From positions 186,001 to 250,000 of the forward strand of contig NZ_JAMOIM010000006.1 of assembly GCF_026130545.1 (NCBI RefSeq): a stretch of DNA of 64,000 nucleotides. The letters are read 5' to 3'. Under the pieces are notes generated by a model. It did not search any database. It was not told the origin of the DNA and saw nothing but the letters and a program-made list of their open reading frames with translations. Shown piece after piece: positions 1-64,000 of this stretch. The stretch is from Lichenifustis flavocetrariae. Lineage in GTDB: Bacteria > Pseudomonadota > Alphaproteobacteria > Rhizobiales > Beijerinckiaceae. Both the position numbers and the translations under genes were made by a program. The stretch's first letter is position 1; every line of letters begins with the position of its first letter.

Positions 1-345
1 GGGCTGCTCAATGGTGGAACGTGGATCGTGGATAAGCTTCATGCCATGCGCGGGACCAAGTTGCGCATGAGCGTGATCCCAGAAGGAGAAGCTCAAGGTA
101 AGGCGACACGCATCAGCGTGCTTCCGCTCATGTTCGAAGGCACGGATGAGGAGATCCCCTACGCGCTACGCAGGGAGTCGGATGAATTTGACTACGGCTA
201 CGCATTGACGGTGCACAAGGCGCAGGGGTCGCAGTGGACCGACGTGGTCCTATTCGACGAGAGCTTCGCGTTTCGAGACCACGCGAGCCGTTGGCTCTAT
301 ACTGGCATCACGCGCGCCAGTTCGAAGCTCACAGTCGTGATCTGA
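1..345 (+). CDS. RecD-like DNA helicase, C-terminal fragment (5' end outside window)
   Basis: The reading frame is open from the first base, so this is only the last ~114 residues of a longer gene. It matches the C-terminal UvrD_C_2-type domain of RecD/TraA-like superfamily 1 helicases. The signature is YALTVHKAQGSQW (helicase motif V region) followed by WLYTGITRASSKL (motif VI region, with the arginine expected to contact ATP). Such proteins unwind DNA in an ATP-dependent way. Fragments like this occur in chromosomal RecD2-like helicases and in phage or plasmid helicases, and the missing N-terminus prevents a choice. The stop codon is TGA at 343-345. Confidence 0.8.
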   Translation, partial: GLLNGGTWIVDKLHAMRGTKLRMSVIPEGEAQGKATRISVLPLMFEGTDEEIPYALRRESDEFDYGYALTVHKAQGSQWTDVVLFDESFAFRDHASRWLYTGITRASSKLTVVI

Positions 346-680
346 CGCGGCTCGGCTTTCGTTTTTATTAAAGGTCTCTCGAAGCTTCGAGCCGTTTCAC
401 TGGCCAACCCTTACCATGACGTGAAAGACACAGCGCAAGAATGTGTCAGGCCCAACCTTTAGCTTGGCCGGAGGTTTGATATATGGGCAGAGTACGCGAG
501 ACCGGCGAACTCTCACGGGGCGAGTCGGACGCGGCCATCGTCACGGCGAAAATAAGTCGCGGCGGTGCAACAAATGGCCACGCTGGCCGTTAGATGTCCA
601 TGCAAACGCCTCATCGTTTGCTGGCGGCGAAGTCGACGGCATTCGAGGCATGAATTCTATCGTTGTTGGAGCGTGATCTT
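346..680. other. intergenic region without a supported gene
   Basis: About 335 bases with no convincing gene. A perfect 14-base palindrome (CTCGAAGCTTCGAG) lies at 378-391, shortly after the helicase stop. A 36-codon ORF at 483-593 follows a GGAGG sequence but has no recognisable protein character. The segment before 681 presumably carries the promoter of the secreted-protein gene, but I could not assign promoter boxes. Confidence 0.5.
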
Positions 681-1241
681 ATGAAGAAGACCCTTGGTTT
701 AAGCGCTGCGATCGCCTTGGCGATCGTCGCTGGTTCGGTTGGCGTTGCTAACGCTCAGGATGCGTCCACGGTCGTGGTTCCGGCCAAGAAGCCGGTGAAG
801 GGCCACGCTGCGCGGTCCAGCACTCCCATGCGCACGCTCACGGTTGCGGCTCCGACGCCTGCACCGGCTCCGTCGCCGCTCGGCCTCATCACCGCCCCGA
901 TCGGCTTTGCCGGTTCGATCGTGACGGCCCCGCTCAGCGGCATCAGCCAGGCATTCGGCTACGGCCCTATCGGTGGTGCATCTCGTCCGCTTCCGATCGT
1001 CGCCCGCTACGCGGATGCCGGTGCGGTCACGGATTCGGTGAACCAGGGCTGGGCGCAGCCGGTTCCGGTCTCGGCTAACGGCCCGGTGTACAAGCTCGAG
1101 GAAGTTAAGAACAGCGGTATGGTTTCGCCGTTCGCGGTGATTGCTGCTCCGATCACCGCTGCGACCACCATCGCGGCTGCGCCGTTCAATGCGGCTGGTG
1201 CGGTTCTCGGCGCTCCGCCGGCTCCCGCTCCCGTGTTCTAA
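681..1241 (+). CDS. secreted Ala/Pro/Gly-rich hypothetical protein
   Basis: A 186-residue protein of unknown function. The ATG at 681 is chosen because GGAG lies 8 bases upstream and because it gives a clean Sec signal peptide (MKK, a hydrophobic stretch, then ANA before QDA, predicted cleavage near residue 25); an upstream in-frame start at 663 would spoil this. After a Lys/Pro-rich linker there are two related hydrophobic Ala/Gly/Ile segments, around residues 75-105 and 155-180, each beginning API or similar and rich in small residues, which may be membrane-associated or self-assembling. The C-terminus is Pro-rich. It is a single gene followed by a strong terminator. The family was not recognised. 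Confidence 0.75.
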   Translation: MKKTLGLSAAIALAIVAGSVGVANAQDASTVVVPAKKPVKGHAARSSTPMRTLTVAAPTPAPAPSPLGLITAPIGFAGSIVTAPLSGISQAFGYGPIGGASRPLPIVARYADAGAVTDSVNQGWAQPVPVSANGPVYKLEEVKNSGMVSPFAVIAAPITAATTIAAAPFNAAGAVLGAPPAPAPVF

Positions 1242-1261
1242 GCAACCACATCTTTGGTTCG

Positions 1262-1293
1262 AAAGTGCCGGCGACAAGTTCGCCGGCACTTTT
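1262..1293. terminator. bidirectional Rho-independent terminator
   Basis: A perfect stem (AGTGCCGGCGA at 1264-1274 paired with 1280-1290) has a 5-base loop and is flanked by AAA on the left and TTTT on the right. It can therefore end transcription of the secreted-protein gene (plus strand) and of fhs (minus strand), whose genes converge here. Confidence 0.9.
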
Positions 1294-1296
1294 GTG

Positions 1297-2967
1297 TCAG
1301 AACAGACCTTCCACCAGCCCGTTCTTAAGCCGAATCACTTCGGCCGCTGGGACGCGCGGCAGACCCGGCATGGTCCGGATATCCCCGCACAGCATGACGA
1401 CGAAGCCGGCGCCGGCCGCAAGACGAATGGACCGGATCTCGATGTGGTGTCCCTCGGGCGCCCCCAAGGCAGTCGGGTCGGTCGAGAACGAATATTGTGT
1501 CTTGGCCATACAGACCGGCAGATCTCCGAACCCGGCTTTGGTGATCCGCTCGCAGTCGCGTGCCGCTTGAGTGGTCACTGTGATGTCCTCGGCGCCATAG
1601 ATCTCTCGGGCGATCGCCCTGGCCTTGCCGAAGAGATCGGCGGTGTCAGGATAAAGCGGAGTGAAGGGAGACGTGCGAGCTTCGGCCGCACTGACAACAG
1701 CTGTAGCCAAATCGGTGATGCCGGCGGAACCGGCGGCCCAATGCCGGCATGTGATCGCCAACGTGTTCAGACGCCCCCGGCACGCGGAAATCACCAAATC
1801 GTGCTCGGCCGCCGTGTCGCTCGCGAAATGGTTGAGAGCGACGATCGGGTCGAGGCCCATCCGCCGTAAGCCGGCGACGTGGCGCGCCAGATTGGCGAGA
1901 CCGCGATCGAGCGCCTGGAGGTCCTCGCTTGCCAGTGCATCCCTGGCGAGGCCACCGTGCATCTTGAGGGCGCGGACGGTTGCGACGAGGACCACCGCAT
2001 CCGGTGAGAGGCCCGACTGCCGGCATTTGATGTTGAGGAATTTTTCTGCACCGAGGTCCGACCCGAAGCCTGCTTCCGTCACCACGAAATCCGCAAGCGC
2101 CAGGCCGGCGCGGGTCGCCACGAGGGAATTGCAGCCATGCGCGATGTTGGCGAACGGGCCGCCATGCACCAGCGCCGGCGTGTTTTCGAGCGTCTGAACC
2201 AGATTGGGCTGAAACGCTTCCTGTAGCAGCACCGTCATGGCGCCTTCGGCCTTGAGGTCGGCAGCCGTGACGGGTGTGCCGTCGTACCTCTGCGCCACGG
2301 TGATCCGGCCGAGGCGGCGTTGCAGATCGTCGAGGGTTTCGGCCAGACAGAAGATCGCCATTACCTCCGACGCGACCGTGATGTCGAACCCGTCCTCGCG
2401 CGGAAACCCGTTGGCAACTCCGCCTAGCGACGAGACGACGCTGCGGAGCGCCCGATCGTTCATGTCGACGACGCGTCGCCACGTCACGCGCCGGGTGTCG
2501 ATCCCAAGGGCGTTACCCCAATAGATATGATTGTCGAGCATCGCGGCGAGCAGGTTATGGGCGCTCGAAATGGCATGAAAATCACCAGTGAAATGCAGGT
2601 TGATCTTCTCCATGGGCACCACCTGGGCCCGCCCGCCGCCGGCCGCGCCGCCCTTCAGGCCGAAGACGGGCCCAAGCGACGGCTCGCGCAGGCACACGAG
2701 GCTTCGCTTGCCGATGCGGCTGAGGCCGTCGCCGAGCCCGACCGTGGTCGTGGTTTTGCCTTCGCCCGCGGGTGTCGGACTGATCGCCGTGACGAGCACC
2801 AGCTTGGAGGCGGGACGCCGCGCAAGGGAGGTCGACGCAGCCGCGTCGATCTTGGCGATGTGCCGGCCGAAAAGATGCAGGGCATCGGCAGGAAGGTCGA
2901 GCCGGGCTGCGACATCGGCGATCGGCAAAAGCGGCGCTCGTCGTGCAATATCGATGTCGGAGTCCAT
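1297..2967 (-). CDS. fhs: formate--tetrahydrofolate ligase
   Basis: Makes 10-formyltetrahydrofolate from formate, THF and ATP in the cytoplasm, feeding C1 units into purine and serine metabolism and, in methylotrophs, C1 assimilation. The protein is 556 residues, the normal family length. The P-loop [11 protein letters not shown] is at residues 65-75, followed by conserved [10 protein letters not shown] and HFTGDFHAI blocks. The start at 2967 (MDSDIDIA) is preceded by a GAGAGAGGCAGGA purine stretch; longer frames reaching 3135 would run into the hemA promoter region. It is divergent from hemA. Identification is secure. Confidence 0.97.
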
Positions 2968-3133
2968 CCGGGTCCTGCCTCTCTCAAGGGCTCTGCGCCG
3001 CAGGCGCACGGCAGGGATGAGGCGATTGGCGATGGTTTGTAAACACCTCCAGGCTGTAATAATACCAAACTGGCGGCCGGGGTCGCCGTGACGGGCCGGT
3101 CCGCGGAGGAGTGGTGCCGTCCAAGAGGTCAGC

Positions 3134-4369
3134 ATGCCATATCGACATTACTTCGAGGACGCAGTCGGCAAGCTGCATTCCGAGCGCCGCTACCGGGTCT
3201 TCACCGATCTCGAACGCAACGCGGACCAGTTCCCGCTTGCGGCGTGGCGGGGGCCGCAAGGCGCGATCGATGTGGTGATGTGGTGCTCCAACGACTACCT
3301 CGGCATGGGCTGCCATCCGGCCGTGACGAGCGCCATGATGGAGGCGGTGTCCAGGTTCGGCGCTGGCGCGGGCGGCACGCGTAACATTTCCGGCAACAGC
3401 CATCCCGTGGTGCAACTCGAAGCCGAACTTGCCGACCTCCACGCCAAAGCTTCCGCGCTGGTCTTCACCTCGGGTTGGGTGTCGAACCTGGCCGGCATCT
3501 CGGCCATTGCCGGCTTGATCCCCGATTGCGTGATCCTGTCGGATGAGCTCAATCACAATTCGATGATCGAGGGCATTCGCCGCTCAGGCCGCGACAAGGT
3601 CATCTTCCGGCACAATGATCTCGCGCATCTCGAACACCAATTGCGTGCCATCGGGACCGCGCGTCCAAAGCTGATCGTCTTCGAGAGCCTCTATTCGATG
3701 GACGGCGACATCGCTCCGGTCGCGGCGATCGCCAAGCTCGCCAAAACCTACAAGGCCATGACGTATCTCGACGAAGTTCATGCTGTCGGGCTCTATGGCG
3801 CGCGGGGCGGCGGCATCGCCGAGCGCGACGGCGTCATGGACCAGATCGATGTGATCGAGGGCACGCTGGCGAAAGGCTTTGGAACACTCGGCGGCTATCT
3901 CGCGGCCGATACCGCGATCATCGACGCGGTGCGCTCCTACGCGCCGTCCTTCATCTTCACCACCGCGCTTCCGCCCGCCGTCGCGGTGGCGGCGCGCACG
4001 GCCGTCCGGCATCTGAAAGCGTCGGCGAGCGAACGTTTACTCCATCAGCGTCAGGTGGCCCATACGAAAGCTGCCTTGACGGAAGCGGGCCTCCCCGTGA
4101 TGGACAATCGATCGCATATCGTCCCGCTGTTCGTCGGCGACGCGGATCTTTGCAAGCAGGCGAGCGACCTGCTGCTGGAACGGCACGCGATCTACATCCA
4201 GCCCATCAACTATCCGACTGTCGCGCGCGGGACGGAGCGTCTGCGCATCACGCCGACGCCCCGCCACAGCGAGGCCCATATCGATGCCCTCACGGCAGCC
4301 CTTCGCGATGTGTGGCATCAACTCGACCTGCCGACCGCGATCCGCTACCGGGCGCGGGCGGCCGAATAA
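3134..4369 (+). CDS. hemA: 5-aminolevulinate synthase
   Basis: Condenses glycine and succinyl-CoA to 5-aminolevulinate, the first step of haem, bacteriochlorophyll and cobalamin synthesis by the Shemin (C4) route characteristic of alphaproteobacteria. The protein is 411 residues, as expected for ALAS. The PLP lysine is K247 in GTLAKGFGT, and the PLP-nitrogen aspartate is D213 in [12 protein letters not shown]. The C-terminal [17 protein letters not shown] block separates ALAS from the related KBL/AONS enzymes. The ATG at 3134 follows AGAGG with good spacing. It is transcribed alone, divergent from fhs. Confidence 0.97.
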
Positions 4370-4381
4370 GACGTCATTCCT

Positions 4382-5608
4382 TCAGGCGTGCTGGTCGAGC
4401 CACGTCGTGAGCCGGCGCGCGACCTCGCGGATCTGATCCGGGCTGCGCGCGAAACAGAGCCGGAGGTAACCATCCCCGCCCGCCCCGAAGCCATCGCCGG
4501 GGGCGGTGCCAAGGCCCGCTTCGTCGACGAGTCGGAATGCGAGCTTGCGGGCATCGGGATGCCCCTCGATGGCGCAGAAAAGGTAGAAGGCGCCCTCGGG
4601 CCGCGCGAAGCGCACCTTGCCGGTCGCGGCCAGCGCATTGCACAAAACATCCCGGTTCGCCCGCGCCCGCGCCACTTGCTCGGCCAGGAACCCCTCGCCA
4701 TGCGCGATCGCCATCGTGGCGGCGCGCTGCGTCGGGACCGGCACGCCCGAGGTGGAATATTGCACCAGGTTCTCGATGATCTGGCCAAGCGCCGGAGGCG
4801 CCTCCAGCCAGCCGATCCGCCACCCGGTCATGGCCCAGTTCTTCGAACAGGTCTGCGGGAACAGGATGAGGTCGTCTTCCTCCATGATGTCGTGGAACGA
4901 CGGCGCGCGCTCCATGTCGAACACGAAATGGCCGTAGATCTCGTCGGCGATGATCCAGAGGCCATGCTGGCGCGCGAGGTCCAGCACGGACTGAAGCTCG
5001 GCGAGGGTGGCTACCCAGCCTAGTGGATTCGACGGCGAATTGATCACGATGGCACGCGTGCGGGACGTGATCGCCCCGGCGAGCGCGTCGGCGTCGATCG
5101 TCCATCTGGGTTGGGGAGCTTGCCCGAGTTGCATCGGAACCTCGACCACCCGGCCGCCGAGCGCCACGATGGCGCCGCCGAAATTCGGCCAGGCCGGGGT
5201 CGGCATGATGAACTCGTCGCCCGGTCCACCCACGAGCCGCATCGCGATCTGCAGAGCGTGCATGCCCCCGACGGTGACGAAGAAGCGCTCCGACGACAGC
5301 GCGCGGCGCGCCCCATAAAGCCCCGTCATATAGTGGGCGATCGTGTCACGTAGTTCGGGGATGCCGCGCTGGTAGGTGTAGAAGGTCTCACCCGCCTCGA
5401 AGGACCGGGTCGCCGCGGTGCTGATGAAGGCGGGTGTCGGCTGGTCGCTTTCGCCGACCCAGAGCGGGATCAGGCCCTGGCGGTTACGTCCATAGTTGAA
5501 GATCTCGACGATCCCGCTTTCCGGGATGCCGAGAACCTCCGGTCGGATATGATCAAGCGGCCCACCGCGCCGTGGCTCGGCCGCCAGGCCGCTTTCATTT
5601 TTGGACAA
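4382..5608 (-). CDS. class I/II PLP-dependent aminotransferase
   Basis: A 408-residue fold-type I aminotransferase of the AspC/PatA-like group. It probably transfers amino groups between an amino acid and 2-oxoglutarate, but the exact substrate cannot be read from sequence. The landmarks are present: SPSNPLG (N194, PLP O3'), ADEIYG (D222, pyridine nitrogen), and the Schiff-base lysine K256 in TCSKNWAMTGWRIGW. A C-terminal LRLCFARS supplies the carboxylate-binding arginine. It is convergent with hemA, with 12 bases between the two stop codons, and lies upstream of mscL on the same strand. Confidence 0.9.
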   Translation of the reverse strand: MSKNESGLAAEPRRGGPLDHIRPEVLGIPESGIVEIFNYGRNRQGLIPLWVGESDQPTPAFISTAATRSFEAGETFYTYQRGIPELRDTIAHYMTGLYGARRALSSERFFVTVGGMHALQIAMRLVGGPGDEFIMPTPAWPNFGGAIVALGGRVVEVPMQLGQAPQPRWTIDADALAGAITSRTRAIVINSPSNPLGWVATLAELQSVLDLARQHGLWIIADEIYGHFVFDMERAPSFHDIMEEDDLILFPQTCSKNWAMTGWRIGWLEAPPALGQIIENLVQYSTSGVPVPTQRAATMAIAHGEGFLAEQVARARANRDVLCNALAATGKVRFARPEGAFYLFCAIEGHPDARKLAFRLVDEAGLGTAPGDGFGAGGDGYLRLCFARSPDQIREVARRLTTWLDQHA

Positions 5609-5646
5609 CCTTCAACCCCTCACGTGCAGCCTGTTCGGCCTTCCGT

Positions 5647-6096
5647 TTAGCGGATTGGCGTCGATCGGGCGAGGAGGTCGCGGATCTCCGTCAGCAGGAC
5701 CTCCTCGCCGGTCGGCACGGGCGAGGCCTTCGGAGGCTCCGTGGCCTGGAACCGGCGAATGGCCTTGACGATCAGGAACAGCACGAAGGCGACGATGAGG
5801 AAGTTGACCACGTACGTCGCGAAACTGCCCCAGGCCAGCACCGGGCCTTGTTTCTGTGCATCGACGAGGTTCGTGGCCGTCACATTGTGGCTGAGCGGAA
5901 GGAAGTAGTTGGAAAAATCCGCGCTGCCCACCAGGCCCACGATCGGCATGATGATGTCCTTGACCAGAGAATCGACGATCTTGCTGAAGGCCGCCCCGAT
6001 GATCACCGCGAAAGCGAGGTCGATGACATTGCCCTTCAGCGCAAAGTCGCGGAAGGCTTGCAATTCGCTCTTGAGTGAAACCTTTGGTGCCAGCAT
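5647..6096 (-). CDS. mscL: large-conductance mechanosensitive channel
   Basis: Inner-membrane channel that opens under membrane tension during osmotic downshock. At 149 residues it is normal length. The N-terminal helix and TM1 ([20 protein letters not shown]) and TM2 ([19 protein letters not shown]) are typical, and the cytoplasmic C-terminal helix ends TEIRDLLA. The ATG at 6096 ([12 protein letters not shown]) is preferred over 6156 because CAGGAG sits just upstream and MscL N-termini start close to FRDFALKGN. Confidence 0.96.
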
Positions 6097-6180
6097 GACC
6101 GAACTCCTGCCCCAACCGGCGATCGGTTGTTGAAGGCGCCGCAAGGCTAGCTTCACCGGCTAACGAGAGCAAAACGCTAT

Positions 6181-6828
6181 TTGACCGATCCTGAAACTTT
6201 CATTCGCAGCACGACCCGGATGTTGCCCGTTCCGGGCGTTCCCGAAATCGCGGTCTACACGGCCGACGAGGCGACTGCGCTGTGGGAGAAAACCGAAGAG
6301 CAGCTGGGGCAAACCGGATTGCCGCCGCCGTTCTGGGCCTTTCCCTGGGCGGGCGGGCAGGCGCTCGCGCGCTACATCCTGGCGCATCCGCAGATCGTAC
6401 AGGGCCGCACGGTTCTCGATCTCGCGGCCGGCTCGGGCTTGGTCGCCATTGCGGCCGCGAAGGCGGGCGCGGCGGCTGTCTGGGCCAATGACATCGATCC
6501 CTTCGCCCGGACCGCCATTGCGGTGAATGCCGCCGCGAACGGGGTCGCGGTCGGCCTTTTGCCTGGCGACATCGTCGGGACGGCCGGGACCTGGGACGTG
6601 GTTCTCGCGGGGGACATCTCGTACGAGCGCGACATGGCGACCCGTCTGACCGGATGGCTTGAAAGCTTGGCCCGGGATGGCGCCGAGGTGCTCGTGGGCG
6701 ACCCCGGGCGCTCGTATCTGGCTCGGGATCGTCTCGAACTCGTCGCGAGCTACGATGTCCCGGTGCCTCGGGCGCTGGAGGATGCCGACAGCAAACGCTC
6801 CAGCGTCTGGCGCTTCCGGGCAGCCTGA
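6181..6828 (+). CDS. class I SAM methyltransferase, ETF-beta lysine methyltransferase-like (METTL20 family)
   Basis: A 215-residue seven-beta-strand methyltransferase. SAM-binding motif I is VLDLAAGSGLVAIAAAKAG (residues ~78-96) followed by an acidic WANDIDPFA. The motif GDPGRSYL near residue 180 and the PFWAFPWAGGQALARY segment resemble bacterial homologues of METTL20, which trimethylate lysines in the beta subunit of electron-transfer flavoprotein. The target here is inferred from family only. The apparent start is TTG at 6181, which gives the full N-terminal domain. It ends 7 bases before the convergent zinc-binding protein gene. Confidence 0.75.
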   Translation: MTDPETFIRSTTRMLPVPGVPEIAVYTADEATALWEKTEEQLGQTGLPPPFWAFPWAGGQALARYILAHPQIVQGRTVLDLAAGSGLVAIAAAKAGAAAVWANDIDPFARTAIAVNAAANGVAVGLLPGDIVGTAGTWDVVLAGDISYERDMATRLTGWLESLARDGAEVLVGDPGRSYLARDRLELVASYDVPVPRALEDADSKRSSVWRFRAA

Positions 6829-6835
6829 ACGGACG

Positions 6836-7744
6836 TCAGGATTTAGGCGTGGTCTTCATGCCGGCCACCAGCCGGTCGACGTCGTATTTGAACATGTCCG
6901 CGTAGGTGGCGGCCGGACCATCCGGCGGCGACAGAGCCTCGACGTAAAGCTCACCGCCCGGCTGCGCGCCCGTGGCTTCGGCGATCTGCTTGACCAAGCG
7001 GGGGTCGTTCGAGTTCTCGAAGAAATAGCTGCCGACATGCTGGGCCTTGATCTGCCGGATCACAGCGGCGACCTGGGCGGCCGAGGGTTCGTTCTCGGTC
7101 GAGAAACCAAGCGGCGAGATAAACGTCACGTGGTAGGCCGCTCCGAAATAGCTGAGGGCGTCATGCGTCGTCAGCACCTTGCGTTGTGCCTGCGGGACGG
7201 CGTCGATCTCCCGACGGGCATAGCTGTCGAGGTCCTTCAACTGGGCCGAATAGCGCGCCGCATTGGCCTCGAAGGCCGCAGCATCCTCGGGGTCCGTCTT
7301 GCTCAAGGCTTTCGTGATATCGGCCACATAGATCAGCGCGTTGGGGATGCTGTTCCAGGCATGCGGGTCGATGATGGTCCGGCCGTCTTCCTGCATGGCG
7401 CGGGTCTTGATTCCGTCCGAGGCGATCACCGGCTTTCCCTGATATCCAGCCGCCTTGGCGAGGCGCCCGAACCAGCCTTCCAGCCCGAGGCCGCTCGTGA
7501 ACACGACGTCGGCGGTCTTCAGGAGCTTGGCGTCGTCGGGCGTTGGCTCGAATTCGTGGGGATCGCCGTTCGGCGGCACCAGGCTGACCACATGGACGTG
7601 GTCGCCCCCGACCTGCCGGACCATGTCGGCCAGTACCGTGAAGGAGGCGACGGCCTCAAGGGTCCGGGCCGCCGCGGGGGTCGCGAGGGCGAGTGTCGTC
7701 GTGACCGTCAGGGCGGCACCGGCAAGAAGGGACCGAGTCAGCAT
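6836..7744 (-). CDS. periplasmic zinc/manganese ABC transporter substrate-binding protein
   Basis: A 302-residue cluster A-I metal-binding protein that delivers metal, probably Zn(II), to the adjacent permease. The signal peptide is MLTRSLLAGAALTVTTTLAL ending near AAA|RTLEA. Likely metal-ligand histidines lie in GDPHEFEP, IIDPHAWNS and LTTHDALSYFG. The long His-rich loop of enterobacterial ZnuA is absent, so it looks closer to the AztC-like alphaproteobacterial form. The start at 7744 is the one that yields the signal peptide. It is the last gene of a minus-strand operon after permease and ATPase, and Zur repression is expected from the boxes at 9565-9600. Confidence 0.88.
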   Translation of the reverse strand: MLTRSLLAGAALTVTTTLALATPAAARTLEAVASFTVLADMVRQVGGDHVHVVSLVPPNGDPHEFEPTPDDAKLLKTADVVFTSGLGLEGWFGRLAKAAGYQGKPVIASDGIKTRAMQEDGRTIIDPHAWNSIPNALIYVADITKALSKTDPEDAAAFEANAARYSAQLKDLDSYARREIDAVPQAQRKVLTTHDALSYFGAAYHVTFISPLGFSTENEPSAAQVAAVIRQIKAQHVGSYFFENSNDPRLVKQIAEATGAQPGGELYVEALSPPDGPAATYADMFKYDVDRLVAGMKTTPKS

Positions 7745-7763
7745 GGAATGAGGCTCCTGGTTT

Positions 7764-8633
7764 TCAGCCCACGAACCGCGGGCGGGAGAGAATCCGGCGC
7801 GCCAGACCACCGCGCCCGAAAACGATCGAGACGAGGTAGAACAGGCTCGCGGTGAGAACGATGGTCGGGCCTGAGGCAAGGCTCACGTGAAACGAGACCA
7901 CGAGACCGATGAAGCCCGACAGGGCGGCGACCAGGGTCGCGAACCCGATCATACCCGGCAGCGTCGTGGCCCAGAGCCGCGCCACGGCGGCCGGCAGCAT
8001 CATGAGGCCAACCGCCATCAGCGTGCCGAGCGCCTGGAACGCCGCCACGAGGTTGGCGACGACCAGCACCAGGAAGAGCGCGTGGTAGAGCGAACCCCTG
8101 CCATCGACCGATCGCAGGAAGCCCGGGTCGAAGCACTCGGCCACGAGCGGCCGGTAGACGACCGCGAGGGTCACCACCGTGGCCGACGTGATCGACGCGA
8201 TGAGGTAGAGGGACGGCCCGTCGATGGCCAGGATGGTGCCGAACAGCACGTGCAAGAGATCGATGTTCGAGCCCCGCAAGGAGACGATCAGGACCCCGAG
8301 CGCCAGCGACGTCAGGTAGAAGCTCGCAAAACTCGCGTCCTCCTTCAGCACCGTGCCTCGGCTGACGAGCCCCGACAGCAGCGCCACGGCAAGACCTGCC
8401 ACCATGCCGCCGATCCCCATCGCGGGCAGCGACAGGCCCGCGACCAGGAACCCGACCGCCGCGCCGGGCAGAATGGCGTGGCTCATGGCATCGCCCACGA
8501 GGCTCATGCGGCGCAGCATCAACAAAACCCCGATCGGCCCCGAGCCGATGCCGAGCGACAGGCAGGCGACGAGCGCGCGCCGCATGAAGCCATAGTCGAC
8601 GAAGGGCGCGACCAGCAGCGCGTCGAGGGTCAT
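7764..8633 (-). CDS. zinc/manganese ABC transporter permease (ABC-3 family)
   Basis: A 289-residue inner-membrane permease of the ZnuB/MntB/AztB family with about eight hydrophobic helices. The typical segment RRMSLVGDAMSHAILPGAA occurs after the first helix. The start codon at 8633 overlaps the ATPase stop by 4 bases (ATGA), indicating translational coupling; the much longer open frame reaching 9293 is antisense-type noise through the ATPase gene. Metal specificity is inferred from the neighbouring zur gene. Confidence 0.9.
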   Translation of the reverse strand: MTLDALLVAPFVDYGFMRRALVACLSLGIGSGPIGVLLMLRRMSLVGDAMSHAILPGAAVGFLVAGLSLPAMGIGGMVAGLAVALLSGLVSRGTVLKEDASFASFYLTSLALGVLIVSLRGSNIDLLHVLFGTILAIDGPSLYLIASITSATVVTLAVVYRPLVAECFDPGFLRSVDGRGSLYHALFLVLVVANLVAAFQALGTLMAVGLMMLPAAVARLWATTLPGMIGFATLVAALSGFIGLVVSFHVSLASGPTIVLTASLFYLVSIVFGRGGLARRILSRPRFVG

Positions 8634-9370
8634 GCGGCGGCCCGGTGATCCGGCGTCTCGTCCCATCGCTCCGCCATGGCGCGCGCGCGCAGCAGGTTCG
8701 CTGGGCTGAGCGCCTCGGCGGTCGGGCCCCAGGCGACCTGCTCGCGCGCCAGCAGGAGCGCGCGCGGGAAATGGGCCCGTACCTGATCGAAATCGTGCAG
8801 CACCGCGATGATGGTCCGCTCTTCCCCGTGCCAGCGGCGGACGAGCGCGAGAAGATCGGCCGTGGTTCGGGTGTCGATCGCCGTGAAAGGCTCGTCGAGA
8901 ATGATCACCGGCGCATCCTGCAGCAGCAGGCGCGCGAAGAGGACGCGCTGGAACTGCCCCGCCGAGAGCGAGCCGATCGCCCGCTGCCCGAAGCCGTCGA
9001 GGCCGACGGCCCTCAAGGCATCCGCGGTGCGGGCCATCACGTCCCGGCCGACCCGCCCGAACGCGCCCGTGTGCCGCCAGGCGCCGAGCACCACGAGATC
9101 GGTGACAGTGATCGGGAACGAGCGGTCGATTTCCGCCGCCTGGGGCAGGTAGGCGACGTCCCGAGCCGCGAAATCCTGCCGGACGACGCGGCCTCGGACG
9201 GGCTTCAGAATGCCGACAAGTGTCTTGATCAGGGTCGACTTCCCGGCGCCGTTCGGTCCCACCACGGCTGTCATGCTCCCTGCCTCGAAACATCCGTCGA
9301 TATCGCGCAAGGCGGCTTGACGGTCGTAGGCGACGGTCAGGTGGCTGACCGCAAGGCTGCCCCGGCTCAT
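8630..9370 (-). CDS. zinc/manganese ABC transporter ATP-binding protein
   Basis: A 246-residue ABC ATPase energising the metal importer. Walker A is GPNGAGKSTL (residues ~39-48), the signature motif is SLSAGQFQRVLFARLL, Walker B is VIILDEP, and the H-loop is VLHDFDQV. Start 9370 (MSRGSLAVSHL) overlaps the stop of an upstream 41-codon ORF by 4 bases, and its own stop overlaps the permease start, so three genes are read as a tightly coupled chain. Confidence 0.92.
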   Translation of the reverse strand: MSRGSLAVSHLTVAYDRQAALRDIDGCFEAGSMTAVVGPNGAGKSTLIKTLVGILKPVRGRVVRQDFAARDVAYLPQAAEIDRSFPITVTDLVVLGAWRHTGAFGRVGRDVMARTADALRAVGLDGFGQRAIGSLSAGQFQRVLFARLLLQDAPVIILDEPFTAIDTRTTADLLALVRRWHGEERTIIAVLHDFDQVRAHFPRALLLAREQVAWGPTAEALSPANLLRARAMAERWDETPDHRAAA

Positions 9371-9492
9371 GGCACGCTCACGGCCCAGGCGACCGCGCCC
9401 CAAAGGGCGAGGAGCACGACAGCCACCCAGGCGACACGCGTAGTGGCCGCATGCATGAGAACGGAATGCGCGGGCAAGGGGTTGAATGCCAT
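9367..9492 (-). CDS. small single-span membrane protein, candidate leader gene of the zinc operon
   Basis: An ORF of 41 codons starting with ATG at 9492, beginning MAFNPLPAHSVLMHAATTRV and continuing into one clear hydrophobic helix (AWVAVVLLALWGAVAWAV), ending SVP. Its TGA stop overlaps the ATPase ATG in the same ATGA arrangement used at the next junction. It lies directly downstream of the Zur boxes. No strong Shine-Dalgarno is visible (CGAGCACAG region). The geometry and the transmembrane helix support a real gene; alternatively it is a leader whose translation only opens the ATPase start. No family was recognised. Confidence 0.5.
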   Translation of the reverse strand: MAFNPLPAHSVLMHAATTRVAWVAVVLLALWGAVAWAVSVP

Positions 9493-9564
9493 GGACTGTG
9501 CTCGAAAGCCGCGGTGATTGGGACGGCCGGACCAAACGCGCTCTGGAGCGAGCCGGCCAGTTCT

Positions 9565-9600
9565 GTTATCTTGTAACGATCAGCTATGATACAATATAAC
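9565..9600. promoter_or_regulatory. two candidate Zur operator boxes
   Basis: Site 1 at 9565-9577 reads GTTATCTTGTAAC. Site 2 at 9588-9600, read on the minus strand, is GTTATATTGTATC, differing from site 1 at two positions. The sites start 23 bases apart, about two helical turns, between the divergent zur and zinc transporter genes. They resemble the TGTTATA-n-TATAACA core known for alphaproteobacterial Zur. Overlap with AT-rich TATGAT/TACAAT hexamers suggests they cover the promoters, giving zinc-dependent repression of the transporter and autoregulation of zur. Confidence 0.7.
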
Positions 9601-9629
9601 CTTCGTCAAGTGGAACGGTTGCGGACAGC

Positions 9630-10067
9630 ATGGCCAGCCGAAAGGGAACACAGCACGCCACGAACATCATGGAGGCGCTGACGGAAGCCGCGCGACCCCT
9701 CAGTGCCTATGATCTTCTGGACCGGTTGCGGCCGACCGGCGTCGCGGCGCCCTTGACCGTGTACCGGGCGCTCGACAAGCTCATGGCCTCAGGCAGGGTT
9801 CACCGCATCGAGTCTCTCAATGCCTTCGTGGCTTGCCGCCATGGCGAGCATCATCATGACCATGCCGATACGCCGCCGCCGCGTGCGGTGGGGTTTGCGA
9901 TCTGCGACGGCTGCGGGACCGTCGAGGAATTCTCCGATGCCGATCTCTTCGCGCATCTCAACGGCTGTTTGGCGGCCAAGGGGTTCGTGCCGCGATCGAG
10001 CGCGATCGAGGTGCATGGCCGGTGCGCGGGCTGTGTCCGAGGAGGAGTGGCCGAAACTCAGCCCTGA
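9630..10067 (+). CDS. zur: Fur-family zinc uptake regulator
   Basis: A 145-residue Fur-family metalloregulator. The winged-helix segment runs to about residue 70 (PLSAYDLLDRLRP...APLTVYRALDKLMASGRVHRI). It is followed by a His-rich stretch (HGEHHHDHAD) and the two structural-zinc cysteine pairs CDGCG and CAGC. Position next to a zinc importer with shared boxes favours Zur over Fur, Mur or PerR. It binds operators when zinc-loaded and blocks uptake genes. Confidence 0.9.
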   Translation: MASRKGTQHATNIMEALTEAARPLSAYDLLDRLRPTGVAAPLTVYRALDKLMASGRVHRIESLNAFVACRHGEHHHDHADTPPPRAVGFAICDGCGTVEEFSDADLFAHLNGCLAAKGFVPRSSAIEVHGRCAGCVRGGVAETQP

Positions 10068-10307
10068 CATCGCGCCAGCCGCGAAACCTCGAACGGTCGG
10101 CAACGCAAGTGGACCAGACGAACTTGTTCACGAGTCGATCGGGCTCCGGAGCTTGTTCCGCCCGAACCGCGCTCCCGGCGGTCGTCATGACGCGTTCACG
10201 CCGACACCTTAACAAAAGGTTTCGAGCCCGATGGGGTGGCTCGATCGGCCGATGACTCTCCCTGCCACGGAAGACCGGCGACCGATGTTTTGGTTCGGAG
10301 GGACCGA

Positions 10308-10991
10308 GTGAAACGAATTCTGAGCAATACGCGTATTTTGGCGGCGACCACGGGGCTTCTGGCCTCCGCGGCGATCATGCCGGCGCAGGCAAGCGTCGTC
10401 TATCAGAGCACTGCCTATTCTGGCATGGATACTGGGGACTACATCCTGTCTTCGAACAACTTCATGGGTGCAGCCTTTCAGCTCACGACCGCGACGAAGA
10501 TCACCGGCATCGGCGCGCAATTCGGTGCGAACAATGGCGGCGCCATCTTCGGGACGATCGTTCCACTGGCCTCGTTGACGGCATTCCCGGCCGGGTCATC
10601 GGCCGACCTCTCGAGCATCAGCCTAGCCAGCACGGTATTCAGCGTGCCGAGCGGCACCACCGCCCTCGATTTCGTGACGCCGCTTTCGGTGACGCTCAAT
10701 GCAGGCTCCTACGGCGTGATTTTCGGGGCCGGTCAGTTCGGCTCCACGGCATCGGGATTTGCGGGTCTAGGAGGCTACAACACCCCCACCGGGACATCGC
10801 CGGAATTGTTTCGTTCCTTCTTCTCGACGGATTGGACGCGTTTCGACGACAACATCCGAATCGTGGTCGAAGGTAACTCCATCTCGACCGTTCCTCTGCC
10901 CGCAGGGCTTCCGCTGATGGCCGCGGGTCTCGGCGTTCTCGGTCTCCTCGGTGCGCGCCATTACCGCAGGGGCGACGCCACAATCGGCTAA
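10308..10991 (+). CDS. VPLPA-CTERM (PEP-CTERM-like) exported surface protein
   Basis: A 227-residue exported protein. GTG at 10308 is chosen because GGAGGGA lies 5 bases upstream and gives a signal peptide (VKRILSNTRILA... ending near AQA|SVVYQS). The C-terminus is a sorting signal: VPLPAG, a hydrophobic helix (LPLMAAGLGVLGLLG), then ARHYRR, the VPLPA variant of the PEP-CTERM exosortase tag. The middle (residues ~30-195) is a Ser/Thr/Gly-rich beta-sandwich-like domain of unknown ligand. Such proteins are processed by an exosortase and released to the surface or exopolysaccharide. No exosortase gene is in the window. Confidence 0.85.
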   Translation: MKRILSNTRILAATTGLLASAAIMPAQASVVYQSTAYSGMDTGDYILSSNNFMGAAFQLTTATKITGIGAQFGANNGGAIFGTIVPLASLTAFPAGSSADLSSISLASTVFSVPSGTTALDFVTPLSVTLNAGSYGVIFGAGQFGSTASGFAGLGGYNTPTGTSPELFRSFFSTDWTRFDDNIRIVVEGNSISTVPLPAGLPLMAAGLGVLGLLGARHYRRGDATIG

Positions 10992-11162
10992 ACACGAATC
11001 CGCTTCGCGACAGGCTCCGGATCCACTTCGGGCCTGTCGTGCGGTCGCGTTCGAGGGGACGCTGAAGCGGGACGTCAAGATGGGCTGGAGCGGGACACAT
11101 CGCGGCGTTTCGCTCGAGAAGCCATTGCCCCCCATCCCTCCTCTGCCCCATAACGCTCCACC

Positions 11163-14100
11163 ATGAGCGCGACCCCAAAACACCGTCCCGTCCAGCCCGG
11201 CGACCACGTCTTTCTCGTGGACGGGTCGGGTTTCATTTTCCGAGCCTATTTCCAGTCGATCCGGCAGGACGCGAAATACAATTACCGGGCCGACAAGCTG
11301 CCCACCGGGGCCGTGCGGCTGTTCGCGACAAAGCTGTTCCAGTTCATCCGCGAGGGAGCAGCGGGGTTCAAGCCGACCCATCTCGCCATCATCTTCGACA
11401 AGAGCGAGAACTCGTTCCGCAAGGAGCTCTATCCCGCCTACAAGGCGCATCGCTCCGAGCCACCCGAAGACCTCGTGCCGCAATTCCCGCTGATGCGCCA
11501 CACCGTGCGGGCCTTCGGACTGGAGCCGGTCGAGCAGGACACCTACGAGGCCGATGACCTCATCGCCACCTATGCGCGCGAGGCGCGGGCGGCCGGGGCC
11601 GACGTGCTCATCATCTCGGCCGACAAGGATCTGATGCAGCTGATCGAGCCGGGCGTCATCATGTACGACCCGGCCTCGGGCGACCAGTCCAAGGCCGGGT
11701 CGCGGGCCGAGCGCATCATCGGCGAACAGGAGGTGGTGGACTATTTCGGGGTCCGGCCCGAGCGGGTGATCGACGTGCAGGCGCTCGCGGGCGATTCCAC
11801 CGACAATGTGCCGGGCGCGCCGGGCATCGGGCTGAAGACCGCCGCCCAACTCATCACCGAGTTCGGCGACCTCGACACGCTGCTGGCCCGCGCCGGCGAG
11901 ATCAAGCAGCCGAAGCGCCGCGAGACCCTGACCGACCCCGAGCGCGTGGCGCTGATCCGCACCTCGAAGGTGCTCGTCACGCTCGTGCGCGACGTGAAGG
12001 TCGAGACACCGCTGCACATGCTCGGCCTGCACGAACCCGACCCGAAAAAGCTCGTGCCCTTCCTGAAGGCGATGGAATTCACCACGCTGACGAAGCGCGC
12101 CGCCGAGGCCTATCGCTGCGACGTGGCGGATTTCGAGGCGGATCCGGAATTCCTGGGGACGGGCGGTTGGCGGAACCGGCACGGGTCCAACACCGACGGC
12201 GACTTCCCAGTGACGGCGCCGGCCGCCGCTCCCGCGATCGACACCCCCGAAGCCGTGGCCGCCACATCGGCCGCCGCCGTTCCCGCATCCGGTCTCACCG
12301 GCCCGCAACGGCTCGCGGCCGAGCGTGTGAAGGAGGGTCTCGCCACCGTCATTTCGCACAAGGACTACCGCACGATCACGACGCTCGATCAGCTCGACGC
12401 CGTGCTGGCCGCCGCGCACGAGGGCGGTCTGCTCGCCATCGACACCGAAACCACTTCGCTCGACGCCCGCAACGCCGAACTCGTCGGCATCGCGCTCGCG
12501 ACCGCGCCCGGCGCCGCCTGCTACGTGCCTATCGCCCATCGCACCTCGGAAGCCGCCGGCGGTCTTTTCGGCGACGGCGAATTGCTTCCCGGCCAGATCC
12601 CGCTCCAGGCCGTTCTCGACCGACTGAAACCCATCCTCGAATCCCGCGCGGTGCTGAAGATCGCGCAGAACATGAAATACGATTGGCTGGTCTTCGCCGA
12701 GCACGGCATCGAATGCCATGGCTTCGACGACACGATGCTGCAATCCTATGCGCTCGACGCCGGCATGAATTCGCTCGACTTCAACCGGCTCGACGCGCTG
12801 GCGAAAACCCACCTTAACCACACACCGATCGCCTTCAAGGATCTGGCGGGCTCGGGCAAGTCCTTCATCGGTTTCGCGCGGGTGCCGATCGACAAGGCCA
12901 CCGAATATGCGGCCGAGGATGCCGATGTGGCGCTGCGCCTCTGGCGCGTGTTCCGCGCGCGGCTGCCGGCCGAACGGGTGACCACCGTCTACGAGACGCT
13001 GGAGCGGCCGATGGTCGAGACGCTCGCCCGCATGGAGCGGCGCGGCGTGATGATCGACCCGCACATCCTCTCCCGCCTCTCCGGCGAATTTGCCCAGGAG
13101 ATGGCGCGGCTCGAGGCCGAGATCTATGAGCAGGCGGGCCAGACCTTCAACTTGGGCTCACCCAAGCAGGTGGCCGACATCCTGTTCGGCAAGATGGGCC
13201 TCGCGAGCGGTGCCAAGACCGCGACAGGCGCCTATTCCACCGCCGCCCGTATCCTCGACGACCTCGCCGAACAGGGCAACCCCTTCGCCCGCCTGATCCT
13301 CGATTGGCGGCAGGTGTCGAAACTCCGGGCCACTTACACGGACGCGCTGCCGGGCTACATCGACAAGCGCACCGGCCGGGTGCACACCTCGTTCGCGCTC
13401 GCGGCCACCACGACGGGACGGCTCTCGTCCTCCGAACCCAACATCCAGAACATCCCGATCCGGACCGAGGCGGGCCGGAAAATCCGCACGGCCTTCATCG
13501 CCGCGCCCGGCCACAAGCTGATTTCGGCCGATTACAGCCAGATCGAGCTCCGGCTCCTGGCCCATATGGCCGACATCCCGCAGTTGAAACAGGCCTTTGC
13601 CGAAGGGCGCGACATTCACGCGAGCACGGCCTCGGAGATGTTCAACGTGCCGATCGAGGGCATGCCGTCCGAGACCCGGCGCCGCGCCAAGGCGATCAAT
13701 TTCGGCATCGTCTACGGCATTTCGGCCTTCGGGCTCGCGAACCAGCTCGGCATTCCGCGCGATCAGGCCGGCGCCTACATCCGCACCTATTTCGACCGCT
13801 TCCCGGGCATCCGCACCTACATGGACGCCACCAAACGCATCTGCAAACAGCAGGGTTACGTGGAAACCCTGTTCGGCCGCAAATGCCACTATCCGCGTAT
13901 CACGGCCTCCAACCCCTCCGAGCGCGCCTTCAACGAGCGCGCCGCCGTGAATGCGCCGATCCAGGGCACGGCGGCCGACATCATCCGCCGCGCGATGATC
14001 CGCATGGACGCCGCGCTGCTGGACGCCAAGCTCTCAGCCCGCATGCTGCTGCAGGTGCATGACGAATTGGTCTTCGAGGTGCCGGACGAGGAGGTCGAGG

Positions 14101-14216
14101 CGACGATCCCGGTGATCAGCCGCGTGATGGTGGACGCGCCGCACCCTGCCGTGACGCTGGAGGTTCCGCTGGTGGTCGAGGCGCGCGCGGCCGGGAATTG
14201 GGACGAGGCGCATTGA
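11163..14216 (+). CDS. polA: DNA polymerase I
   Basis: A 1017-residue replication/repair polymerase with all three activities. The 5'-nuclease domain starts FLVDGSGFIFRAYF and spans about residues 14-310. The 3'-5' exonuclease domain keeps its metal-binding motif (D427 and E429 in IDTETTSLD), so proofreading should be active. The polymerase domain has motif A with D790 (ADYSQIELR), motif B RRRAKAINFGIVYG, and motif C with D967 (QVHDELVFEV). An Ala/Pro-rich linker occurs around residues 345-375. A very long minus-strand open frame across it is only a shadow. Confidence 0.97.
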   Translation: MSATPKHRPVQPGDHVFLVDGSGFIFRAYFQSIRQDAKYNYRADKLPTGAVRLFATKLFQFIREGAAGFKPTHLAIIFDKSENSFRKELYPAYKAHRSEPPEDLVPQFPLMRHTVRAFGLEPVEQDTYEADDLIATYAREARAAGADVLIISADKDLMQLIEPGVIMYDPASGDQSKAGSRAERIIGEQEVVDYFGVRPERVIDVQALAGDSTDNVPGAPGIGLKTAAQLITEFGDLDTLLARAGEIKQPKRRETLTDPERVALIRTSKVLVTLVRDVKVETPLHMLGLHEPDPKKLVPFLKAMEFTTLTKRAAEAYRCDVADFEADPEFLGTGGWRNRHGSNTDGDFPVTAPAAAPAIDTPEAVAATSAAAVPASGLTGPQRLAAERVKEGLATVISHKDYRTITTLDQLDAVLAAAHEGGLLAIDTETTSLDARNAELVGIALATAPGAACYVPIAHRTSEAAGGLFGDGELLPGQIPLQAVLDRLKPILESRAVLKIAQNMKYDWLVFAEHGIECHGFDDTMLQSYALDAGMNSLDFNRLDALAKTHLNHTPIAFKDLAGSGKSFIGFARVPIDKATEYAAEDADVALRLWRVFRARLPAERVTTVYETLERPMVETLARMERRGVMIDPHILSRLSGEFAQEMARLEAEIYEQAGQTFNLGSPKQVADILFGKMGLASGAKTATGAYSTAARILDDLAEQGNPFARLILDWRQVSKLRATYTDALPGYIDKRTGRVHTSFALAATTTGRLSSSEPNIQNIPIRTEAGRKIRTAFIAAPGHKLISADYSQIELRLLAHMADIPQLKQAFAEGRDIHASTASEMFNVPIEGMPSETRRRAKAINFGIVYGISAFGLANQLGIPRDQAGAYIRTYFDRFPGIRTYMDATKRICKQQGYVETLFGRKCHYPRITASNPSERAFNERAAVNAPIQGTAADIIRRAMIRMDAALLDAKLSARMLLQVHDELVFEVPDEEVEATIPVISRVMVDAPHPAVTLEVPLVVEARAAGNWDEAH

Positions 14217-14260
14217 CCCGGTGAAGCCTCGTCTGGGAGTTCATGGTAACGCGGCGCGTG

Positions 14261-15160
14261 TCAGGCGAGGCCGCCCTCGCGCAGGAACCGCTTGAGATTG
14301 GCCACACCCATCTTGGCATAGTGGAGCGGATTGGCCTTTTCCGGGTCCTGCTCGGCCTCGACCACGACCCAGCCGGAATAGCCGGAGAGCTCCTTGAAGA
14401 CCGAGACATAATCGACCGCGCCATCGCCTGGCACCGTGTAGATGCCGAGTTCGCCATCGGGGCCCAGCACGGCGTCGAGGAAGCTCCAGTCCTCCGCGTC
14501 GGCCCGCGCCTTCACGTCGGGGCGCACGTCCTTGCAATGGACATGGCTGATACGGTTCTTGTAGCGGCGCGCGATGCCGACCGGATCGGCGCCGGCCCAG
14601 GTGAGATGGCCGGTGTCGAGCAGTAGGTACACGGGCGCTTCGGTGTGGCTCATGAAGGCGTGGATGTCGTCTTCGCTCTGCACGATCGTGCCCATATGGT
14701 GATGGTAGCAGAGCTTGAACCCTTCTTCGGCGAGCAACTGGGCCAGTTCGGTGATGCGCTCGCCGTATTGGATCCAGGCGCTCGTCGCCATGATGGGGCG
14801 CTTCGACAGATGGGTGCCGCGCTGGCCGTGGATGGCATTGGAGGTCTCGGCCACGATGAACACTTCGGTGCCCATCGCCTTCAGAAGATCGCGGTGGGGC
14901 TTCGCGAGATCGAACTCCTCGCGGCCGGTGCGGTTGAGAAGCTCGATCGAGTGCCAGCCGCCGACGCAGGCCATGCCGAAGGGCGCCAGCGCCGCCTTCA
15001 AGGCCGCCGGTTCGCGCGGGAACTTGTTGCCCAACTCCATGCCCTCGAACCCCGCCTCCTTGGCCTCAGCCAGGCAGGTTTCCAAAGGCGTCTTGCCGCC
15101 GATCTCCTGCAGGTCGTCGTTGGACCAGCCGATGGGATTGGCGCCGATGCGGATCGTCAT
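14261..15160 (-). CDS. iolE: myo-inosose-2 dehydratase
   Basis: A 299-residue TIM-barrel enzyme of the AP-endonuclease 2-like superfamily that dehydrates 2-keto-myo-inositol to 3D-trihydroxycyclohexane-1,2-dione, step two of inositol breakdown. The N-terminus MTIRIGANPIGWSNDD is diagnostic. Metal-ligand regions are seen at YHHHMGT, LLLDTGHLTWAG, HVHCKD and the terminal VVVEAEQDPEKANPL. It lies downstream of iolC on the same strand, separated by about 160 bases packed with hairpins. The other iol genes (G, D, B, A) are not in the window. Confidence 0.95.
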   Translation of the reverse strand: MTIRIGANPIGWSNDDLQEIGGKTPLETCLAEAKEAGFEGMELGNKFPREPAALKAALAPFGMACVGGWHSIELLNRTGREEFDLAKPHRDLLKAMGTEVFIVAETSNAIHGQRGTHLSKRPIMATSAWIQYGERITELAQLLAEEGFKLCYHHHMGTIVQSEDDIHAFMSHTEAPVYLLLDTGHLTWAGADPVGIARRYKNRISHVHCKDVRPDVKARADAEDWSFLDAVLGPDGELGIYTVPGDGAVDYVSVFKELSGYSGWVVVEAEQDPEKANPLHYAKMGVANLKRFLREGGLA

Positions 15161-15187
15161 GATTGAACCCTACGTCTCGTTTTGCAC

Positions 15188-15320
15188 CTCCCGTTCGCAC
15201 GGGAGCGGATCACTGGCTAAGCAGCCTTGCGTGGCTCAAGCCACGGTTGATTTCGCTTTTTCAAAGCGAAATCAACGCTGCTAAAACTTTGAAGTGTCAG
15301 CAGGTTCGGGAGAACCTGCT
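15188..15320. repeat. array of four perfect inverted repeats between iolC and iolE
   Basis: Four stem-loops lie in 133 bases: 15188-15205 (7-bp arms, CTCCCGT/ACGGGAG, 4-base loop), 15231-15244 (6-bp arms, GTGGCT/AGCCAC), 15247-15275 (13-bp arms, TTGATTTCGCTTT and complement, 3-base loop) and 15299-15320 (9-bp arms, AGCAGGTTC/GAACCTGCT, 4-base loop, ending on the first base of the iolC stop codon complement). None has a long T-run in the direction of transcription, so simple termination is unlikely. The iolE Shine-Dalgarno candidate GGGAGGTG overlaps the first hairpin. Confidence 0.8.
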
Positions 15321-17269
15321 TAAGCAGCCGCAGCATTCTGCTGCCCGATCGGTTGTAGCGCATCCCAGGCGTTCACGAGGGTCTCGAACCGCTCCGCCAT
15401 GCGGCGCGTCACTTCCCCATCGTCGATGCGCCCCCCGAGCCATTCGCGGGCCGGCTCGGCGAAAATGGTGCGGCCCACCGCAAACCCCTTGACGGCCGGA
15501 CAGGCGGCCGCGAGCCGGAAGCCCTCGATCAGGTCTTCCGCGGGTGCGTCGAGCCCGAGCAGCATGATGCCGCGGCAGAGCGGGTCATTTTTGGCAATCA
15601 TGTCGGCGATAGCGGTCCAGGCCGCGGCGCTCGGCTGGCCTTCGAGCTTCCACCAGTCCGGCTTCATGCCGAGGCCATAGAGGCGCTCGATCGTGCTCGC
15701 GACCGTCTGGTCGCCAAGCCGCCCATGCTTGCCCGCGATGATCTCCACGAGAAGCTCGCGGCCGATCCTCCGCGCGGCATCCTGCAGGCGCAACAGCTCG
15801 CGATCCTGGCGCGCCGTCAGATCCTCTGCATCGTCGGGATGCATGAAGCACAGGCATTTGATCGTGTGGCTGATCGGCCATTCGATCAGTTTGGCGGCGA
15901 GGGAGCCGCCGCTTTCGAAATCGAGCGGGCGCGACCCGGGCTGTTCGACCGGCCGGCCGATCCACAGCTTGTGGTCGGCGGCACGGAACAAGGCCTCGCG
16001 GCCGTAGGTGCCGTCGATCAGCATGCCGAAACCCTCGCGCCCGGCCGCGACCTGCACGGCGGCATCGACCGCAAGGCGCTTCAGGGTGTGGATGCGGTCG
16101 CGCGACGCTCCTTCCTGGTCGGCGATCTGTTCGAGCTGCAGGCGATGATCGATGGCAAAAGCCCGGATCTGCCGTGGATGGACGTGGGGCGGCGTCAGGG
16201 CGTCCCGTGTCGTCGCCCAATGCAGATGGTTCAGCGCCTGATCGTGACGGACCTGCCGGCCGGCCGGGCCGTGCGTAAGGAAATGCTGCAGTTCCGTGAA
16301 AGTCGGGTATTCCACCGAGCAGAGAAGGCGGGAGACCGCGAAGGCTCCGCAGGCATTGGCAAAGGCGCAGCAGGTCTCGACCGGCTCGCCGCGCAGGTAG
16401 CCCCGCAGGAAGCCGGACATGAAGGCGTCGCCGGCGCCAAGCACGTTGAACACCTCGACCGGAAAGCCGGGGCCTTTGATGCCGTCCTCGATTCCCTCCG
16501 AGATGGGGCCGTCGAAGACCACGCAGCCCATCGGGCCGCGCTTGCAGACGATCAGCGCCTGCGAGACGGCGCGGATCGCCTTGATGGCGGCGAGCGGCTC
16601 CTCGGCCCCGCCGGCGATCATCAATTCCTCCTCGGTGCCGACGATCACGTCGCACTCCGGCAGGATGGGAGCGAGATGGGCCGTGACGGCGGCTGAGGCG
16701 ATGTAGCGTTCCTCGCCCGCCCCGTGGCCCGCAAGGCCCCAGAGGTTCGGGCGATAGTCGACGTCGAAGATCACCTTGCGGCCATGCTGCTTGGCGAAGC
16801 GCATGGCCAGCTTTTGGGCGGCCGCGGCGTTCTCTCGCGCGAAATGGGTGCCCGTGACGACGATCGCGGCAGCCCGCGCGATGAAAGCCTCGTCGATGTC
16901 GCTCGGGTCGAGCGCGCTGTCGGCGCAATTGTCGCGGTAGAAGATCAACGGGAAGGTCTTGGAGTCGCGGATGCCGAGCAGCACCAGCGCGGTGAGCCGT
17001 TCGGGATCGGTGTGAACGCCTGTCACATCGACGCCCTCGCGGTCGAGCTGCTCGCGGATGAAGCGGCCCATATGCTCGTCACCAACCCGCGTGATGAGCC
17101 CGCTTTTCAGCCCCAGCCGCGCCGTCCCGATCGCGATATTGGTCGGACAACCGCCCACTGCCTTGGAAAAGCTTGCCATATCCTCGAGTCGGCCGCCGAT
17201 CTGAGCTCCATAGAGATCGACGGACGACCGGCCGATGGTGACGACATCGAGTTGAGGCGCGGGAGCCAT
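15320..17269 (-). CDS. iolC: 5-dehydro-2-deoxygluconokinase with C-terminal DUF2090 aldolase-like domain
   Basis: A 649-residue two-domain protein. Residues 1 to ~325 are a PfkB-family sugar kinase (N-terminal VVTIGRSSVDLYG; catalytic GAGDAF in FNVLGAGDAFMSGF) that phosphorylates 5-dehydro-2-deoxy-D-gluconate in inositol catabolism. Residues ~335-640 are a DUF2090 TIM-barrel resembling class I aldolases, often fused to IolC in alphaproteobacteria and suspected, not proven, to act on the next intermediate. The start at 17269 (MAPAPQLDVVT) is chosen to place the kinase domain at the N-terminus; the frame extends without homology to 17482. Confidence 0.92.
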   Translation of the reverse strand: MAPAPQLDVVTIGRSSVDLYGAQIGGRLEDMASFSKAVGGCPTNIAIGTARLGLKSGLITRVGDEHMGRFIREQLDREGVDVTGVHTDPERLTALVLLGIRDSKTFPLIFYRDNCADSALDPSDIDEAFIARAAAIVVTGTHFARENAAAAQKLAMRFAKQHGRKVIFDVDYRPNLWGLAGHGAGEERYIASAAVTAHLAPILPECDVIVGTEEELMIAGGAEEPLAAIKAIRAVSQALIVCKRGPMGCVVFDGPISEGIEDGIKGPGFPVEVFNVLGAGDAFMSGFLRGYLRGEPVETCCAFANACGAFAVSRLLCSVEYPTFTELQHFLTHGPAGRQVRHDQALNHLHWATTRDALTPPHVHPRQIRAFAIDHRLQLEQIADQEGASRDRIHTLKRLAVDAAVQVAAGREGFGMLIDGTYGREALFRAADHKLWIGRPVEQPGSRPLDFESGGSLAAKLIEWPISHTIKCLCFMHPDDAEDLTARQDRELLRLQDAARRIGRELLVEIIAGKHGRLGDQTVASTIERLYGLGMKPDWWKLEGQPSAAAWTAIADMIAKNDPLCRGIMLLGLDAPAEDLIEGFRLAAACPAVKGFAVGRTIFAEPAREWLGGRIDDGEVTRRMAERFETLVNAWDALQPIGQQNAAAA

Positions 17270-17598
17270 GAAATATCCGTTCAGTTGCGGGGACAGGCGG
17301 CTGTCAGGCTCAGCGTTCGATCGCGACAAAGGAACCGGAACGACGGACGGAGCAGGGTGAAAACCCGCCGTCGGGACAGACCCGGCGCCGGGCCGCGTTG
17401 TGGAGCATCGGTCGTTCCTCATTGTGTCGCGGGCGCCGAGGCGGCGCGTGCGTCCTGGCACGGCACCGCCAATACGAAACAATAATTCCGGCTAGACGTC
17501 AATTCAGAATATTCGTTCCCCTGGTGCCTCCCTCCGCATCTGTGCAGGTGCGACCTTAGGCCAGCAACACCTGCACTCCGGGACCGCCAGTGCAATGC

Positions 17599-18834
17599 TT
17601 AGGGGTGACTAAGGAGAGACAGATCGACGGCCTCGCCCATCGCCTTGTATCCGGCATCGTTGGGGTGAAGGTGGTCGCCGTAATCATAGGCGGGCAGCAC
17701 GTGATCCGGTTGTGCCGGATCGCGCACGACCGCGTCGAAATCGATCACGCCATCGAAGACCCGACTTTCACGGATCCAGCGGTTGACGGCTTGCCGTTTT
17801 GCTTCACCCTCGGGGGTGAAGTAGCCCGGGAAGACGGTGCCGGCGTAGGGCGTGAGGGTCGCACCGAGAATCCGGAGACCATGCGCATGCGCCCGGTCGG
17901 CCATCTGCCGCATTGCGGCCGTGATGTCGTCCGCGCTGACCGTCTGTTCCGGCAGGTCGGCGCTGCCCGGATGGCCGATGTCGTTGATCGACTCCATGAG
18001 AATCACGGTCGTGACACCGGGCACGGCCAGAACGTCGCGGTCGAAGCGCGCCAGTGCCGCCGGGCCGAATTGCGATTCCGGCAGATCATGCAGCACCCGG
18101 TTCCCGCTGATGCCGGCATCCACGATACCGGTGGCGGCATGCGCCGTGACAAGCCGCTCGGCCAGCACGTCGGGCCAGCGGCGGTTGGCATCGAGGGTCG
18201 AGCCATAGCCATCGGTGATGGAATCACCCAGCGTGACGACGGCCCCGGCATTCGGAGCGTCGACCTCGACACCGCTCAGGAAAAACCGTGCCGTGCTCGT
18301 GGTCGGTTGCGTCAGTGTCGCGGCGGCGGTCTGGTCGCCGTCCGAAAGGTAGGTGGTGGCGCGCCCGAGGGGATGGGTGGCGGCCGGCCCGGTGTCGCGC
18401 GGTACGAACAGGCTGATCGCGATACTGTCCAGCGCCTGCGCATCGACCGGGATCGGGTCGCTCAGTGCGGGAGCGCCTGGTGGGATCGTGACCGAGGGCC
18501 GGCCCCCGAAGGTGAGAACGCGGTCTGTCGCGGGATCGATGCTGCCCGCGGCCTGCCCCGGCTTGGCGAGATGGGCCGCGCCGATCACCAGCGGGCCGGT
18601 GCCCATCTCATTGCTGATGCGGATTCGCAGAGCCTTGCCGCCAAGCGACAGGCGGACGATCTGGCGGATCGTCTGATTGGTCACCTCCGGCCCGTTGGGA
18701 AAGGCCGGCGCGGCGCCCCAACTACCAACCCAGTGCGACGCGGTCGTGGATTGCGCCGCAGCCTCTCTGGTCGGCACGGCCGCCATGAGGGTCAGAACCG
18801 ATACCGCAGCCAGGAATCCGTTTCGTCGTGTCAT
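17599..18834 (-). CDS. secreted SGNH/GDSL-type hydrolase
   Basis: A 411-residue exported esterase/lipase-type hydrolase; substrate unknown. The signal peptide is MTRRNGFLAAVSVLTLMAAV ending near AAA|QST. Block I is GDSITDGYG (nucleophile Ser), block II GISGNRV, block III ESINDIG and block V DHLHPND (catalytic Asp-His), so all SGNH residues are present. The N-terminal ~170 residues form a beta-rich domain common in this subgroup. ATG 18834 is preferred over 18840 because GGGAGG abuts the latter and is correctly spaced from the former. Confidence 0.9.
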   Translation of the reverse strand: MTRRNGFLAAVSVLTLMAAVPTREAAAQSTTASHWVGSWGAAPAFPNGPEVTNQTIRQIVRLSLGGKALRIRISNEMGTGPLVIGAAHLAKPGQAAGSIDPATDRVLTFGGRPSVTIPPGAPALSDPIPVDAQALDSIAISLFVPRDTGPAATHPLGRATTYLSDGDQTAAATLTQPTTSTARFFLSGVEVDAPNAGAVVTLGDSITDGYGSTLDANRRWPDVLAERLVTAHAATGIVDAGISGNRVLHDLPESQFGPAALARFDRDVLAVPGVTTVILMESINDIGHPGSADLPEQTVSADDITAAMRQMADRAHAHGLRILGATLTPYAGTVFPGYFTPEGEAKRQAVNRWIRESRVFDGVIDFDAVVRDPAQPDHVLPAYDYGDHLHPNDAGYKAMGEAVDLSLLSHP

Positions 18835-19020
18835 GATCATCCTCCCTGATTTGTTTTCAAGCATCGTCGGATGGAGATCGGTGCTTGGCAACCCCGTTGC
18901 GGGAGGTCAGCCGAGGCGATGCGGTGAGCCCGTGAATCCCCGCGTGGAACCGGTCCGACTTCGTTGATCTTGGGACATAAGTCCGCGATGCTGCGGCCTG
19001 GCAACAGAGGGGCGGGCGAG

Positions 19021-20295
19021 ATGACGATGCTTTCAGGATGGATGATGGGGCCTGCGGCCTTGTGGCTCGCCCTCGCGACCGGTGGGGCCGCGCATGCCGC
19101 CGATTGCTCGATCACGGTCGGGCTCGTCATGGAGTTGACCGGACCGGCGGGTGAATACGGGCAGGCCGGCGCGAAGTCGGTCGAGATGGCGTTCCGCGAC
19201 CTCAATGCGGCGGGGGGTGCGCAGGGCTGCAAGCTCGTGACCGATACGCGCGACTCCCATTCGACCGGGACCCTCGCGGTCGATGCCGCGACCCAGTTGG
19301 TTCAGCTTAAGCATGTGCCCGTCATCATCGGCGGGATCATCTCGTCTGTGACGATCCCGATCCTGACGGCCGTGACGGCCCCCGCAAAGGTTGTGCAGGT
19401 GTCGCCCGCCTCGTCGTCGCCGACGCTGACCGAGCTCGGTCGCCAGGGCAAGACCAATGGCATCTTCTTCCGTACCATCACGTCGGACGCGCTACAGGGC
19501 GTCGCGGCCGCCAAATATGCGCTCGACAAGGGGCTGAAGAAGATCGCGGTGATCCACGTCAACAATGACTTCGGGGTCAACATGGTCAAGGAATTCGCGG
19601 TCGCCTACAAGGCGCTCGGGGGCACGATCGTGTCGACCACCCCTTACAACGAAAAGCAGTCGAGCTACGATTCCGAGGCGACGGCCGCCATGTCGGGCAG
19701 CCCGGATGCGCTCTATCTCGTCTCGACCCCGGTCGACGGTGCCACGATCGCCCGCGCCTGGGTGGCCGGCGGCGGCCCGCAGAAGTTCCTGCTCAACGAC
19801 GGCATGAACTCGCCCGACTTCATCGACAGCGTCGGCGCCCAATATCTGAACGACGCCTATGGCACCTCGTCGGGCACGGCCCCGACGCCGTCGACCACCT
19901 ATTTCAACGACAATTACAAGACCTTTTCGGGCCTCGACCCGGCCAATCCGGCGGCCGACCGCTCCTACGACGCGGGCGCGATCGTCGGGCTCGCGATCGC
20001 GGCAGCCGGCTCGCAGGAGCCATTGGCGATCCGCGACGCCATCTACAAGGTCACCGACCCGAAAGGCACGCCGGTCGGTGCCGGGCAGGAGGGCCTTGCG
20101 AAAGCGCTCTCCTTGCTGAAGGAGGGCAAACCCATCCGCTACGAAGGCGTGATCGGGCCCATCGCCTTCGACAAGGTCGGCGACATCACCGGGCCGTTCC
20201 GGCTGTGGAAGATCACCGACGGCAAGGTGACGACGACGGGCGAGATGAGCACCGACGAGGTCAATGCGTTGAAGGCGAAGCTGGGCGGGCAGTAA
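19021..20295 (+). CDS. ABC transporter substrate-binding protein, branched-chain amino acid type
   Basis: A 424-residue periplasmic type I binding protein (Peripla_BP_6, LivK-like). The signal peptide ends AHA|ADCSI. The mature protein opens TVGLVMELTGPAGEYG, the usual first strand of the fold, and has the paired segments IAVIHVNNDFGVNMV and DALYLVSTPVDG typical of the two lobes. The ligand could be an amino acid, an aromatic acid or urea. Start 19021 follows GAGGGGCGGGCGAG. No permease or ATPase gene is adjacent, so its transporter lies elsewhere. Confidence 0.85.
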   Translation: MTMLSGWMMGPAALWLALATGGAAHAADCSITVGLVMELTGPAGEYGQAGAKSVEMAFRDLNAAGGAQGCKLVTDTRDSHSTGTLAVDAATQLVQLKHVPVIIGGIISSVTIPILTAVTAPAKVVQVSPASSSPTLTELGRQGKTNGIFFRTITSDALQGVAAAKYALDKGLKKIAVIHVNNDFGVNMVKEFAVAYKALGGTIVSTTPYNEKQSSYDSEATAAMSGSPDALYLVSTPVDGATIARAWVAGGGPQKFLLNDGMNSPDFIDSVGAQYLNDAYGTSSGTAPTPSTTYFNDNYKTFSGLDPANPAADRSYDAGAIVGLAIAAAGSQEPLAIRDAIYKVTDPKGTPVGAGQEGLAKALSLLKEGKPIRYEGVIGPIAFDKVGDITGPFRLWKITDGKVTTTGEMSTDEVNALKAKLGGQ

Positions 20296-20397
20296 CGGTC
20301 CGTTTCACCTCAATTCTTCTTCCGCACAGGCGACCGCGGACGTAGGCGGGAGCATTGCGTCTGAGGTATTTGCGTCACCCGACCTGAGAGTTCGACA

Positions 20398-21876
20398 TTG
20401 CCCTTGTCCCTTCCCCGCTTCCGTCTCGCTCCCGACATCGACACGAGCCGCATCATCACCGGCCTGTGGCAGGTCGCCGACCAGGAACGGGACGGGCGGA
20501 CGCTCGATCGGGCGAAAGGCGCCGATGCGCTCGCGGCCTATGCGTCCGACGGATTCGACACGTTCGACATGGCGGACCACTACGGCAGCGCCGAATTGAT
20601 CGCGGGCGCGCTTCTGAGCCGCTTCGCGCCGGATGATCCGGCACGGCCTCGCGCCTTCACCAAATGGTGTCCGAAACCCGGGCCTATGACCCGGGAAGTC
20701 GTGCGGGACGGCATCGATCTCGCGCGCTCGCGGCTCGGAATCGGCAAGATCGACCTCCTGCAGTTCCACTGGTGGACCTTCGAGCATCTCGCCTATCTCG
20801 ATGCCGCGAAGGAACTCGCGGCCGCCCAGCGGGACGGTCTCGTGGGGCATCTCGGCGTCACCAATTTTGACGTGGGCCACCTGCGCGTCCTGCTGAAGCA
20901 CGGCGTGCCGGTGCTCACCAATCAGGTGTCCTTCTCGCTGCTCGATCGGCGCGCCGCCGGCGAGATGAGCACCTTCTGCATCCGCAACGGGGTGAAGCTC
21001 CTGGCCTATGGGACGCTGGCGGGCGGCCTGCTTTCGGAACGTTGGCTCGGCGTGCCGGAACCGGGTGCGGACGAGATCGCGGACTGGAGCAAATCGAAAT
21101 ACAAGCGCTTCATCGATGCGCTCGGCGGCTGGGCCGTATTCCAGACGATCCTCACGGCCGTGCAGGCCGTGGCGGTCCGGCACGGCGTGTCGATCGCCAA
21201 TGTGGCGACCCGGTGGGTGCTGGATCATCCGGCCGTCGCGGCCGTGATCGTGGGTGCGCGGCTCGGCGAGGCGGAGCATCGCGCCGACAACAGCCGTACC
21301 TTCGGTTTTACGCTCGATGCGGTGGACCGGGCCGGGATCGACGCCGCCTTGGCGCGAGCCACCCCGATCCCGGGCGATTGCGGCGACGAATACCGCCGCC
21401 CCCCCTTTCTTACCGCCTCAGGTGACCTCAGCCACCACCTCGCGGCCGTGCCACGTTATTTTCAGGCTACACCAATCGAGGGGCGGCCGAACCGGGCCCA
21501 GGTTGATTCGGGCAGCGTCTGGGAGCCGATCGCCGGCTATTCGCGCGCGGTCAGGGTTGGTGACCGAGTGCTGGTGAGCGGGACGACCGCCACGCATGGA
21601 GTGGGCGAGACGGTATGCCCCAACGACCCCGCGGGACAGACCACCTTCATCCTCGACAAGATCGCCGCCAGCCTCGCGGCGCTCGACGCCACCATGGCGG
21701 ATGTGGTGCGCACTCGGATCTACCTGCGCGATGCGAACCACTGGGAGGCTGTCTCCCGCGCCCATGGGCAGGTCTTCGGCGCGATCCGTCCCGCCAATAC
21801 GCTGTTGGAAGTGGGGCGGCTCGTAGGAGATTATCTTGTCGAGATCGAAGCCGAGGCCGTCGTCGGCGGGATTTGA
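20398..21876 (+). CDS. aldo/keto reductase fused to a RidA/YjgF domain
   Basis: A 492-residue fusion. Residues ~10-330 are an aldo/keto reductase with the AKR tetrad visible (Asp and Tyr in DMADHYG, Lys in FTKWCPK, His in LQFHWW) and the late NADPH-binding SIANVATRWVLDHP / VIVGAR region. Residues ~365-490 are a RidA-like domain (VRVGDRVLVSGTTA, MADVVRTRIYLRD, LVEIEAEAV). The catalytic arginine of true RidA (R105 of E. coli, in PARS) is replaced by N467 (PANT), so enamine/imine deaminase activity is doubtful. The start is TTG at 20398. Substrate unknown. Confidence 0.85.
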   Translation: MPLSLPRFRLAPDIDTSRIITGLWQVADQERDGRTLDRAKGADALAAYASDGFDTFDMADHYGSAELIAGALLSRFAPDDPARPRAFTKWCPKPGPMTREVVRDGIDLARSRLGIGKIDLLQFHWWTFEHLAYLDAAKELAAAQRDGLVGHLGVTNFDVGHLRVLLKHGVPVLTNQVSFSLLDRRAAGEMSTFCIRNGVKLLAYGTLAGGLLSERWLGVPEPGADEIADWSKSKYKRFIDALGGWAVFQTILTAVQAVAVRHGVSIANVATRWVLDHPAVAAVIVGARLGEAEHRADNSRTFGFTLDAVDRAGIDAALARATPIPGDCGDEYRRPPFLTASGDLSHHLAAVPRYFQATPIEGRPNRAQVDSGSVWEPIAGYSRAVRVGDRVLVSGTTATHGVGETVCPNDPAGQTTFILDKIAASLAALDATMADVVRTRIYLRDANHWEAVSRAHGQVFGAIRPANTLLEVGRLVGDYLVEIEAEAVVGGI

Positions 21877-22022
21877 TAAGGCTCGTCTCAGCAGGTCCGC
21901 GTCTCCGCGATTGGCCCCGCTGCTCACGAGCGTCGCACGCCATCCTGTATGCTCATGCCGCAGGATCTTCATGAAATGAGGTCCTCGCGTGGTGAGGAAC
22001 AAGCGTTGCAACTACGAGAGGC

Positions 22023-22358
22023 TTAAATAAAATCCTTTATAATGTTTAGACCAATTCGAATGAGATGAGGAATGCTATCGTTACCAGCACTAATTTCCTC
22101 TTCTATCACTAACTTAAGCCTTCGATAAGCCAGATCGTTCCCATGTAGTTTGAACGATTTGCAGAGAGCCACGATGATTGGCTCTACGTCACTCGCTCGA
22201 TCGTTGCAAAGGCTTGTGCACATAATAGGCCCCAATTCTGCAAATTCGGAAATGATCAAATGCAAGCAAAGTTCGCACCCAGGACCATGAAATTTTGCGT
22301 TGTCGCAAAGGGAAAGGTCAGAGCCTGCCTGTGCGTGAAGGCAAATAACATGCTTCAA
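22023..22358 (-). CDS. hypothetical Cys-rich protein in an AT-rich patch
   Basis: A 111-codon ORF from a TTG start. Base composition is clearly more AT-rich than its surroundings. The protein has seven cysteines, several in CELC, CTSLC and similar contexts in the N-terminal half, and a helical, charged C-terminal half (RRLKLVIEEEISAG...LIRIGLNIIKDFI). It reads like a folded protein rather than a shadow, but there is no clear Shine-Dalgarno and no recognised family. It may be a recently acquired gene or a non-coding AT-rich tract. Confidence 0.4.
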   Translation of the reverse strand: MKHVICLHAQAGSDLSLCDNAKFHGPGCELCLHLIISEFAELGPIMCTSLCNDRASDVEPIIVALCKSFKLHGNDLAYRRLKLVIEEEISAGNDSIPHLIRIGLNIIKDFI

Positions 22359-22613
22359 GTAAGCTTATCATCGGGCTTATAGACCGACAGATCAACCTGC
22401 TTGGAGCCTCACAGGCTCGAACCGGACGACGTTTCCTTTGGTTGCGTAGTCGAACGGGCAAATCCATCCCTTGTTCGGCTGAACTGAATGGTCTTTGAGC
22501 CTCGGTTGCGCCGCTCGACGGATGAGGTCGGATCCGGGCGGTCCGAACAAGATTGCGGTTGGCTTTCGGTCGATTCGTTGCTTTCTAGACGGGTTCGCTC
22601 AAGGAGGTCGGCC

Positions 22614-22703
22614 GTGGGACTGGTATTCGCACTGCTTCTGATCGGAATTCCTGCCGGTGTCATCGCTTTCGATCTCATCAGTATGCATGACACGGCGAAG
22701 TGA
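22614..22703 (+). CDS. 29-residue single-span membrane peptide
   Basis: A GTG start at 22614 lies 7 bases after a perfect AAGGAGG Shine-Dalgarno (22601-22607). The encoded peptide is almost entirely one transmembrane helix (VGLVFALLLIGIPAGVIAF) with a short polar tail (DLISMHDTAK), ending at TGA 22701-22703. The open frame continues upstream to 22488, but that part is Arg/Ser-rich and lacks a ribosome site. Function unknown; size and layout resemble small stress-induced or complex-associated membrane peptides. Confidence 0.6.
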   Translation: MGLVFALLLIGIPAGVIAFDLISMHDTAK

Positions 22704-22984
22704 GAGAGGTTTGACTTCGTAGACGCGATCACCGGGGCGATGTCTCGCTGATGTTGTTTATGAAACCGGGCAGCCTCGGGCCAGCGACAGTGTCGTTGCA
22801 TTGTCTCAGGCACGGGCACATCCCTGTTGCCTCCGAGGATCGGCATTTGTCGAGAGAAGTCTTATAGTAGCGAAGTCTTGGGTCGGCTGCGGCATCCAAC
22901 GTATTGCATCGGGACGGGCGTGAGGATCAGATATCGAACGGTTGCGCATCAGCCATGCTTTGCGTGACGCACCGAAGGCGGATC

Positions 22985-23476
22985 TCAATCGGCGACGGCG
23001 TTCCCGCGAACGACGCGACAGGTTTCTCGCCTGAGTTCGATCCTCTTGGCGTAGCCTTGCCGCTCCAGGTCAAGCGCGCAGGAAAAACCCTTGCTGGTTC
23101 GCCGCACGTCGATCGTCATCGTCAATATCACGCCGTTCGTCGGATTGGTCCATTGCCGACCGACGCCTGACCCGGTCCATTGAAACGGCGCCTGTTGCCC
23201 GTAGTCCTGCCCGGAAATCATCGCGAATGAACCGGCATTGTGCGGGTTGCCGCTCTCGACCGTCTGCTTCGAGAAAATCCGCCCATCGCGGCCAAAGTAG
23301 ATGCGCTCATGAAACGTCTGAGTGAAGGGTGGCTGTTCGTCGGGGATCTCCTCTTGGCGCTCCCCGATGACGGAATAGCCCTCCAGACTCCCGAGAAGAT
23401 CCTGCGCACTGGCGGCACTCGCGAGAAGCCAGAACGACGCTGTGATCGTTGCGACCAGTACCCAAACGCGACCCAT
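22985..23476 (-). CDS. secreted hypothetical protein
   Basis: A 163-residue protein with a signal peptide (MGRVWVLVATITASFWLLAS, cleavage near ASA|QDLL). The mature part begins LLGSLEGYSVIGERQEEI and is a beta-rich ~140-residue domain with two cysteines (SCALDLE and ETCRVV) likely paired in the periplasm. The start at 23476 is chosen for the signal peptide; the longer frame to 23743 is unsupported. The family was not recognised; similar small exported proteins are common in Rhizobiales. Confidence 0.75.
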   Translation of the reverse strand: MGRVWVLVATITASFWLLASAASAQDLLGSLEGYSVIGERQEEIPDEQPPFTQTFHERIYFGRDGRIFSKQTVESGNPHNAGSFAMISGQDYGQQAPFQWTGSGVGRQWTNPTNGVILTMTIDVRRTSKGFSCALDLERQGYAKRIELRRETCRVVRGNAVAD

Positions 23477-23775
23477 GCACGTGGCTCTCGTTCCAAGTTG
23501 AAGTCCGGTTCGAACCGTATGCGAGTGATGGCCAAGCGCCAAGAGGTCCCCGGAGAGTGGTTTCAGCCGGCCGTTGCTACGGTCAAGGGAGTTGGACAGT
23601 CGGCGAGCCTGGCGGCACGGCTCCTGGCGGTGCCGCCACGGATCATTTGGACCGACGCCGAGCCGTTCATAAACACTTAAGCCGCTATGCCTCAGCGCGG
23701 TCGCAGCCTTGCAGATATGTCTATAGTCATGCGTTTCATGCATGGGTATAGATGACCCAACAAGGAGATACGACG

Positions 23776-23946
23776 ATGACCAACTTGATCAGGAACCTGC
23801 GCACCGCTCTCGCCAACCGCCGCGCCTACAATCGTGCCATTGCGGAGATCGCCAACCTGGACGAGCGTGAGCTGTCCGACATGCGTGTTGACCGCGAGAC
23901 GCTGGTGGCCGGTGTCTATCGCGAAGTCTACGGCGCGACGCGCTGA
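23776..23946 (+). CDS. DUF1127 small protein
   Basis: A 56-residue Arg-rich protein. The core NRAIAEIANLDERELSDMRVDRETL matches DUF1127 (YjiS-like), where the segment with the conserved L-ER-L-D pattern forms a small helical unit. Members in Agrobacterium and Rhodobacter have been tied to RNA turnover and phosphate or stress responses. The start at 23776 follows AAGGAGA with 8-base spacing. A hairpin with 8-bp arms (23611-23637) lies upstream without an assigned role. Confidence 0.88.
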   Translation: MTNLIRNLRTALANRRAYNRAIAEIANLDERELSDMRVDRETLVAGVYREVYGATR

Positions 23947-24104
23947 TTGGACCTTTCGAAGGGGAGCTGGACCTAACAGCCGACAGGTTGAGCCTGAGGG
24001 CTACGAGGCCGGTTCATTCGAGGTCTTGCGAGAGATCGTGCGCCGAAGCCGGTCGGACCCAGCACTTGGCTGAGCCCGATCTTACCCGCGGCGCCTCGTC
24101 TCGC

Positions 24105-25151
24105 TCAGGCGGCCTTTAAGGTTGCGGCGGGTTTCAACACCGCTTCAGTGATGACGCGGTCGTCTTCCAGGCTCCGGAGCGGGGCAATGCCCTGGGTCTG
24201 CAAGGCACCATGGTAGGCCCGCACGGCTTCTTCGGGGGCGATCGTGCCGTCGGCCACTTGGCGCATCAGTTCGAGCAGGGTCTTGGGGGCCTCGGCAAGA
24301 TTGATCTTGCGGCCGAACAGGGCCACGCGCGCCCCATATTTCTCGGCTTGATGCAGCAATTCGAACGTGTCGCGCGTGGTGCCCGCACCGCCGCCGAGCA
24401 CGCCGACCACGAGGGTCGAATCGAAACTCGCCAGCTCTTCGAGCGCCTTCGGACCGTTATAGACGATCTTCAGGAACTCGGGCCGGTCCTCGACGTTGAC
24501 GCCCGCGAGGCACCGCAGGATGCTGTCGTTGACGAACTCGCCGAGCTGTTCGCGGCTCATGCCCGTCTCGACATTCGGGTTGAAGACTTCGAAGAAATAT
24601 TTGAATTCGTTGGCGGCCGCCTCGGCCCGGAATGCCGAAAACCGTTCCTGCGCCATGATGTCGATGTCGAAGTCGTTCATGAAGGTCACGGAATAGAGCC
24701 CCAGGTCCGTTCCCTTGATGGGCGCACCGGGTTGCGGCGTCGCGGTGCCGTAGCGCACGCGTGACAGGTTCGCGGTGCGGAACGGATAGGACGGCTTCTT
24801 GTGATAGGCGCCGTGACGCACGGCGGACCAGCAGTCGGTCGTGTCATTCGCCCGGATGGCGGGCTTCACTGCACTGTCCTTGAACGCCCCGCGCTGATGC
24901 AGCAGGTCGAGGTTCGAGGCCGAGACCAGCATGATGTCGACCACGTCGTGGGCGATGATGCCGGCGATCTCGTCAATGAATTCCTGGCGGTTGCGAAGGC
25001 GGCGCGACGTCCCGTCCGGGCTCCGCACGAAGCCGAGATTCGCGGCGCCCGATCCCATATCGGCATCCTTGGCATCGGCGATGATGAAGTCCGAGCGCTT
25101 GTAACGCCCCGCTCGAATATTCCCGAGCTTCGTATCCATGCGTGTGGTCAT
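24105..25151 (-). CDS. class I aldolase-like protein (DeoC/LacD/FbaB superfamily)
   Basis: A 348-residue TIM-barrel protein. The probable Schiff-base lysine is K228 in PEFLKIVYNGP, followed by VVGVLGGGAGTTRDTFELL and ARVALFGRKIN, the phosphate-binding end of DhnA/LacD-type aldolases. It therefore probably cleaves a phosphorylated keto-sugar, but substrate and stereochemistry are unknown. The start at 25151 has GAGGAAACG upstream. It is the last gene of the carbohydrate cluster, with its own 100-base promoter region after the DeoR regulator, where repeats at 25219-25236 may serve as operator. Confidence 0.75.
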   Translation of the reverse strand: MTTRMDTKLGNIRAGRYKRSDFIIADAKDADMGSGAANLGFVRSPDGTSRRLRNRQEFIDEIAGIIAHDVVDIMLVSASNLDLLHQRGAFKDSAVKPAIRANDTTDCWSAVRHGAYHKKPSYPFRTANLSRVRYGTATPQPGAPIKGTDLGLYSVTFMNDFDIDIMAQERFSAFRAEAAANEFKYFFEVFNPNVETGMSREQLGEFVNDSILRCLAGVNVEDRPEFLKIVYNGPKALEELASFDSTLVVGVLGGGAGTTRDTFELLHQAEKYGARVALFGRKINLAEAPKTLLELMRQVADGTIAPEEAVRAYHGALQTQGIAPLRSLEDDRVITEAVLKPAATLKAA

Positions 25152-25218
25152 CGTTTCCTCGCGCGTTATCGCTGGTCGCGGAGCCGCTCGCAGACGACCC
25201 TGCCTCGCTCTCATTACA

Positions 25219-25236
25219 TTCCAAAATCTTCCAAAT
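25219..25236. promoter_or_regulatory. tandem TTCCAAA repeats, candidate operator of the DeoR-type regulator
   Basis: TTCCAAAAT at 25219 and TTCCAAAT at 25229 are direct repeats exactly 10 bases apart, within an AT-rich segment between the aldolase start and the end of the deoR-like gene. Repeats on one face of the helix are a usual arrangement for DeoR-family repressors. Binding is inferred from position only. Confidence 0.35.
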
Positions 25237-25251
25237 CAATACCAATCATGC

Positions 25252-26073
25252 TCAACCGAATGATGCGGTGCCGCGGACCGGCACGACCGTGACCTTCGGG
25301 TGAAGCGCATGCAGCGCCGCGAGCTGTTCGGCGTCGAGCCCGTCGTCGGTGATCACCTCGTCGATCGCCGACAGGTCGCAGAAGGTCGCGAAAGCGGGTT
25401 GGGTGAATTTGGAACTGTCGACCAGCAGGATCTTGCGTCGGGCAGAACCGATCATGGCGCGTTTCAATGCCGCGACTTCGAGCGAAGCGTCGGTCAGGAT
25501 GGCGCCCGTGACCGCATAGGCCCCCGTGAAGCACACATCCGCGTGGACCGTGTCGAAGAAGCTCTGCCCGGGCTCGCCCGCCAGCGCATTGGTGCCCGGC
25601 CGGATCGTGCCGCCGGGCATGATCACCCGCCAGTTCGGCACGCTGGCGCAAAGCTGGGCGATGTCGAGGCTGTTGGTGACGACCGTCAGGCTGAGGTCGC
25701 GCATGATCGCCGCCCGGACCGCCTCGGTCACCGTGGAAGAGCTTTCGAAGATCACGCTCTCGCGCGGGTTCAACCGCAGCGCCGCCTCGGCCCCGATTGC
25801 GATCTTCTCGGCTCGCCGGATATGGGCATTGATGGAAGGCTCGCGCTCGAAGGTGGCCTGCAGCGGCGGCACCAGAAGGGCGCCGCCGTGGGTCCGTTCG
25901 AGATAACCGCCCTCGACCAGATGTTCGAGGTCGCGCCGCACAGTCGACTGCGAGCCCCCGATGGCCTCGGAGAGTTCGGCGATCGATGCCGCCCCGTTGA
26001 CGCGCAGATGTTCGAGGATCAGGGCGCGGCGCTTGGCCGGGATGATCTCGACGCGTTTGGTCGGGGCGTTCAT
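25252..26073 (-). CDS. DeoR-family transcriptional regulator
   Basis: A 273-residue regulator. The N-terminal helix-turn-helix is at residues ~15-65 (IAELSEAIGGSQSTVRRDLEHL followed by a wing ending ERTHGGA). The C-terminal DeoR sensor domain (residues ~85-255) has the ISE-fold landmarks VIFESSSTVTEAV, LTVVTNSLDIAQL and ILLVDSSKF, which bind sugar phosphates. It sits inside the kinase/SDR/aldolase cluster and probably represses it until a phosphorylated intermediate accumulates. Confidence 0.92.
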   Translation of the reverse strand: MNAPTKRVEIIPAKRRALILEHLRVNGAASIAELSEAIGGSQSTVRRDLEHLVEGGYLERTHGGALLVPPLQATFEREPSINAHIRRAEKIAIGAEAALRLNPRESVIFESSSTVTEAVRAAIMRDLSLTVVTNSLDIAQLCASVPNWRVIMPGGTIRPGTNALAGEPGQSFFDTVHADVCFTGAYAVTGAILTDASLEVAALKRAMIGSARRKILLVDSSKFTQPAFATFCDLSAIDEVITDDGLDAEQLAALHALHPKVTVVPVRGTASFG

Positions 26074-26145
26074 GTCTGGGGTTCCGGTGGCTTCCTGTCA
26101 TCCATGAAGCCGAACCGGCGGCCGTCGTGCAAGTTGGATGGGCGG

Positions 26146-26916
26146 TTACCAGATCGTATAGCCGCAATCGACGAGCATCAGGGACCCCGTCATGGCGCTG
26201 GAGGCGTCGCAAGCCAGGAACAGGATGGCGGAGGCGATCTCGTCCGCGGTGGCGACCCGCTTCATCGGCGTCATCTCCATCCAAGTCTTGAACATCGGCT
26301 GGTCGAAGCCGCCGCGCGACATGACTGTGTCGACATAGGTGGGCGCCACCGTATTGACCCGGACGCCGCGCTCGGCCCACTCGCCGGCGAGCGAGCGGGT
26401 GAGATGGTGCACGCCGGCCTTGGCGGCATTGTAGTGCGCCTGCCGCTGCGGCTTGTTCGAAATCAATCCCGACATGGAGCCGATCGTGATGATCGATCCG
26501 CGCCCGCGTTCGAGCATCGGCCGGCCGAATTCCCGGCAGGACCAATAGACCCCGTTCAGATCGACGTCGACGACCTTGCGCCAGACGTCGTCCGGCATGG
26601 CTTCGCCCGGCGTGTCGGGCCAGGCAATGCCGGCATTGGCCACCAGGATGTCGACTCCGCCATGCCGGCGGTTCGCCTCTTCGGCCGCGCGCCCGACGGC
26701 ATCGGGCTTGGTCACGTCGAGAATGACGGCATCGACCTGCCGGCCCTTGGCGGCGAGCTCCGCGCGGCCGGCCTCGAGGATCGATGCGTCATGGTCCGAA
26801 ATGACCACGTTGGCGCCGGCCTCGATCAGCGCCTCGGCGGCGGCAAGGCCAATACCGCGCCCACCCCCGGTGATAAAGGCCGTCCGGCCGTCGAGCTTGT
26901 ATTTGTCGAGATACAT
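26146..26916 (-). CDS. SDR-family polyol/sugar dehydrogenase
   Basis: A 256-residue classical short-chain dehydrogenase. NAD(P) binding: TGGGRGIG near residue 16; NAG at VANAGIAWP; catalytic Tyr/Lys in HYNAAKAG. The acidic residue after the second strand (ISDHDAS) suggests NAD+ preference. Placed between an ABC binding protein and a DeoR regulator, it probably oxidises an imported polyol or sugar to the keto form. The C-terminal MLVDCGYTIW resembles sorbitol/xylitol/arabinitol dehydrogenases. Confidence 0.9.
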   Translation of the reverse strand: MYLDKYKLDGRTAFITGGGRGIGLAAAEALIEAGANVVISDHDASILEAGRAELAAKGRQVDAVILDVTKPDAVGRAAEEANRRHGGVDILVANAGIAWPDTPGEAMPDDVWRKVVDVDLNGVYWSCREFGRPMLERGRGSIITIGSMSGLISNKPQRQAHYNAAKAGVHHLTRSLAGEWAERGVRVNTVAPTYVDTVMSRGGFDQPMFKTWMEMTPMKRVATADEIASAILFLACDASSAMTGSLMLVDCGYTIW

Positions 26917-26993
26917 GGGTCGTTCCCCGTTTGATGCGATCGCGACGGGCTGGGAAAGCCCGCCGCAGGCTCGTGGTCTGTCGGTTCGCTCCG

Positions 26994-28310
26994 TCAGGGC
27001 TTCGGATAGCCGGCCTGGCGGATGGCGCGCTCGGTGGTGGCCTGCGCTTCGGCCAGCCCCTGGTCAATCGTCTTCTGGCCCGCGATGACGGCCGAGAATG
27101 TCTGCCCGACAGCCGTGCCGATGTTTTGGAACTCAGGGATCCCGACAAACGAAATGCCCGTATAGGGCACCTTCTCCTGTGTGGAATCATGCATGTTGGC
27201 GGTCTCGATCGTGGCCAGCGTCAAGGGCGCGAAGGGGGCCGCGTCGAGATAGGCCTTGTTGTCATAGGTCGATTTGCGCGTGCCTGGCGGCACGCTGGCC
27301 CAGCCGTTCTCCTTGGCCACGAGGGCGATGTATTCGGGCGAGGTCGCCCAATAGACGAAACTCTTGGCCGCCTCGGGGGCCTTGGAGGAGGTCGGCACCG
27401 CCAGGGCCCAGGCCCACAGGTAATGATTGCCCTTGTCGAATTTACCAACCGGCGGATGCGCATAGCCGACCTTGTCGGCCACCTTGCTCTCCTTCGGGTT
27501 GGTCAGGAAGCCGGCCGATACCGTTGCGTCGACCCACATCCCACACTTGCCCGAGGCGAACAGCGCCAAGGTCTCGTTATATCCATTGGCCGCCGCACCG
27601 GGTGGTCCGTAGTCCTTGAGCAAGGTGACGTAGGTGGTCAACGCGTCTTTCCAAGCCGGCTTGTCGAGCTGGGCCTTCCAATCCATGTCGAACCAGCGAC
27701 CGCCGTAGCTATTCACCACGGGACTGATCTGGCCCATATTCTCGCCCCAGCCGGGCTTGCCACGCAGGCAGACGCCATAGACGCCATGCGTCGGGTCGTT
27801 GATGGCTTTGGCGAAGTCGCCGATCTGTGCCCAGGTCGGCTGATCCGGCATGGTCAGACCGGCCTTCTCAAAAAGATCCTTCCGGTAGAAGGTCATCTGG
27901 CTCTCCGCATAGAACGGCAGAGCGTAGAGTTTGCCGTTGACGGACAGGCCATCGCGCACGGACTGCAGGACGTCGTCGAGTTTATAATCGGCCGGAACAT
28001 TCGTGAAGGGCACGAGCCAGTCCTGCTTGCCCCACAGCGGCGCCTCGAACAGGCCGATCGTCATCACGTCATATTGGCCGCCATGCGTGGCGATATCGGT
28101 GGTGAGCCTTTGACGCAGGACGTTTTCCTCCAGCGTCACCCAGTTGAGCTTGATGTCCGGATGGGCCGCCTCGAAGGTCTTTGAAAGTTTCTGCATCACG
28201 ATCATGTCGTTGTTGTTGACGGTCGCGATGGTCAGTTTTGTTTCGGCCATGGCAGGGCCGGTCGAAAGGGCGACAACAAGCGCCCCCAGGGTGATCCCGA
28301 GTTGTTTCAT
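26994..28310 (-). CDS. ABC transporter sugar/polyol-binding protein (family 1)
   Basis: A 438-residue periplasmic binding protein of the SBP_bac_1 family, close in type to SmoE/MtlE polyol binders. The signal peptide is MKQLGITLGALVVALSTGP ending AMA|ETKLT. The mature start TIATVNNNDMIVMQKLSKTF and the domains with YDVMTIGLFEAPLWG and YALPFYAESQMTFYRKDL are typical. Start 28310 is preferred over 28313 since GGAGGAA is then 2 to 7 bases upstream. The matching permeases and ATPase are missing from the cluster. Confidence 0.9.
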   Translation of the reverse strand: MKQLGITLGALVVALSTGPAMAETKLTIATVNNNDMIVMQKLSKTFEAAHPDIKLNWVTLEENVLRQRLTTDIATHGGQYDVMTIGLFEAPLWGKQDWLVPFTNVPADYKLDDVLQSVRDGLSVNGKLYALPFYAESQMTFYRKDLFEKAGLTMPDQPTWAQIGDFAKAINDPTHGVYGVCLRGKPGWGENMGQISPVVNSYGGRWFDMDWKAQLDKPAWKDALTTYVTLLKDYGPPGAAANGYNETLALFASGKCGMWVDATVSAGFLTNPKESKVADKVGYAHPPVGKFDKGNHYLWAWALAVPTSSKAPEAAKSFVYWATSPEYIALVAKENGWASVPPGTRKSTYDNKAYLDAAPFAPLTLATIETANMHDSTQEKVPYTGISFVGIPEFQNIGTAVGQTFSAVIAGQKTIDQGLAEAQATTERAIRQAGYPKP

Positions 28311-28374
28311 CATTTCCTCCCGTTTCGCCGGATCTCCGGCGGCTCGACGGACTTGGCGTCCGCTCTTGGACGGG

Positions 28375-29643
28375 TCAGGCGGTTGCCCGATCCCGCTTTT
28401 CCTCTGCAGCCCGCTCCTGGCCCAAAGCCAGCAAGCAGCCTGCGGTGAAGGTGTCGCCGAGCCCGAGTGTGGTGAGCGGGCGCTCCAGATAAGGTGACGC
28501 GCAGGCCACGGCCTGCCACTCGCCGTGCCGCGCATGTTCGGGCATCGGTAGATCGTGGAAGCGGGCGGACGGGCCCAGCGCACTGGGAAGCACCGGCTTG
28601 CCGGCCTCTGCCCTGGCGCTCGCCAGAAGACAGCCGGTCATGAGCGCCTGCATTTCGACGTCGGGATCCCGCTTCGTCACGGCCGCCGCCCAATGATCGG
28701 CGTGAACGCAGACGCGGTCGAAACCGGTGCGCTCGCCGAGCCGCCTCATGGCAGCGGCCGGGTCGCCGTCTCGTCCGTCGATCGCGATCAGTTCCGAATG
28801 GCTCATGCCGACGGATGTCGCGACGCCACGGCTGGAGGCAAGCACACGTTCGACGAGGTCGAGGCTATCATAACCCGCGAGTTCGAGATGAATGGTCTGT
28901 AGGCCGGCGGCGCGCCAACGGCGCCCGAGCGCCATGGTCCGGGCGAGTTCGCGGTCGAGATCATCCGCCGGTACTGCGCTGTAGCCGGACAGAAGCCCGG
29001 CACCGGCCTGGGGGGCGAGCGACGGGGTCAGCGCGTCGAAGTCGGGATCGTCTTCGAGGCCGAGATTGTGGAACCTTACGATGATGCGGGACGAACGGCG
29101 GGGAATCAGAGGTCCCACAGCCCGCCCCGCGGTATATTCAAAGATGAAGATCGCCGGACGTCGAACGCCGCGCGGCGCTACTTCCGCTGCAAGGCCGATC
29201 CGGCCGCCCTCGGCCAGCAGAATGCCGGGTGGCACGTGTTCCAGCATGAAGGACGATCGGTCGCCCAGGCAGAGCAGCGCCGGCGCCCCGAGCGTCGAGA
29301 GCACCCAGGCGGCATGCGGACCCGTGCCACCCAGTGAGGTCACCATCGGGACATGGGTGGCAAGCCAGCCTGGACCCTCCGGCCAGTCGACCGCGACCTC
29401 ACCACCGACGCCCGCTTCGGCCCGCCCGAGCAGAAGCGCCGCGAAGGCGGCCGCATGTGGGTCGGATGCGTCCAGCAGGGCCTGCATGTCATGCATCGAC
29501 ACGCGAGCGTCGATGCAGGCACCCAAACCGCAAAAGGTCAGAGGCGCCGCAGCCGCCGCTTCAGGCAGCGCCGCAATGCACGCGTCATATCGCGATGCCC
29601 AGACATTCGGAGCAACCATCGAGTTCCGCCCAAATCGCGTCAT
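28375..29643 (-). CDS. ADP-dependent phosphofructokinase/glucokinase-like sugar kinase
   Basis: A 422-residue protein resembling the ADP-specific PFK/GK family (ribokinase fold), best known from archaea. Landmarks are TFCGLGACIDA near residue 36, SLGGTGPHAAWVLSTLG (103-119), the HxE motif in IHLELAG (252-254) and the catalytic-base loop GLGDTF with D397, the counterpart of GAGD in PfkB kinases. It would phosphorylate a sugar in the cytoplasm, possibly using ADP. The start is ATG 29643; ATG 29619 is possible and better spaced from a GCGGAA. It is the first gene of the minus-strand catabolic cluster. Confidence 0.75.
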   Translation of the reverse strand: MTRFGRNSMVAPNVWASRYDACIAALPEAAAAAPLTFCGLGACIDARVSMHDMQALLDASDPHAAAFAALLLGRAEAGVGGEVAVDWPEGPGWLATHVPMVTSLGGTGPHAAWVLSTLGAPALLCLGDRSSFMLEHVPPGILLAEGGRIGLAAEVAPRGVRRPAIFIFEYTAGRAVGPLIPRRSSRIIVRFHNLGLEDDPDFDALTPSLAPQAGAGLLSGYSAVPADDLDRELARTMALGRRWRAAGLQTIHLELAGYDSLDLVERVLASSRGVATSVGMSHSELIAIDGRDGDPAAAMRRLGERTGFDRVCVHADHWAAAVTKRDPDVEMQALMTGCLLASARAEAGKPVLPSALGPSARFHDLPMPEHARHGEWQAVACASPYLERPLTTLGLGDTFTAGCLLALGQERAAEEKRDRATA

Positions 29644-29670
29644 CGCGCGTCAATTGTTATCTATTTCATG

Positions 29671-29700
29671 CAAAGTCCTCCAGACTTTGGCTTGTGTCAA
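29671..29700 (-). promoter_or_regulatory. candidate promoter/operator of the kinase-led cluster
   Basis: On the minus strand a perfect TTGACA (29700-29695) lies upstream of the kinase start. A perfect inverted repeat CAAAGTC-CTCCA-GACTTTG (29671-29689) lies just downstream, where a -10 box and repressor site would be expected. The -10 hexamer itself is poor, so an activator or another start site is possible. Confidence 0.35.
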
Positions 29701-29799
29701 GGGTCATGGAAGGCTGCCCGTCGTTGCATGGCGGCGCCGCAGAGGCCGATCGAAGGGCCTTCCGGCCGCGTCCTCGCTTCACCAGGGCAAACATCCAGA

Positions 29800-31014
29800 T
29801 CAGGGGAGGGCGCTCTGGAGGGCCCGGAGGAGTTCGTCGGACGGATTGCCGTCGGGCACGAGCCCGACCCGCGCTTGGGCAAGCCGGATCGTGTCGCGGA
29901 GTTCAAGGCTGACCCGGCCTTCCCGGTTGTCGACCGGCAGCCCGAGCGCGGCAAGTTTTGCTTGAAGTGCGATGCGGCTCTCACGCGACATGCCGGCTGC
30001 ATTCGGCCATGCCGCGGCCACCGCGGGTCCTCCCTGCATACGGTCGGCCAGCGTGGCGACACTCAGCACATACGCATCCGAGAAATTATAGGTCTTCAGG
30101 ACGGGGTAATTGTCCGTCACCAGAAAGGCCGGACCGGCCGCACCCGCAGGGAAGAACAGAGTGGCATCGCCGCGCGCCGGAAAAGCCTCTCCGTCCGGCC
30201 GCGTGACGCCATGCGCCGTCCAATCGGTGAAACTGCCGTGGCTCCGCGCCAGGTCGAGCCCCGGCGGCAGCCGCACCTCGACGCCCCAGGGAAGACCCGG
30301 TTGCCACCCCTGCTGGCGTAGGAAATTCGCGATCGAGGCGAGAGCATCGGGCACGCTGCCCCAGATGTCTCGTCGCCCGTCGCCATCCTGGTCGACGGCA
30401 TATTTCTCGAAGCTCGACGGCATGAACTGCGGCTGGCCCATGGCGCCGGCCCAGGAGCCGCGCAGTTTCTCGCGCGGCACATCGCCGTCCTTCAGCATCG
30501 TCAGTGCCGCGAGCAGTTCGGCGCGCGTAAGGTCGGGGCGCCAATCCATGGCCGCCAGCGTGGCCAGCGAACGGATCACGTCCTTATTGCCGGGCGATGC
30601 GCCATAATTCGTTTCAAGTCCCCACACGGCCACGACGATCGCCGGCGGAACACCGAAACGATTTTCGATCGCCGCAAGAGACTCATGCCACCGCGCAAGG
30701 GCGGCCTGTCCGGCCGCGATCCGGCCCGCCGTCACCTGGGAGGCCAGATAGGCCCCGATGGGCTTTGCGAATTCCGGCTGCCGCCGTGTCAGCGACGCGA
30801 CCGTGGGATCGGGCACGAGGCCCGCGAAAGCCGCATCGAAGACGGCCCGTGGAATGCCTTGGGCCTGGGCCGCCGGCCAGAGCGTGGCCATCAAGGTTGA
30901 AAAGGGCGCTCCCGGCGCAGCCGCGCGACCTTCCACAGTCGAAAACGCCAGAATGGCGCAGACCATGGCAAAGGTGCGTCGGAAAGCCGTCGAGCCATGC
31001 CGTCTGCCGATCAC
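29800..31014 (-). CDS. lytic murein transglycosylase (MltB-type) with peptidoglycan-binding domain
   Basis: A 404-residue exported enzyme that cleaves peptidoglycan glycan strands, leaving 1,6-anhydro ends. The SLT_2/MltB catalytic domain (residues ~35-325) carries the catalytic glutamate in WGLETNYG and the AGAMGQPQFMPSSF segment. The C-terminal ~60 residues form a PG_binding_1 domain (LQAKLAALGLPVDNREG). The start is taken as GTG 31014, giving an N-terminus VIGRRHGSTAFRRTFAMVCA that forms a signal peptide ending near GRA|AAPG; ATG 30966 is the alternative. Confidence 0.88.
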   Translation of the reverse strand: MIGRRHGSTAFRRTFAMVCAILAFSTVEGRAAAPGAPFSTLMATLWPAAQAQGIPRAVFDAAFAGLVPDPTVASLTRRQPEFAKPIGAYLASQVTAGRIAAGQAALARWHESLAAIENRFGVPPAIVVAVWGLETNYGASPGNKDVIRSLATLAAMDWRPDLTRAELLAALTMLKDGDVPREKLRGSWAGAMGQPQFMPSSFEKYAVDQDGDGRRDIWGSVPDALASIANFLRQQGWQPGLPWGVEVRLPPGLDLARSHGSFTDWTAHGVTRPDGEAFPARGDATLFFPAGAAGPAFLVTDNYPVLKTYNFSDAYVLSVATLADRMQGGPAVAAAWPNAAGMSRESRIALQAKLAALGLPVDNREGRVSLELRDTIRLAQARVGLVPDGNPSDELLRALQSALP

Positions 31015-31247
31015 GATCTCATAGTCCCCGCCACGTTGCGCTCCTTCGGCATGGTGTCTCAAAGGATCAGCCTGACAAACGCCAGAGCTCCGACGGCCTG
31101 AGCGATGCATTCTATAACCCGGTTTCGTCCACAGGACTCAAGCACGGCGTCTCGCCACCCGCCGGCAACACCTTGCGGGATCGGGTCGAACGAGCCTATG
31201 CGTCAGCATGAAGAGCGCCGAGACGCTCGATCATATCGGGATGGGTC

Positions 31248-32558
31248 ATGTCTGCTACTGCAACACCGGGCATCACGGCTGCCGCGCCTGGGGATCTCGA
31301 CAGCGCCGTCGCCAAGGCGCGGGCCAGGCTCGTCCCATTCCTGATCCTCATGTACACGTTGGCGTTCCTCGATCGCTCGAACGTCGGGTTCGCCAAACAG
31401 GCCTTTCAGGCCGATACGGGTCTCAGCGACAGCGCATTCGCGCTCGGTGCCGGGCTTTTCTTCGTCGGATATGCGCTCTTCGAAGTGCCGTCGAACCTCA
31501 TTCTGCATCGGGTTGGCGCCCGCTGGTGGATGGCACGCATCATGATCACCTGGGGGCTCGTCTCGGCGGCCACGATGTTCGCGCATGGCGAAACCTCATT
31601 CTACATCCTGCGCGTGCTGCTTGGAATCGCCGAGGCGGGCTTCTTCCCGGGCGTGATCCTCTTCGTCACCTTCTGGTTTCCCCGCCGGACGCGCGGGCGC
31701 ATTCTCGGCCTCTTCTATTTCGGCTATCCGCTTTCGCTCATGTTCGGCAGCCCGCTCAGCGGTCTTTTGCTCGATTTCGACGGCGCTTTCGGTCTGCGTG
31801 GTTGGCAATGGATGTACCTGATCGAAGGGATCGTCGCCTCGATCGTCGGCATCGTCGCCTACTGGGCCCTGTCCGACCGGCCCGAACAGGCGACGTGGCT
31901 CAGCCCGGGTGAGCGCGCCGCCATCGCGCAGGAACTCGCGTCGGAAGACCGTGCGAAACGCCATGAAGGTCCCGCTTCCTTGAGCAAGGTCTTCACCGAT
32001 CCGCGTATGCTGCATTTCACGCTCATCTATTTCCTGCTGCAGATCGGCAGCTATGGCGTGGCTTTCTACCTGCCGACGCAGGTCAGCGCGTTGCTGGGGG
32101 TCAAGGTCGGGCTTGAAGTCGGGTTGGTCTCGGCCATTCCTTGGGCGGTTGCGCTGGCCGTCATGTTCTTCTGGCCTGATCTTGCGGTGAAGACCGGCAA
32201 CGAACGCTTGTTCGGATTTGTGTCCGTCCTGGCCATCGGGGTCGGGCTTGTCATCGCGGCCCATGCGTCACCAGCGATCGCCATCGCGGCACTGTGCCTG
32301 ACGACAGCCGGTATCGCTTCCGCCCAGCCCATCTTCTGGACCTTCCCGACCAATTATCTCGGCGGGATCGCTGCAGCAGGCGGGATCGCGGCCATCAACT
32401 CGGTCGGCAATCTCGGCGGGTTCTTTGCCCCGAACCTCAGGGTTTGGGCCGAGCATCAGTTCGGAACGCCCGTCGCGAGCCTCTATGCGCTTGCCATTGC
32501 GGCGGCCTTCGGGGCCGGGCTGGTGCTTCTGCTACCGCGCCGACGCGGCACCGTCTGA
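31248..32558 (+). CDS. MFS transporter, anion:cation symporter (ACS) family
   Basis: A 436-residue, 12-helix transporter. The family signature LAFLDRSNVGFAKQAF in TM1, GYALFEVPSNLIL in TM2 and RVLLGIAEAGFFPGVIL in TM4 mark the ACS group (phthalate, tartrate, hexuronate or nicotinate permeases), so an organic acid is the likely substrate. It starts at ATG 31248, divergent from the lytic transglycosylase gene, and has no enzyme neighbour to refine the substrate. Confidence 0.88.
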   Translation: MSATATPGITAAAPGDLDSAVAKARARLVPFLILMYTLAFLDRSNVGFAKQAFQADTGLSDSAFALGAGLFFVGYALFEVPSNLILHRVGARWWMARIMITWGLVSAATMFAHGETSFYILRVLLGIAEAGFFPGVILFVTFWFPRRTRGRILGLFYFGYPLSLMFGSPLSGLLLDFDGAFGLRGWQWMYLIEGIVASIVGIVAYWALSDRPEQATWLSPGERAAIAQELASEDRAKRHEGPASLSKVFTDPRMLHFTLIYFLLQIGSYGVAFYLPTQVSALLGVKVGLEVGLVSAIPWAVALAVMFFWPDLAVKTGNERLFGFVSVLAIGVGLVIAAHASPAIAIAALCLTTAGIASAQPIFWTFPTNYLGGIAAAGGIAAINSVGNLGGFFAPNLRVWAEHQFGTPVASLYALAIAAAFGAGLVLLLPRRRGTV

Positions 32559-32576
32559 TCCGGGCAAGCCAGACCC

Positions 32577-32861
32577 TTACGAGCCCTGGACCACATAGGC
32601 ACAATAGCCATAGCCCGTGTCACTCTCGGGCCGTGAGGTGCAGATGTGGCACTGGGTATCCTGCGAAGGCAGAACGTTCTCCTTGCTGAACTGAACACCC
32701 GTCGGCCGGAATGTCAGCATGCCCCCGGTCCCGGATCGGAGCTGGTCGCAGGGCACGGGATGGCAGTCCCGTCCCGAGCAGCACCGGGCATCGTACCAGG
32801 AATGCGCGCCCACAGGCGTGGCGGACAGAAGTAGAAAAAGCGACGCGGGTCGGACAATCAC
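32577..32861 (-). CDS. small secreted Cys-rich protein
   Basis: A 94-residue exported protein of unknown role. GTG 32861 is chosen because AGAGGAGA lies ~8 bases upstream and it gives the signal peptide VIVRPASLFLLLSATPVGA before HSWYD. The mature part begins HSWYDARCCSGRDC, a motif shared by hypothetical exported proteins of Rhizobiales, and contains seven cysteines in all, ending HICTSRP...GYCAYVV. Disulfides or metal binding are plausible. It converges with the MFS gene, with 18 bases between them. Confidence 0.75.
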   Translation of the reverse strand: MIVRPASLFLLLSATPVGAHSWYDARCCSGRDCHPVPCDQLRSGTGGMLTFRPTGVQFSKENVLPSQDTQCHICTSRPESDTGYGYCAYVVQGS

Positions 32862-33073
32862 GAGGCAGTCTCCTCTGCTGTCACGCAATGCGGCGAGGAG
32901 AGCCACTCGCTACGCCCGACCAAATCGCCGCTTTCATAGACTCTTCATGCAACGCTCGTGCCGAAGCAACCCGCCGCATCGTCGCATCTGCGCAAGACGA
33001 CCTGCCTGCGACCTTCCGCCCCGAACCACCTGCGATTCTCGACCGTTCACTCCCACACAGGGAGAACCACACC

Positions 33074-33976
33074 ATGATCGATCCGGCCGCAGATCGCATG
33101 CGAATGCAAGATCCGCGCACCCAACATCCGATGCCGCCCTTTCCGAAACAGCCGCAGGCCGCGCCGGGTCTCGCCACGAAAATGGAGCCGCAACCCGACC
33201 ACGGAGAGCTGAGCTACAAAGGACATGGGCGCCTCTCAGGGCGAAAGGCGCTCATCACAGGCGCCGATTCGGGGATCGGGCGTGCGGCCGCCATTGCCTA
33301 TGCGCGTGAGGGCGCCGATGTCGCGCTGGTTTATCTTCCCAGCGAAGAGCCCGACGCCAAAGAAGTCGTGAAGCTCATCGAAGCCGAGGGCCGCAAGGCC
33401 GTGCCGCTGCCGGGTGACATCAGCCAGGAAAGCTTCTGCGAAACACTTGTCGAGCAGGCGGTGGCGGGGCTCGGCGGGATCGATATCCTGGTCAACAATG
33501 CCGCCAAGCAGACCACCCAGTCGGACATCGCCGACATTACGAATGAGCAGTTCGACAAGACGTTGAAGACCAATCTCTACGCCATGTTCTGGATCACCAA
33601 GGCGGCCCTGCGTTTCATGCCCCCCGGTGCCGCCATCATCAACACGAGTTCGGTGCAGGCCTACCATCCCTCTCAGGGGTTGGTCGACTACGCGACCACC
33701 AAGGCCGGCATCCAGGCTTTTACGGAGGCGCTGGCGCGCCAAGTCATCAGCAAAGGGATCCGGGTGAATGCCGTCGCACCTGGACCGTTCTGGACTGCGC
33801 TGCAGCCGAGTGGCGGCCAGACCCAGGAGAAGGTGGAAAAATTCGGCTCCTCCGTGCCGATGGGCAGGCCCGGGCAGCCTGTCGAACTGGCTCCGGTCTA
33901 TGTCCTGCTGGCGTCGCAGGAAGGAAGCTACATCAGTGGCGAAACTTACGGCGCCACAGGCGGAAACAGCCTTTAG
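33074..33976 (+). CDS. SDR-family oxidoreductase, general-stress type
   Basis: A 300-residue short-chain dehydrogenase of the YhdF/YghA-like group with an N-terminal extension of ~50 residues (MIDPAADRMRMQDPR...). The Rossmann motif is TGADSGIGRAA, NAA at VNNAAKQ, catalytic Ser in NTSSVQAY and Tyr/Lys in DYATTKAG. Homologues are often induced by stress or starvation and have no firm substrate. The start 33074 follows AGGGAGAA. It precedes the DUF2382 stress-type genes on the same strand. Confidence 0.9.
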   Translation: MIDPAADRMRMQDPRTQHPMPPFPKQPQAAPGLATKMEPQPDHGELSYKGHGRLSGRKALITGADSGIGRAAAIAYAREGADVALVYLPSEEPDAKEVVKLIEAEGRKAVPLPGDISQESFCETLVEQAVAGLGGIDILVNNAAKQTTQSDIADITNEQFDKTLKTNLYAMFWITKAALRFMPPGAAIINTSSVQAYHPSQGLVDYATTKAGIQAFTEALARQVISKGIRVNAVAPGPFWTALQPSGGQTQEKVEKFGSSVPMGRPGQPVELAPVYVLLASQEGSYISGETYGATGGNSL

Positions 33977-34065
33977 ACCGGCAAGCACTCCAAAGCCGCG
34001 CTCCTGTCGATGTAAGTTTCCGCAAGGTCACACGACATTGTCTCCATAGAATTGTCGCCAACTCT

Positions 34066-34142
34066 GGAACAACGGTCACGATCCGGCTGTTCAAAGATTG
34101 GCACCTCTTTGGGAGGACCGTTTGGCTTATTGACCCAAACGG
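34066..34142 (+). promoter_or_regulatory. candidate EcfG (general stress sigma) promoter and adjacent palindrome
   Basis: GGAAC at 34066-34070 is followed after 17 bases by TGTT at 34088-34091, close to the alphaproteobacterial EcfG consensus GGAAC-N16/17-CGTT. Downstream at 34118-34142 is an inverted repeat CCGTTTGG / CCAAACGG with a 9-base spacer. Both precede the DUF2382 gene starting at 34249. Promoter use is inferred from sequence only. Confidence 0.45.
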
Positions 34143-34248
34143 AAGCAGTCCGGCCCCACGCGGGGGTGACGGCGGTGCAGCAGCACCTTTGCGCTCGTCG
34201 ACCAGTCGACGAAACTTGCAATAGCCAGTCTACCAAGGGATGAAAGAC

Positions 34249-35424
34249 ATGCCAGACATTCAAACGAACGATGTTCATAGTCGCACGATCACGGCCTTCT
34301 TCGACACCCGTGACGCCGCACGGACGGCAACCGACGATCTCGTCGCTGCTGGAATTCCGAAGGAGCACATCACGCTCACGGAGGGGTCCCAGTCGGGCAC
34401 GGTGACCGAGCGATCCACTGCGACGGAAGACAAGGGATTCTGGGACGAGCTGAAGGATTTGTTTCTGCCTGACGAGGACCGTCACGGCTATGCCGAGGGA
34501 TTGCGCCGCGGAGGATATCTCCTGTCGGTCCGTGTTGAGGAAGCCAACTACACGCGCGTGCTCGACATTCTCGACACCGACGGGGCGATCGACATGGATG
34601 AACGCGAGGCGCAATGGCGCTCGTCCGGCTGGACCGGTGCCGCGACCGGGGCGATGGCCACGGACAATCGCACGTCTTCGGCCACCGACATGAAGCTGGC
34701 ATCCGCGACCGCGACGTCGTCTTCAGCGACCCGTACCGCCACCAGTTCGCCTGTGACGGCAGCGAAGACCAGTAATGCATCCGCGGCGGTCGATTCCTTG
34801 CAGGCGGGCCATGACGAAGTCATTCCCGTCTACGAGGAAACTGCGCAGGTCGCGAAGCGTGACATCAATCATGGTCGTGTGCGCCTGCGCAGCTACGTGG
34901 TCGAAACGCCGATCAGCGAACAGGTGAACCTGCGCAACGAGCAGGTGCAGGTTGAGCGCCGCCCAGTGGATCGTCCCGTCTCAGCCACCGACGTTGCCTT
35001 CAAGGACCGCGTAATCGAGGCCGAGGAACACGCCGAGGAGGCGTTCATCACCAAGGACACGCGGGTCAAGGAAGAGATCAGCCTACGGAAAACGGTTGAA
35101 ACTCAGAGCCAGACCTTGGCCGACAAAGTTCGTCGTACGGAAGTGGATGTCGAAGACACCCGGGCCGATCGAGGCCTCGCGGGCACAAGCGGATTTTCGG
35201 CCGTGACGGACGCGAGCCGAATTGCCGAGCATATGGACGTGATCGCCTCCGACGGTACGAAGATCGGTACAGTCGATCACCTTGATGGGCCGGACAAGAT
35301 CAAGCTTGCGAAGACGACGTCACCTGATGGGCAGCACCATTACATTCCGCTGACCTGGATCGATCATGTCGACGCGCATGTACATCTCAACAAGACAAGC
35401 GTGGCAGCGAAGGCGGGTTGGTAG
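34249..35424 (+). CDS. DUF2382 (YsnF/AvaK) stress protein with N-terminal heat-induced YflT-like domain
   Basis: A 391-residue protein in three parts. Residues ~10-105 resemble the general stress protein 17M/YflT domain (TITAFFDTRDAARTATDDLVAAGI...YLLSVRV). After a Ser/Thr/Ala-rich linker, residues ~185-300 form a DUF2382 domain (VIPVYEETAQVAKRDINHGRVRLRSYV). Residues ~320-385 are a DUF2171/PRC-barrel-like unit (MDVIASDGTKIGTVDHLDG). ATG 34249 is preferred over 34240 because AAGGGA is then 8 bases upstream. Function unknown; a stress role is inferred from family and promoter. Confidence 0.85.
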   Translation: MPDIQTNDVHSRTITAFFDTRDAARTATDDLVAAGIPKEHITLTEGSQSGTVTERSTATEDKGFWDELKDLFLPDEDRHGYAEGLRRGGYLLSVRVEEANYTRVLDILDTDGAIDMDEREAQWRSSGWTGAATGAMATDNRTSSATDMKLASATATSSSATRTATSSPVTAAKTSNASAAVDSLQAGHDEVIPVYEETAQVAKRDINHGRVRLRSYVVETPISEQVNLRNEQVQVERRPVDRPVSATDVAFKDRVIEAEEHAEEAFITKDTRVKEEISLRKTVETQSQTLADKVRRTEVDVEDTRADRGLAGTSGFSAVTDASRIAEHMDVIASDGTKIGTVDHLDGPDKIKLAKTTSPDGQHHYIPLTWIDHVDAHVHLNKTSVAAKAGW

Positions 35425-35436
35425 GAAACATGATTC

Positions 35437-35470
35437 CCGGCAGGAGGGTTCTGATGTCTCCTGCCGGAGG
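35437..35470 (+). promoter_or_regulatory. hairpin that overlaps the next gene's ribosome site
   Basis: Perfect 10-bp arms (35437-35446 CCGGCAGGAG and 35458-35467 CTCCTGCCGG) with an 11-base loop are followed by AGGTTTTTAA and the ATG at 35478. The GGAGG ribosome site (35466-35470) shares its first two bases with the 3' arm. It could act as an attenuator, a leaky terminator or a temperature-sensitive translation switch. Confidence 0.55.
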
Positions 35471-35477
35471 TTTTTAA

Positions 35478-35885
35478 ATGATCAAGGATGGGCCAATGCC
35501 CGACATCACCGAGTCGCAAACCGTCGAACTCATCGAGGAAGTGGCGGATGTAGGTGTGCGTGACGTTGTGACTGGGCGCGTGCGCGTCGAGACCCGCGTC
35601 AAGCAATTTGAAGAACTTGCCCGTATGGAGCTTCAAAGTGACGTCGTCGAAGTGAGCCACGTGCCGATCGGTCGCGCCATTGTGGGTGACGTTCCACAAA
35701 CTCGTGTCGAAGGCGATCTCACCATCATACCGATCTTCGAGGAGATCATGGTCGTCGAGAAGCGGCTGGTTCTCAAGGAAGAGATTCACATCCGAAGACA
35801 TCAGAAGGCGGAGACCGTCGAGATCCCGGTCACTCTGCGGCGTGAGACGGCGGATATTCGTCGCCTCGGCCCAGCACAAGGTTGA
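35478..35885 (+). CDS. DUF2382 single-domain protein
   Basis: A 135-residue protein made almost entirely of one DUF2382 (YsnF/AvaK) domain: ETRVKQFEELARMELQSDVVEVSHVPIGRAI followed by IIPIFEEIMVVEKRLVLKEEIHI. It is a short paralogue of the domain in the gene just upstream, whose copy reads VIPVYEETAQVAKR. The start at 35478 follows GGAGG with 7-base spacing. Role unknown; family members occur near stress and CsbD genes, as here. Confidence 0.85.
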   Translation: MIKDGPMPDITESQTVELIEEVADVGVRDVVTGRVRVETRVKQFEELARMELQSDVVEVSHVPIGRAIVGDVPQTRVEGDLTIIPIFEEIMVVEKRLVLKEEIHIRRHQKAETVEIPVTLRRETADIRRLGPAQG

Positions 35886-35923
35886 TTGATCGACGTTCGC
35901 TTGCAACGAATACTATTAACCAA

Positions 35924-35955
35924 AGACCAGCCACAACCTCGATTGTGGCTGGTCT
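35924..35955. terminator. bidirectional Rho-independent terminator
   Basis: Perfect 13-bp arms (AGACCAGCCACAA at 35924-35936 and its complement at 35943-35955) with a 6-base loop, flanked by AA-rich sequence on the left and TATATTT on the right. It separates the convergent DUF2382 and CsbD-like genes. Confidence 0.85.
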
Positions 35956-35972
35956 ATATTTGCGTCAAACCA

Positions 35973-36425
35973 TCAACGGCGAGCGTGTAGAACCACGGCG
36001 GCCAGATAGCCGACCGCGCCGGCCAACAACACCGCGGCCAAGGGATATTCTTCGATCTCTTTCCGGGCGAGGTTCACGCCCCGTCGCGCATATTGGCTGC
36101 TCTGATCGTAGGCCGTCGATGCATAATCGCTTGCCGCATTGGCAACATCGGGCCAGCGATCCTGCGCTTGTCCTGCGAGGTCCTGAGCCTTGCCGGCAAC
36201 CTGGCGCGCGGCATCCTGGGCATGTTGACCGGCATTCGCAGCATAGTCCGAGACGGCATCGGGCAATTTATCCTTGGCCTGGCCATACAGATCCTGCGCT
36301 TTGCCGGCCACCTGTCGCAACGTACCCTCGACCTGATCGCCCGTGTTGCCCGTCACATCACCGACGGTCCTTTGCACCTTGCCGGCGGCGTCCTGCAGCG
36401 TTCCCTTGAAACGATCCGTGTCCAT
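35973..36425 (-). CDS. CsbD-like stress protein with C-terminal membrane anchor
   Basis: A 150-residue protein. The N-terminal part is CsbD-like (FKGTLQDAAGKVQRTVGDVTGN) and continues into two imperfect repeats of QVAGKAQDL-GQA-D--PD, forming a long amphipathic helical region. The C-terminal ~45 residues resemble the YqjD/ElaB anchor (ARKEIEEYPLAAVLLAGAVGYLAAVVLHARR), which tethers proteins to the inner membrane. The start 36425 has AAGGAGGG upstream. CsbD proteins are regulated by general stress sigma factors; function is unknown. Confidence 0.85.
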   Translation of the reverse strand: MDTDRFKGTLQDAAGKVQRTVGDVTGNTGDQVEGTLRQVAGKAQDLYGQAKDKLPDAVSDYAANAGQHAQDAARQVAGKAQDLAGQAQDRWPDVANAASDYASTAYDQSSQYARRGVNLARKEIEEYPLAAVLLAGAVGYLAAVVLHARR

Positions 36426-36553
36426 CTGACCCTCCTTCGACTTCCGACTGGGTAATGATTGGCGGGCAAGGAAGTTGCGCGAAGCGAAACGCGGGCGTGA
36501 CCCGAAGATCGATATCGGCCGGGGACGTTGCGGGTTGGCGGGCGGGCAGGCGC

Positions 36554-36889
36554 TCAGCGTGCCGGGTGATCCTCGCGCGGGGGGCTCATGAGGTGGCCGG
36601 ACAGTCGCAATTGGAGCATCAGCCCCTGCGTCCACGCGAACGTGGAGGCAAGCGACAGAGCCAGCATTGCGTCTCCGAAAATGCGCGGAAGCGTGTCGGG
36701 CTCGCGACCGGGCGGGAGAGAGACGGCCGGCCTGGGCGTGGATGGTGGCAGTGCCATCGGTTGAGCTTGCGCGACCTCGATTTCAGGGCCGGGCGGAGCG
36801 ATTTCCGTTCGCGGCGATTGAGACGCCGTGTCGCGCCCCTCCGCGAGGGGCGGCCGCAGATTCTGAGACAGGCGTGGCCGCTTGGTCAT
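36554..36889 (-). CDS. hypothetical protein downstream of parA
   Basis: A 111-residue protein starting at 36889. The N-terminal 60 residues are Pro/Arg-rich and disordered; residues ~70-102 contain a hydrophobic helical stretch (DAMLALSLASTFAWTQGLMLQLRLSGHL). It begins 43 bases after the parA stop on the same strand and probably shares its transcript. It could be a ParA partner or membrane tether, but no family was recognised. Confidence 0.6.
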   Translation of the reverse strand: MTKRPRLSQNLRPPLAEGRDTASQSPRTEIAPPGPEIEVAQAQPMALPPSTPRPAVSLPPGREPDTLPRIFGDAMLALSLASTFAWTQGLMLQLRLSGHLMSPPREDHPAR

Positions 36890-36932
36890 GCGAAACTCTC
36901 CATGCTGGTCGTTATGTCGGACGATGCCTGAG

Positions 36933-37556
36933 TCAAAGGCTTAATTGCGTCCGCACCCAGGCGAGAAGCTCGCGCACCTCGCCGTCGGCCTTGCCGTCCG
37001 GCTCGAATTCGGCGGCGGTCTGCCCCAGTGTTAGCGCGTGTCCGTAGGCGGCGCGCTGATGCAGGACGACTGGCGCCAGGGTCAGATCATGTTGGGCGAC
37101 CGCATCACGCGCGTCCTCTTCGACCCGCGGCGCCCGGTGTGGCGCGTGGTTGAGCACCACATAGGCGGGCTTGCCGGCCAGTTTTGCGATCTTCGCCGTC
37201 GCGGCTATGGCCCGGAGGTCGAGGATGCCGGCCCGGCACGGGATGAGGATCAAGTCGGCCGCCTCGGCCGCCGCGATGGCGGCATCCGCCGAATGCGGCG
37301 CCGTGTCGATGAGAACGAGAGCCGTGCCGCTCGCGGCGGCCATTTGCAAGGCCTTGCCAAGGCGGCTGGCCTGGATCGACGTGACGGAGGGGGCTTCCGC
37401 CTCCCGGCTGTCCTTCCAGCCGGATGCACTCGCCTGCGGGTCGAGATCGAGCACCGCGGCCGGCACTCCGGCATGCTGCGCCGCGACTGCGAGATGCAGT
37501 GTGAGGGTGGTTTTGCCCGTGCCGCCCTTTTGCGAGAGAATGGCAATGGTCTTCAT
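36933..37556 (-). CDS. ParA/MinD-family ATPase (orphan)
   Basis: A 207-residue deviant-Walker ATPase. MKTIAILSQKGGTGKTTLTLHLA carries the KGGTGKTT P-loop, AVLDLDPQASAS is the A' box, and VLIDTAPHS is Walker B. It lacks the N-terminal DNA-binding extension of plasmid type Ia ParA and has no parB beside it, so it is of the short type that positions plasmids, carboxysomes, chemotaxis clusters or cellulose synthases. The start 37556 gives the P-loop its usual distance from the N-terminus. It probably forms an operon with the 36554-36889 gene. Confidence 0.88.
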   Translation of the reverse strand: MKTIAILSQKGGTGKTTLTLHLAVAAQHAGVPAAVLDLDPQASASGWKDSREAEAPSVTSIQASRLGKALQMAAASGTALVLIDTAPHSADAAIAAAEAADLILIPCRAGILDLRAIAATAKIAKLAGKPAYVVLNHAPHRAPRVEEDARDAVAQHDLTLAPVVLHQRAAYGHALTLGQTAAEFEPDGKADGEVRELLAWVRTQLSL

Positions 37557-37676
37557 GAGCCCGCCGCTGCGCGGTTTTCCCAAGACGGGACCGCTGCCCA
37601 TCTATACCGGAATCACGCGGCCGTGATAGCAGAACGGCGGAAGGCAGATGCCTTCATGTCGAAGCCCCTTGTGAGG

Positions 37677-37823
37677 TCACCACCCGAAAGGGGCGAACAG
37701 AGCGCAGAAAATCACCAGCAGGGCGATCACGATAAGTCCGGTTTCGGACACGCGAGGCGGCGTCCGCTCCGGTAAGGGGTCGGGCTGGGGAGCAGCCGGA
37801 ATGGGTGGTAGAAAGCAGAGCAT
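37677..37823 (-). CDS. 48-residue Pro-rich single-span membrane protein
   Basis: ATG 37823 opens a 48-codon ORF ending TGA at 37679-37677. The first 28 residues are Pro-rich (MLCFLPPIPAAPQPDPLP...), followed by one hydrophobic helix (GLIVIALLVIFCALFA) and a PFGW C-terminus. It is on the same strand as parA and ends 120 bases upstream of it. There is no strong ribosome site. The hydrophobic helix and conserved-looking tail argue for a true small protein. Function unknown. Confidence 0.45.
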   Translation of the reverse strand: MLCFLPPIPAAPQPDPLPERTPPRVSETGLIVIALLVIFCALFAPFGW

Positions 37824-38008
37824 CGGCGCTGACTTGCTTCGGTTCTACCGGAGTTGACCACCCGGGCGCGACGAGGTCAATCTGTGCCGCCGGTGCTTGG
37901 CATTGCGACGAGAGCACAATTCTCGCACCGCGGCGGTTTTTCATATCGACCTCGGCCATCCCGGAAGCGGGCGCCGGGGCCGTAGCACCACCCCTCGACA
38001 GGACCGCC

Positions 38009-39181
38009 ATGATGAAGATCACCCAGCTGACCCACCACGATCTCGATGGCTACGGGGCTTCGACCGTCGTCGGCACCTACGCCGATGTGCATCGGGTCGT
38101 CCATGTGGCGCGCTATGCCGATGTGGGGCCGGTGGTCGAGAGGGAGCTTGGGCGCCTCCGGCGCGCCGAACAGCCCGAAATGCTTGTAATGACCGATCTC
38201 GGGCTCGAGCCGGTGGCCGTCACTTTCCTCAAATCCTTCGCGGCCATGAATGCCAAGCGGGGAGGGGAGCTTGGACACCGGCTGCTCGTTCTCGATCATC
38301 ACATCTCCTCGGTGGACCAGCTCGTCGCGCAAGGGGTGCGTCCGGCGTCCGCCAGCGGAGACGATAGGCCGGGGCTGAACCGATTCTCCTTCGACGATCC
38401 CGCGATCGTTGTCATGGTCGACGAAACCCGTTGCGCGACGCGGCTGGCCTATGACCATCGCGAGCTTTACGCCACGCATGCGCCGGACGCCGAGATGGAA
38501 GCCGGGATCGCCGCTCTGGTCGCGGCCGTCGACGCTGTCGATCTATGGCGGAAGGAGCACCCGATCTTCCGGCAGGCCCTCGTGCTCGACGAAGTGTTCT
38601 GGGACAATGTGTCGGGCTTCATTCCTGCCGCCCATCCCCAGCATGACGCCTTCATTAGCCGCCTGCTTCTCGGAATGGCGGTCCGTCTCGGCAAGGGGGA
38701 CGTTCCCGCGACGATCGAGCGGGAGGTCGGGGCCATCCGGGCGCATATCATCGACACGATGCTGGCCGGAGAGCGCGACGACGATCGTGACATGACGACG
38801 CGAATGCGGCTCGCGCCTCTGCTCGCCCGCTCGCCAGACCTGTTTCAGCGGATCGACGGCGGCGCCAAAGTGTCGTTCGGCCTGGATGCGGGCACGTTCC
38901 AGCGCGTGTCCGACGTCATCATGGCGAGCGGCGATGCCGCGCTTGTGATCAACGTCCAACGCTCCGGTTCGATGGCATTCCGCTCCAACAACGAGACGGC
39001 GCTAGCGACCGCACGCAAATTCTCGGGTGGCGGCCATAAGGACGCGTCTGGTGGCAGGTTGCCGAGCGGCGGCGCCACATCCCTGGCAGACGCCGTGGCG
39101 CAGATCGCATCCGTCCTCAATCCGCCAAAGCCCGATCTCTCGAAGAGCCCCTTCGCGGCGTTGCAAGGGTTCAAAGCGTAA
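38009..39181 (+). CDS. DHH-family phosphoesterase
   Basis: A 390-residue cytoplasmic phosphoesterase. The DHH domain shows THHDLDGYGAS (D11, D13), VMTDLGLE and LDHHISS metal-binding motifs. The C-terminal DHHA1 domain ends with SGGGHKDASGGRLP, the substrate-binding GGGH motif. Relatives degrade short oligoribonucleotides, pAp or cyclic-di-AMP/GMP products; which of these applies cannot be read here. The start 38009 follows AGGA; ATG 38012 is equally possible. It lies downstream of an upstream gap holding the divergent small membrane ORF. Confidence 0.85.
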   Translation: MMKITQLTHHDLDGYGASTVVGTYADVHRVVHVARYADVGPVVERELGRLRRAEQPEMLVMTDLGLEPVAVTFLKSFAAMNAKRGGELGHRLLVLDHHISSVDQLVAQGVRPASASGDDRPGLNRFSFDDPAIVVMVDETRCATRLAYDHRELYATHAPDAEMEAGIAALVAAVDAVDLWRKEHPIFRQALVLDEVFWDNVSGFIPAAHPQHDAFISRLLLGMAVRLGKGDVPATIEREVGAIRAHIIDTMLAGERDDDRDMTTRMRLAPLLARSPDLFQRIDGGAKVSFGLDAGTFQRVSDVIMASGDAALVINVQRSGSMAFRSNNETALATARKFSGGGHKDASGGRLPSGGATSLADAVAQIASVLNPPKPDLSKSPFAALQGFKA

Positions 39182-39362
39182 ATTGTTTATGCCGAGGGCG
39201 TCGAAGGCAGCCGCACGTTGAGCCAAGCTGAAGGCATTGTCCGGCGGCAAGATGCGACTGTAGTCTCCCCGTCACCGGTCCGTCACACGTGATTGCTAGG
39301 CCGAACGGTGAGCGCCGAGGACCGCAGCGAGTTTCGGCGCCTTCGTTCGAAGGCAGGCAGGC

Positions 39363-40640
39363 GTGGGCTCATCTGGACTTTCACACCTCGACGCGGCCGG
39401 ATTGGGGGACGTGACCACGCGGCGGCGCGTCAAAGGCGCGGTCGAACATCATCGGTTGCTGTCGCTCCGGGGCCTGCAGGACCGTTTGTTCACCCTTGCG
39501 TTCAGCGGTCTGGTCTATGCCCAGATCTGGGAGGATCCGGTCCTCGACATGGAGGCCCTGGCGCTCGGGCCGGGCGACAGGCTGGTGGCGATCGCGTCGG
39601 GCGGTTGTAACGTCATGAGCTATCTCACGGCCGATCCGGCCGAGATCACGGCGGTCGATCTCAACCTTCATCACGTTGCCCTCAACAAACTGAAGATCGC
39701 GGCCGCGCGCGCCTTGCCAGATCACGCGACCTTCTACGACCTGCTGGGGCGTGCAGATTCGGCGCGCAACATCGCCGTCTATCGGCGGCTGTTGCGACCG
39801 TCGCTCGACGCGGACACCCGTGCCTATTGGGACGGCCGCGACCTCCTCGGCCGCCGTCGGCATGGCTATTTCGCCACCAATCTCTACCGGCACGGGCTCC
39901 TGGGCCGCTTCATTGGGCTGAGCCAGGCGCTGGGACGCCTCAGTCGCGTTGACCTCGGATCCATTCTGGCCGCGACGGACAGGGCCGGACAACGGGCCGC
40001 CTTCGATCGCCATATCGCACCCTTCTTCGACCGCCCGCATATCCGCTGGCTGCTCCGCCGCCGCGCCTCCCTGTATGGCCTCGGCATTCCGCCCGCCCAA
40101 TATGACACGCTCGCGGCCGAGGCGGGCGAGGGGGAAACCATCGCCCACGTGTTGCGGCAGCGGCTGGAAAAGCTCGCCTGCGACTTCGATGTCTCGGAGA
40201 ATTATTTCGCCTGGCACGCCTTTGGACGCGGCTACAAGCCGGAGGGCGACGGGCCGGTGCCGCCCTACCTCGAGGCGAGCGCCTTCTCGACCATCAAGGC
40301 CCGAGCGCACCGCATCGATGTGCGCCACGTCAACCTTATCGATCACCTTCGCGGCCGGCCGGCCGGCAGCCTCGACGCTTATGTGCTGCTCGACGCGCAG
40401 GACTGGATGCCCGACGAAGTCCTGACCGACCTTTGGGTCGAGATCACCCGCACCGCGCGACCCGGTGCCCGCGTGATCTTCCGCACGGCCGGAGAGGCGA
40501 GCGTGCTGCCCGGCCGCGTGCCGGAGGATGTCCTTGGCCGCTGGTCGACGGATTCGGCGCGCTGCCGGAACCTCACGGCGCGCGACCGCTCCGCCATTTA
40601 TGGTGGGTTCCATCTCTATACGCTGCGCCCTGTACATTGA
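39363..40640 (+). CDS. btaA: S-adenosylmethionine:diacylglycerol 3-amino-3-carboxypropyl transferase
   Basis: A 425-residue enzyme of the DUF3419 family that transfers the 3-amino-3-carboxypropyl group of SAM to diacylglycerol, the first step to betaine lipid DGTS. The N-terminal FSGLVYAQIWEDPVLDMEAL and the SAM motif VAIASGGCNVMSYL are typical, as is the C-terminal RVIFRTAGEASVLPG. The start is GTG 39363; GTG 39411 after GGGGGAC is an alternative. Its stop overlaps btaB. DGTS replaces phospholipids under phosphate limitation. Confidence 0.93.
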   Translation: MGSSGLSHLDAAGLGDVTTRRRVKGAVEHHRLLSLRGLQDRLFTLAFSGLVYAQIWEDPVLDMEALALGPGDRLVAIASGGCNVMSYLTADPAEITAVDLNLHHVALNKLKIAAARALPDHATFYDLLGRADSARNIAVYRRLLRPSLDADTRAYWDGRDLLGRRRHGYFATNLYRHGLLGRFIGLSQALGRLSRVDLGSILAATDRAGQRAAFDRHIAPFFDRPHIRWLLRRRASLYGLGIPPAQYDTLAAEAGEGETIAHVLRQRLEKLACDFDVSENYFAWHAFGRGYKPEGDGPVPPYLEASAFSTIKARAHRIDVRHVNLIDHLRGRPAGSLDAYVLLDAQDWMPDEVLTDLWVEITRTARPGARVIFRTAGEASVLPGRVPEDVLGRWSTDSARCRNLTARDRSAIYGGFHLYTLRPVH

Positions 40641-41323
40641 GTACGGACGTGGGCGCGGCGCCGGTCGCCACGGCCCTCATGGATCGCATCTATCGCCACC
40701 AGCGCTTCATCTATGACATCACCCGACGTTACTATCTGCTCGGGCGCGACCAACTCATCGCGGATCTCGCCCCGGGGCAGGGGAGTGTTCTCGAAATCGG
40801 TTGCGGCACCGGCCGTAACCTCGCGGCCGTCGCGCGGCGCTATCCGGCCGCGCACCTCTATGGTCTCGACGTCTCGGCCGCCATGTTGCAGACCGCAAAC
40901 GCGGCCTTCACGCGCCGCAATCTCAGGGGCCGCATCCGGACGGCGCTGGCGGACGCCACCGCCTTCGACCCGCAGGCCTGCTTCGGACAGCCGAAGTTCG
41001 ACCGAATCTTCTTCTCCTACACGCTCTCCATGATCCCAGATTGGCGCGCGGCGCTCGAACAGGCCGCGACCCGGCTCGCACCGGGCGGTCGACTCATGAT
41101 CGTCGATTTTGGCCAACTCGACGGTTACCCGTCCTTCATGCGGCGCGCGCTCTTCGCCTGGCTGCGCGCCTTCCACGTGCATCCGATCGCCAGTCTGCCC
41201 ACAACCTTGGCCGCGATGGCCGGGACGCATGGCCTGTCGCTGCAGTGTCGGCCTCTCTTCGGGGGGTATGCGGTCGCGGCTGTTCTGCAACGGGCGGATG
41301 CTGCTGTGGCCGCCTCTCACTAA
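40637..41323 (+). CDS. btaB: diacylglyceryl-homoserine N-methyltransferase
   Basis: A 228-residue SAM methyltransferase that adds three methyl groups to the BtaA product to complete DGTS. MDRIYRHQRFIYDITRRYYLLGRD is the BtaB N-terminal signature, and motif I is VLEIGCGTGRNLAAVA. A TTG start at 40637 overlaps the btaA TGA in a TTGA junction; ATG 40679 is possible but would remove residues present in known BtaB proteins. Pairing with btaA makes the call firm. Confidence 0.92.
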   Translation: MSTDVGAAPVATALMDRIYRHQRFIYDITRRYYLLGRDQLIADLAPGQGSVLEIGCGTGRNLAAVARRYPAAHLYGLDVSAAMLQTANAAFTRRNLRGRIRTALADATAFDPQACFGQPKFDRIFFSYTLSMIPDWRAALEQAATRLAPGGRLMIVDFGQLDGYPSFMRRALFAWLRAFHVHPIASLPTTLAAMAGTHGLSLQCRPLFGGYAVAAVLQRADAAVAASH

Positions 41324-41423
41324 AGGTGGCCAATTAGAAAACCAGCCTCCTCCTCCTGGCACGCAAGATCACGACAAGCTTGGCTCGGACAATCAAATCA
41401 ACGCCGATCCGAACTGCAAAACG

Positions 41424-42722
41424 TCACTGCGCGTCCAGAACGATCGGCTTCCGCACACCGAGCATGTAGAACACCGCCGCGCCAGCCGCGATGATCGCGC
41501 CTGTGGTGAAGGCCAGGCCGTAGGAGCCGGTCCGGTCCACGATGCTGCCGGTCAGCCAGGGCGACAGAGCGCCGCCGAAATAGCCGCCGAAATTCTGGAT
41601 GGCACCCACCGAGGCCGTGAGGCCAACGGGCGCCACATCGGAGGACAGTGCCCAGGCCGATCCGGTGATGGCGGAGATCAAAAACAGCGCGGCCGTCATC
41701 AGCGCGATCGCACCCCAGACCGTGGTGACGCCCGGCAGGTACGCCACAACCACACCGGCCAGCAACGAGCAGACCATGATTGTATAACGCTTGCAATCGA
41801 TCGACGTTGTTAGGCCCCGCTCGACGACCTGCTTGCCCACAAAGCCGGATAGGATCTCGCCACAGGCGCCGCCCAGCCAAGGAATCGACGCATAGAGCCC
41901 GAGCTGCGACAGCGAGAGGTGGAACCGGTCCACGAGATAGAGGGGGAGGAACACAAGAAAGATGTTCCAGATCCAGATCGTGCAGAAATAGCCTCCGATC
42001 ATGGCCCAAACGGTGCGGTTGCGAAACAAGGCGCTCCAGATCGCCAAAGAGACGGCCGATTTCTGCTCCTCCATGCCACCGCCCGCCGCGATATAGGTTC
42101 GCTCGCTTGCAGTCAGCCGCCGTTCCGCAGCCGGATCGCGGTAGAATATCCAGAAGACGAGCGCATAGACGAGACCGAGGCTGCCAGCGAGATAGAAGAG
42201 CGGGCGCCACCCCAGCACCACCAAAAGGTTGACGAGAACGATAGGCGCGATGGCAGGCCCGAATTTGCTCGATGAATCCCACAGGCCCGCCGCGAGTCCG
42301 CGCTCCGCGCGGGGAAACCAGACGGTGGTAAGCTTGGCGAAAGTGGGAAAGCAAGGTGCCTCGCCGATGCCGAGCACGAAGCGGCTCGCCAGGAGAGCTG
42401 CGAGTGAACTTACGGCTCCGGTCGCGATCGTGGCAGCGCTCCAGAGCGTCATGGCCAGGGCGAAGATACGCTTGGCTCCGAGCCGGTCGATGAGCCAGCC
42501 GGCGGGCAACTGCATCACCGCATAGGTCCAGGCGAAGACGGTCCCGAGGAGTCCGATATCCGTGCGTGTGAGCCCGAGTTCGGTGATCATCGAGGGTGCC
42601 GCAATGGAAAGCACGGCGCGGTCGAGATAGTTAATAATCCCGCCGGCGATGAGCCAAAGAACCACCGTCCACCGGACGATCCCGGCCGGAGTCGGTTTCC
42701 GGATCGCGGTCTGAGTCTCCAC
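41424..42722 (-). CDS. MFS transporter, ACS family (sugar-acid type)
   Basis: A 432-residue 12-helix permease resembling hexuronate/glucarate transporters: INYLDRAVLSIAAPSM in TM1, YAVMQLPAGWLIDRLGAK in TM2 and RFVLGIGEAPCFPTFAKL in TM4. The start GTG 42722 (VETQTAIRK) has GGAGAAG upstream, better than the ATG at 42767. It converges with btaB, has no co-directional enzyme gene, and the substrate is therefore open; kdgK-eda about 8 kb away would fit a uronate. Confidence 0.87.
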   Translation of the reverse strand: METQTAIRKPTPAGIVRWTVVLWLIAGGIINYLDRAVLSIAAPSMITELGLTRTDIGLLGTVFAWTYAVMQLPAGWLIDRLGAKRIFALAMTLWSAATIATGAVSSLAALLASRFVLGIGEAPCFPTFAKLTTVWFPRAERGLAAGLWDSSSKFGPAIAPIVLVNLLVVLGWRPLFYLAGSLGLVYALVFWIFYRDPAAERRLTASERTYIAAGGGMEEQKSAVSLAIWSALFRNRTVWAMIGGYFCTIWIWNIFLVFLPLYLVDRFHLSLSQLGLYASIPWLGGACGEILSGFVGKQVVERGLTTSIDCKRYTIMVCSLLAGVVVAYLPGVTTVWGAIALMTAALFLISAITGSAWALSSDVAPVGLTASVGAIQNFGGYFGGALSPWLTGSIVDRTGSYGLAFTTGAIIAAGAAVFYMLGVRKPIVLDAQ

Positions 42723-42814
42723 CAAAATCTTCTCCTCATCAGCCCAACCTGGACAGCGACACGGCACGTGGCGTCTGCCCGGGGTAGGATGCGGCTCTCC
42801 GTCCGCTTGGTCGT

Positions 42815-43441
42815 TCAGAAGTGATCCGGCGTCGCTTCCGGGTTCTTCAACTCATGTTTGAGGATCAGTGGGACCTGACAGAGCGCGAACACGACCGTGA
42901 TTGGCATGGTGCCGAAGACCTTGAAGCCGGCCCAGAAGACGTCGCTCTGCGTCCGCCACACCACCTCGTTCAGGGCGGCGAGAAAGAAGAAGAAGATTCC
43001 CCAACGCAGCGTCAGTTTGCGCCAGCCGGTCTCGTCGAGGGAAAGTGCCGTGTCCAGCAGTACCGAAAGCAGCGAGCGGTTGAACAGGAGGCCGCCGAGC
43101 AGAACCGTCCCGAAAATGCAATTGACGATGGTGGGCTTCACTTTGATGAAGATCGGATTGTCGAAGTAGAAGGTCAGCGCGCCGAAGACCAGCACCGCGA
43201 CCGCTGTCACGAGCGGCATGATGGGCACGCGGCGGACGATCGCATAGGAGACCGCCAACGTCACCAGCACGCCGGCCATCAGGACGCCGGTCGCCACATG
43301 GAGATTGTAGCGATAGGAGGCGATGAAGAAGAGACCCAGCGGTCCGAATTCGAGCAGCAGCTTGAGGGTGGGGTCGAGCTTGCGCGGCGCCGGTGCGCCG
43401 GCGGGGATCGATTTTGCCGCCTCGGGCTTTGTGTCGGTCAT
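42815..43441 (-). CDS. yciB: YciB/IspZ family inner-membrane septation protein
   Basis: A 208-residue, six-span membrane protein of the YciB (intracellular septation protein A) family. Characteristic segments are LLLEFGPLGLFFIASY, DNPIFIKVKPTIVNCIFG, the W-K-LTLRWGIFFFFLAALNE block and FKVFGTMPITVVFALCQVPLI. The role is in envelope maintenance and division, linked in E. coli to ZipA and the elongasome. It begins 16 bases after the ftsY stop, so the pair is an operon as in many alphaproteobacteria. Confidence 0.94.
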   Translation of the reverse strand: MTDTKPEAAKSIPAGAPAPRKLDPTLKLLLEFGPLGLFFIASYRYNLHVATGVLMAGVLVTLAVSYAIVRRVPIMPLVTAVAVLVFGALTFYFDNPIFIKVKPTIVNCIFGTVLLGGLLFNRSLLSVLLDTALSLDETGWRKLTLRWGIFFFFLAALNEVVWRTQSDVFWAGFKVFGTMPITVVFALCQVPLILKHELKNPEATPDHF

Positions 43442-43457
43442 CGTGTCTCTTTCTGAA

Positions 43458-44702
43458 TCAGCGTTCGAGGCCCGCGATGGCGCGCGCGAAATCGCGCGCC
43501 GCGAAGGGTTCGAGGTCGTCCACGCCTTCGCCCACCCCGATGAAATGGACCGGCACTTTGAATTTCTCGGCGATGGCCACGAGGATGCCGCCGCGCGCCG
43601 TGCCGTCGAGCTTGGTCATCACGAGCCCCGTCACGCCCGCGACCCGGCCGAAAATCTCGACTTGGCTCATGGCGTTCTGGCCAACAGTGGCATCGAGCAC
43701 CAGAAGCACCGCATGAGGCGCGTCGGCGTCGATCTTGCGGATCACGCGCAGCACTTTGGCGAGTTCGTCCATGAGCTCGGCGCGATTCTGCAGGCGCCCC
43801 GCCGTATCGATCAGCAAGACGTCGGTGCCGGCCGCCTGGGCGCTCTTGAAGGCGTCGAAGGCAAGGCCGGCGGCATCCGCGCCCGCCTCGCCCGATACGA
43901 CGGGAATGCCGATCCGCGCGCCCCAAACTTTGAGCTGCTCCACGGCCGCGGCCCGAAACGTGTCGCCGGCCGCGAGCATCACGCTTCGGCCTTCCCGCGT
44001 GAATTTGGCTGCAAGCTTGCCAATCGTCGTGGTCTTGCCCGATCCGTTCACGCCGATCACCAGGATCACGAAAGGCTTTGGGCCTGTGATCACAAGGGGC
44101 TTTGCCACGGGATCGAGCACACGCTCCACATGGTTGGCGATGATGGCTTGCACGTCCTCCGCTCCGACGCCTTTGGTAAAGCGCCCGTCGCGCACCGTGT
44201 CGACGATGCGCAACGCGGTCGTCACACCGAGATCGGCCTGGATCAGCAGGTCCTCGAGATCTTCGACGGTCGACAACTCGAGCCGCCGCTTGGTGAAGAT
44301 CCCGGTGAGCCCCTGACCGAGCGACGACGACGAACGCGACAGGCCTTTGCGGAGCCGGGACAGCCAGCCGGTCGGCTCTGGGTCCCCGCTTTCCCTTGTG
44401 GAGTCAGGAGAGGGAAGAGAGCGCTCCTCGCTCGCCGGTGCGGACATTCGGTCGGGCACTGGAGGCGGCGCGGCCTCTCCTTCCGTCTCAGCCGGCTCAT
44501 CGAAGACCTCGATCAGGTCGGCCGGGGTGACAGCAGTTTCGATCGGCCCGGTCACGGCCGTGCGCTCCACCAGTTCCTGTTCGGGTGTCAGGAGCTCGAC
44601 CTCGTCGTCCGGCGGCAGCTCAGGCTCGGCCGGCGCCGTCGCGCCGCCGAAGAAGCGGCGGAAGAAGCCGGGCCTCTTGCGATCGGTGTCCTCGGCGCTC
44701 AT
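43458..44702 (-). CDS. ftsY: signal recognition particle receptor
   Basis: A 414-residue SRP-receptor GTPase that docks SRP-ribosome complexes at the inner membrane. The acidic N-terminal A domain (residues 1 to ~110) precedes the NG domain: four-helix N domain with LEDLLIQADLG, then G motifs GVNGSGKTTTIGKLA, DTFRAAAVEQLK, DTAGRLQ and TKLDGTARGG. The start 44702 (MSAEDTDRKRPGFF) gives the usual basic/aromatic N-terminal membrane-targeting segment. Divergent from the pseudouridine synthase gene. Confidence 0.97.
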   Translation of the reverse strand: MSAEDTDRKRPGFFRRFFGGATAPAEPELPPDDEVELLTPEQELVERTAVTGPIETAVTPADLIEVFDEPAETEGEAAPPPVPDRMSAPASEERSLPSPDSTRESGDPEPTGWLSRLRKGLSRSSSSLGQGLTGIFTKRRLELSTVEDLEDLLIQADLGVTTALRIVDTVRDGRFTKGVGAEDVQAIIANHVERVLDPVAKPLVITGPKPFVILVIGVNGSGKTTTIGKLAAKFTREGRSVMLAAGDTFRAAAVEQLKVWGARIGIPVVSGEAGADAAGLAFDAFKSAQAAGTDVLLIDTAGRLQNRAELMDELAKVLRVIRKIDADAPHAVLLVLDATVGQNAMSQVEIFGRVAGVTGLVMTKLDGTARGGILVAIAEKFKVPVHFIGVGEGVDDLEPFAARDFARAIAGLER

Positions 44703-44777
44703 GAACCAGCCATCCGCATGAAGAAAGGTGTAAACCCGTGTTGATCGGTGAAGCCGGCCCTCGATAGACCTTTGCGC

Positions 44778-45494
44778 ATGAACCCGGAAGACCTTAATGA
44801 CCGCCTGCTCCATCGTGACGGGCTGATGCTCATCCTCGACAAGCCTGCCGGTATCCCGGTCCACCGCGGACCCAAGGGCGGGGCGAGCCTGGAGGACGGC
44901 TTCGATGTGCTACGTTTCGGCCTGCCCCGCGCGCCAGCGCTGGCGCACCGGCTCGACCGCGACACGTCCGGCTGCCTGGTGTTGGGCCGGCACCGCAAGG
45001 CGTTGGAGAAGCTCGGATTGCTGTTCAAGCAAGGCAAGATCGGCAAGGCCTACTGGGCGGTGGTCGAAGGCGGCCCCGTCGAGCCCGAAGGGCTGATCGA
45101 CCTGCCGCTCGCGCGGCGCGACGAAACCCGCGGCTGGTGGATGAAAGTCGATCCGCAAGGCATGCCGTCGCAGACACGCTGGACGTTGCTGGGCCGGGCC
45201 GACGGTCGCTCATGGCTCGCCCTCGCGCCCCTGACGGGGCGGACGCATCAATTGCGGGTGCATTGCGCCGCGCTTGGCTGGCCGATCCTGGGCGATCCGA
45301 TCTACGGCACGGGACGGGGCGGCCCGACGCCGCTGCACCTGCATGCGCGGTCGATCAGCGTCCCCATGTCATCCGCAAAACCGCCGGTCGCGGCCGTGGC
45401 GCCGGTTCCCCCGCACATGGAGGAGGCGTTGGCGGCGTGCGGCTGGGTGAGGTCTGGTGAGGCTGCAAACGTCCGTCTGGATATCGGCACATGA
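44778..45494 (+). CDS. RluA-family RNA pseudouridine synthase
   Basis: A 238-residue pseudouridine synthase without an S4 domain. The catalytic Asp lies in LAHRLDRDTSGCLVLG, followed by KAYWAVVEG and the motif-III region LTGRTHQLRVHCAALGWPILGDPIYG. The target (tRNA position 32 or 23S rRNA) cannot be assigned. Start 44778 is chosen by family N-terminal length; GTG 44748 is possible. Its stop overlaps the bluB start (ATGA). Confidence 0.9.
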   Translation: MNPEDLNDRLLHRDGLMLILDKPAGIPVHRGPKGGASLEDGFDVLRFGLPRAPALAHRLDRDTSGCLVLGRHRKALEKLGLLFKQGKIGKAYWAVVEGGPVEPEGLIDLPLARRDETRGWWMKVDPQGMPSQTRWTLLGRADGRSWLALAPLTGRTHQLRVHCAALGWPILGDPIYGTGRGGPTPLHLHARSISVPMSSAKPPVAAVAPVPPHMEEALAACGWVRSGEAANVRLDIGT

Positions 45495-46132
45495 CCGCCG
45501 ATCGCGCCTTTGGCGAAGCCTTTCGTGTCGATCTGCTGGATCTCTTCGCGTGGCGACGGGATGTACGTCGGTTCCGCCGCGATCATTTGCCCGAAGGTAC
45601 GTTCGAGCGTCTGGTGGCGGTCGCGTGTCTCGCCCCGTCGGTCGGGCTCAGCCAGCCATGGCGGTTCGTCTCGGTGGCGGACGCCGTGCGTCAACAGGCC
45701 GTTCGGGCGTCCTTCGAGCGCTGCAACGCAGACGCGCTGCGCCGGCAGGGCGACGACAAGGCCGGGCTTTATGCCCGTCTGAAGCTTGCGGGGCTCGACG
45801 ACGCGCCTTGCCAATTCGCAGTCTTTGCGGATCGGGAGACCGAACAGGGGCATAGCCTCGGGCGCCTCACGATGCCGACGACCATCGACTACTCGGCCGT
45901 CATGGCCGTCCACACGCTCTGGCTGGCCGCGCGGGCGGAGGGGATCGGACTCGGTTGGGTGTCGATCCTCGAACCCGATTTGGTTGCGGCGGCGCTCGAT
46001 GTGCCGCCGGCCTGGGTCCTGATCGGCTACTTCTGTCTCGGCTATCCCCTCGAACCCGACGACGCGCCCGCGTTGGAACGTGCCGGATGGGAGCGGCGCT
46101 GCGATCCGGCAAGTGTTCTGCTGGTCCGTTGA
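45491..46132 (+). CDS. bluB: 5,6-dimethylbenzimidazole synthase
   Basis: A 213-residue flavin-destructase of the nitroreductase fold that converts FMNH2 and O2 into 5,6-dimethylbenzimidazole, the lower ligand of cobalamin. Diagnostic segments are the FMN-contacting RRDVRRFR near the N-terminus, ACLAPSVGLSQPWRFV, TIDYSAVMAVHTLWLAAR and EGIGLGWVSIL. It is translationally coupled to the pseudouridine synthase gene. No other cob genes or cobalamin riboswitch were seen nearby. Confidence 0.95.
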   Translation: MTADRAFGEAFRVDLLDLFAWRRDVRRFRRDHLPEGTFERLVAVACLAPSVGLSQPWRFVSVADAVRQQAVRASFERCNADALRRQGDDKAGLYARLKLAGLDDAPCQFAVFADRETEQGHSLGRLTMPTTIDYSAVMAVHTLWLAARAEGIGLGWVSILEPDLVAAALDVPPAWVLIGYFCLGYPLEPDDAPALERAGWERRCDPASVLLVR

Positions 46133-46614
46133 CGGTCTGGATCGAGCCGCCTCGCGCGCACGACACTCGGAGAATGCCCAGTCGGAGTTGCGTGATCTAT
46201 TCGGTCCAGCAATTCCGACGTTCTTCATCCTGAGGTCCGCCCGAGGCGGTGTATCGAAGGATGCTGATTGTTGCGCGCGTTTCGATCCGGCCGCAGCGCG
46301 GCCTACGCAGCAGGAGGAATTGTTCCATCCGACCACTCTAGGCCCAGGATCGGGTGCCGAAACAGCGATGAGGCTGCGCCCCTGTCCGTCGCCTCTGGCC
46401 ACGCATGCTTCCGATGGTTACGATGACGCGGGAGCGGAGCGTGCCCGGCTTTTGGGAGGGCACGCGATGCCAAGCGCACACGAGCCAGGCCTTTGCCGTC
46501 ATTTCTCCGCTTTTGAGGCCGCAAGGCTGTTGGTGATCGCGCACGTCACCCGATGCCACCGCGCTCCGGCGCGTCTGCTTCGGATCCGGGGCCCGGTATC
46601 AGGAAGGTTGAATC
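46133..46614. other. intergenic region with a REP-like palindrome
   Basis: About 480 bases with no supported gene. At 46226-46263 there is a nested palindrome: outer arms CATCCT/AGGATG and inner arms CCGCC/GGCGG around CGA. It resembles the dispersed CATCCTGAGG... GAAGGATG intergenic palindromes known from Bradyrhizobium and related genomes. AGGAAGG near 46600 is the ribosome site of the next gene. Confidence 0.55.
46226..46263. repeat. REP-like nested palindrome
   Basis: Outer arms CATCCT (46226-46231) and AGGATG (46258-46263) enclose an inner hairpin CCGCC-CGA-GGCGG (46237-46249). Only one copy was noticed in the window, so the claim that it is a dispersed repeat rests on resemblance to Rhizobiales intergenic elements. 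Confidence 0.5.
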
Positions 46615-48987
46615 TTGAGTCATCACACTGACGCGACGCCGCCCGGGGATGCCAGGCCGATCAATATCGCGTTCGGGCTGGAGCGGCTCGGGCTCTGGTC
46701 CCTGCGCATCCCGCTCGTGGCGGCGTTGATCTTTGCGGCGCTTGCGATCGGGGCCGGAATCGGGGTCAGCCGGATCAGCGTCGATGATTCTTTAAGCCAG
46801 CTGTTTCGCTCGGACACGCCCGAATTCAAGCAATTCGAACAGGTGACCAAACGGTTTCCATCGAACGAATATGACGTTCTGGTCGTCGTCGAAGGCAAGA
46901 CGTTGCTCGAACGCGATAATCTCGACAAGCTACGCAGCCTCGTGACCGACTTGCAACTCGTCGACGGCACGCGTGGCATCATCTCGCTCTTCTCCGCGCG
47001 GGCCGCGCCGGAAAACGGCCGGATCCCGGCGCCGCTGTTCCCGGAAACGCTCCCGGACGGCGGTGACTATCAGGCCCTGATCGACAAGATCCGCGGCAAT
47101 GACATCATCCGCGGCAAACTTCTGTCGGACGATGGCACTCTGGCCCTCATCGTCCTGTCGCTCGAGCCCTCGGTCACCCAAAGCACCAAGCTCAACGGGA
47201 TCGTCACCGATATCCGCAAGATGATGGATGAGGATCTCGCCGGCTCCGGCCTCAAGGGCGAGCTCTCCGGCGTGCCGGTGATGCAGCTCGAGATCCGCAA
47301 TGCGGTCGAGCGCGACCGCCTGCTCTACAACACCATAGGCTTCGTGGCGGGCTGCCTCGTCGCGATCCTGTTCTTCCGCCGCGTGTCCTTCATGATCATC
47401 GCGGCCGGACCGCCGCTGATCGCCATCCTGTTCGCGCTCGGGGCCCTGGGTTGGCTCGATTTTCGGCTCAATATGTTCCTGAACGTGATGACGCCGCTCA
47501 TCATGGTGATCAGCTTTTCGGACTCGATGCAGCTCACCTTCGCGGCACGCGACCGGTTGATTGCCGGTGAGAACAAGGTGCAGGCCTTCCGCAATGCCAT
47601 CATCGTGGTGGGACCGGCTTGCGTCCTCACGCATGCGACGGCGGCGCTCTCCTTCACGGCGCTGATGTTCACCGAATCCGACCTGATCCGCACCTTCGGC
47701 GAAGCCGGGCTGATCTCGACCCTCATCGCGCTCGTCACCGTGCTGACGCTCGCGCCGCTGCTGGGCGTGCTTCTCGTGCGCGGCGACATGACCAGGCTGA
47801 AGACCGGCAAGAACGCCGACACGGGCGTGCAGGCCTTGCGCCGCTTCTGCGCCTGGATCGCCCACGGCATGGTCGCGCGGCCGGGGCTCTACAGCATTAT
47901 CGGCATTCTGGTCGTGGCCGGTCTCGGCGTGTTCTACGCGCATCTCGAGCCGAGCTACCGGCTGGCCGATCAGGTGCCGGACAAGGAGCAGGCCGTCCAG
48001 GCCTCGGGCAAGCTCGACAACAAGCTTTCCGGCGCCAATCCGATCGACGTCTATGTTCAGTTCCCGCCCGGAGCGGATCTCTATTCGCCCGAGACCTTGA
48101 GCGTGATCGACCAGGTGCACGAGACGGTCGAGAAACAGGCGGGGGTGGGGAACGTCTGGTCGCTCGATACGCTGCAGCGGTGGTTGTCCCAGAAACTGGG
48201 CAAGGATGACGTCGCCACGCTGAAACAATATGTGGACCTGCTGCCGGCCCATCTCACACAGCGCTTTATCGCGCCGGACCATGGCGCCGTGCTGGTGTCA
48301 GGCCGCATCCCGGATCATGATTCGAGCCGACTGCTTCCCGTGGTGAACCAGCTCGACGCGGCGTTGGCTCCGATTCGCGTCGCTCATCCGGGCTATCAGA
48401 TCGCCGTGACCGGCCTCGCCGTGATCGCGGCGCGCAACTCGTCGGCGATGATCGAAAAGCTCAACCGGGGCCTCACACTCGAATTCCTGTTCGTGGCGGC
48501 CTTCATCGGGTTGGCGTTCCGGTCGATCACCGTGATGCTGGCCTCGATCCTGCCCGGCATCTTCCCAGTCGTTCTGTCCGGCACGGTGCTCTGGTGGATG
48601 GGCGAGGGGCTGCAGTTTATCAGCGTCGTGGCCCTGACCGTGTCGTTCGGCCTCGGCCTCAGCGCGACGATCCACTTCCTCAACCGCCTACGGCACGAGG
48701 ACGACGAGCATTATGCGGCCGACCCGGCCGTCGCGGTCGAGCGCGCGACCGTGCTGATGGGACCGGCGCTGATTCTGACTTCGATCGTGCTGGCCTGCGG
48801 GCTCGCCGTCACGGTCTTCTCGGACCTGCCCTCACTGCGTACCTTCGGCTGGCTCTCGGCCTTTGCCATGATGGCGGCGCTCGTGGCCGACTTCCTCATC
48901 TTGCGGCCGACGATCAGCTTCCTGCGGATTCACTTGCGCGGCTCGCGCCGTGGGCAACCGTCGATCCACTCACGGGCCGCGGAATAG
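46615..48987 (+). CDS. MMPL-type RND superfamily membrane protein
   Basis: A 790-residue protein with the RND layout: one N-terminal helix (RIPLVAALIFAALAIGAGIGV), a ~200-residue periplasmic loop, a bundle of five helices (from VAGCLVAILFFR to LAPLLGVLLV), a second helix/loop and a second bundle (LEFLFVAAFIGLAF to VADFLILRPTISFL). Relatives export lipids or hopanoids (HpnN, MmpL). No membrane-fusion protein, outer-membrane channel or hpn genes are adjacent. The start is TTG 46615 with AGGAAGG upstream. Substrate unknown. Confidence 0.82.
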   Translation: MSHHTDATPPGDARPINIAFGLERLGLWSLRIPLVAALIFAALAIGAGIGVSRISVDDSLSQLFRSDTPEFKQFEQVTKRFPSNEYDVLVVVEGKTLLERDNLDKLRSLVTDLQLVDGTRGIISLFSARAAPENGRIPAPLFPETLPDGGDYQALIDKIRGNDIIRGKLLSDDGTLALIVLSLEPSVTQSTKLNGIVTDIRKMMDEDLAGSGLKGELSGVPVMQLEIRNAVERDRLLYNTIGFVAGCLVAILFFRRVSFMIIAAGPPLIAILFALGALGWLDFRLNMFLNVMTPLIMVISFSDSMQLTFAARDRLIAGENKVQAFRNAIIVVGPACVLTHATAALSFTALMFTESDLIRTFGEAGLISTLIALVTVLTLAPLLGVLLVRGDMTRLKTGKNADTGVQALRRFCAWIAHGMVARPGLYSIIGILVVAGLGVFYAHLEPSYRLADQVPDKEQAVQASGKLDNKLSGANPIDVYVQFPPGADLYSPETLSVIDQVHETVEKQAGVGNVWSLDTLQRWLSQKLGKDDVATLKQYVDLLPAHLTQRFIAPDHGAVLVSGRIPDHDSSRLLPVVNQLDAALAPIRVAHPGYQIAVTGLAVIAARNSSAMIEKLNRGLTLEFLFVAAFIGLAFRSITVMLASILPGIFPVVLSGTVLWWMGEGLQFISVVALTVSFGLGLSATIHFLNRLRHEDDEHYAADPAVAVERATVLMGPALILTSIVLACGLAVTVFSDLPSLRTFGWLSAFAMMAALVADFLILRPTISFLRIHLRGSRRGQPSIHSRAAE

Positions 48988-48998
48988 GCTCTAAATCA

Positions 48999-49031
48999 AC
49001 ATGGCCCGAACCTGAGGTCCGGGCCATGTTT
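48999..49031 (+). terminator. Rho-independent terminator after the RND gene
   Basis: A near-perfect palindrome with arms ACATGGCCCG and CGGGCCATGT (48999-49029), the middle also pairing as ACCT/AGGT, followed by TTT. It lies 12 bases after the stop codon of the RND protein gene. Confidence 0.75.
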
Positions 49032-49141
49032 GGAGAGACGTCCAGATGAGATGTGCCTGCGCGTCGCTTCGATCTTCGCGACGGGTCAGGCGGTGTAGCG
49101 CATGTCGGGATACGTCGATCCTCGTCCCCGACGCCTGACGT

Positions 49142-49621
49142 TTAGGCGCGCTTCATCTCGATTTGCACAGACTGGATATCGGTTCCCGTCGGTCTGATGG
49201 AGACACTCTGCGAGTTGCCCCGCGTGGTCACCCCGAGCGTGGCCGAGAAGCCCGTGCCCTTCACCGAGGTCGAGATCTGGCCGCCCTGGATCGTGCCGGT
49301 CACATCCCCGGTCACTTGGCGCGTGGTTTCCGTCCAAGTTCCAAGGATGTTGGAGCCGTCGGCCTGAAGGCTGCTCTTCACCTCGAATTTGTAGCTGTCG
49401 CTCGCGCACCGCAGGTTCTGGTGCATGATGATGCCGCTCGGCGTGACCTCATAGGTCGCCTTACAACGGATGCGCTCATTGTGACCGTCATTCATGGAGA
49501 TCGTCCCGGCCCCTGACCAGGAACCCGAAAGACTGGCAAACGGACTGCCGCTTTGCGCGATAGCGCCGGTCGAGCCCAGTGCAATCATCACCAGTCCCGC
49601 GACTTCGATGCGTCCGATCAT
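49142..49621 (-). CDS. secreted beta-rich hypothetical protein
   Basis: A 159-residue exported protein. The signal peptide is MIGRIEVAGLVMIALGSTGA, cleaved near AIA|QSGSP. The mature domain opens FASLSGSWSGAGTISMNDGHNERIRC and alternates Ser/Thr/Gly-rich strands with two cysteines (IRCKATYE, NLRCASD), suggesting a small beta-barrel with one disulfide. Similar small exported barrels are common and uncharacterised in Rhizobiales. GAGGGG precedes the start. Confidence 0.75.
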   Translation of the reverse strand: MIGRIEVAGLVMIALGSTGAIAQSGSPFASLSGSWSGAGTISMNDGHNERIRCKATYEVTPSGIIMHQNLRCASDSYKFEVKSSLQADGSNILGTWTETTRQVTGDVTGTIQGGQISTSVKGTGFSATLGVTTRGNSQSVSIRPTGTDIQSVQIEMKRA

Positions 49622-49737
49622 AAAATGCCCCTCATCCTCTCAGCGTGTTGCGACACTACATGCCAGAGATCACGCGTCTTTGCGACTTTGATGAGGCTGA
49701 TTTTCCGCGATCTCCGAGCGGCTCAGCCCCTGCCTGT

Positions 49738-50373
49738 TCATGCGCCCTTGTTCAGCGTCGCGGCGGCGTGGTGTGCCGCGGCTGTGATCGTCGCCGGATC
49801 GACCGGTGCGGCCGGTACGAACCAGGATCCTCCGACCGCGATGACATTGGGGAGCGCCAGATAGGTGTGCGCCTTGTCGGCTGCGATGCCGCCTGTCGGG
49901 CAGAATTTGACGTCGGGCAAGACGGACCCGATCGCCTTCAATGTCGCGATGCCGCCCATCGGCTCGGCCGGAAAGAATTTCTGAACCAGGAATCCATGTT
50001 CGCGAAGGTCCATGACCTCCGAGAGCGATGTGGCGCCCAGCATCCATGGCACGCCGATGCTCTTGGCACAGTCGACCAGCTTGGCCGTGTGGCCTGGTGA
50101 CACCAGGAAGCGCGCTCCCGCCGCGACGGCCGCCTCGGCCTGCGCTTTGTCCAGGATGGTTCCGGCCCCGAGGACAAGCCCGGGGCATTCGGTTCTGAGC
50201 CGGCGCAGAGCTTCGAGCCCGGCGGCGGTGCGCAACGTCACCTCGATGACGCCGACCCCGCCCGCGATCAGCGCTTGGCCGACCGGAACCGCATCCTCCA
50301 CCCCACGAAACGTGACGACCGGAATGGCTCTGTTGCCGTTGAGAAGCGCCGAGAAGGTGGCCGTATCGTTCAT
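49738..50373 (-). CDS. eda: 2-dehydro-3-deoxy-phosphogluconate aldolase
   Basis: A 211-residue class I aldolase cleaving KDPG to pyruvate and glyceraldehyde-3-phosphate (Entner-Doudoroff and uronate pathways); KHG is a common second substrate. The Schiff-base lysine is K132 in LVQKFFPAE, the general base E44 in VIEVTLRT, and GATSLSEV and CPTGGI supply phosphate binding. The start overlaps the kdgK stop by 4 bases, so the two enzymes are made together. Confidence 0.93.
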   Translation of the reverse strand: MNDTATFSALLNGNRAIPVVTFRGVEDAVPVGQALIAGGVGVIEVTLRTAAGLEALRRLRTECPGLVLGAGTILDKAQAEAAVAAGARFLVSPGHTAKLVDCAKSIGVPWMLGATSLSEVMDLREHGFLVQKFFPAEPMGGIATLKAIGSVLPDVKFCPTGGIAADKAHTYLALPNVIAVGGSWFVPAAPVDPATITAAAHHAAATLNKGA

Positions 50374-51317
50374 GCTGGTTCTCCGGACAAGACAGCTTCA
50401 ACTTCCGCCCGACGCGGAATGGGCTCGATCGCGCCGATGCCGCGCGTTTTCAAGGCCGCGGCCACGTTGGCATAGCGGGCGGAAGCGAATTCGTCACCCG
50501 TTCTCGCATACTCGGCCAGAAACGCACCCGTGAACGTATCGCCGGCCCCGGAGGCATCCACGAAGGCGACCGGGAGGCACGGAATAACCTCACGCCTCGC
50601 GGGTGTCGCAACGAGACATCCTTCCGATCCGAGCGTCAACACGACAATGCGCGGCCCGAGTCCGAGGTAGAAATCCGCAATGGCATCGGGAGTTTGGCGC
50701 CCGGTCAGGAGCCTGGCGTCATCGAGGCCGGGACGCAGGATATCGGCGAGCGCCGCCGTGGCATGGATGATGGCACGAGCCCGGTCGAGCGGCCAGAGTT
50801 TCAGCCGGAGATTGGTGTCGTAGGAGATCGAGACCCCCTTTTCGCGGGCCAGATGGATGGCCTCGAAAGTCGCGTCACAGGGGCCGAGCCCGATGCCCTG
50901 GCTGATGGCCGACGCGTGGAACAGCCGCGCGGCGGCGATATCTGCCGTCGGCAAGTCGGCCGGCGTGTAGCGGCTCGCGGCCGACCCGTCACGCGCATAG
51001 GAGAAGACGTGCCCGGCCGCCTCGTAGGTGATGAAGTAAAGGCCGGTGCGCGAACCGCCGGGCCGCAGAACGTGTCGGCGATCGACGCCCTCCCGGTCCC
51101 AAAGGGCCTGAAGCTTGCCTCCGAAGGCATCGTCGCCGACCGCTCCGATCATGCCCGCGGAAAGACCCTGCCGGGCGGCGGCGATCGCCACATTGCTCAC
51201 ATCGCCGCCATAGCCAAGCCGCATGACTGAGCCCTCCTGGCCGGACGCTTCGGCGAATTCCATAAGAGGTTCGCCGAAGCAAAGAAGGGCGGGCGGGGGA
51301 GGAAAGATGTCTGTCAT
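50370..51317 (-). CDS. kdgK: 2-keto-3-deoxygluconate kinase (PfkB family)
   Basis: A 315-residue PfkB-family kinase that phosphorylates 2-keto-3-deoxygluconate to KDPG for the downstream aldolase. N-terminal LLCFGEPLMEFAE and GGDVSNVAIAAARQG are typical of KdgK, and the catalytic base is in DASGAGDTFTGAF. Coupling to eda supports the substrate strongly. The upstream uronate or galactonate enzymes are not in this window. Confidence 0.92.
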   Translation of the reverse strand: MTDIFPPPPALLCFGEPLMEFAEASGQEGSVMRLGYGGDVSNVAIAAARQGLSAGMIGAVGDDAFGGKLQALWDREGVDRRHVLRPGGSRTGLYFITYEAAGHVFSYARDGSAASRYTPADLPTADIAAARLFHASAISQGIGLGPCDATFEAIHLAREKGVSISYDTNLRLKLWPLDRARAIIHATAALADILRPGLDDARLLTGRQTPDAIADFYLGLGPRIVVLTLGSEGCLVATPARREVIPCLPVAFVDASGAGDTFTGAFLAEYARTGDEFASARYANVAAALKTRGIGAIEPIPRRAEVEAVLSGEPA

Positions 51318-51732
51318 GGATCTCGAAATAACGGAAAAGCGGAGCCCGTGTCAGCGCCGAAAGCCCTCGGCGGCTGTTTGGAACCGGCGCCTCATTCAGC
51401 TCGCATTCACGGATTGCCGCTCATGAACCTATGACACTTCGTGATACTAAATTTGAACGACGGTCTTGTCGGACACTGGACTGCATCGTTGGAGGCGCAA
51501 GTTTCTTTTTCGTCGGTGGCTTGCGTTCGCTTGAAAACAAGGGAACATCATCGGTGTTCCAGAACTTTGAAGTCGATCGCTCCCGTTGCGCTTGACCTGA
51601 TTCGCTTGAAGGGAACACGGTGATGAGCCTTCACTTCGGTCCCCTGTGACGACGACGGCAGACGACCCCAGCGAGGACGAGCCTGCTGCAAGCGGGCGGA
51701 TACCCGAGGTGATCGGGCAGAAGGGCGATGGC
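51318..51732. other. intergenic region with a repeated sequence block
   Basis: About 415 bases between divergent kdgK and the response regulator gene. TTCGCTTGAA followed by AGGGAACA and CGGTG occurs at 51526-51556 and again, more compactly, at 51601-51622. The first copy also carries the palindrome GGAACA-tcatcgg-TGTTCC. These may be regulator sites for the response regulator gene. GTG 51646 would extend that gene by 29 residues. Confidence 0.4.
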
Positions 51733-52104
51733 ATGGGTAAGGGGTCCGTGATTTTAGTCGTCGAGGACGATGCTCTTCTGGCCGATATGGCTCTCGAAAT
51801 GATCGAAGAGGCGGGTCTGACGGCGATTGCCGTCGATTCCGTCGATGCCGCGCTCGATTATCTCAAAGAGAATGCCGAGCGGGTCGCGGCCATGTTTTCC
51901 GATGTCCGGCTGCGCGGTCCCTTGAACGGCATCGAATTGGCGGCTTTCGTGGCCGTCCGGTGGCCGCAGATCGCCATCTGCGTCACGTCCGGTGTCGCAC
52001 TCGAACGGCCCTACAGATTGCCCAAAAACGCGCAGTTCATGCCGAAGCCCTGGAAGCCGCAGGAAGTAATCGCCTTCGTTCAAAAGGCGGTGCGGCCGCG
52101 CTGA
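51733..52104 (+). CDS. single-domain response regulator
   Basis: A 123-residue receiver-only protein. Acidic pocket VVEDD (residues 9-13), phospho-acceptor D57 in FSDVRLRG, the switch Thr/Ser in CVTSG and Lys in MPKPW are all present, so phosphorylation is likely. There is no output domain; such proteins act by protein contact or in phosphorelays. ATG 51733 follows AAGGGCGATGGC; GTG 51646 gives a longer, less typical N-terminus. It is convergent with a second receiver protein. Confidence 0.88.
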   Translation: MGKGSVILVVEDDALLADMALEMIEEAGLTAIAVDSVDAALDYLKENAERVAAMFSDVRLRGPLNGIELAAFVAVRWPQIAICVTSGVALERPYRLPKNAQFMPKPWKPQEVIAFVQKAVRPR

Positions 52105-52180
52105 CTGGAGCGATCGAGACGTCTGGGCCAAATGTCCGAGCGGCCCGGATGGAGAGCATCCCCGACTTCGGAGCCGGCCT

Positions 52181-52612
52181 TTACCTTTTGAGCAGGGTTC
52201 GGAGAACCGTCTCGACCTGATCGGCCGTGAAAGGTTTCGGCAACGTTGGGTGATTCTGCCATCGGTCGGGCAGATTTGCGGAGCCGTAGCCGCTCGCGAA
52301 CACAAACGGAATGTTTCGCTCGATCAGCCTCTCCGCCACGGGATAGACCGGGTCTCCGCCGAGGTTGACGTCAAGGATCGCGGCATCTGCCGTCGCGTTC
52401 ATGGCGAGGTCTTCGGCCTGCCGGACATTGACGGCCGAGCCCGCCACCTGGCATCCGAGCTCTTCCAGAATGTCCTCCAGAAGCATCGTGATCAGCATTT
52501 CGTCTTCGATCACGAGAATCTTTGCACCTGCCAGTGCGTCGTCTTTCTCCCCCACCACACTCACAACCGATGTCCCCAGAACTTTCTTCCAGCCCCGTCC
52601 CGTTGTAGACAT
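52181..52612 (-). CDS. single-domain response regulator
   Basis: A 143-residue receiver-only protein with a ~30-residue N-terminal tail (MSTTGRGWKKVLGTS...). The pocket is VIEDE, the phospho-acceptor Asp lies in AAILDVNLGG, the switch Ser in VFASGYG and the Lys in LPKPF. It is related in type to alphaproteobacterial regulators that work with HWE/HisKA_2 kinases, but no kinase gene is present. Start 52612 is uncertain because upstream ribosome-site matches are weak. Confidence 0.85.
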   Translation of the reverse strand: MSTTGRGWKKVLGTSVVSVVGEKDDALAGAKILVIEDEMLITMLLEDILEELGCQVAGSAVNVRQAEDLAMNATADAAILDVNLGGDPVYPVAERLIERNIPFVFASGYGSANLPDRWQNHPTLPKPFTADQVETVLRTLLKR

Positions 52613-52684
52613 GGGATCGCGACCCCGCAAGCCGCTCGTGGGCACGCTCAGCCGACATGTCGGTACGACGACTAACAGGACGGC

Positions 52685-53989
52685 ATGAGCCATTTCGCCT
52701 TCGTTGTTCCTCCGTTCCTTGGGCATCTCAATCCCATGCTGGCCTTGTCGGCGGCTCTGGTCGAGGCCGGCCATCGAGCCACGTTCTTTGGCATGGCCGA
52801 TATGGAGGCGGCCGTGGGCGGCCAGGGAGGTTCATTCACGGGGCTGGGCGGCATCACGCATCCACCAGGCCGGTTGGCGTCGATGACGGCCCACATGGCG
52901 GCGCCTGGCGGTTTTGGCCTCTTCCCGATTCTCGCCGATATGGCGCGGACGACCGACATGCTCTGCGCCGAATTGCCGGAGGCCTGCCGCGCGCGACGGG
53001 TCGACGGCATTATTACCGATCAGCTCGAGCCGGCCGGCGGTCTGGTGGCGGCGCATCTCGGATTGCCGTTCGTGTCGGTCGCCAATGCGCTGCCGATTCG
53101 GCGGGACCCGACGCTGCCGCCGCCCTTCACCGATTGGCCCTACGATCCCTCGCCGCAGGGTCTCCGCCGGAACAGAGGCGGCTATCGCGTGGCCGACCTG
53201 CTGATGTGGCCGATGGCGCGTACCATCGCGCGGCAGGCGCGCAGGCTCGGCCTCGGCAAGCGAGGCTCGCTCGACGACTGCCTTTCGCCCTTCGCCGATC
53301 TGACCCAGATCATCCCGGCCCTCGACTTTCCCCGCTCCGACGTGCCGCCCACCGTGCATGCCTGTGGGCCGCTCCGCCGCACCGGGCCGTTGGACGATGT
53401 CGAAGACCTGCGGCGCGGCGACCGGCCGCTCGTCTTCGCATCGCTTGGCACGCTCCAGGGCGGACGCGTCGACCTGTTCCGCCGTATCGCGGAAGCCTGC
53501 GCGGATCTCGGCCTGCACCTCGTGATCGCCCATGGGGGCCGCCTCAATGCCACCGAGGCGGCTTCGCTGCCCGGCTCGCCGATCGTTCGCGCTTTCGTGC
53601 CACAACAGGCACTGCTGCGGCACGCTGCCCTCGCCATCACCAATGGCGGCCTCAACACCGTGCTCGACGCCGCCGCCGCGGCCGTGCCGCTCCTGATCGT
53701 GCCGATTGCTTTCGAGCAAGGGGCCATTGCGGCCCGGGTCGTCCATGCGGGCCTGGGCCGATCCCTCCCGCGCCGCCGACTGACCCGGCAGCGGCTCTCG
53801 CAAACCATCCGGGAGATCCTGGACAGCGCCGACATCGCGGGCCGCGCCCGGTCGATCGCGGCCTCGATGGCCACAGCCGGCGGCGTGAGCGCGGCAGTCG
53901 CGATCATCGAGGCCGTCATGCGTACCGGGCACCCCTTCATGCAGCCTGAGCCGATGTCCAGTCGTTCCGCACGTCTTCGTCCGGCATGA
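52685..53989 (+). CDS. crtX: zeaxanthin glucosyltransferase
   Basis: A 434-residue GT1-family UDP-glycosyltransferase that attaches sugar to the hydroxyls of zeaxanthin. The N-terminus FVVPPFLGHLNPMLALSAAL and the UGT signature region TNGGLNTVLDAAAAAVPLLI (with downstream FEQGAIAARV) match CrtX. It leads the cluster and its stop overlaps crtY by 4 bases. Because its substrate requires crtZ hydroxylase, which is not in the window, crtZ must be elsewhere or CrtX must use another acceptor. Confidence 0.9.
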   Translation: MSHFAFVVPPFLGHLNPMLALSAALVEAGHRATFFGMADMEAAVGGQGGSFTGLGGITHPPGRLASMTAHMAAPGGFGLFPILADMARTTDMLCAELPEACRARRVDGIITDQLEPAGGLVAAHLGLPFVSVANALPIRRDPTLPPPFTDWPYDPSPQGLRRNRGGYRVADLLMWPMARTIARQARRLGLGKRGSLDDCLSPFADLTQIIPALDFPRSDVPPTVHACGPLRRTGPLDDVEDLRRGDRPLVFASLGTLQGGRVDLFRRIAEACADLGLHLVIAHGGRLNATEAASLPGSPIVRAFVPQQALLRHAALAITNGGLNTVLDAAAAAVPLLIVPIAFEQGAIAARVVHAGLGRSLPRRRLTRQRLSQTIREILDSADIAGRARSIAASMATAGGVSAAVAIIEAVMRTGHPFMQPEPMSSRSARLRPA

Positions 53990-55146
53990 GCGACGTGGCT
54001 GCTTGGGATCTCATTCTCGTCGGAGGTGGTCTGGCCAATGGCCTCATCGCCTACCGGCTCGCGGCGGTCCGGCCCGAGCTTCGCGTTCTGGTGCTCGAAG
54101 CCGGGCGTGTGCTCGGCGGCAATCACACCTGGTCGTTTCACACGCGGGACCTCACCGACGCGCAAGCGGCTTGGGTCGCGCCGTTCGTCAACCATCGCTG
54201 GGACCATTACGACGTCATCTTTCCGGAGTTCACGCGGCGGCTCGATCTCGGCTATTGCAGCGCGACGTCGGAGCGCTTTTCGGCGGTTCTCGATCAGGCG
54301 AAGATCGCGACCCGGTTGGGAGCGAATGTGACCGAGATCGGGCCGACCGCCGTCACCCTCGCGGACGGGACCCGGATGGAGGCCGCGGCGGTCATCGATG
54401 GGCGCGGCGTCCCCTCGACGCCGCATCTGCGGCTGGCTTATCAGAAATTCTTCGGCCAAGATCTGAGGCTCGCGGCTCCGCACGGCTTGACCGGGCCGGT
54501 TGTCATGGATGCGACGGTGACGCAGGAGGACGGCTACCGTTTCGTCTACCTGCTGCCCTTCGAGCCCGACCGGGTCTTGGTGGAGGACACCTATTATGCC
54601 GATACGCCGGCGCTCGATGCGCGGGCGCTCCGGGCACGGATCGATGCTTATGTGAAAGTACGGGGCTGGACCGTGCTGCGTCTTCTGCGCGAGGAAAGCG
54701 GGATCCTGCCCATTACTCTGGCCGGGGACATCGACGCCTTCTGGGCCGCGCAGCCCGGTCAGCCCCGCGCCGGGCTGCGGGCCGGGTTGTTTCATCCGAC
54801 GACCGGCTATTCCTTCGCCGAGGCCGTTCGTCTCGCCGATCGCCTGGCGAGCCTTCCGTCGTTCGAAGCTGCCGCCGTTCATGCCGCGATCGAGGCCACC
54901 GCGCGGCGGCGGTGGCGAGAGCAGCGAATCTTCCGCGGGTTGAACCGGATGTTGTTCCAGGCCGGTGTCCCGGCAGAGCGCTGGACCATGATGCGTCGTT
55001 TCTACCGCTTCCCCCGGGACACGATCACGCGCTTTTATGCCGGCGCTTTGACGGGCCTCGACAAGATGCGCCTGCTCAGCGGCAAGCCGCCCGTGCCCAT
55101 TCTGGGCGCCATCAAGGCGTTGCTGGACAACGGGATGCATGAATGA
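53986..55146 (+). CDS. crtY: lycopene beta-cyclase
   Basis: A 386-residue flavoprotein-type cyclase that turns lycopene into beta-carotene. The dinucleotide-binding N-terminus is DLILVGGGLANGLIAYRL, followed by GGNHTWSFH, and PFEPDRVLVEDTYY is the CrtY-type second motif. FHPTTGYSFAEAVRLAD lies near the C-terminus. It overlaps crtX and crtI by 4 bases on each side. Confidence 0.95.
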   Translation: MSDVAAWDLILVGGGLANGLIAYRLAAVRPELRVLVLEAGRVLGGNHTWSFHTRDLTDAQAAWVAPFVNHRWDHYDVIFPEFTRRLDLGYCSATSERFSAVLDQAKIATRLGANVTEIGPTAVTLADGTRMEAAAVIDGRGVPSTPHLRLAYQKFFGQDLRLAAPHGLTGPVVMDATVTQEDGYRFVYLLPFEPDRVLVEDTYYADTPALDARALRARIDAYVKVRGWTVLRLLREESGILPITLAGDIDAFWAAQPGQPRAGLRAGLFHPTTGYSFAEAVRLADRLASLPSFEAAAVHAAIEATARRRWREQRIFRGLNRMLFQAGVPAERWTMMRRFYRFPRDTITRFYAGALTGLDKMRLLSGKPPVPILGAIKALLDNGMHE

Positions 55147-56639
55147 CGCGGACAGCGGCAGTGATCGGGGCGGGGTTCGGCGGCATTGCGCTTGCCATCC
55201 GGCTACAGAGCGCGGGGATCGCCACGACCCTCTTCGAGAAGCGCGACAAGCCCGGCGGTCGCGCCTACGTCTACGAGGACCAGGGATTCACCTTCGACGG
55301 CGGTCCCACTGTCATCACGGATCCGAGTGCCATCGAGGAGCTTTTTGCGCTCACGGGTCGTAAGCTCGCCGACTATGTCACTCTGCTGCCCGTGAGCCCC
55401 TTCTACGCCCTGTCCTGGGAAAACGGCTTCACGTTCAATTATGTCAATGACCAGGCCGAGCTCGACCGGCAGATCGCCCTCAAGAGTCCGGAGGATGTCG
55501 CCGGCTACCGTAAGTTCCTGGCCTATTCGGAAGCCGTCTTCGCGGAAGGCTATCTGAAGCTCGGCACCGTGCCGTTCCTGCAGTTTCGCGATATGATCAA
55601 GGTTGCGCCGCAGTTGATGCGGCTCGAGAGTTGGCGCAGCGTCTATGCGATCGTGGCGCGTTTCATCAAGGACGAGGAACTGCGGCAGGCCTTTTCGTTC
55701 CATTCGCTGCTCGTCGGTGGCAATCCCTTCGCGACCTCGGCCATCTATGCGCTGATCCACGCGCTGGAGCGGCGATGGGGCGTCTGGTTCCCCAAGGGGG
55801 GCACCGGGGCGCTGGTGAATGGGATGATCCGCCTGTTCCAGGATCTCGGCGGCGCGGTGCGGCTCAATGCGCCGATCGACCGGATCCTGACCGAGGGCGG
55901 TCGCGCCACGGGCGTCGTTCTCGCTGGTGGTGAAACGCTGGCCTTCGATCGTGTGGCGTCCAATGCCGACGTCGTGCACACCTACGACAGGATGCTGCGC
56001 GACACCCCGCGTGGTCCCGCCAAGGCCGCCAAGATCAAGCGCCAGCGGCACTCGATGTCGCTCTTCGTGATCTATTTCGGGTTGAAACGGCACCGGCCCG
56101 AGGTCGCCCACCACACGGTCCTGTTCGGACCACGCTACAAAGGGTTGATCGACGCGATCTTCAACAAGGAGACGCTCGCGGATGATTTCTCCTTGTACCT
56201 GCACAACCCCTGCGTCACGGACCCGTCTCTCGCACCGCCCGGCGGCGGAAGTTTCTACGTGCTGGCGCCGGTGCCGCATCTCGGAACAGCGCCCGATGTC
56301 GACTGGCAGGTCGAGGGTCCGAAATACCGCGACCGCATCTTCGCCTATCTCGAAGAGCGCTGTCTGCCCGGTCTCCGGGACGATCTCGTGACGAGCCGGA
56401 TCTTTACCCCCCTCGATTTCCGCGATGAGCTGAACGCCCATGTCGGGTCTGCCTTCTCGGTCGAGCCGATCCTGACCCAGAGCGCCTGGTTCCGCCCGCA
56501 TAACCGTGATGACGTGATCCCCAACCTCTACATCGTCGGGGCCGGCACGCATCCCGGCGCGGGCGTGCCGGGCGTGATCGGCTCGGCCAAGGCGACCGCC
56601 GGGCTGATGCTGGCCGACGCCGGTCTGGCGCCCGCGTGA
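55143..56639 (+). CDS. crtI: phytoene desaturase
   Basis: A 498-residue FAD enzyme that desaturates phytoene to lycopene. The FAD-binding motif GAGFGGIALAIRLQSAG is at the N-terminus, and the C-terminal bacterial CrtI signature is VGAGTHPGAGVPGVIGSAKA. The number of desaturations cannot be read from sequence, but the crtY context favours lycopene. Start and stop overlap crtY (ATGA) and crtB (GTGA). Confidence 0.96.
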   Translation: MTRTAAVIGAGFGGIALAIRLQSAGIATTLFEKRDKPGGRAYVYEDQGFTFDGGPTVITDPSAIEELFALTGRKLADYVTLLPVSPFYALSWENGFTFNYVNDQAELDRQIALKSPEDVAGYRKFLAYSEAVFAEGYLKLGTVPFLQFRDMIKVAPQLMRLESWRSVYAIVARFIKDEELRQAFSFHSLLVGGNPFATSAIYALIHALERRWGVWFPKGGTGALVNGMIRLFQDLGGAVRLNAPIDRILTEGGRATGVVLAGGETLAFDRVASNADVVHTYDRMLRDTPRGPAKAAKIKRQRHSMSLFVIYFGLKRHRPEVAHHTVLFGPRYKGLIDAIFNKETLADDFSLYLHNPCVTDPSLAPPGGGSFYVLAPVPHLGTAPDVDWQVEGPKYRDRIFAYLEERCLPGLRDDLVTSRIFTPLDFRDELNAHVGSAFSVEPILTQSAWFRPHNRDDVIPNLYIVGAGTHPGAGVPGVIGSAKATAGLMLADAGLAPA

Positions 56640-57577
56640 CGGCATCGGCCCTACCGCATGACCGGGCGAGGGTCGCGGCCGCCACCGCCACGATCCGTCA
56701 GGGATCGAAGAGCTTCGCGGCGGCCGCACGGTTGTTCGATCCGGCCATGCGGGCAGACGCGGTGCTGCTCTACGCCTGGTGCCGGCACTGCGACGATGTG
56801 GTGGACGGCCAGGATCTCGGCTTCGCGGCCGCTGTCGCAAGCCGGCTCGCGCCCGACGAGAGGCTCGCGGCCTTGCGCCGCGAGACCGAGGCTGCGCTCG
56901 CCGGCACAGCCACCGATCCGGTTTTCGCCGGCGTCGGCGCCGTGATGCGCCGTCATGCCATTCCGGCCCGCTATGCCCTCGATCATCTCGACGGCTTCGC
57001 CATGGATGTCGCCGGACAGCGTTATCGCACCCTCGATGACACCTTGGCCTATTGCTATGGCGTGGCGGGCGTCGTGGGTCTGATGATGGCCCATGTCATG
57101 GGGGCGCGGCAGCCGTCGGTGTTGCGGCGCGCCTGCGATCTTGGTCTCGCGTTCCAGTTGACCAATATCGCGCGCGATATCGTCGAGGATGCCGAGAACG
57201 GGCGGGTCTATTGTCCCGAGTCCTGGCTCGATCAGGAAGGCGTTGCGCGGGACGAGGTGGCACAGCCGGCCCACCGTGCGGCCGTGGCGCGCGTGGCGGC
57301 CCGGCTGGTCGCTGCCGCCGAACCCTATTACGCCTCGGCCACCGTGGGGATACGGGCGCTGCCCTTTCGAGCGGCCTGGGCCATCGCGACGGCGCATGGC
57401 GTGTATCGCGCCATCGGCACCGAAGTGGTCCGCCGCGGCCCGCAGGCCTGGGATCGCCGGGTGTCCACCTCGACGGCCGCCAAGCTCGGGCATGTCGCGG
57501 TCGGCGCATTCTCGGCAGCCGTCAGGACGATGCCTCGGGAAGAGCCGGCGAGAGCAGGATTGTGGACGGTGCCCTGA
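56636..57577 (+). CDS. crtB: phytoene synthase
   Basis: A 313-residue squalene/phytoene synthase family enzyme condensing two geranylgeranyl diphosphates into phytoene. The Asp-rich motifs are HCDDVVDGQD and NIARDIVEDAENGRVYCP. The start is GTG 56636, overlapping the crtI stop. It ends the cluster, convergent with the DUF1244 gene. Supply of geranylgeranyl diphosphate (crtE) must come from elsewhere. Confidence 0.95.
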   Translation: MTASALPHDRARVAAATATIRQGSKSFAAAARLFDPAMRADAVLLYAWCRHCDDVVDGQDLGFAAAVASRLAPDERLAALRRETEAALAGTATDPVFAGVGAVMRRHAIPARYALDHLDGFAMDVAGQRYRTLDDTLAYCYGVAGVVGLMMAHVMGARQPSVLRRACDLGLAFQLTNIARDIVEDAENGRVYCPESWLDQEGVARDEVAQPAHRAAVARVAARLVAAAEPYYASATVGIRALPFRAAWAIATAHGVYRAIGTEVVRRGPQAWDRRVSTSTAAKLGHVAVGAFSAAVRTMPREEPARAGLWTVP

Positions 57578-57631
57578 CGGTTCCTAGACAAGAACGTCAG
57601 AGGTCGTCCAAAAAAGGTTCGACAGCGTCGT

Positions 57632-57943
57632 TCATCCGTGCCGGTGCGGGGCACCCTGCTCGAACTCCGACTGTTGCGTCGCGGTCGCTTCCCGCTGGTG
57701 CAAGGCCTTCCAGCTGTCATAGGGCATGCCATAGACCTGCTCGCGCGCTTCGGCCCGCGTCAGATCGAGGCCTTTGTCCCTGGCCGCATCCTCGATCCAA
57801 TTGGACAGGCAGTTGCGGCAGAAGCCGGCCAGGTTCATGAGGTCGATGTTCTGGACGTCCGTGCGCTCGCGCAGATGCGCGACAAGGCGCCGGAAGGCGG
57901 CCGCTTCGAGTTCGGTCTGCTGGGCCGGGTCGGGACGGGTCAT
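57632..57943 (-). CDS. DUF1244 family protein
   Basis: A 103-residue protein with the compact conserved core AAAFRRLVAHLRERTDVQNIDLMNLAGFCRNCLSNW, then YDSWKALHQ. The FCRNC cysteine pair suggests metal or redox chemistry. Structures of this alphaproteobacterial/gammaproteobacterial family are known, but the function is not. It is coupled to the upstream N-formylglutamate amidohydrolase gene by a 4-base overlap, a pairing common in Rhizobiales. Confidence 0.92.
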   Translation of the reverse strand: MTRPDPAQQTELEAAAFRRLVAHLRERTDVQNIDLMNLAGFCRNCLSNWIEDAARDKGLDLTRAEAREQVYGMPYDSWKALHQREATATQQSEFEQGAPHRHG

Positions 57944-58800
57944 GGGGAGAACTCCAGGTCGGAGAGCCGCCGGGCCGGACGGCCGGCCCGGCTTCCATGG
58001 TGCCGAATGACGGCGATGTCGGGGCGGCGGAGCACCGGCGCCAGAACCTGTGCGAGTCGCACGCCCCAGGCCGAGGCATCGGCATCGTTGCGGATCAGGT
58101 CCTGTCGCACCTCGATCAGTACGTTGGCGAGGCCGCGCCGCGTGGCATGCGTGTCCATTGTATCGCCCGGCAGCGCGCCATCATAGGGCTCGTTGTCGCC
58201 GATGCGCTCCGCCGGGGGAGCCAGATAGGGCTCCTTCGCCAACGCCCGGAGCAAGGGTGCGGCGATGCGGGAATCGTCGTCCCAGAGCAGCCCGATGTGC
58301 CAGGGCCGTGCCACGCCCTTCATCGAAGGCGTGAAGGAATGCATTGCCACGACGGCCGGGATGCGGCCGGTCGCGATCATCGCGTCGAGTGTCACGTCGA
58401 TGCGGTCCCGGTAGGGCTGCCAGTAGCTGGCGATTCGGTGCGCGACTTCCGCGTCGTCCACTGTCGCGTTGCCGGGCACGATGGCGCCATCGGAGATCCG
58501 CATCACCAGGGTCGGATCGCGGGCGCCGCGATTCGGATCGATGAGGAGACGCGAAAAGGTCGTCAGCAAAGCCGGGACCTTGAGGATGGCGGCCATCGTG
58601 CGGGTCACGATTTCGGCGCCGATGTCATAGGCGATGTGGCGCTCGAATTCCGACGGGTCGAGCCCCAGCCTGCCATAGCGTGCCGGCAGGCGGTTGGAGG
58701 CGTGATCGCATAATAGAAGCAAGCCTGCGTCCATCGGACCGTCCACAGCGATGACGGGAGGCTCATCCCGGTGCTCGGGTCCGGTCTGGATTGCTGGCAT
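57940..58800 (-). CDS. N-formylglutamate amidohydrolase family protein
   Basis: A 286-residue zinc hydrolase. LLLCDHASNRLP carries a metal-binding His, and HIAYDIGAE, RLLIDPNRG and VAMHSFTPSMKG are family landmarks. Classic members hydrolyse N-formyl-L-glutamate in histidine degradation, but this branch lies outside hut loci and its substrate is unsettled. The start 58800 (MPAIQTGPEHRDEPP) is chosen by homology-like length; no strong ribosome site is visible. It overlaps DUF1244. Confidence 0.9.
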   Translation of the reverse strand: MPAIQTGPEHRDEPPVIAVDGPMDAGLLLLCDHASNRLPARYGRLGLDPSEFERHIAYDIGAEIVTRTMAAILKVPALLTTFSRLLIDPNRGARDPTLVMRISDGAIVPGNATVDDAEVAHRIASYWQPYRDRIDVTLDAMIATGRIPAVVAMHSFTPSMKGVARPWHIGLLWDDDSRIAAPLLRALAKEPYLAPPAERIGDNEPYDGALPGDTMDTHATRRGLANVLIEVRQDLIRNDADASAWGVRLAQVLAPVLRRPDIAVIRHHGSRAGRPARRLSDLEFSP

Positions 58801-58914
58801 CAAAGTTTCGCGGCTCACGGCGGAAGGGTAGCGATTGTCACGCCCAAGTGCCATAGCACACACAGCTGCGCGGCGGCACATCCCGCCCGTTCGCCGAGGA
58901 TCTCGCGCTCACTC

Positions 58915-59820
58915 ATGTCGTCACTTGCGATCACGCGGCCCACGGGCAGTGTCATGCCCGTTGCGGCGCTCGTTCTCGGCGCCATCGCCATGGGATTGTC
59001 GCCCATCGCGGTTCGGCTGGCCGACGTGGGGCCGTTCACCTCGGCATTCTGGCGTGTGTTCCTGGCGCTGCCGGTGCTGTGGCTTTGGATGCGGGCATCC
59101 GAAGGCCGTCCGGCGAACCCGCCGCGCCCGTTCTCGCGGCCTACGATCCTTGCGGGTCTCGCCTTCGCGGGTGATCTGTTTTTCTGGCATCTGTCGATCG
59201 TGCACACGTCAGTGGCCAATGCCACGTTCTTCGCCACAAGTGCGCCGCTCTGGGTGGTGCTGTTCGGCTGGCTTCTCTTTCGCGAGCGCGTGAGCGTCGC
59301 GGTGCTGCTCGGCCTCGGCCTCTGTCTCCTCGGCGGGGCCTCCCTGGTCTGGCAAAGCTTGCAACTGGCGCCGGAGCATGTGAGCGGCGACGCCTATGGA
59401 ATCATCACAGGCGTGTTCTTCGGCCTCTATTTCCTCGCCGTGAGGGCGGCACGCGGGAGTGTTGGAGCCGCCCGGGTGACGTTCGAGATCAGCGTCATCA
59501 CGGCTGCGGTTCTCGCCGTCGCGGCGATCGGGTTCGAGCACCAGTTGCTGCCGCGGTCGGCGGCCGGATGGGGCGCGCTGCTCAGTCTGGCCCTCGTCAG
59601 TCAGGCGGGTGGCCAGGGGCTTCTGTCCTATGCGCTCGGGCTGCTGCCGACGGTCTTTTCTTCCCTGGTGATCTTTCTCGAAGCGGTTGCGGCTGCATTG
59701 GCGGCGCTGCTGATCCTCGGCGAACCCGTCTCGACTCTTCAGGTTCTGGGCGGCTTGCTGATCGTGGCCGGCATTTGGGTCGCCCGTCCGCGACAGGCGG
59801 CCGTGGTGGTGGAACCATGA
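58915..59820 (+). CDS. DMT-family (EamA) transporter
   Basis: A 301-residue, ten-helix inner-membrane protein with two EamA repeats: residues ~15-140 (LGAIAMGLSPIAVRLADVGPFTSAFWR...) and ~160-290 (GVFFGLYFLAVRAARGSVG...). Such proteins usually export metabolites or amino acids; the substrate is unknown. ATG 58915 gives a short cytoplasmic tail before the first helix; the longer frame from 58771 has no membrane or signal features. Confidence 0.88.
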   Translation: MSSLAITRPTGSVMPVAALVLGAIAMGLSPIAVRLADVGPFTSAFWRVFLALPVLWLWMRASEGRPANPPRPFSRPTILAGLAFAGDLFFWHLSIVHTSVANATFFATSAPLWVVLFGWLLFRERVSVAVLLGLGLCLLGGASLVWQSLQLAPEHVSGDAYGIITGVFFGLYFLAVRAARGSVGAARVTFEISVITAAVLAVAAIGFEHQLLPRSAAGWGALLSLALVSQAGGQGLLSYALGLLPTVFSSLVIFLEAVAAALAALLILGEPVSTLQVLGGLLIVAGIWVARPRQAAVVVEP

Positions 59821-59872
59821 TCCGACGAGGTTTTCTGGTGATCCAGCATGGCCAAGACGGGGCGGATGGCCT

Positions 59873-60307
59873 ATGACCCGGCGCATGCTCCGTCCGATTC
59901 TCGTAGCCCTGGCGACCAGTCTCGTGTTGGCGCCCCAGGTCCGTGCGGACTTTCGTATCTGCAACAACACCGCAAGCCGGGTGTCGATCTCCCTGGCTTA
60001 TACGGACGGTCAGGCGTGGGTCTCCGAAGGATGGTGGAACCTCAAATCCACCAACTGCGAGACGCTGCTGCGTGGCCCGCTCGCGGCACAGTTCTACTAT
60101 GTCTACGGCATGGACGAGAGCGGCGGCGAGTGGAAGGGCAAGGCCTTCATGTGCACGCGGGACCGCGAGTTCCGCATTGAAGGCCGGCAGGATTGTTATG
60201 TGCGTGGTTTTGACCGGACCGGCTTCTTCGAAGTCGATACGGGACGTGATGCAAAGAACTGGACCGTGCAGCTGACCGACCCGGCCAAGCCGGGCACCGG
60301 CCGTTAA
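59873..60307 (+). CDS. exported DUF1036 protein
   Basis: A 144-residue protein with a signal peptide (MTRRMLRPILVALATSLVLA, cleaved near VRA|DFRI). The mature part is a DUF1036 domain: FRICNNTASRVSISLAYTDG at the start, a W-W segment (EGWWNLKSTNCETLLRGPL) and CTRDREFRIEGRQDC near the end; the four cysteines probably form two disulfides. Function unknown. It lies directly upstream of pyk, as in other Rhizobiales. Confidence 0.9.
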   Translation: MTRRMLRPILVALATSLVLAPQVRADFRICNNTASRVSISLAYTDGQAWVSEGWWNLKSTNCETLLRGPLAAQFYYVYGMDESGGEWKGKAFMCTRDREFRIEGRQDCYVRGFDRTGFFEVDTGRDAKNWTVQLTDPAKPGTGR

Positions 60308-60330
60308 GCGACCCACATGAGAAGAGGTGG

Positions 60331-61770
60331 ATGATGAGACGGCATCGACGCGTCAAGATCCTGGCGACGCTTGGCCCTGCGTCACAGGATCGGGCCACCC
60401 TGGTTCGACTGTTCGAGGCTGGCGCCGATGTGTTCCGGATCAACATGAGTCATTCGAGCCATGACGCGATGCGCGAGCGCATCCGCATGATCCGGTCGAT
60501 CGAGGCCGAATACAAACGGCCGATCGGCATCCTGGTGGATCTGCAAGGCCCCAAGCTTCGTGTCGGCACCTTCGCCGACGGGCCGGTCGATCTGCCCAAG
60601 GGCGCGAGTTTCGTTCTCGACAGCGATCCGACCCCGGGCGACATCAACCGTGTGCATCTGCCGCATCCGGAAATTCTGCGGGCGCTCAGGCCCGGTCACA
60701 CGGTGCTGATCGACGACGGCAAGGTGAAACTGCACATCGCGGAGGCCACGGAGACAAGAGCGGTCGCGACTGTTGACGTGGCGGGCCGTATCTCGAACAA
60801 GAAGGGCGTCAGCCTGCCCGATACGGAGATTTCCACATCGGCCATGACGGCGAAGGATCGGTCGGATCTCGATGCCGCGCTCAATGAGGGCGTCGACTGG
60901 ATCGCGGTCTCCTTCGTGCAGCGCGCCGACGACGTCGCCGAGGTGAAGAAGATCGCACGCGGTCGTGCCTCGGTCCTGGCCAAGATCGAGAAGCCGCAGG
61001 CCATCACCAAGCTTGAGGAGATCGTCGAGATCTCCGATGCCCTCATGGTGGCGCGCGGTGACCTCGGTGTCGAAATGCCGCTCGAAAAGGTGCCGGGCCT
61101 GCAGAAGCGAATCACGCGACTGTGCCGCCGCATGGGCAAGCCGGTCGTGGTCGCGACCCAGATGCTCGAATCCATGATCACTCTGCCGGTGCCGACCCGC
61201 GCCGAAGTGTCGGATGTCGCCACCGCCGTCTTCGAGGGCGCGGATGCCGTGATGCTGTCGGCCGAAAGTGCCTCGGGTCAATTTCCGTTCGAAGCGGTGA
61301 GCACGATGAACCGCATTGCCGAGGAAGTGGAGCGCGACCCGCTCTACGGGCAGATCATCGCCTCGCAGCGCTCGGAGCCCGAGCCGACCGGCGCCGACAC
61401 GATGGCTTTCGCGACCCGCGTCGCGGCCGAGAATCTCGACCTCAAGGCCGTCGTGGCCTGGACCGCGTCGGGGGCAACCGGTCTGCGCATTGCCCGCGAG
61501 CGCCCGAACATGCCGGTCCTGGCACTTACGCCGAACATCGATGCGGCCCGGCGTCTCACCCTCGCCTGGGGCGTGCACCCCTTGGTGACGGCGGACGCCC
61601 GCGACGTCGACGATATGGCCCGCCGCGCCTGTGCCCTTGCGTTCTCCGAAGGATTTGCGGGCGCCGACGACCGGATCATCATCGTGGCCGGCCTGCCCTT
61701 CGGTTCGCCTGGCGCCACCAACATGGTGCGTCTCGCCTTTGTCAAAGCCGAGACCGCGACGACCGCTTAG
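60331..61770 (+). CDS. pyk: pyruvate kinase
   Basis: A 479-residue glycolytic enzyme making pyruvate and ATP from phosphoenolpyruvate. N-terminal ATLGPASQDRATL, DLQGPKLRVG, the signature VLAKIEKPQAI with the catalytic lysine, ARGDLGVEMPLEKVP and MLSAESASGQFP are all present. The C-terminal domain (residues ~360-475) is complete. AGAGGTGG precedes tandem ATGs at 60331 and 60334, either of which could be used. Confidence 0.97.
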   Translation: MMRRHRRVKILATLGPASQDRATLVRLFEAGADVFRINMSHSSHDAMRERIRMIRSIEAEYKRPIGILVDLQGPKLRVGTFADGPVDLPKGASFVLDSDPTPGDINRVHLPHPEILRALRPGHTVLIDDGKVKLHIAEATETRAVATVDVAGRISNKKGVSLPDTEISTSAMTAKDRSDLDAALNEGVDWIAVSFVQRADDVAEVKKIARGRASVLAKIEKPQAITKLEEIVEISDALMVARGDLGVEMPLEKVPGLQKRITRLCRRMGKPVVVATQMLESMITLPVPTRAEVSDVATAVFEGADAVMLSAESASGQFPFEAVSTMNRIAEEVERDPLYGQIIASQRSEPEPTGADTMAFATRVAAENLDLKAVVAWTASGATGLRIARERPNMPVLALTPNIDAARRLTLAWGVHPLVTADARDVDDMARRACALAFSEGFAGADDRIIIVAGLPFGSPGATNMVRLAFVKAETATTA

Positions 61771-61989
61771 ATGGTGCGTACCCTCGGCATTGAGGTCGAG
61801 GCTACGCCCGTTCAGGGGTAGCGGCATACAAGTGAGAGCCTGCGTCCGGCTCGTCAAGGGCGGAGTAGGATGATTTAGCGCGGCCTGAATTCTAGGTAGG
61901 GTGCCGGTTCGAAGACGCCATAAAGTCGCGCTGTGTCGCCCGCCAGACCCGTTAAGGCTTGGTCCGAGGCTCAGCAGGCCTAGGGCAAG

Positions 61990-62211
61990 CTAACCTTTGG
62001 CCGAACAGCCCTTCGCGCGCATCTGGTCCATTGCCAAGGCCCTGTTGTGAGCCGACAGGTCCGGGTTGGCGACGTAATGTTCGTAAAATTTGCAGACTTC
62101 CTCCGGCGTCATCTTATCGAGCGCCTTCGGGGCATTGTAGAAGGAATCTTCCTCCGACTGACATCCAGCCAGCACAAGGCCTGCCACCAGTGCCAGGAGC
62201 AATCGCTTCAT
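61990..62211 (-). CDS. small lipoprotein
   Basis: A 73-residue lipoprotein. The signal MKRLLLALVAGLVLAGC ends in lipobox LAGC, with Gln-Ser after the Cys, which favours outer-membrane sorting. The mature 57 residues contain two more cysteines (EEVCKFYEHYV and AKGCSAKG) and a helical EVCKFYEHYVANPDLSAHNRAL segment. The start 62211 follows AAGGGGAA. The family is not named; function unknown. Confidence 0.85.
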   Translation of the reverse strand: MKRLLLALVAGLVLAGCQSEEDSFYNAPKALDKMTPEEVCKFYEHYVANPDLSAHNRALAMDQMRAKGCSAKG

Positions 62212-62299
62212 TCCGGTTCCCCTTGCGTTTCTGTGAACAAAGCGCGCAGCCTGTCGCATTGACGGGCGCCGACGTCAACCGTCACCGGCGCTGGGTCGA

Positions 62300-63106
62300 T
62301 CAAGCCAGAATTTCGATCGGGTCGCCTTCTGCGATGCGTCCTTGCGTGCGCGGGATGATGTTCTGGCCGAACAGGACCTGACCGGCGGCATCACGGCGGA
62401 ATCTCTGCAGGGTCCGGATGGGTTCGGCGCCGGGGTGGCGTGCACCGGTGATCTGATCGGTCGTCGTCACGATGCAACGCGCACAGGGCTTGACCACGTC
62501 GAATGTGACCGCGCCCACCCGCAGGCGCTTCCATCCATCCTCCGCCCAAGGAAGCGCGCCGTCGACGACGATGTTCGGCCGAAACCGGTCCATCGGTACC
62601 GGTTCCGCCAATCGGCCGTTCAGGTCTGCTAGCGATGCGGTCGACGTCAGCAGCAGCGGGAAGCCATCGGCGAAGCTGACGCGATCCTCCGCGGTGCCGA
62701 AGCGCGGATCGACGGGCCGCGCCGCCGCCGGGTCCGCCATGAAAACGAGCCGGCACTCTCGGCCCAAGGCCGCGCGGAGCCAATCGTCCGCTGTCTGTGA
62801 CACGGCGCGAGCCTCCACGCGATCCCGCCAAACCGTCACGATCAGGCTTTCGGCTTCGTCACCAGGTCGGTCGACCGCGAGCGTGGCGCCGTCGGGATGG
62901 GTGATCATCAAGCCCGCGCCGTCGAACCACGCCTCGATAGTGGCCATCGCGGGCAGTTCACGCTGGGTGAGAAAACGCCCGGTCGCATCGACGATCAGAA
63001 AACGGCGGTCGCCCGCGAGCCCCCAGGCTTCCACGTCCGCCGAAGCAGTGCCCCGGCCTCGCAGCGATTTGACGGGGAAGATGGTGAGAGCGGCAACGTT
63101 CGGCAT
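62300..63106 (-). CDS. MOSC domain protein (YcbX-like)
   Basis: A 268-residue protein. Residues ~1-110 form the MOSC N-terminal beta-barrel ([32 protein letters not shown]). Residues ~125-268 form the MOSC domain with the molybdenum-cofactor cysteine in [16 protein letters not shown]. Homologues such as YcbX and mARC reduce N-hydroxylated compounds using electrons from a partner ferredoxin-type protein; no such partner domain is fused here. Start 63106 is chosen by domain length. Confidence 0.88.
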
Positions 63107-63422
63107 GGCGAGTTCCGGGAGCAGCCCGTCTTTGGAAGCTATCCCTTCAAACATACAGAGCACCAGAAGCGGCGGCAGGCCGCCCATTTTTTACGCCCCG
63201 ACGGAACTTTTTAGATGTTGCGGATCGGCAACATCTAAAGTGTCCATCCTCATGCTCCACATTCACACAACTTGGATAGATCAGACGAATACTACTGAAA
63301 GAAGAAATAATAAGCCTAACAGTTTTACCACAGCGTCCCCCTGTCGGATGCAGGCTCCATATTGTGAACACAAACAAACATCATTTGCCCCGCCGTTCGA
63401 AACGGAAAAGGATGATGATATA
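63107..63422. other. AT-rich divergent intergenic region with a 12-bp-arm palindrome
   Basis: About 315 bases between the divergent MOSC and RlpA-like genes, more AT-rich than its neighbours. At 63210-63239 lies TTTAGATGTTGC - GGATCG - GCAACATCTAAA, a perfect inverted repeat. It may be an operator for the divergent genes or a stem-loop; TTTTTTA at ~63187 precedes it. No gene is supported in this stretch. Confidence 0.5.
63210..63239. repeat. perfect 12-bp inverted repeat
   Basis: Arms TTTAGATGTTGC (63210-63221) and GCAACATCTAAA (63228-63239) with a 6-base spacer GGATCG. Its position between divergent genes suggests an operator or an mRNA stem. Confidence 0.7.
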
Positions 63423-63809
63423 GTGAGATCCGGATTTGTTGTTAGCGTTGCGTTAACTGTTGGTATGCTTGCAAACCATTCTTCCGCTCAGGCCCATTAC
63501 GTTCATCGCTTTTCTCACGGGTCTACGCCACGTCTCAGCGGGTTGGCTTCATGGTATGGCCCCGGCTTCCAAGGCCGGCGAACGGCCAGTGGCGAACGCT
63601 TCAACAGCAACGGTCTGACTGCCGCGCACCGGTCGCTGCCCCTCGGATGTCATGTGCTGGTCACGAATCGCGCGAATGGCCGCTCCGTCGTGGTCCGGAT
63701 CAATGATCGGGGGCCCTTTGGGACCGGCAAGGTGATCGACCTGTCGCACGCCTCGGCCCGCGCGATCGGCATGAACGGGTCGGCCCCCGTGAGCCTCGCG
63801 CCGCTCTGA
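63423..63809 (+). CDS. RlpA-like exported double-psi beta-barrel protein
   Basis: A 128-residue exported protein. The GTG start at 63423 gives signal peptide [20 protein letters not shown] (cleaved near AQA|HYV); AAAAGGA lies somewhat far upstream. The remainder is a complete double-psi beta-barrel of the RlpA family: [56 protein letters not shown]. The catalytic-type Asp and His of RlpA lytic transglycosylases are in INDRGPF and TAAHRSL. It lacks the SPOR domain of full-length RlpA, so septal targeting is unlikely. Confidence 0.88.
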
Positions 63810-63925
63810 GGCCGCCGCTACTGCATCAAATTTACCACCGTGCTGGCTTTCCGCCGGCGCGGTCGTTCCGGCAATTGCCGAGCCGAGGCGAAGCTTTGTA
63901 AGATTTTTGTAATGAGGACGATTTG

Positions 63926-64000
63926 ATGATGAGACGTTGGCTGGCTTTTGTCTTGGTCTGGATGGACTTTACCGGCGGGGCAATGGCCCAGCCCGGCCAT
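63926..64000 (+). CDS. exported protein, N-terminal fragment cut by window end
   Basis: ATG 63926 (or 63929), preceded by GAGGACG, opens a frame that runs off the window. Only 25 codons are visible: MMRRWLAFVLVWMDFTGG then AMAQPGH, a typical signal peptide with AMA|QP as the likely cleavage site. Nothing can be said about function. Confidence 0.6.
   Translation, partial: MMRRWLAFVLVWMDFTGGAMAQPGH

Follow-up and report, generated by a model that had tools for sequence, protein, structure and literature searches.

The recurring association of an ADP-PFK/GK-type sugar kinase with a class I aldolase-like protein in related bacteria points to an uncharacterised route for the breakdown of sugar alcohols. 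The five-gene operon described here, which lies in a stretch of 64,000 nucleotides of the Lichenifustis flavocetrariae genome (hereafter the window), has in our estimate an even chance (about 0.5) of encoding the cytoplasmic steps of hexitol catabolism, including cleavage of a ketose 1-phosphate, together with the binding protein. This reading offers a concrete pathway for two protein groups that public annotation of Rhizobium, Sinorhizobium, Agrobacterium and their relatives labels 'hypothetical protein' or 'ADP-dependent glucokinase/phosphofructokinase'. No paper on the kinase-aldolase module was among the literature matches listed, in a search of a library with few subscription journals.

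Gene content and transport

The five genes proposed by the initial annotation were all found intact on the minus strand at 24105-29643, with intergenic spacing of about 60-100 bp. The order given there (binding protein, SDR, kinase, aldolase, DeoR) has to be corrected; in the direction of transcription the genes are:

28375-29643, minus strand: sugar kinase of the ADP-PFK/GK family, 422 residues (PF04587; profile match to 1ua4; invariant motif residues)
26994-28313, minus strand: ABC solute-binding protein, hexitol type by similarity, 439 residues (PF01547; 4rya)
26146-26916, minus strand: SDR, probable polyol dehydrogenase, 256 residues (PF13561; 3awd and 2wdz)
25252-26073, minus strand: DeoR-family regulator, 273 residues (PF00455 and PF08220)
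24105-25151, minus strand: class I aldolase-like protein of an unnamed family, 348 residues, with candidate Schiff-base Lys228 (no Pfam match; K228; sub-threshold ADH synthase model; Foldseek)

The reading frame of the aldolase is open to 25214, and the coordinates listed correspond to the 348-residue reading. No promoter-like sites were seen, and the two terminator-like sites compare with a mean of 4.0 in shuffled sequence. A scan of viral contigs for viral carriage (A2, viral_contigs) gave zero confirmed relatives.

The binding protein is 60% identical (253/419 residues, E=1.1e-168) to the solved 'sorbitol' binding protein 4rya, so named by its depositors, and the best solved matches of the SDR are a putative polyol dehydrogenase (3awd, E=4.7e-78) and a galactitol dehydrogenase (2wdz, E=1.1e-59). 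The outline of import, oxidation, phosphorylation and cleavage drawn in the initial annotation fits these nearest solved relatives, with the exception of import by the cluster alone, which could not be completed because the permeases are missing. The five-gene cluster contains no permease gene and only 77 bp separate the binding protein from the SDR, unlike in the related loci L029 and L034, where two permeases are located between these genes. A permease search of the same genome returned none on the contig of the window (C147) among the 29 places listed; another contig, C21, carries a related complete transporter, whose binding protein is 60% identical and which also comprises two permeases and an ATPase.

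The smo system of Sinorhizobium meliloti is a sorbitol/mannitol route in which the kinase Frk turns fructose into fructose 6-phosphate (PMC10433430). A polyol ABC transporter, a polyol dehydrogenase and a DeoR-type regulator are elements common to both systems, and neither an ADP-type kinase nor an aldolase is mentioned for smo in the passages of that article consulted. The cluster in the window differs in having no permease, hence no complete ABC transporter, and a kinase of another family.

A divergent kinase of the ADP-PFK/GK family

Judged by its sequence, the window kinase is a divergent member of the ADP-PFK/GK family, in agreement with the initial annotation: it matches PF04587 with 56.6 bits (Pfam gathering cut-off 27), and the family profile matches the solved ADP-glucokinase 1ua4 with E=1.7e-24. 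This family is known chiefly from archaea. PF04587 is the sole Pfam match at E up to 0.01, and there is none to PfkB (PF00294). The GLGDTF and HxE motifs reported earlier are indeed present, at residues 394-399 and 252-254 (HLE), respectively. Among the 23 aligned kinases, D45, H252, E254, E284 and D397 are invariant and the GXGD catalytic motif and HXE motif occur throughout; the N/DXXE metal motif always retains its Glu, its first residue being Asn in seven sequences and Ser in 16, the window kinase included. An arginine that contacts the beta-phosphate of ADP, a role taken from PMC7948494, is retained in 22/23 sequences. All 23 kinases possess the glucokinase glutamate (E82) and lack the lysine that binds the phosphate of F6P in ADP-PFKs (K179 of AncMsPFK); R190 aligns with R212 of ADP-PFKs, which is a PFK-like feature.

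In comparison with the archaeal ADP-glucokinases/phosphofructokinases (PF04587; 1ua4, 1u2x, 5od2), the Pfam family, GXGD, HXE, the ADP-phosphate arginine and a sugar-contacting Asp are shared, whereas the window kinase has GGT for GGQ, Ser for the Asn of NXXE and no F6P lysine. It also sits in an aldolase operon, where a glycolytic role is not implied. Some kinase relatives have open frames of 724-1048 residues; a fusion was considered and rejected, as starts near the homologous start give kinases of about 405-450 residues (349 in L031).

An unnamed family of aldolase-like proteins

The aldolase had been assigned to an unassigned DeoC/LacD-type branch. The family is indeed unnamed, with no Pfam entry matched, but by curated models it is nearer to ADH synthase and LsrF than to LacD, and neither the window protein nor any of 16 members matches PF01791 (DeoC/LacD) at E up to 1, and LacD was discarded as a close relative at a profile-profile probability of 0.1. 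The nearest curated models (NCBIfam) are those of ADH synthase and LsrF, not fructose-bisphosphate aldolase, and all are sub-threshold. The window aldolase reaches 18.1 bits with the ADH synthase model NF005556, below the cut-off of 241, and 29 of the 31 family members match this model at E of 0.1 or lower, the lowest value being 2.2e-9. K228, singled out in the initial annotation and so numbered on the 348-residue reading, is invariant in all 31 aligned relatives and is a candidate Schiff-base lysine; it falls on a predicted strand (226-229) in a model of pLDDT 43, and one residue off the LsrF lysine in the alignment with LsrF.

Foldseek searches with this low-confidence model retrieved class I aldolases at about 10-14% identity, and those with the low-confidence kinase model agreed with the ADP-PFK/GK placement. 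The structures were predicted from alignments of three rows only and the models are poor (pLDDT 43 and 41), so that both results are taken as weak support only. Taken with the sequence comparisons, they place the window aldolase, provisionally, near the DhnA/LsrF/LacD class I aldolases. Its likeness to the DhnA type (LsrF, the ADH synthase MJ0400, archaeal class I FBP aldolase) consists of sub-threshold models, Foldseek matches and an invariant lysine within a predicted strand, the differences being its greater length, the lack of a Pfam match and the low identity. To the LacD/YihT/sulfohexulose-1-phosphate aldolases (PF01791) it is linked by Foldseek matches and by genomic position, beside the same kinase.

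Conserved linkage and exchange of partners

The initial annotation had set conserved association of the two genes in other genomes as a check, and the pairing is conserved, more than expected by chance: in 297 genomes of the order, an aldolase lies less than 3.5 kb from the kinase in 18 of the 20 kinase places found, 13 with the window family and five with a LacD/YihT type. The latter replaces the window type in 6/29 kinase places overall; among solved structures it matches 8tnf best (E=1.2e-53), which is titled sulfohexulose-1-phosphate aldolase, and there is similarity to tagatose-1,6-bisphosphate aldolases as well (E about 1e-28). At L034, the locus where kinase, binding protein, SDR and DeoR are all closest, the 20 kb fetched contain no aldolase; in that genome an aldolase is present elsewhere, away from the kinase locus.

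The kinase partner is exchanged as well. Of 28 hand-picked aldolase loci that lack the ADP-type kinase, 16 have a PfkB kinase no more than 1 kb from the window-type aldolase, and three (L100, L101 and L105) combine this aldolase with an FGGY kinase plus a GlpD-like (glycerol-3-phosphate-dehydrogenase-like) oxidase. No second kinase was found in these three among the types searched, and the FGGY kinase and oxidase would together yield a ketose 1-phosphate from a polyol.

Proposed pathway and alternatives

Gene content, the family of the kinase and its conserved linkage to an aldolase are shown by the data above; the substrate, phosphorylated carbon, phosphate donor, aldol products and regulation we infer as follows. 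A hexitol such as sorbitol, mannitol or galactitol would bind to the solute-binding protein, with the membrane part of the transporter supplied in trans or lost, and be oxidized to a ketohexose by the SDR. The kinase would then phosphorylate this ketose, C1 being the most likely position and ADP a plausible donor. The aldolase, through a Schiff base on Lys228, would split the ketose 1-phosphate to give a free aldehyde (glyceraldehyde if the sugar is a hexose) together with dihydroxyacetone phosphate, and DeoR would regulate the operon. In favour of the ketose 1-phosphate route are the conserved linkage, the likeness to 4rya and to polyol/galactitol dehydrogenases, the partner swaps (LacD/YihT aldolase, PfkB, FGGY with oxidase), the retention of E82 without the F6P lysine, and several kinase loci without FGGY. 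Against it stand R190, the missing permeases, L034, the one-residue offset of K228, and FGGY kinases near the pair in loci such as L028, L030, L037 and L149.

The last of these would be needed if an FGGY or housekeeping kinase acted at C6 (or C5) and the ADP-type kinase, like an ADP-phosphofructokinase, at C1, followed by LacD-like cleavage of a bisphosphate. FGGY kinases are also near the pair in L002, L035, L036, L042 and L043, and R190 and the tagatose-1,6-bisphosphate aldolase-like partner would suit such a route. We nevertheless regard it as unlikely, given the absence of the F6P lysine from every kinase, of any FGGY match from the fetched stretch of L029, L034, L040, L041, L044, L045, L047 and L048, and of a second kinase of the types searched from the three FGGY-oxidase loci. 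It is rather improbable that the aldolase-like protein performs other carbon-carbon chemistry (a transaldolase- or thiolase-type reaction, as with ADH synthase or LsrF) than simple DHAP release: the nearest curated models would favour this, but its slot is taken in the six places by the LacD/YihT type, whose solved relatives are named ketose-phosphate aldolases, which suggests the same reaction class for the window aldolase.

Another alternative concerns the donor only and overlaps with the ketose 1-phosphate route, namely that ATP (or some other donor) takes the place of ADP in the kinase reaction. The distance of this subfamily from the characterised ADP-dependent enzymes and the Asn-to-Ser change make it a serious minority option; the conserved arginine, HXE and catalytic Asp argue against it. 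Finally, the gap left by the permeases could indicate a partly decayed remnant, unable by now to sustain growth on its substrate. To this we give little credence, as the five reading frames are intact, the motif residues are conserved and C21 carries a related transporter.

Extending the ketose 1-phosphate reading to other loci, we tentatively suggest that the unnamed aldolase family, which is spread over Hyphomicrobiales and also has members in Lichenicola and Vibrio, may consist of class I ketose 1-phosphate aldolases and be the hub of a modular, fructolysis-like bacterial route for hexitols. The kinase step of this route would be swapped among archaeal-type ADP-dependent, PfkB, and FGGY plus polyol-phosphate oxidase versions, and ADP-PFK/GK enzymes would serve catabolism outside glycolysis. 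If the proposed pathway is right, ADP-type sugar kinases would have been taken up for uses other than central glycolysis, a new aldolase family with potential in synthesis would be added, and the occurrence of unrelated kinases at one position next to a single aldolase would be accounted for. For the LacD/YihT-type sister loci, a sulfo-sugar substrate was also considered, because of the 8tnf match.

Conserved linkage of an ADP-type kinase and an aldolase-like gene

Based on genome-neighborhood and profile comparisons, the conserved linkage of an ADP-PFK/GK-type kinase with an aldolase is well supported. All five minus-strand genes that the initial annotation had read at 24105-29643 in the window were found, with intact frames:

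28375-29643, minus strand, ADP-PFK/GK-type kinase
26994-28313, minus strand, ABC solute-binding protein
26146-26916, minus strand, SDR
25252-26073, minus strand, DeoR regulator
24105-25151, minus strand, aldolase-like protein P0005 (348 residues)

The genes are likely transcribed as one unit, since the intergenic gaps are only about 60-100 bp; no outstanding promoter or terminator signals were seen around the cluster, and its upstream neighbor is a lytic transglycosylase gene. Elsewhere in the window, a single plus-strand reading frame (20398-21876) carries an aldo/keto reductase domain (PF00248) and a RidA-type domain (PF01042).

Searches with the window kinase returned 20 places in 15 of the 297 genomes of the order and 9 of 72,556 plasmid records. 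This order is the one that contains Pleomorphomonas: L036, a locus from it, corresponds to locus L028 of Pleomorphomonas sp. SM30, their glucosidase genes being 100% identical and identities at the other genes equal. Flanks were inspected for all 19 order places outside the window and for six plasmid records, leaving out H4 and H5 (Agrobacterium plasmids) and H6 (Rhizobium leguminosarum); in H6 a distance of about 0.5 kb separates the kinase match from the aldolase match. This co-occurrence check, which the initial annotation had suggested, placed an aldolase within 3.5 kb of the kinase in 18/20 order places (13 of P0005's own unnamed family, hereafter window-type, and 5 LacD/YihT-type), the exceptions being L034 (genome G432, with the aldolase elsewhere) and L047 (the second kinase of G641). 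When considering all 29 kinase places in the fetched loci, near-duplicates counted, 26 are so linked (20 window-type, 6 LacD/YihT-type), and the third unlinked place is L033, on a Streptomycetaceae plasmid. Pairwise kinase and aldolase distances in 16 loci are correlated (r=0.86; 0/5000 permutations as high), with a contribution from shared ancestry. At L038 and L039, two paralogous ADP-type kinases share one cluster, the first beside a window-type aldolase and the second beside a LacD/YihT-type one. The distant kinase relative at L033 (6761-10969) has two genes of note nearby, one for a class II aldolase/adducin protein and one annotated as 2-dehydropantoate 2-reductase.

Family and residues of the kinase

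Membership of the kinase in the ADP-PFK/GK family, proposed from the sequence alone, is now well supported. Its sole Pfam match is PF04587 (56.6 bits; cut-off 27), a profile of 23 relatives retrieved 14 ADP-glucokinase and ADP-phosphofructokinase sequences among solved structures (best E=1.7e-24), and the first 13 Foldseek hits of a low-confidence model (pLDDT 41) are all ADP-dependent sugar kinases. D45, which aligns with the sugar-contacting D36 of AncMsPFK, GG 105-106, H252 and E254 (HXE), E284 and D397 are found in 23/23 relatives, while R186 and E82 are each kept in 22/23. According to PMC7948494, the arginine in the R186 column contacts the ADP beta-phosphate and the glutamate in the E82 column marks glucokinases and bifunctional enzymes. 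The subfamily nevertheless departs from known ADP-dependent kinases: GGQ is replaced by GGT, the asparagine of the NXXE motif is serine in 16/23 relatives, window kinase included, and the ADP-PFK lysine K179 is absent from the aligned column in 23/23, although some members carry a lysine at the preceding position that could take its place. In the PDB alignment, R190 matches R212 of PFKs. Because of E82, the missing K179 lysine and R190, the acceptor site is predicted to be glucokinase-like with a single PFK feature.

The aldolase-like protein

P0005 has no Pfam match, and 16 members of its family gave only stray weak matches at E up to 1. In an NCBIfam search of 31 members (limit E 0.1), the ADH-synthase model was matched by 29 (best E 2.2e-9), LsrF by 25 and archaeal class I FBP aldolase by 16; P0005's own scores are far under cut-off. 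The 31-member profile retrieved LsrF from the PDB at E=0.0049, and matches above E 0.2 take in unrelated proteins. A low-confidence model (pLDDT 43) gave 50 listed Foldseek matches (best E=1.6e-6), among which only the ADH-synthase, LsrF, YihT, LacD and FBP-aldolase groups occur. The proposed Schiff-base residue K228 is invariant (31/31) and lies on a predicted strand (226-229) of this model, but the alignment puts the LsrF lysine one residue away. On this evidence, P0005 probably works like a class I aldolase, and we do not assign it to any named family.

Substrate, phosphorylated carbon and import

The binding protein is 60% identical (253/419) to 4rya, whose depositors gave it the name 'ABC transporter substrate binding protein (Sorbitol)' and which was reportedly solved with mannitol, and the nearest solved matches of the SDR are a putative polyol dehydrogenase and galactitol dehydrogenase. 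These similarities suggest that a hexitol would be oxidized to a ketohexose. Phosphorylation of this ketose may then occur at C1, as judged by the partner swaps, chiefly the swap to a LacD/YihT-type aldolase, for which the best match among solved structures is a sulfohexulose-1-phosphate aldolase, and also by loci combining an FGGY kinase and an oxidase. Counting against C1 are the FGGY kinases near several kinase-aldolase pairs and the PFK-like R190. The whole pathway, chemistry included, is an inference. The kinase, the aldolase and the other parts fall in known superfamilies; a literature search, with most subscription journals outside its coverage, found, among the papers listed, no description of the gene combination or of the aldolase family.

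The cluster contains no permease: the spacer between binding protein and SDR (26917-26993) is 77 bp, whereas L029 and L034 have permeases at this position. A search of the assembly found permeases in 29 places, none on the window's contig. Supply in trans is possible, since contig C21 encodes permeases and an ATPase together with a binding protein 60% identical to that of the cluster. Alternatively, the cluster may be decaying.

Wider distribution

The aldolase is commoner than the ADP-type kinase, occurring in 38/297 order genomes (2 by partial matches only) and 47 plasmid records. Among 28 aldolase loci without this kinase, hand-picked and not a random sample, a PfkB kinase lies within 1 kb in 16 (15 of them within 120 bp), an FGGY kinase accompanies a glycerol-3-phosphate-dehydrogenase-like oxidase in three (L100, L101, L105), an FGGY kinase alone is found within 6.4 kb in four (L081, L082, L084, L089), DhaK and DhaL are present in one (L106), and none of the kinase types searched for is nearby in four (L080, L085, L086, L087). 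In the last three loci, from three genomes of one genus, a DeoR gene (76-77% identical) is the sole partner of the aldolase (73-74% identical). A further member of the aldolase family is encoded in the window's own genome beside a PfkB kinase (L099 7974-10059, contig C90), with a ribose-type binding protein and a permease nearby.

In the phylum sample, the kinase profile matched at least 2/398 genomes, a lower bound because at most four candidates per genome were scored, and the aldolase profile matched 34/398 (4 full-length, 30 short C-terminal matches). PF04587 was found in 5/385 genomes class-wide, and four of these hold strong canonical members. These alphaproteobacterial genomes (L004-L007; 1.5-2.3 Mb) encode ADP-PFK/GK proteins scoring 232-262 bits, outside the window's subfamily.
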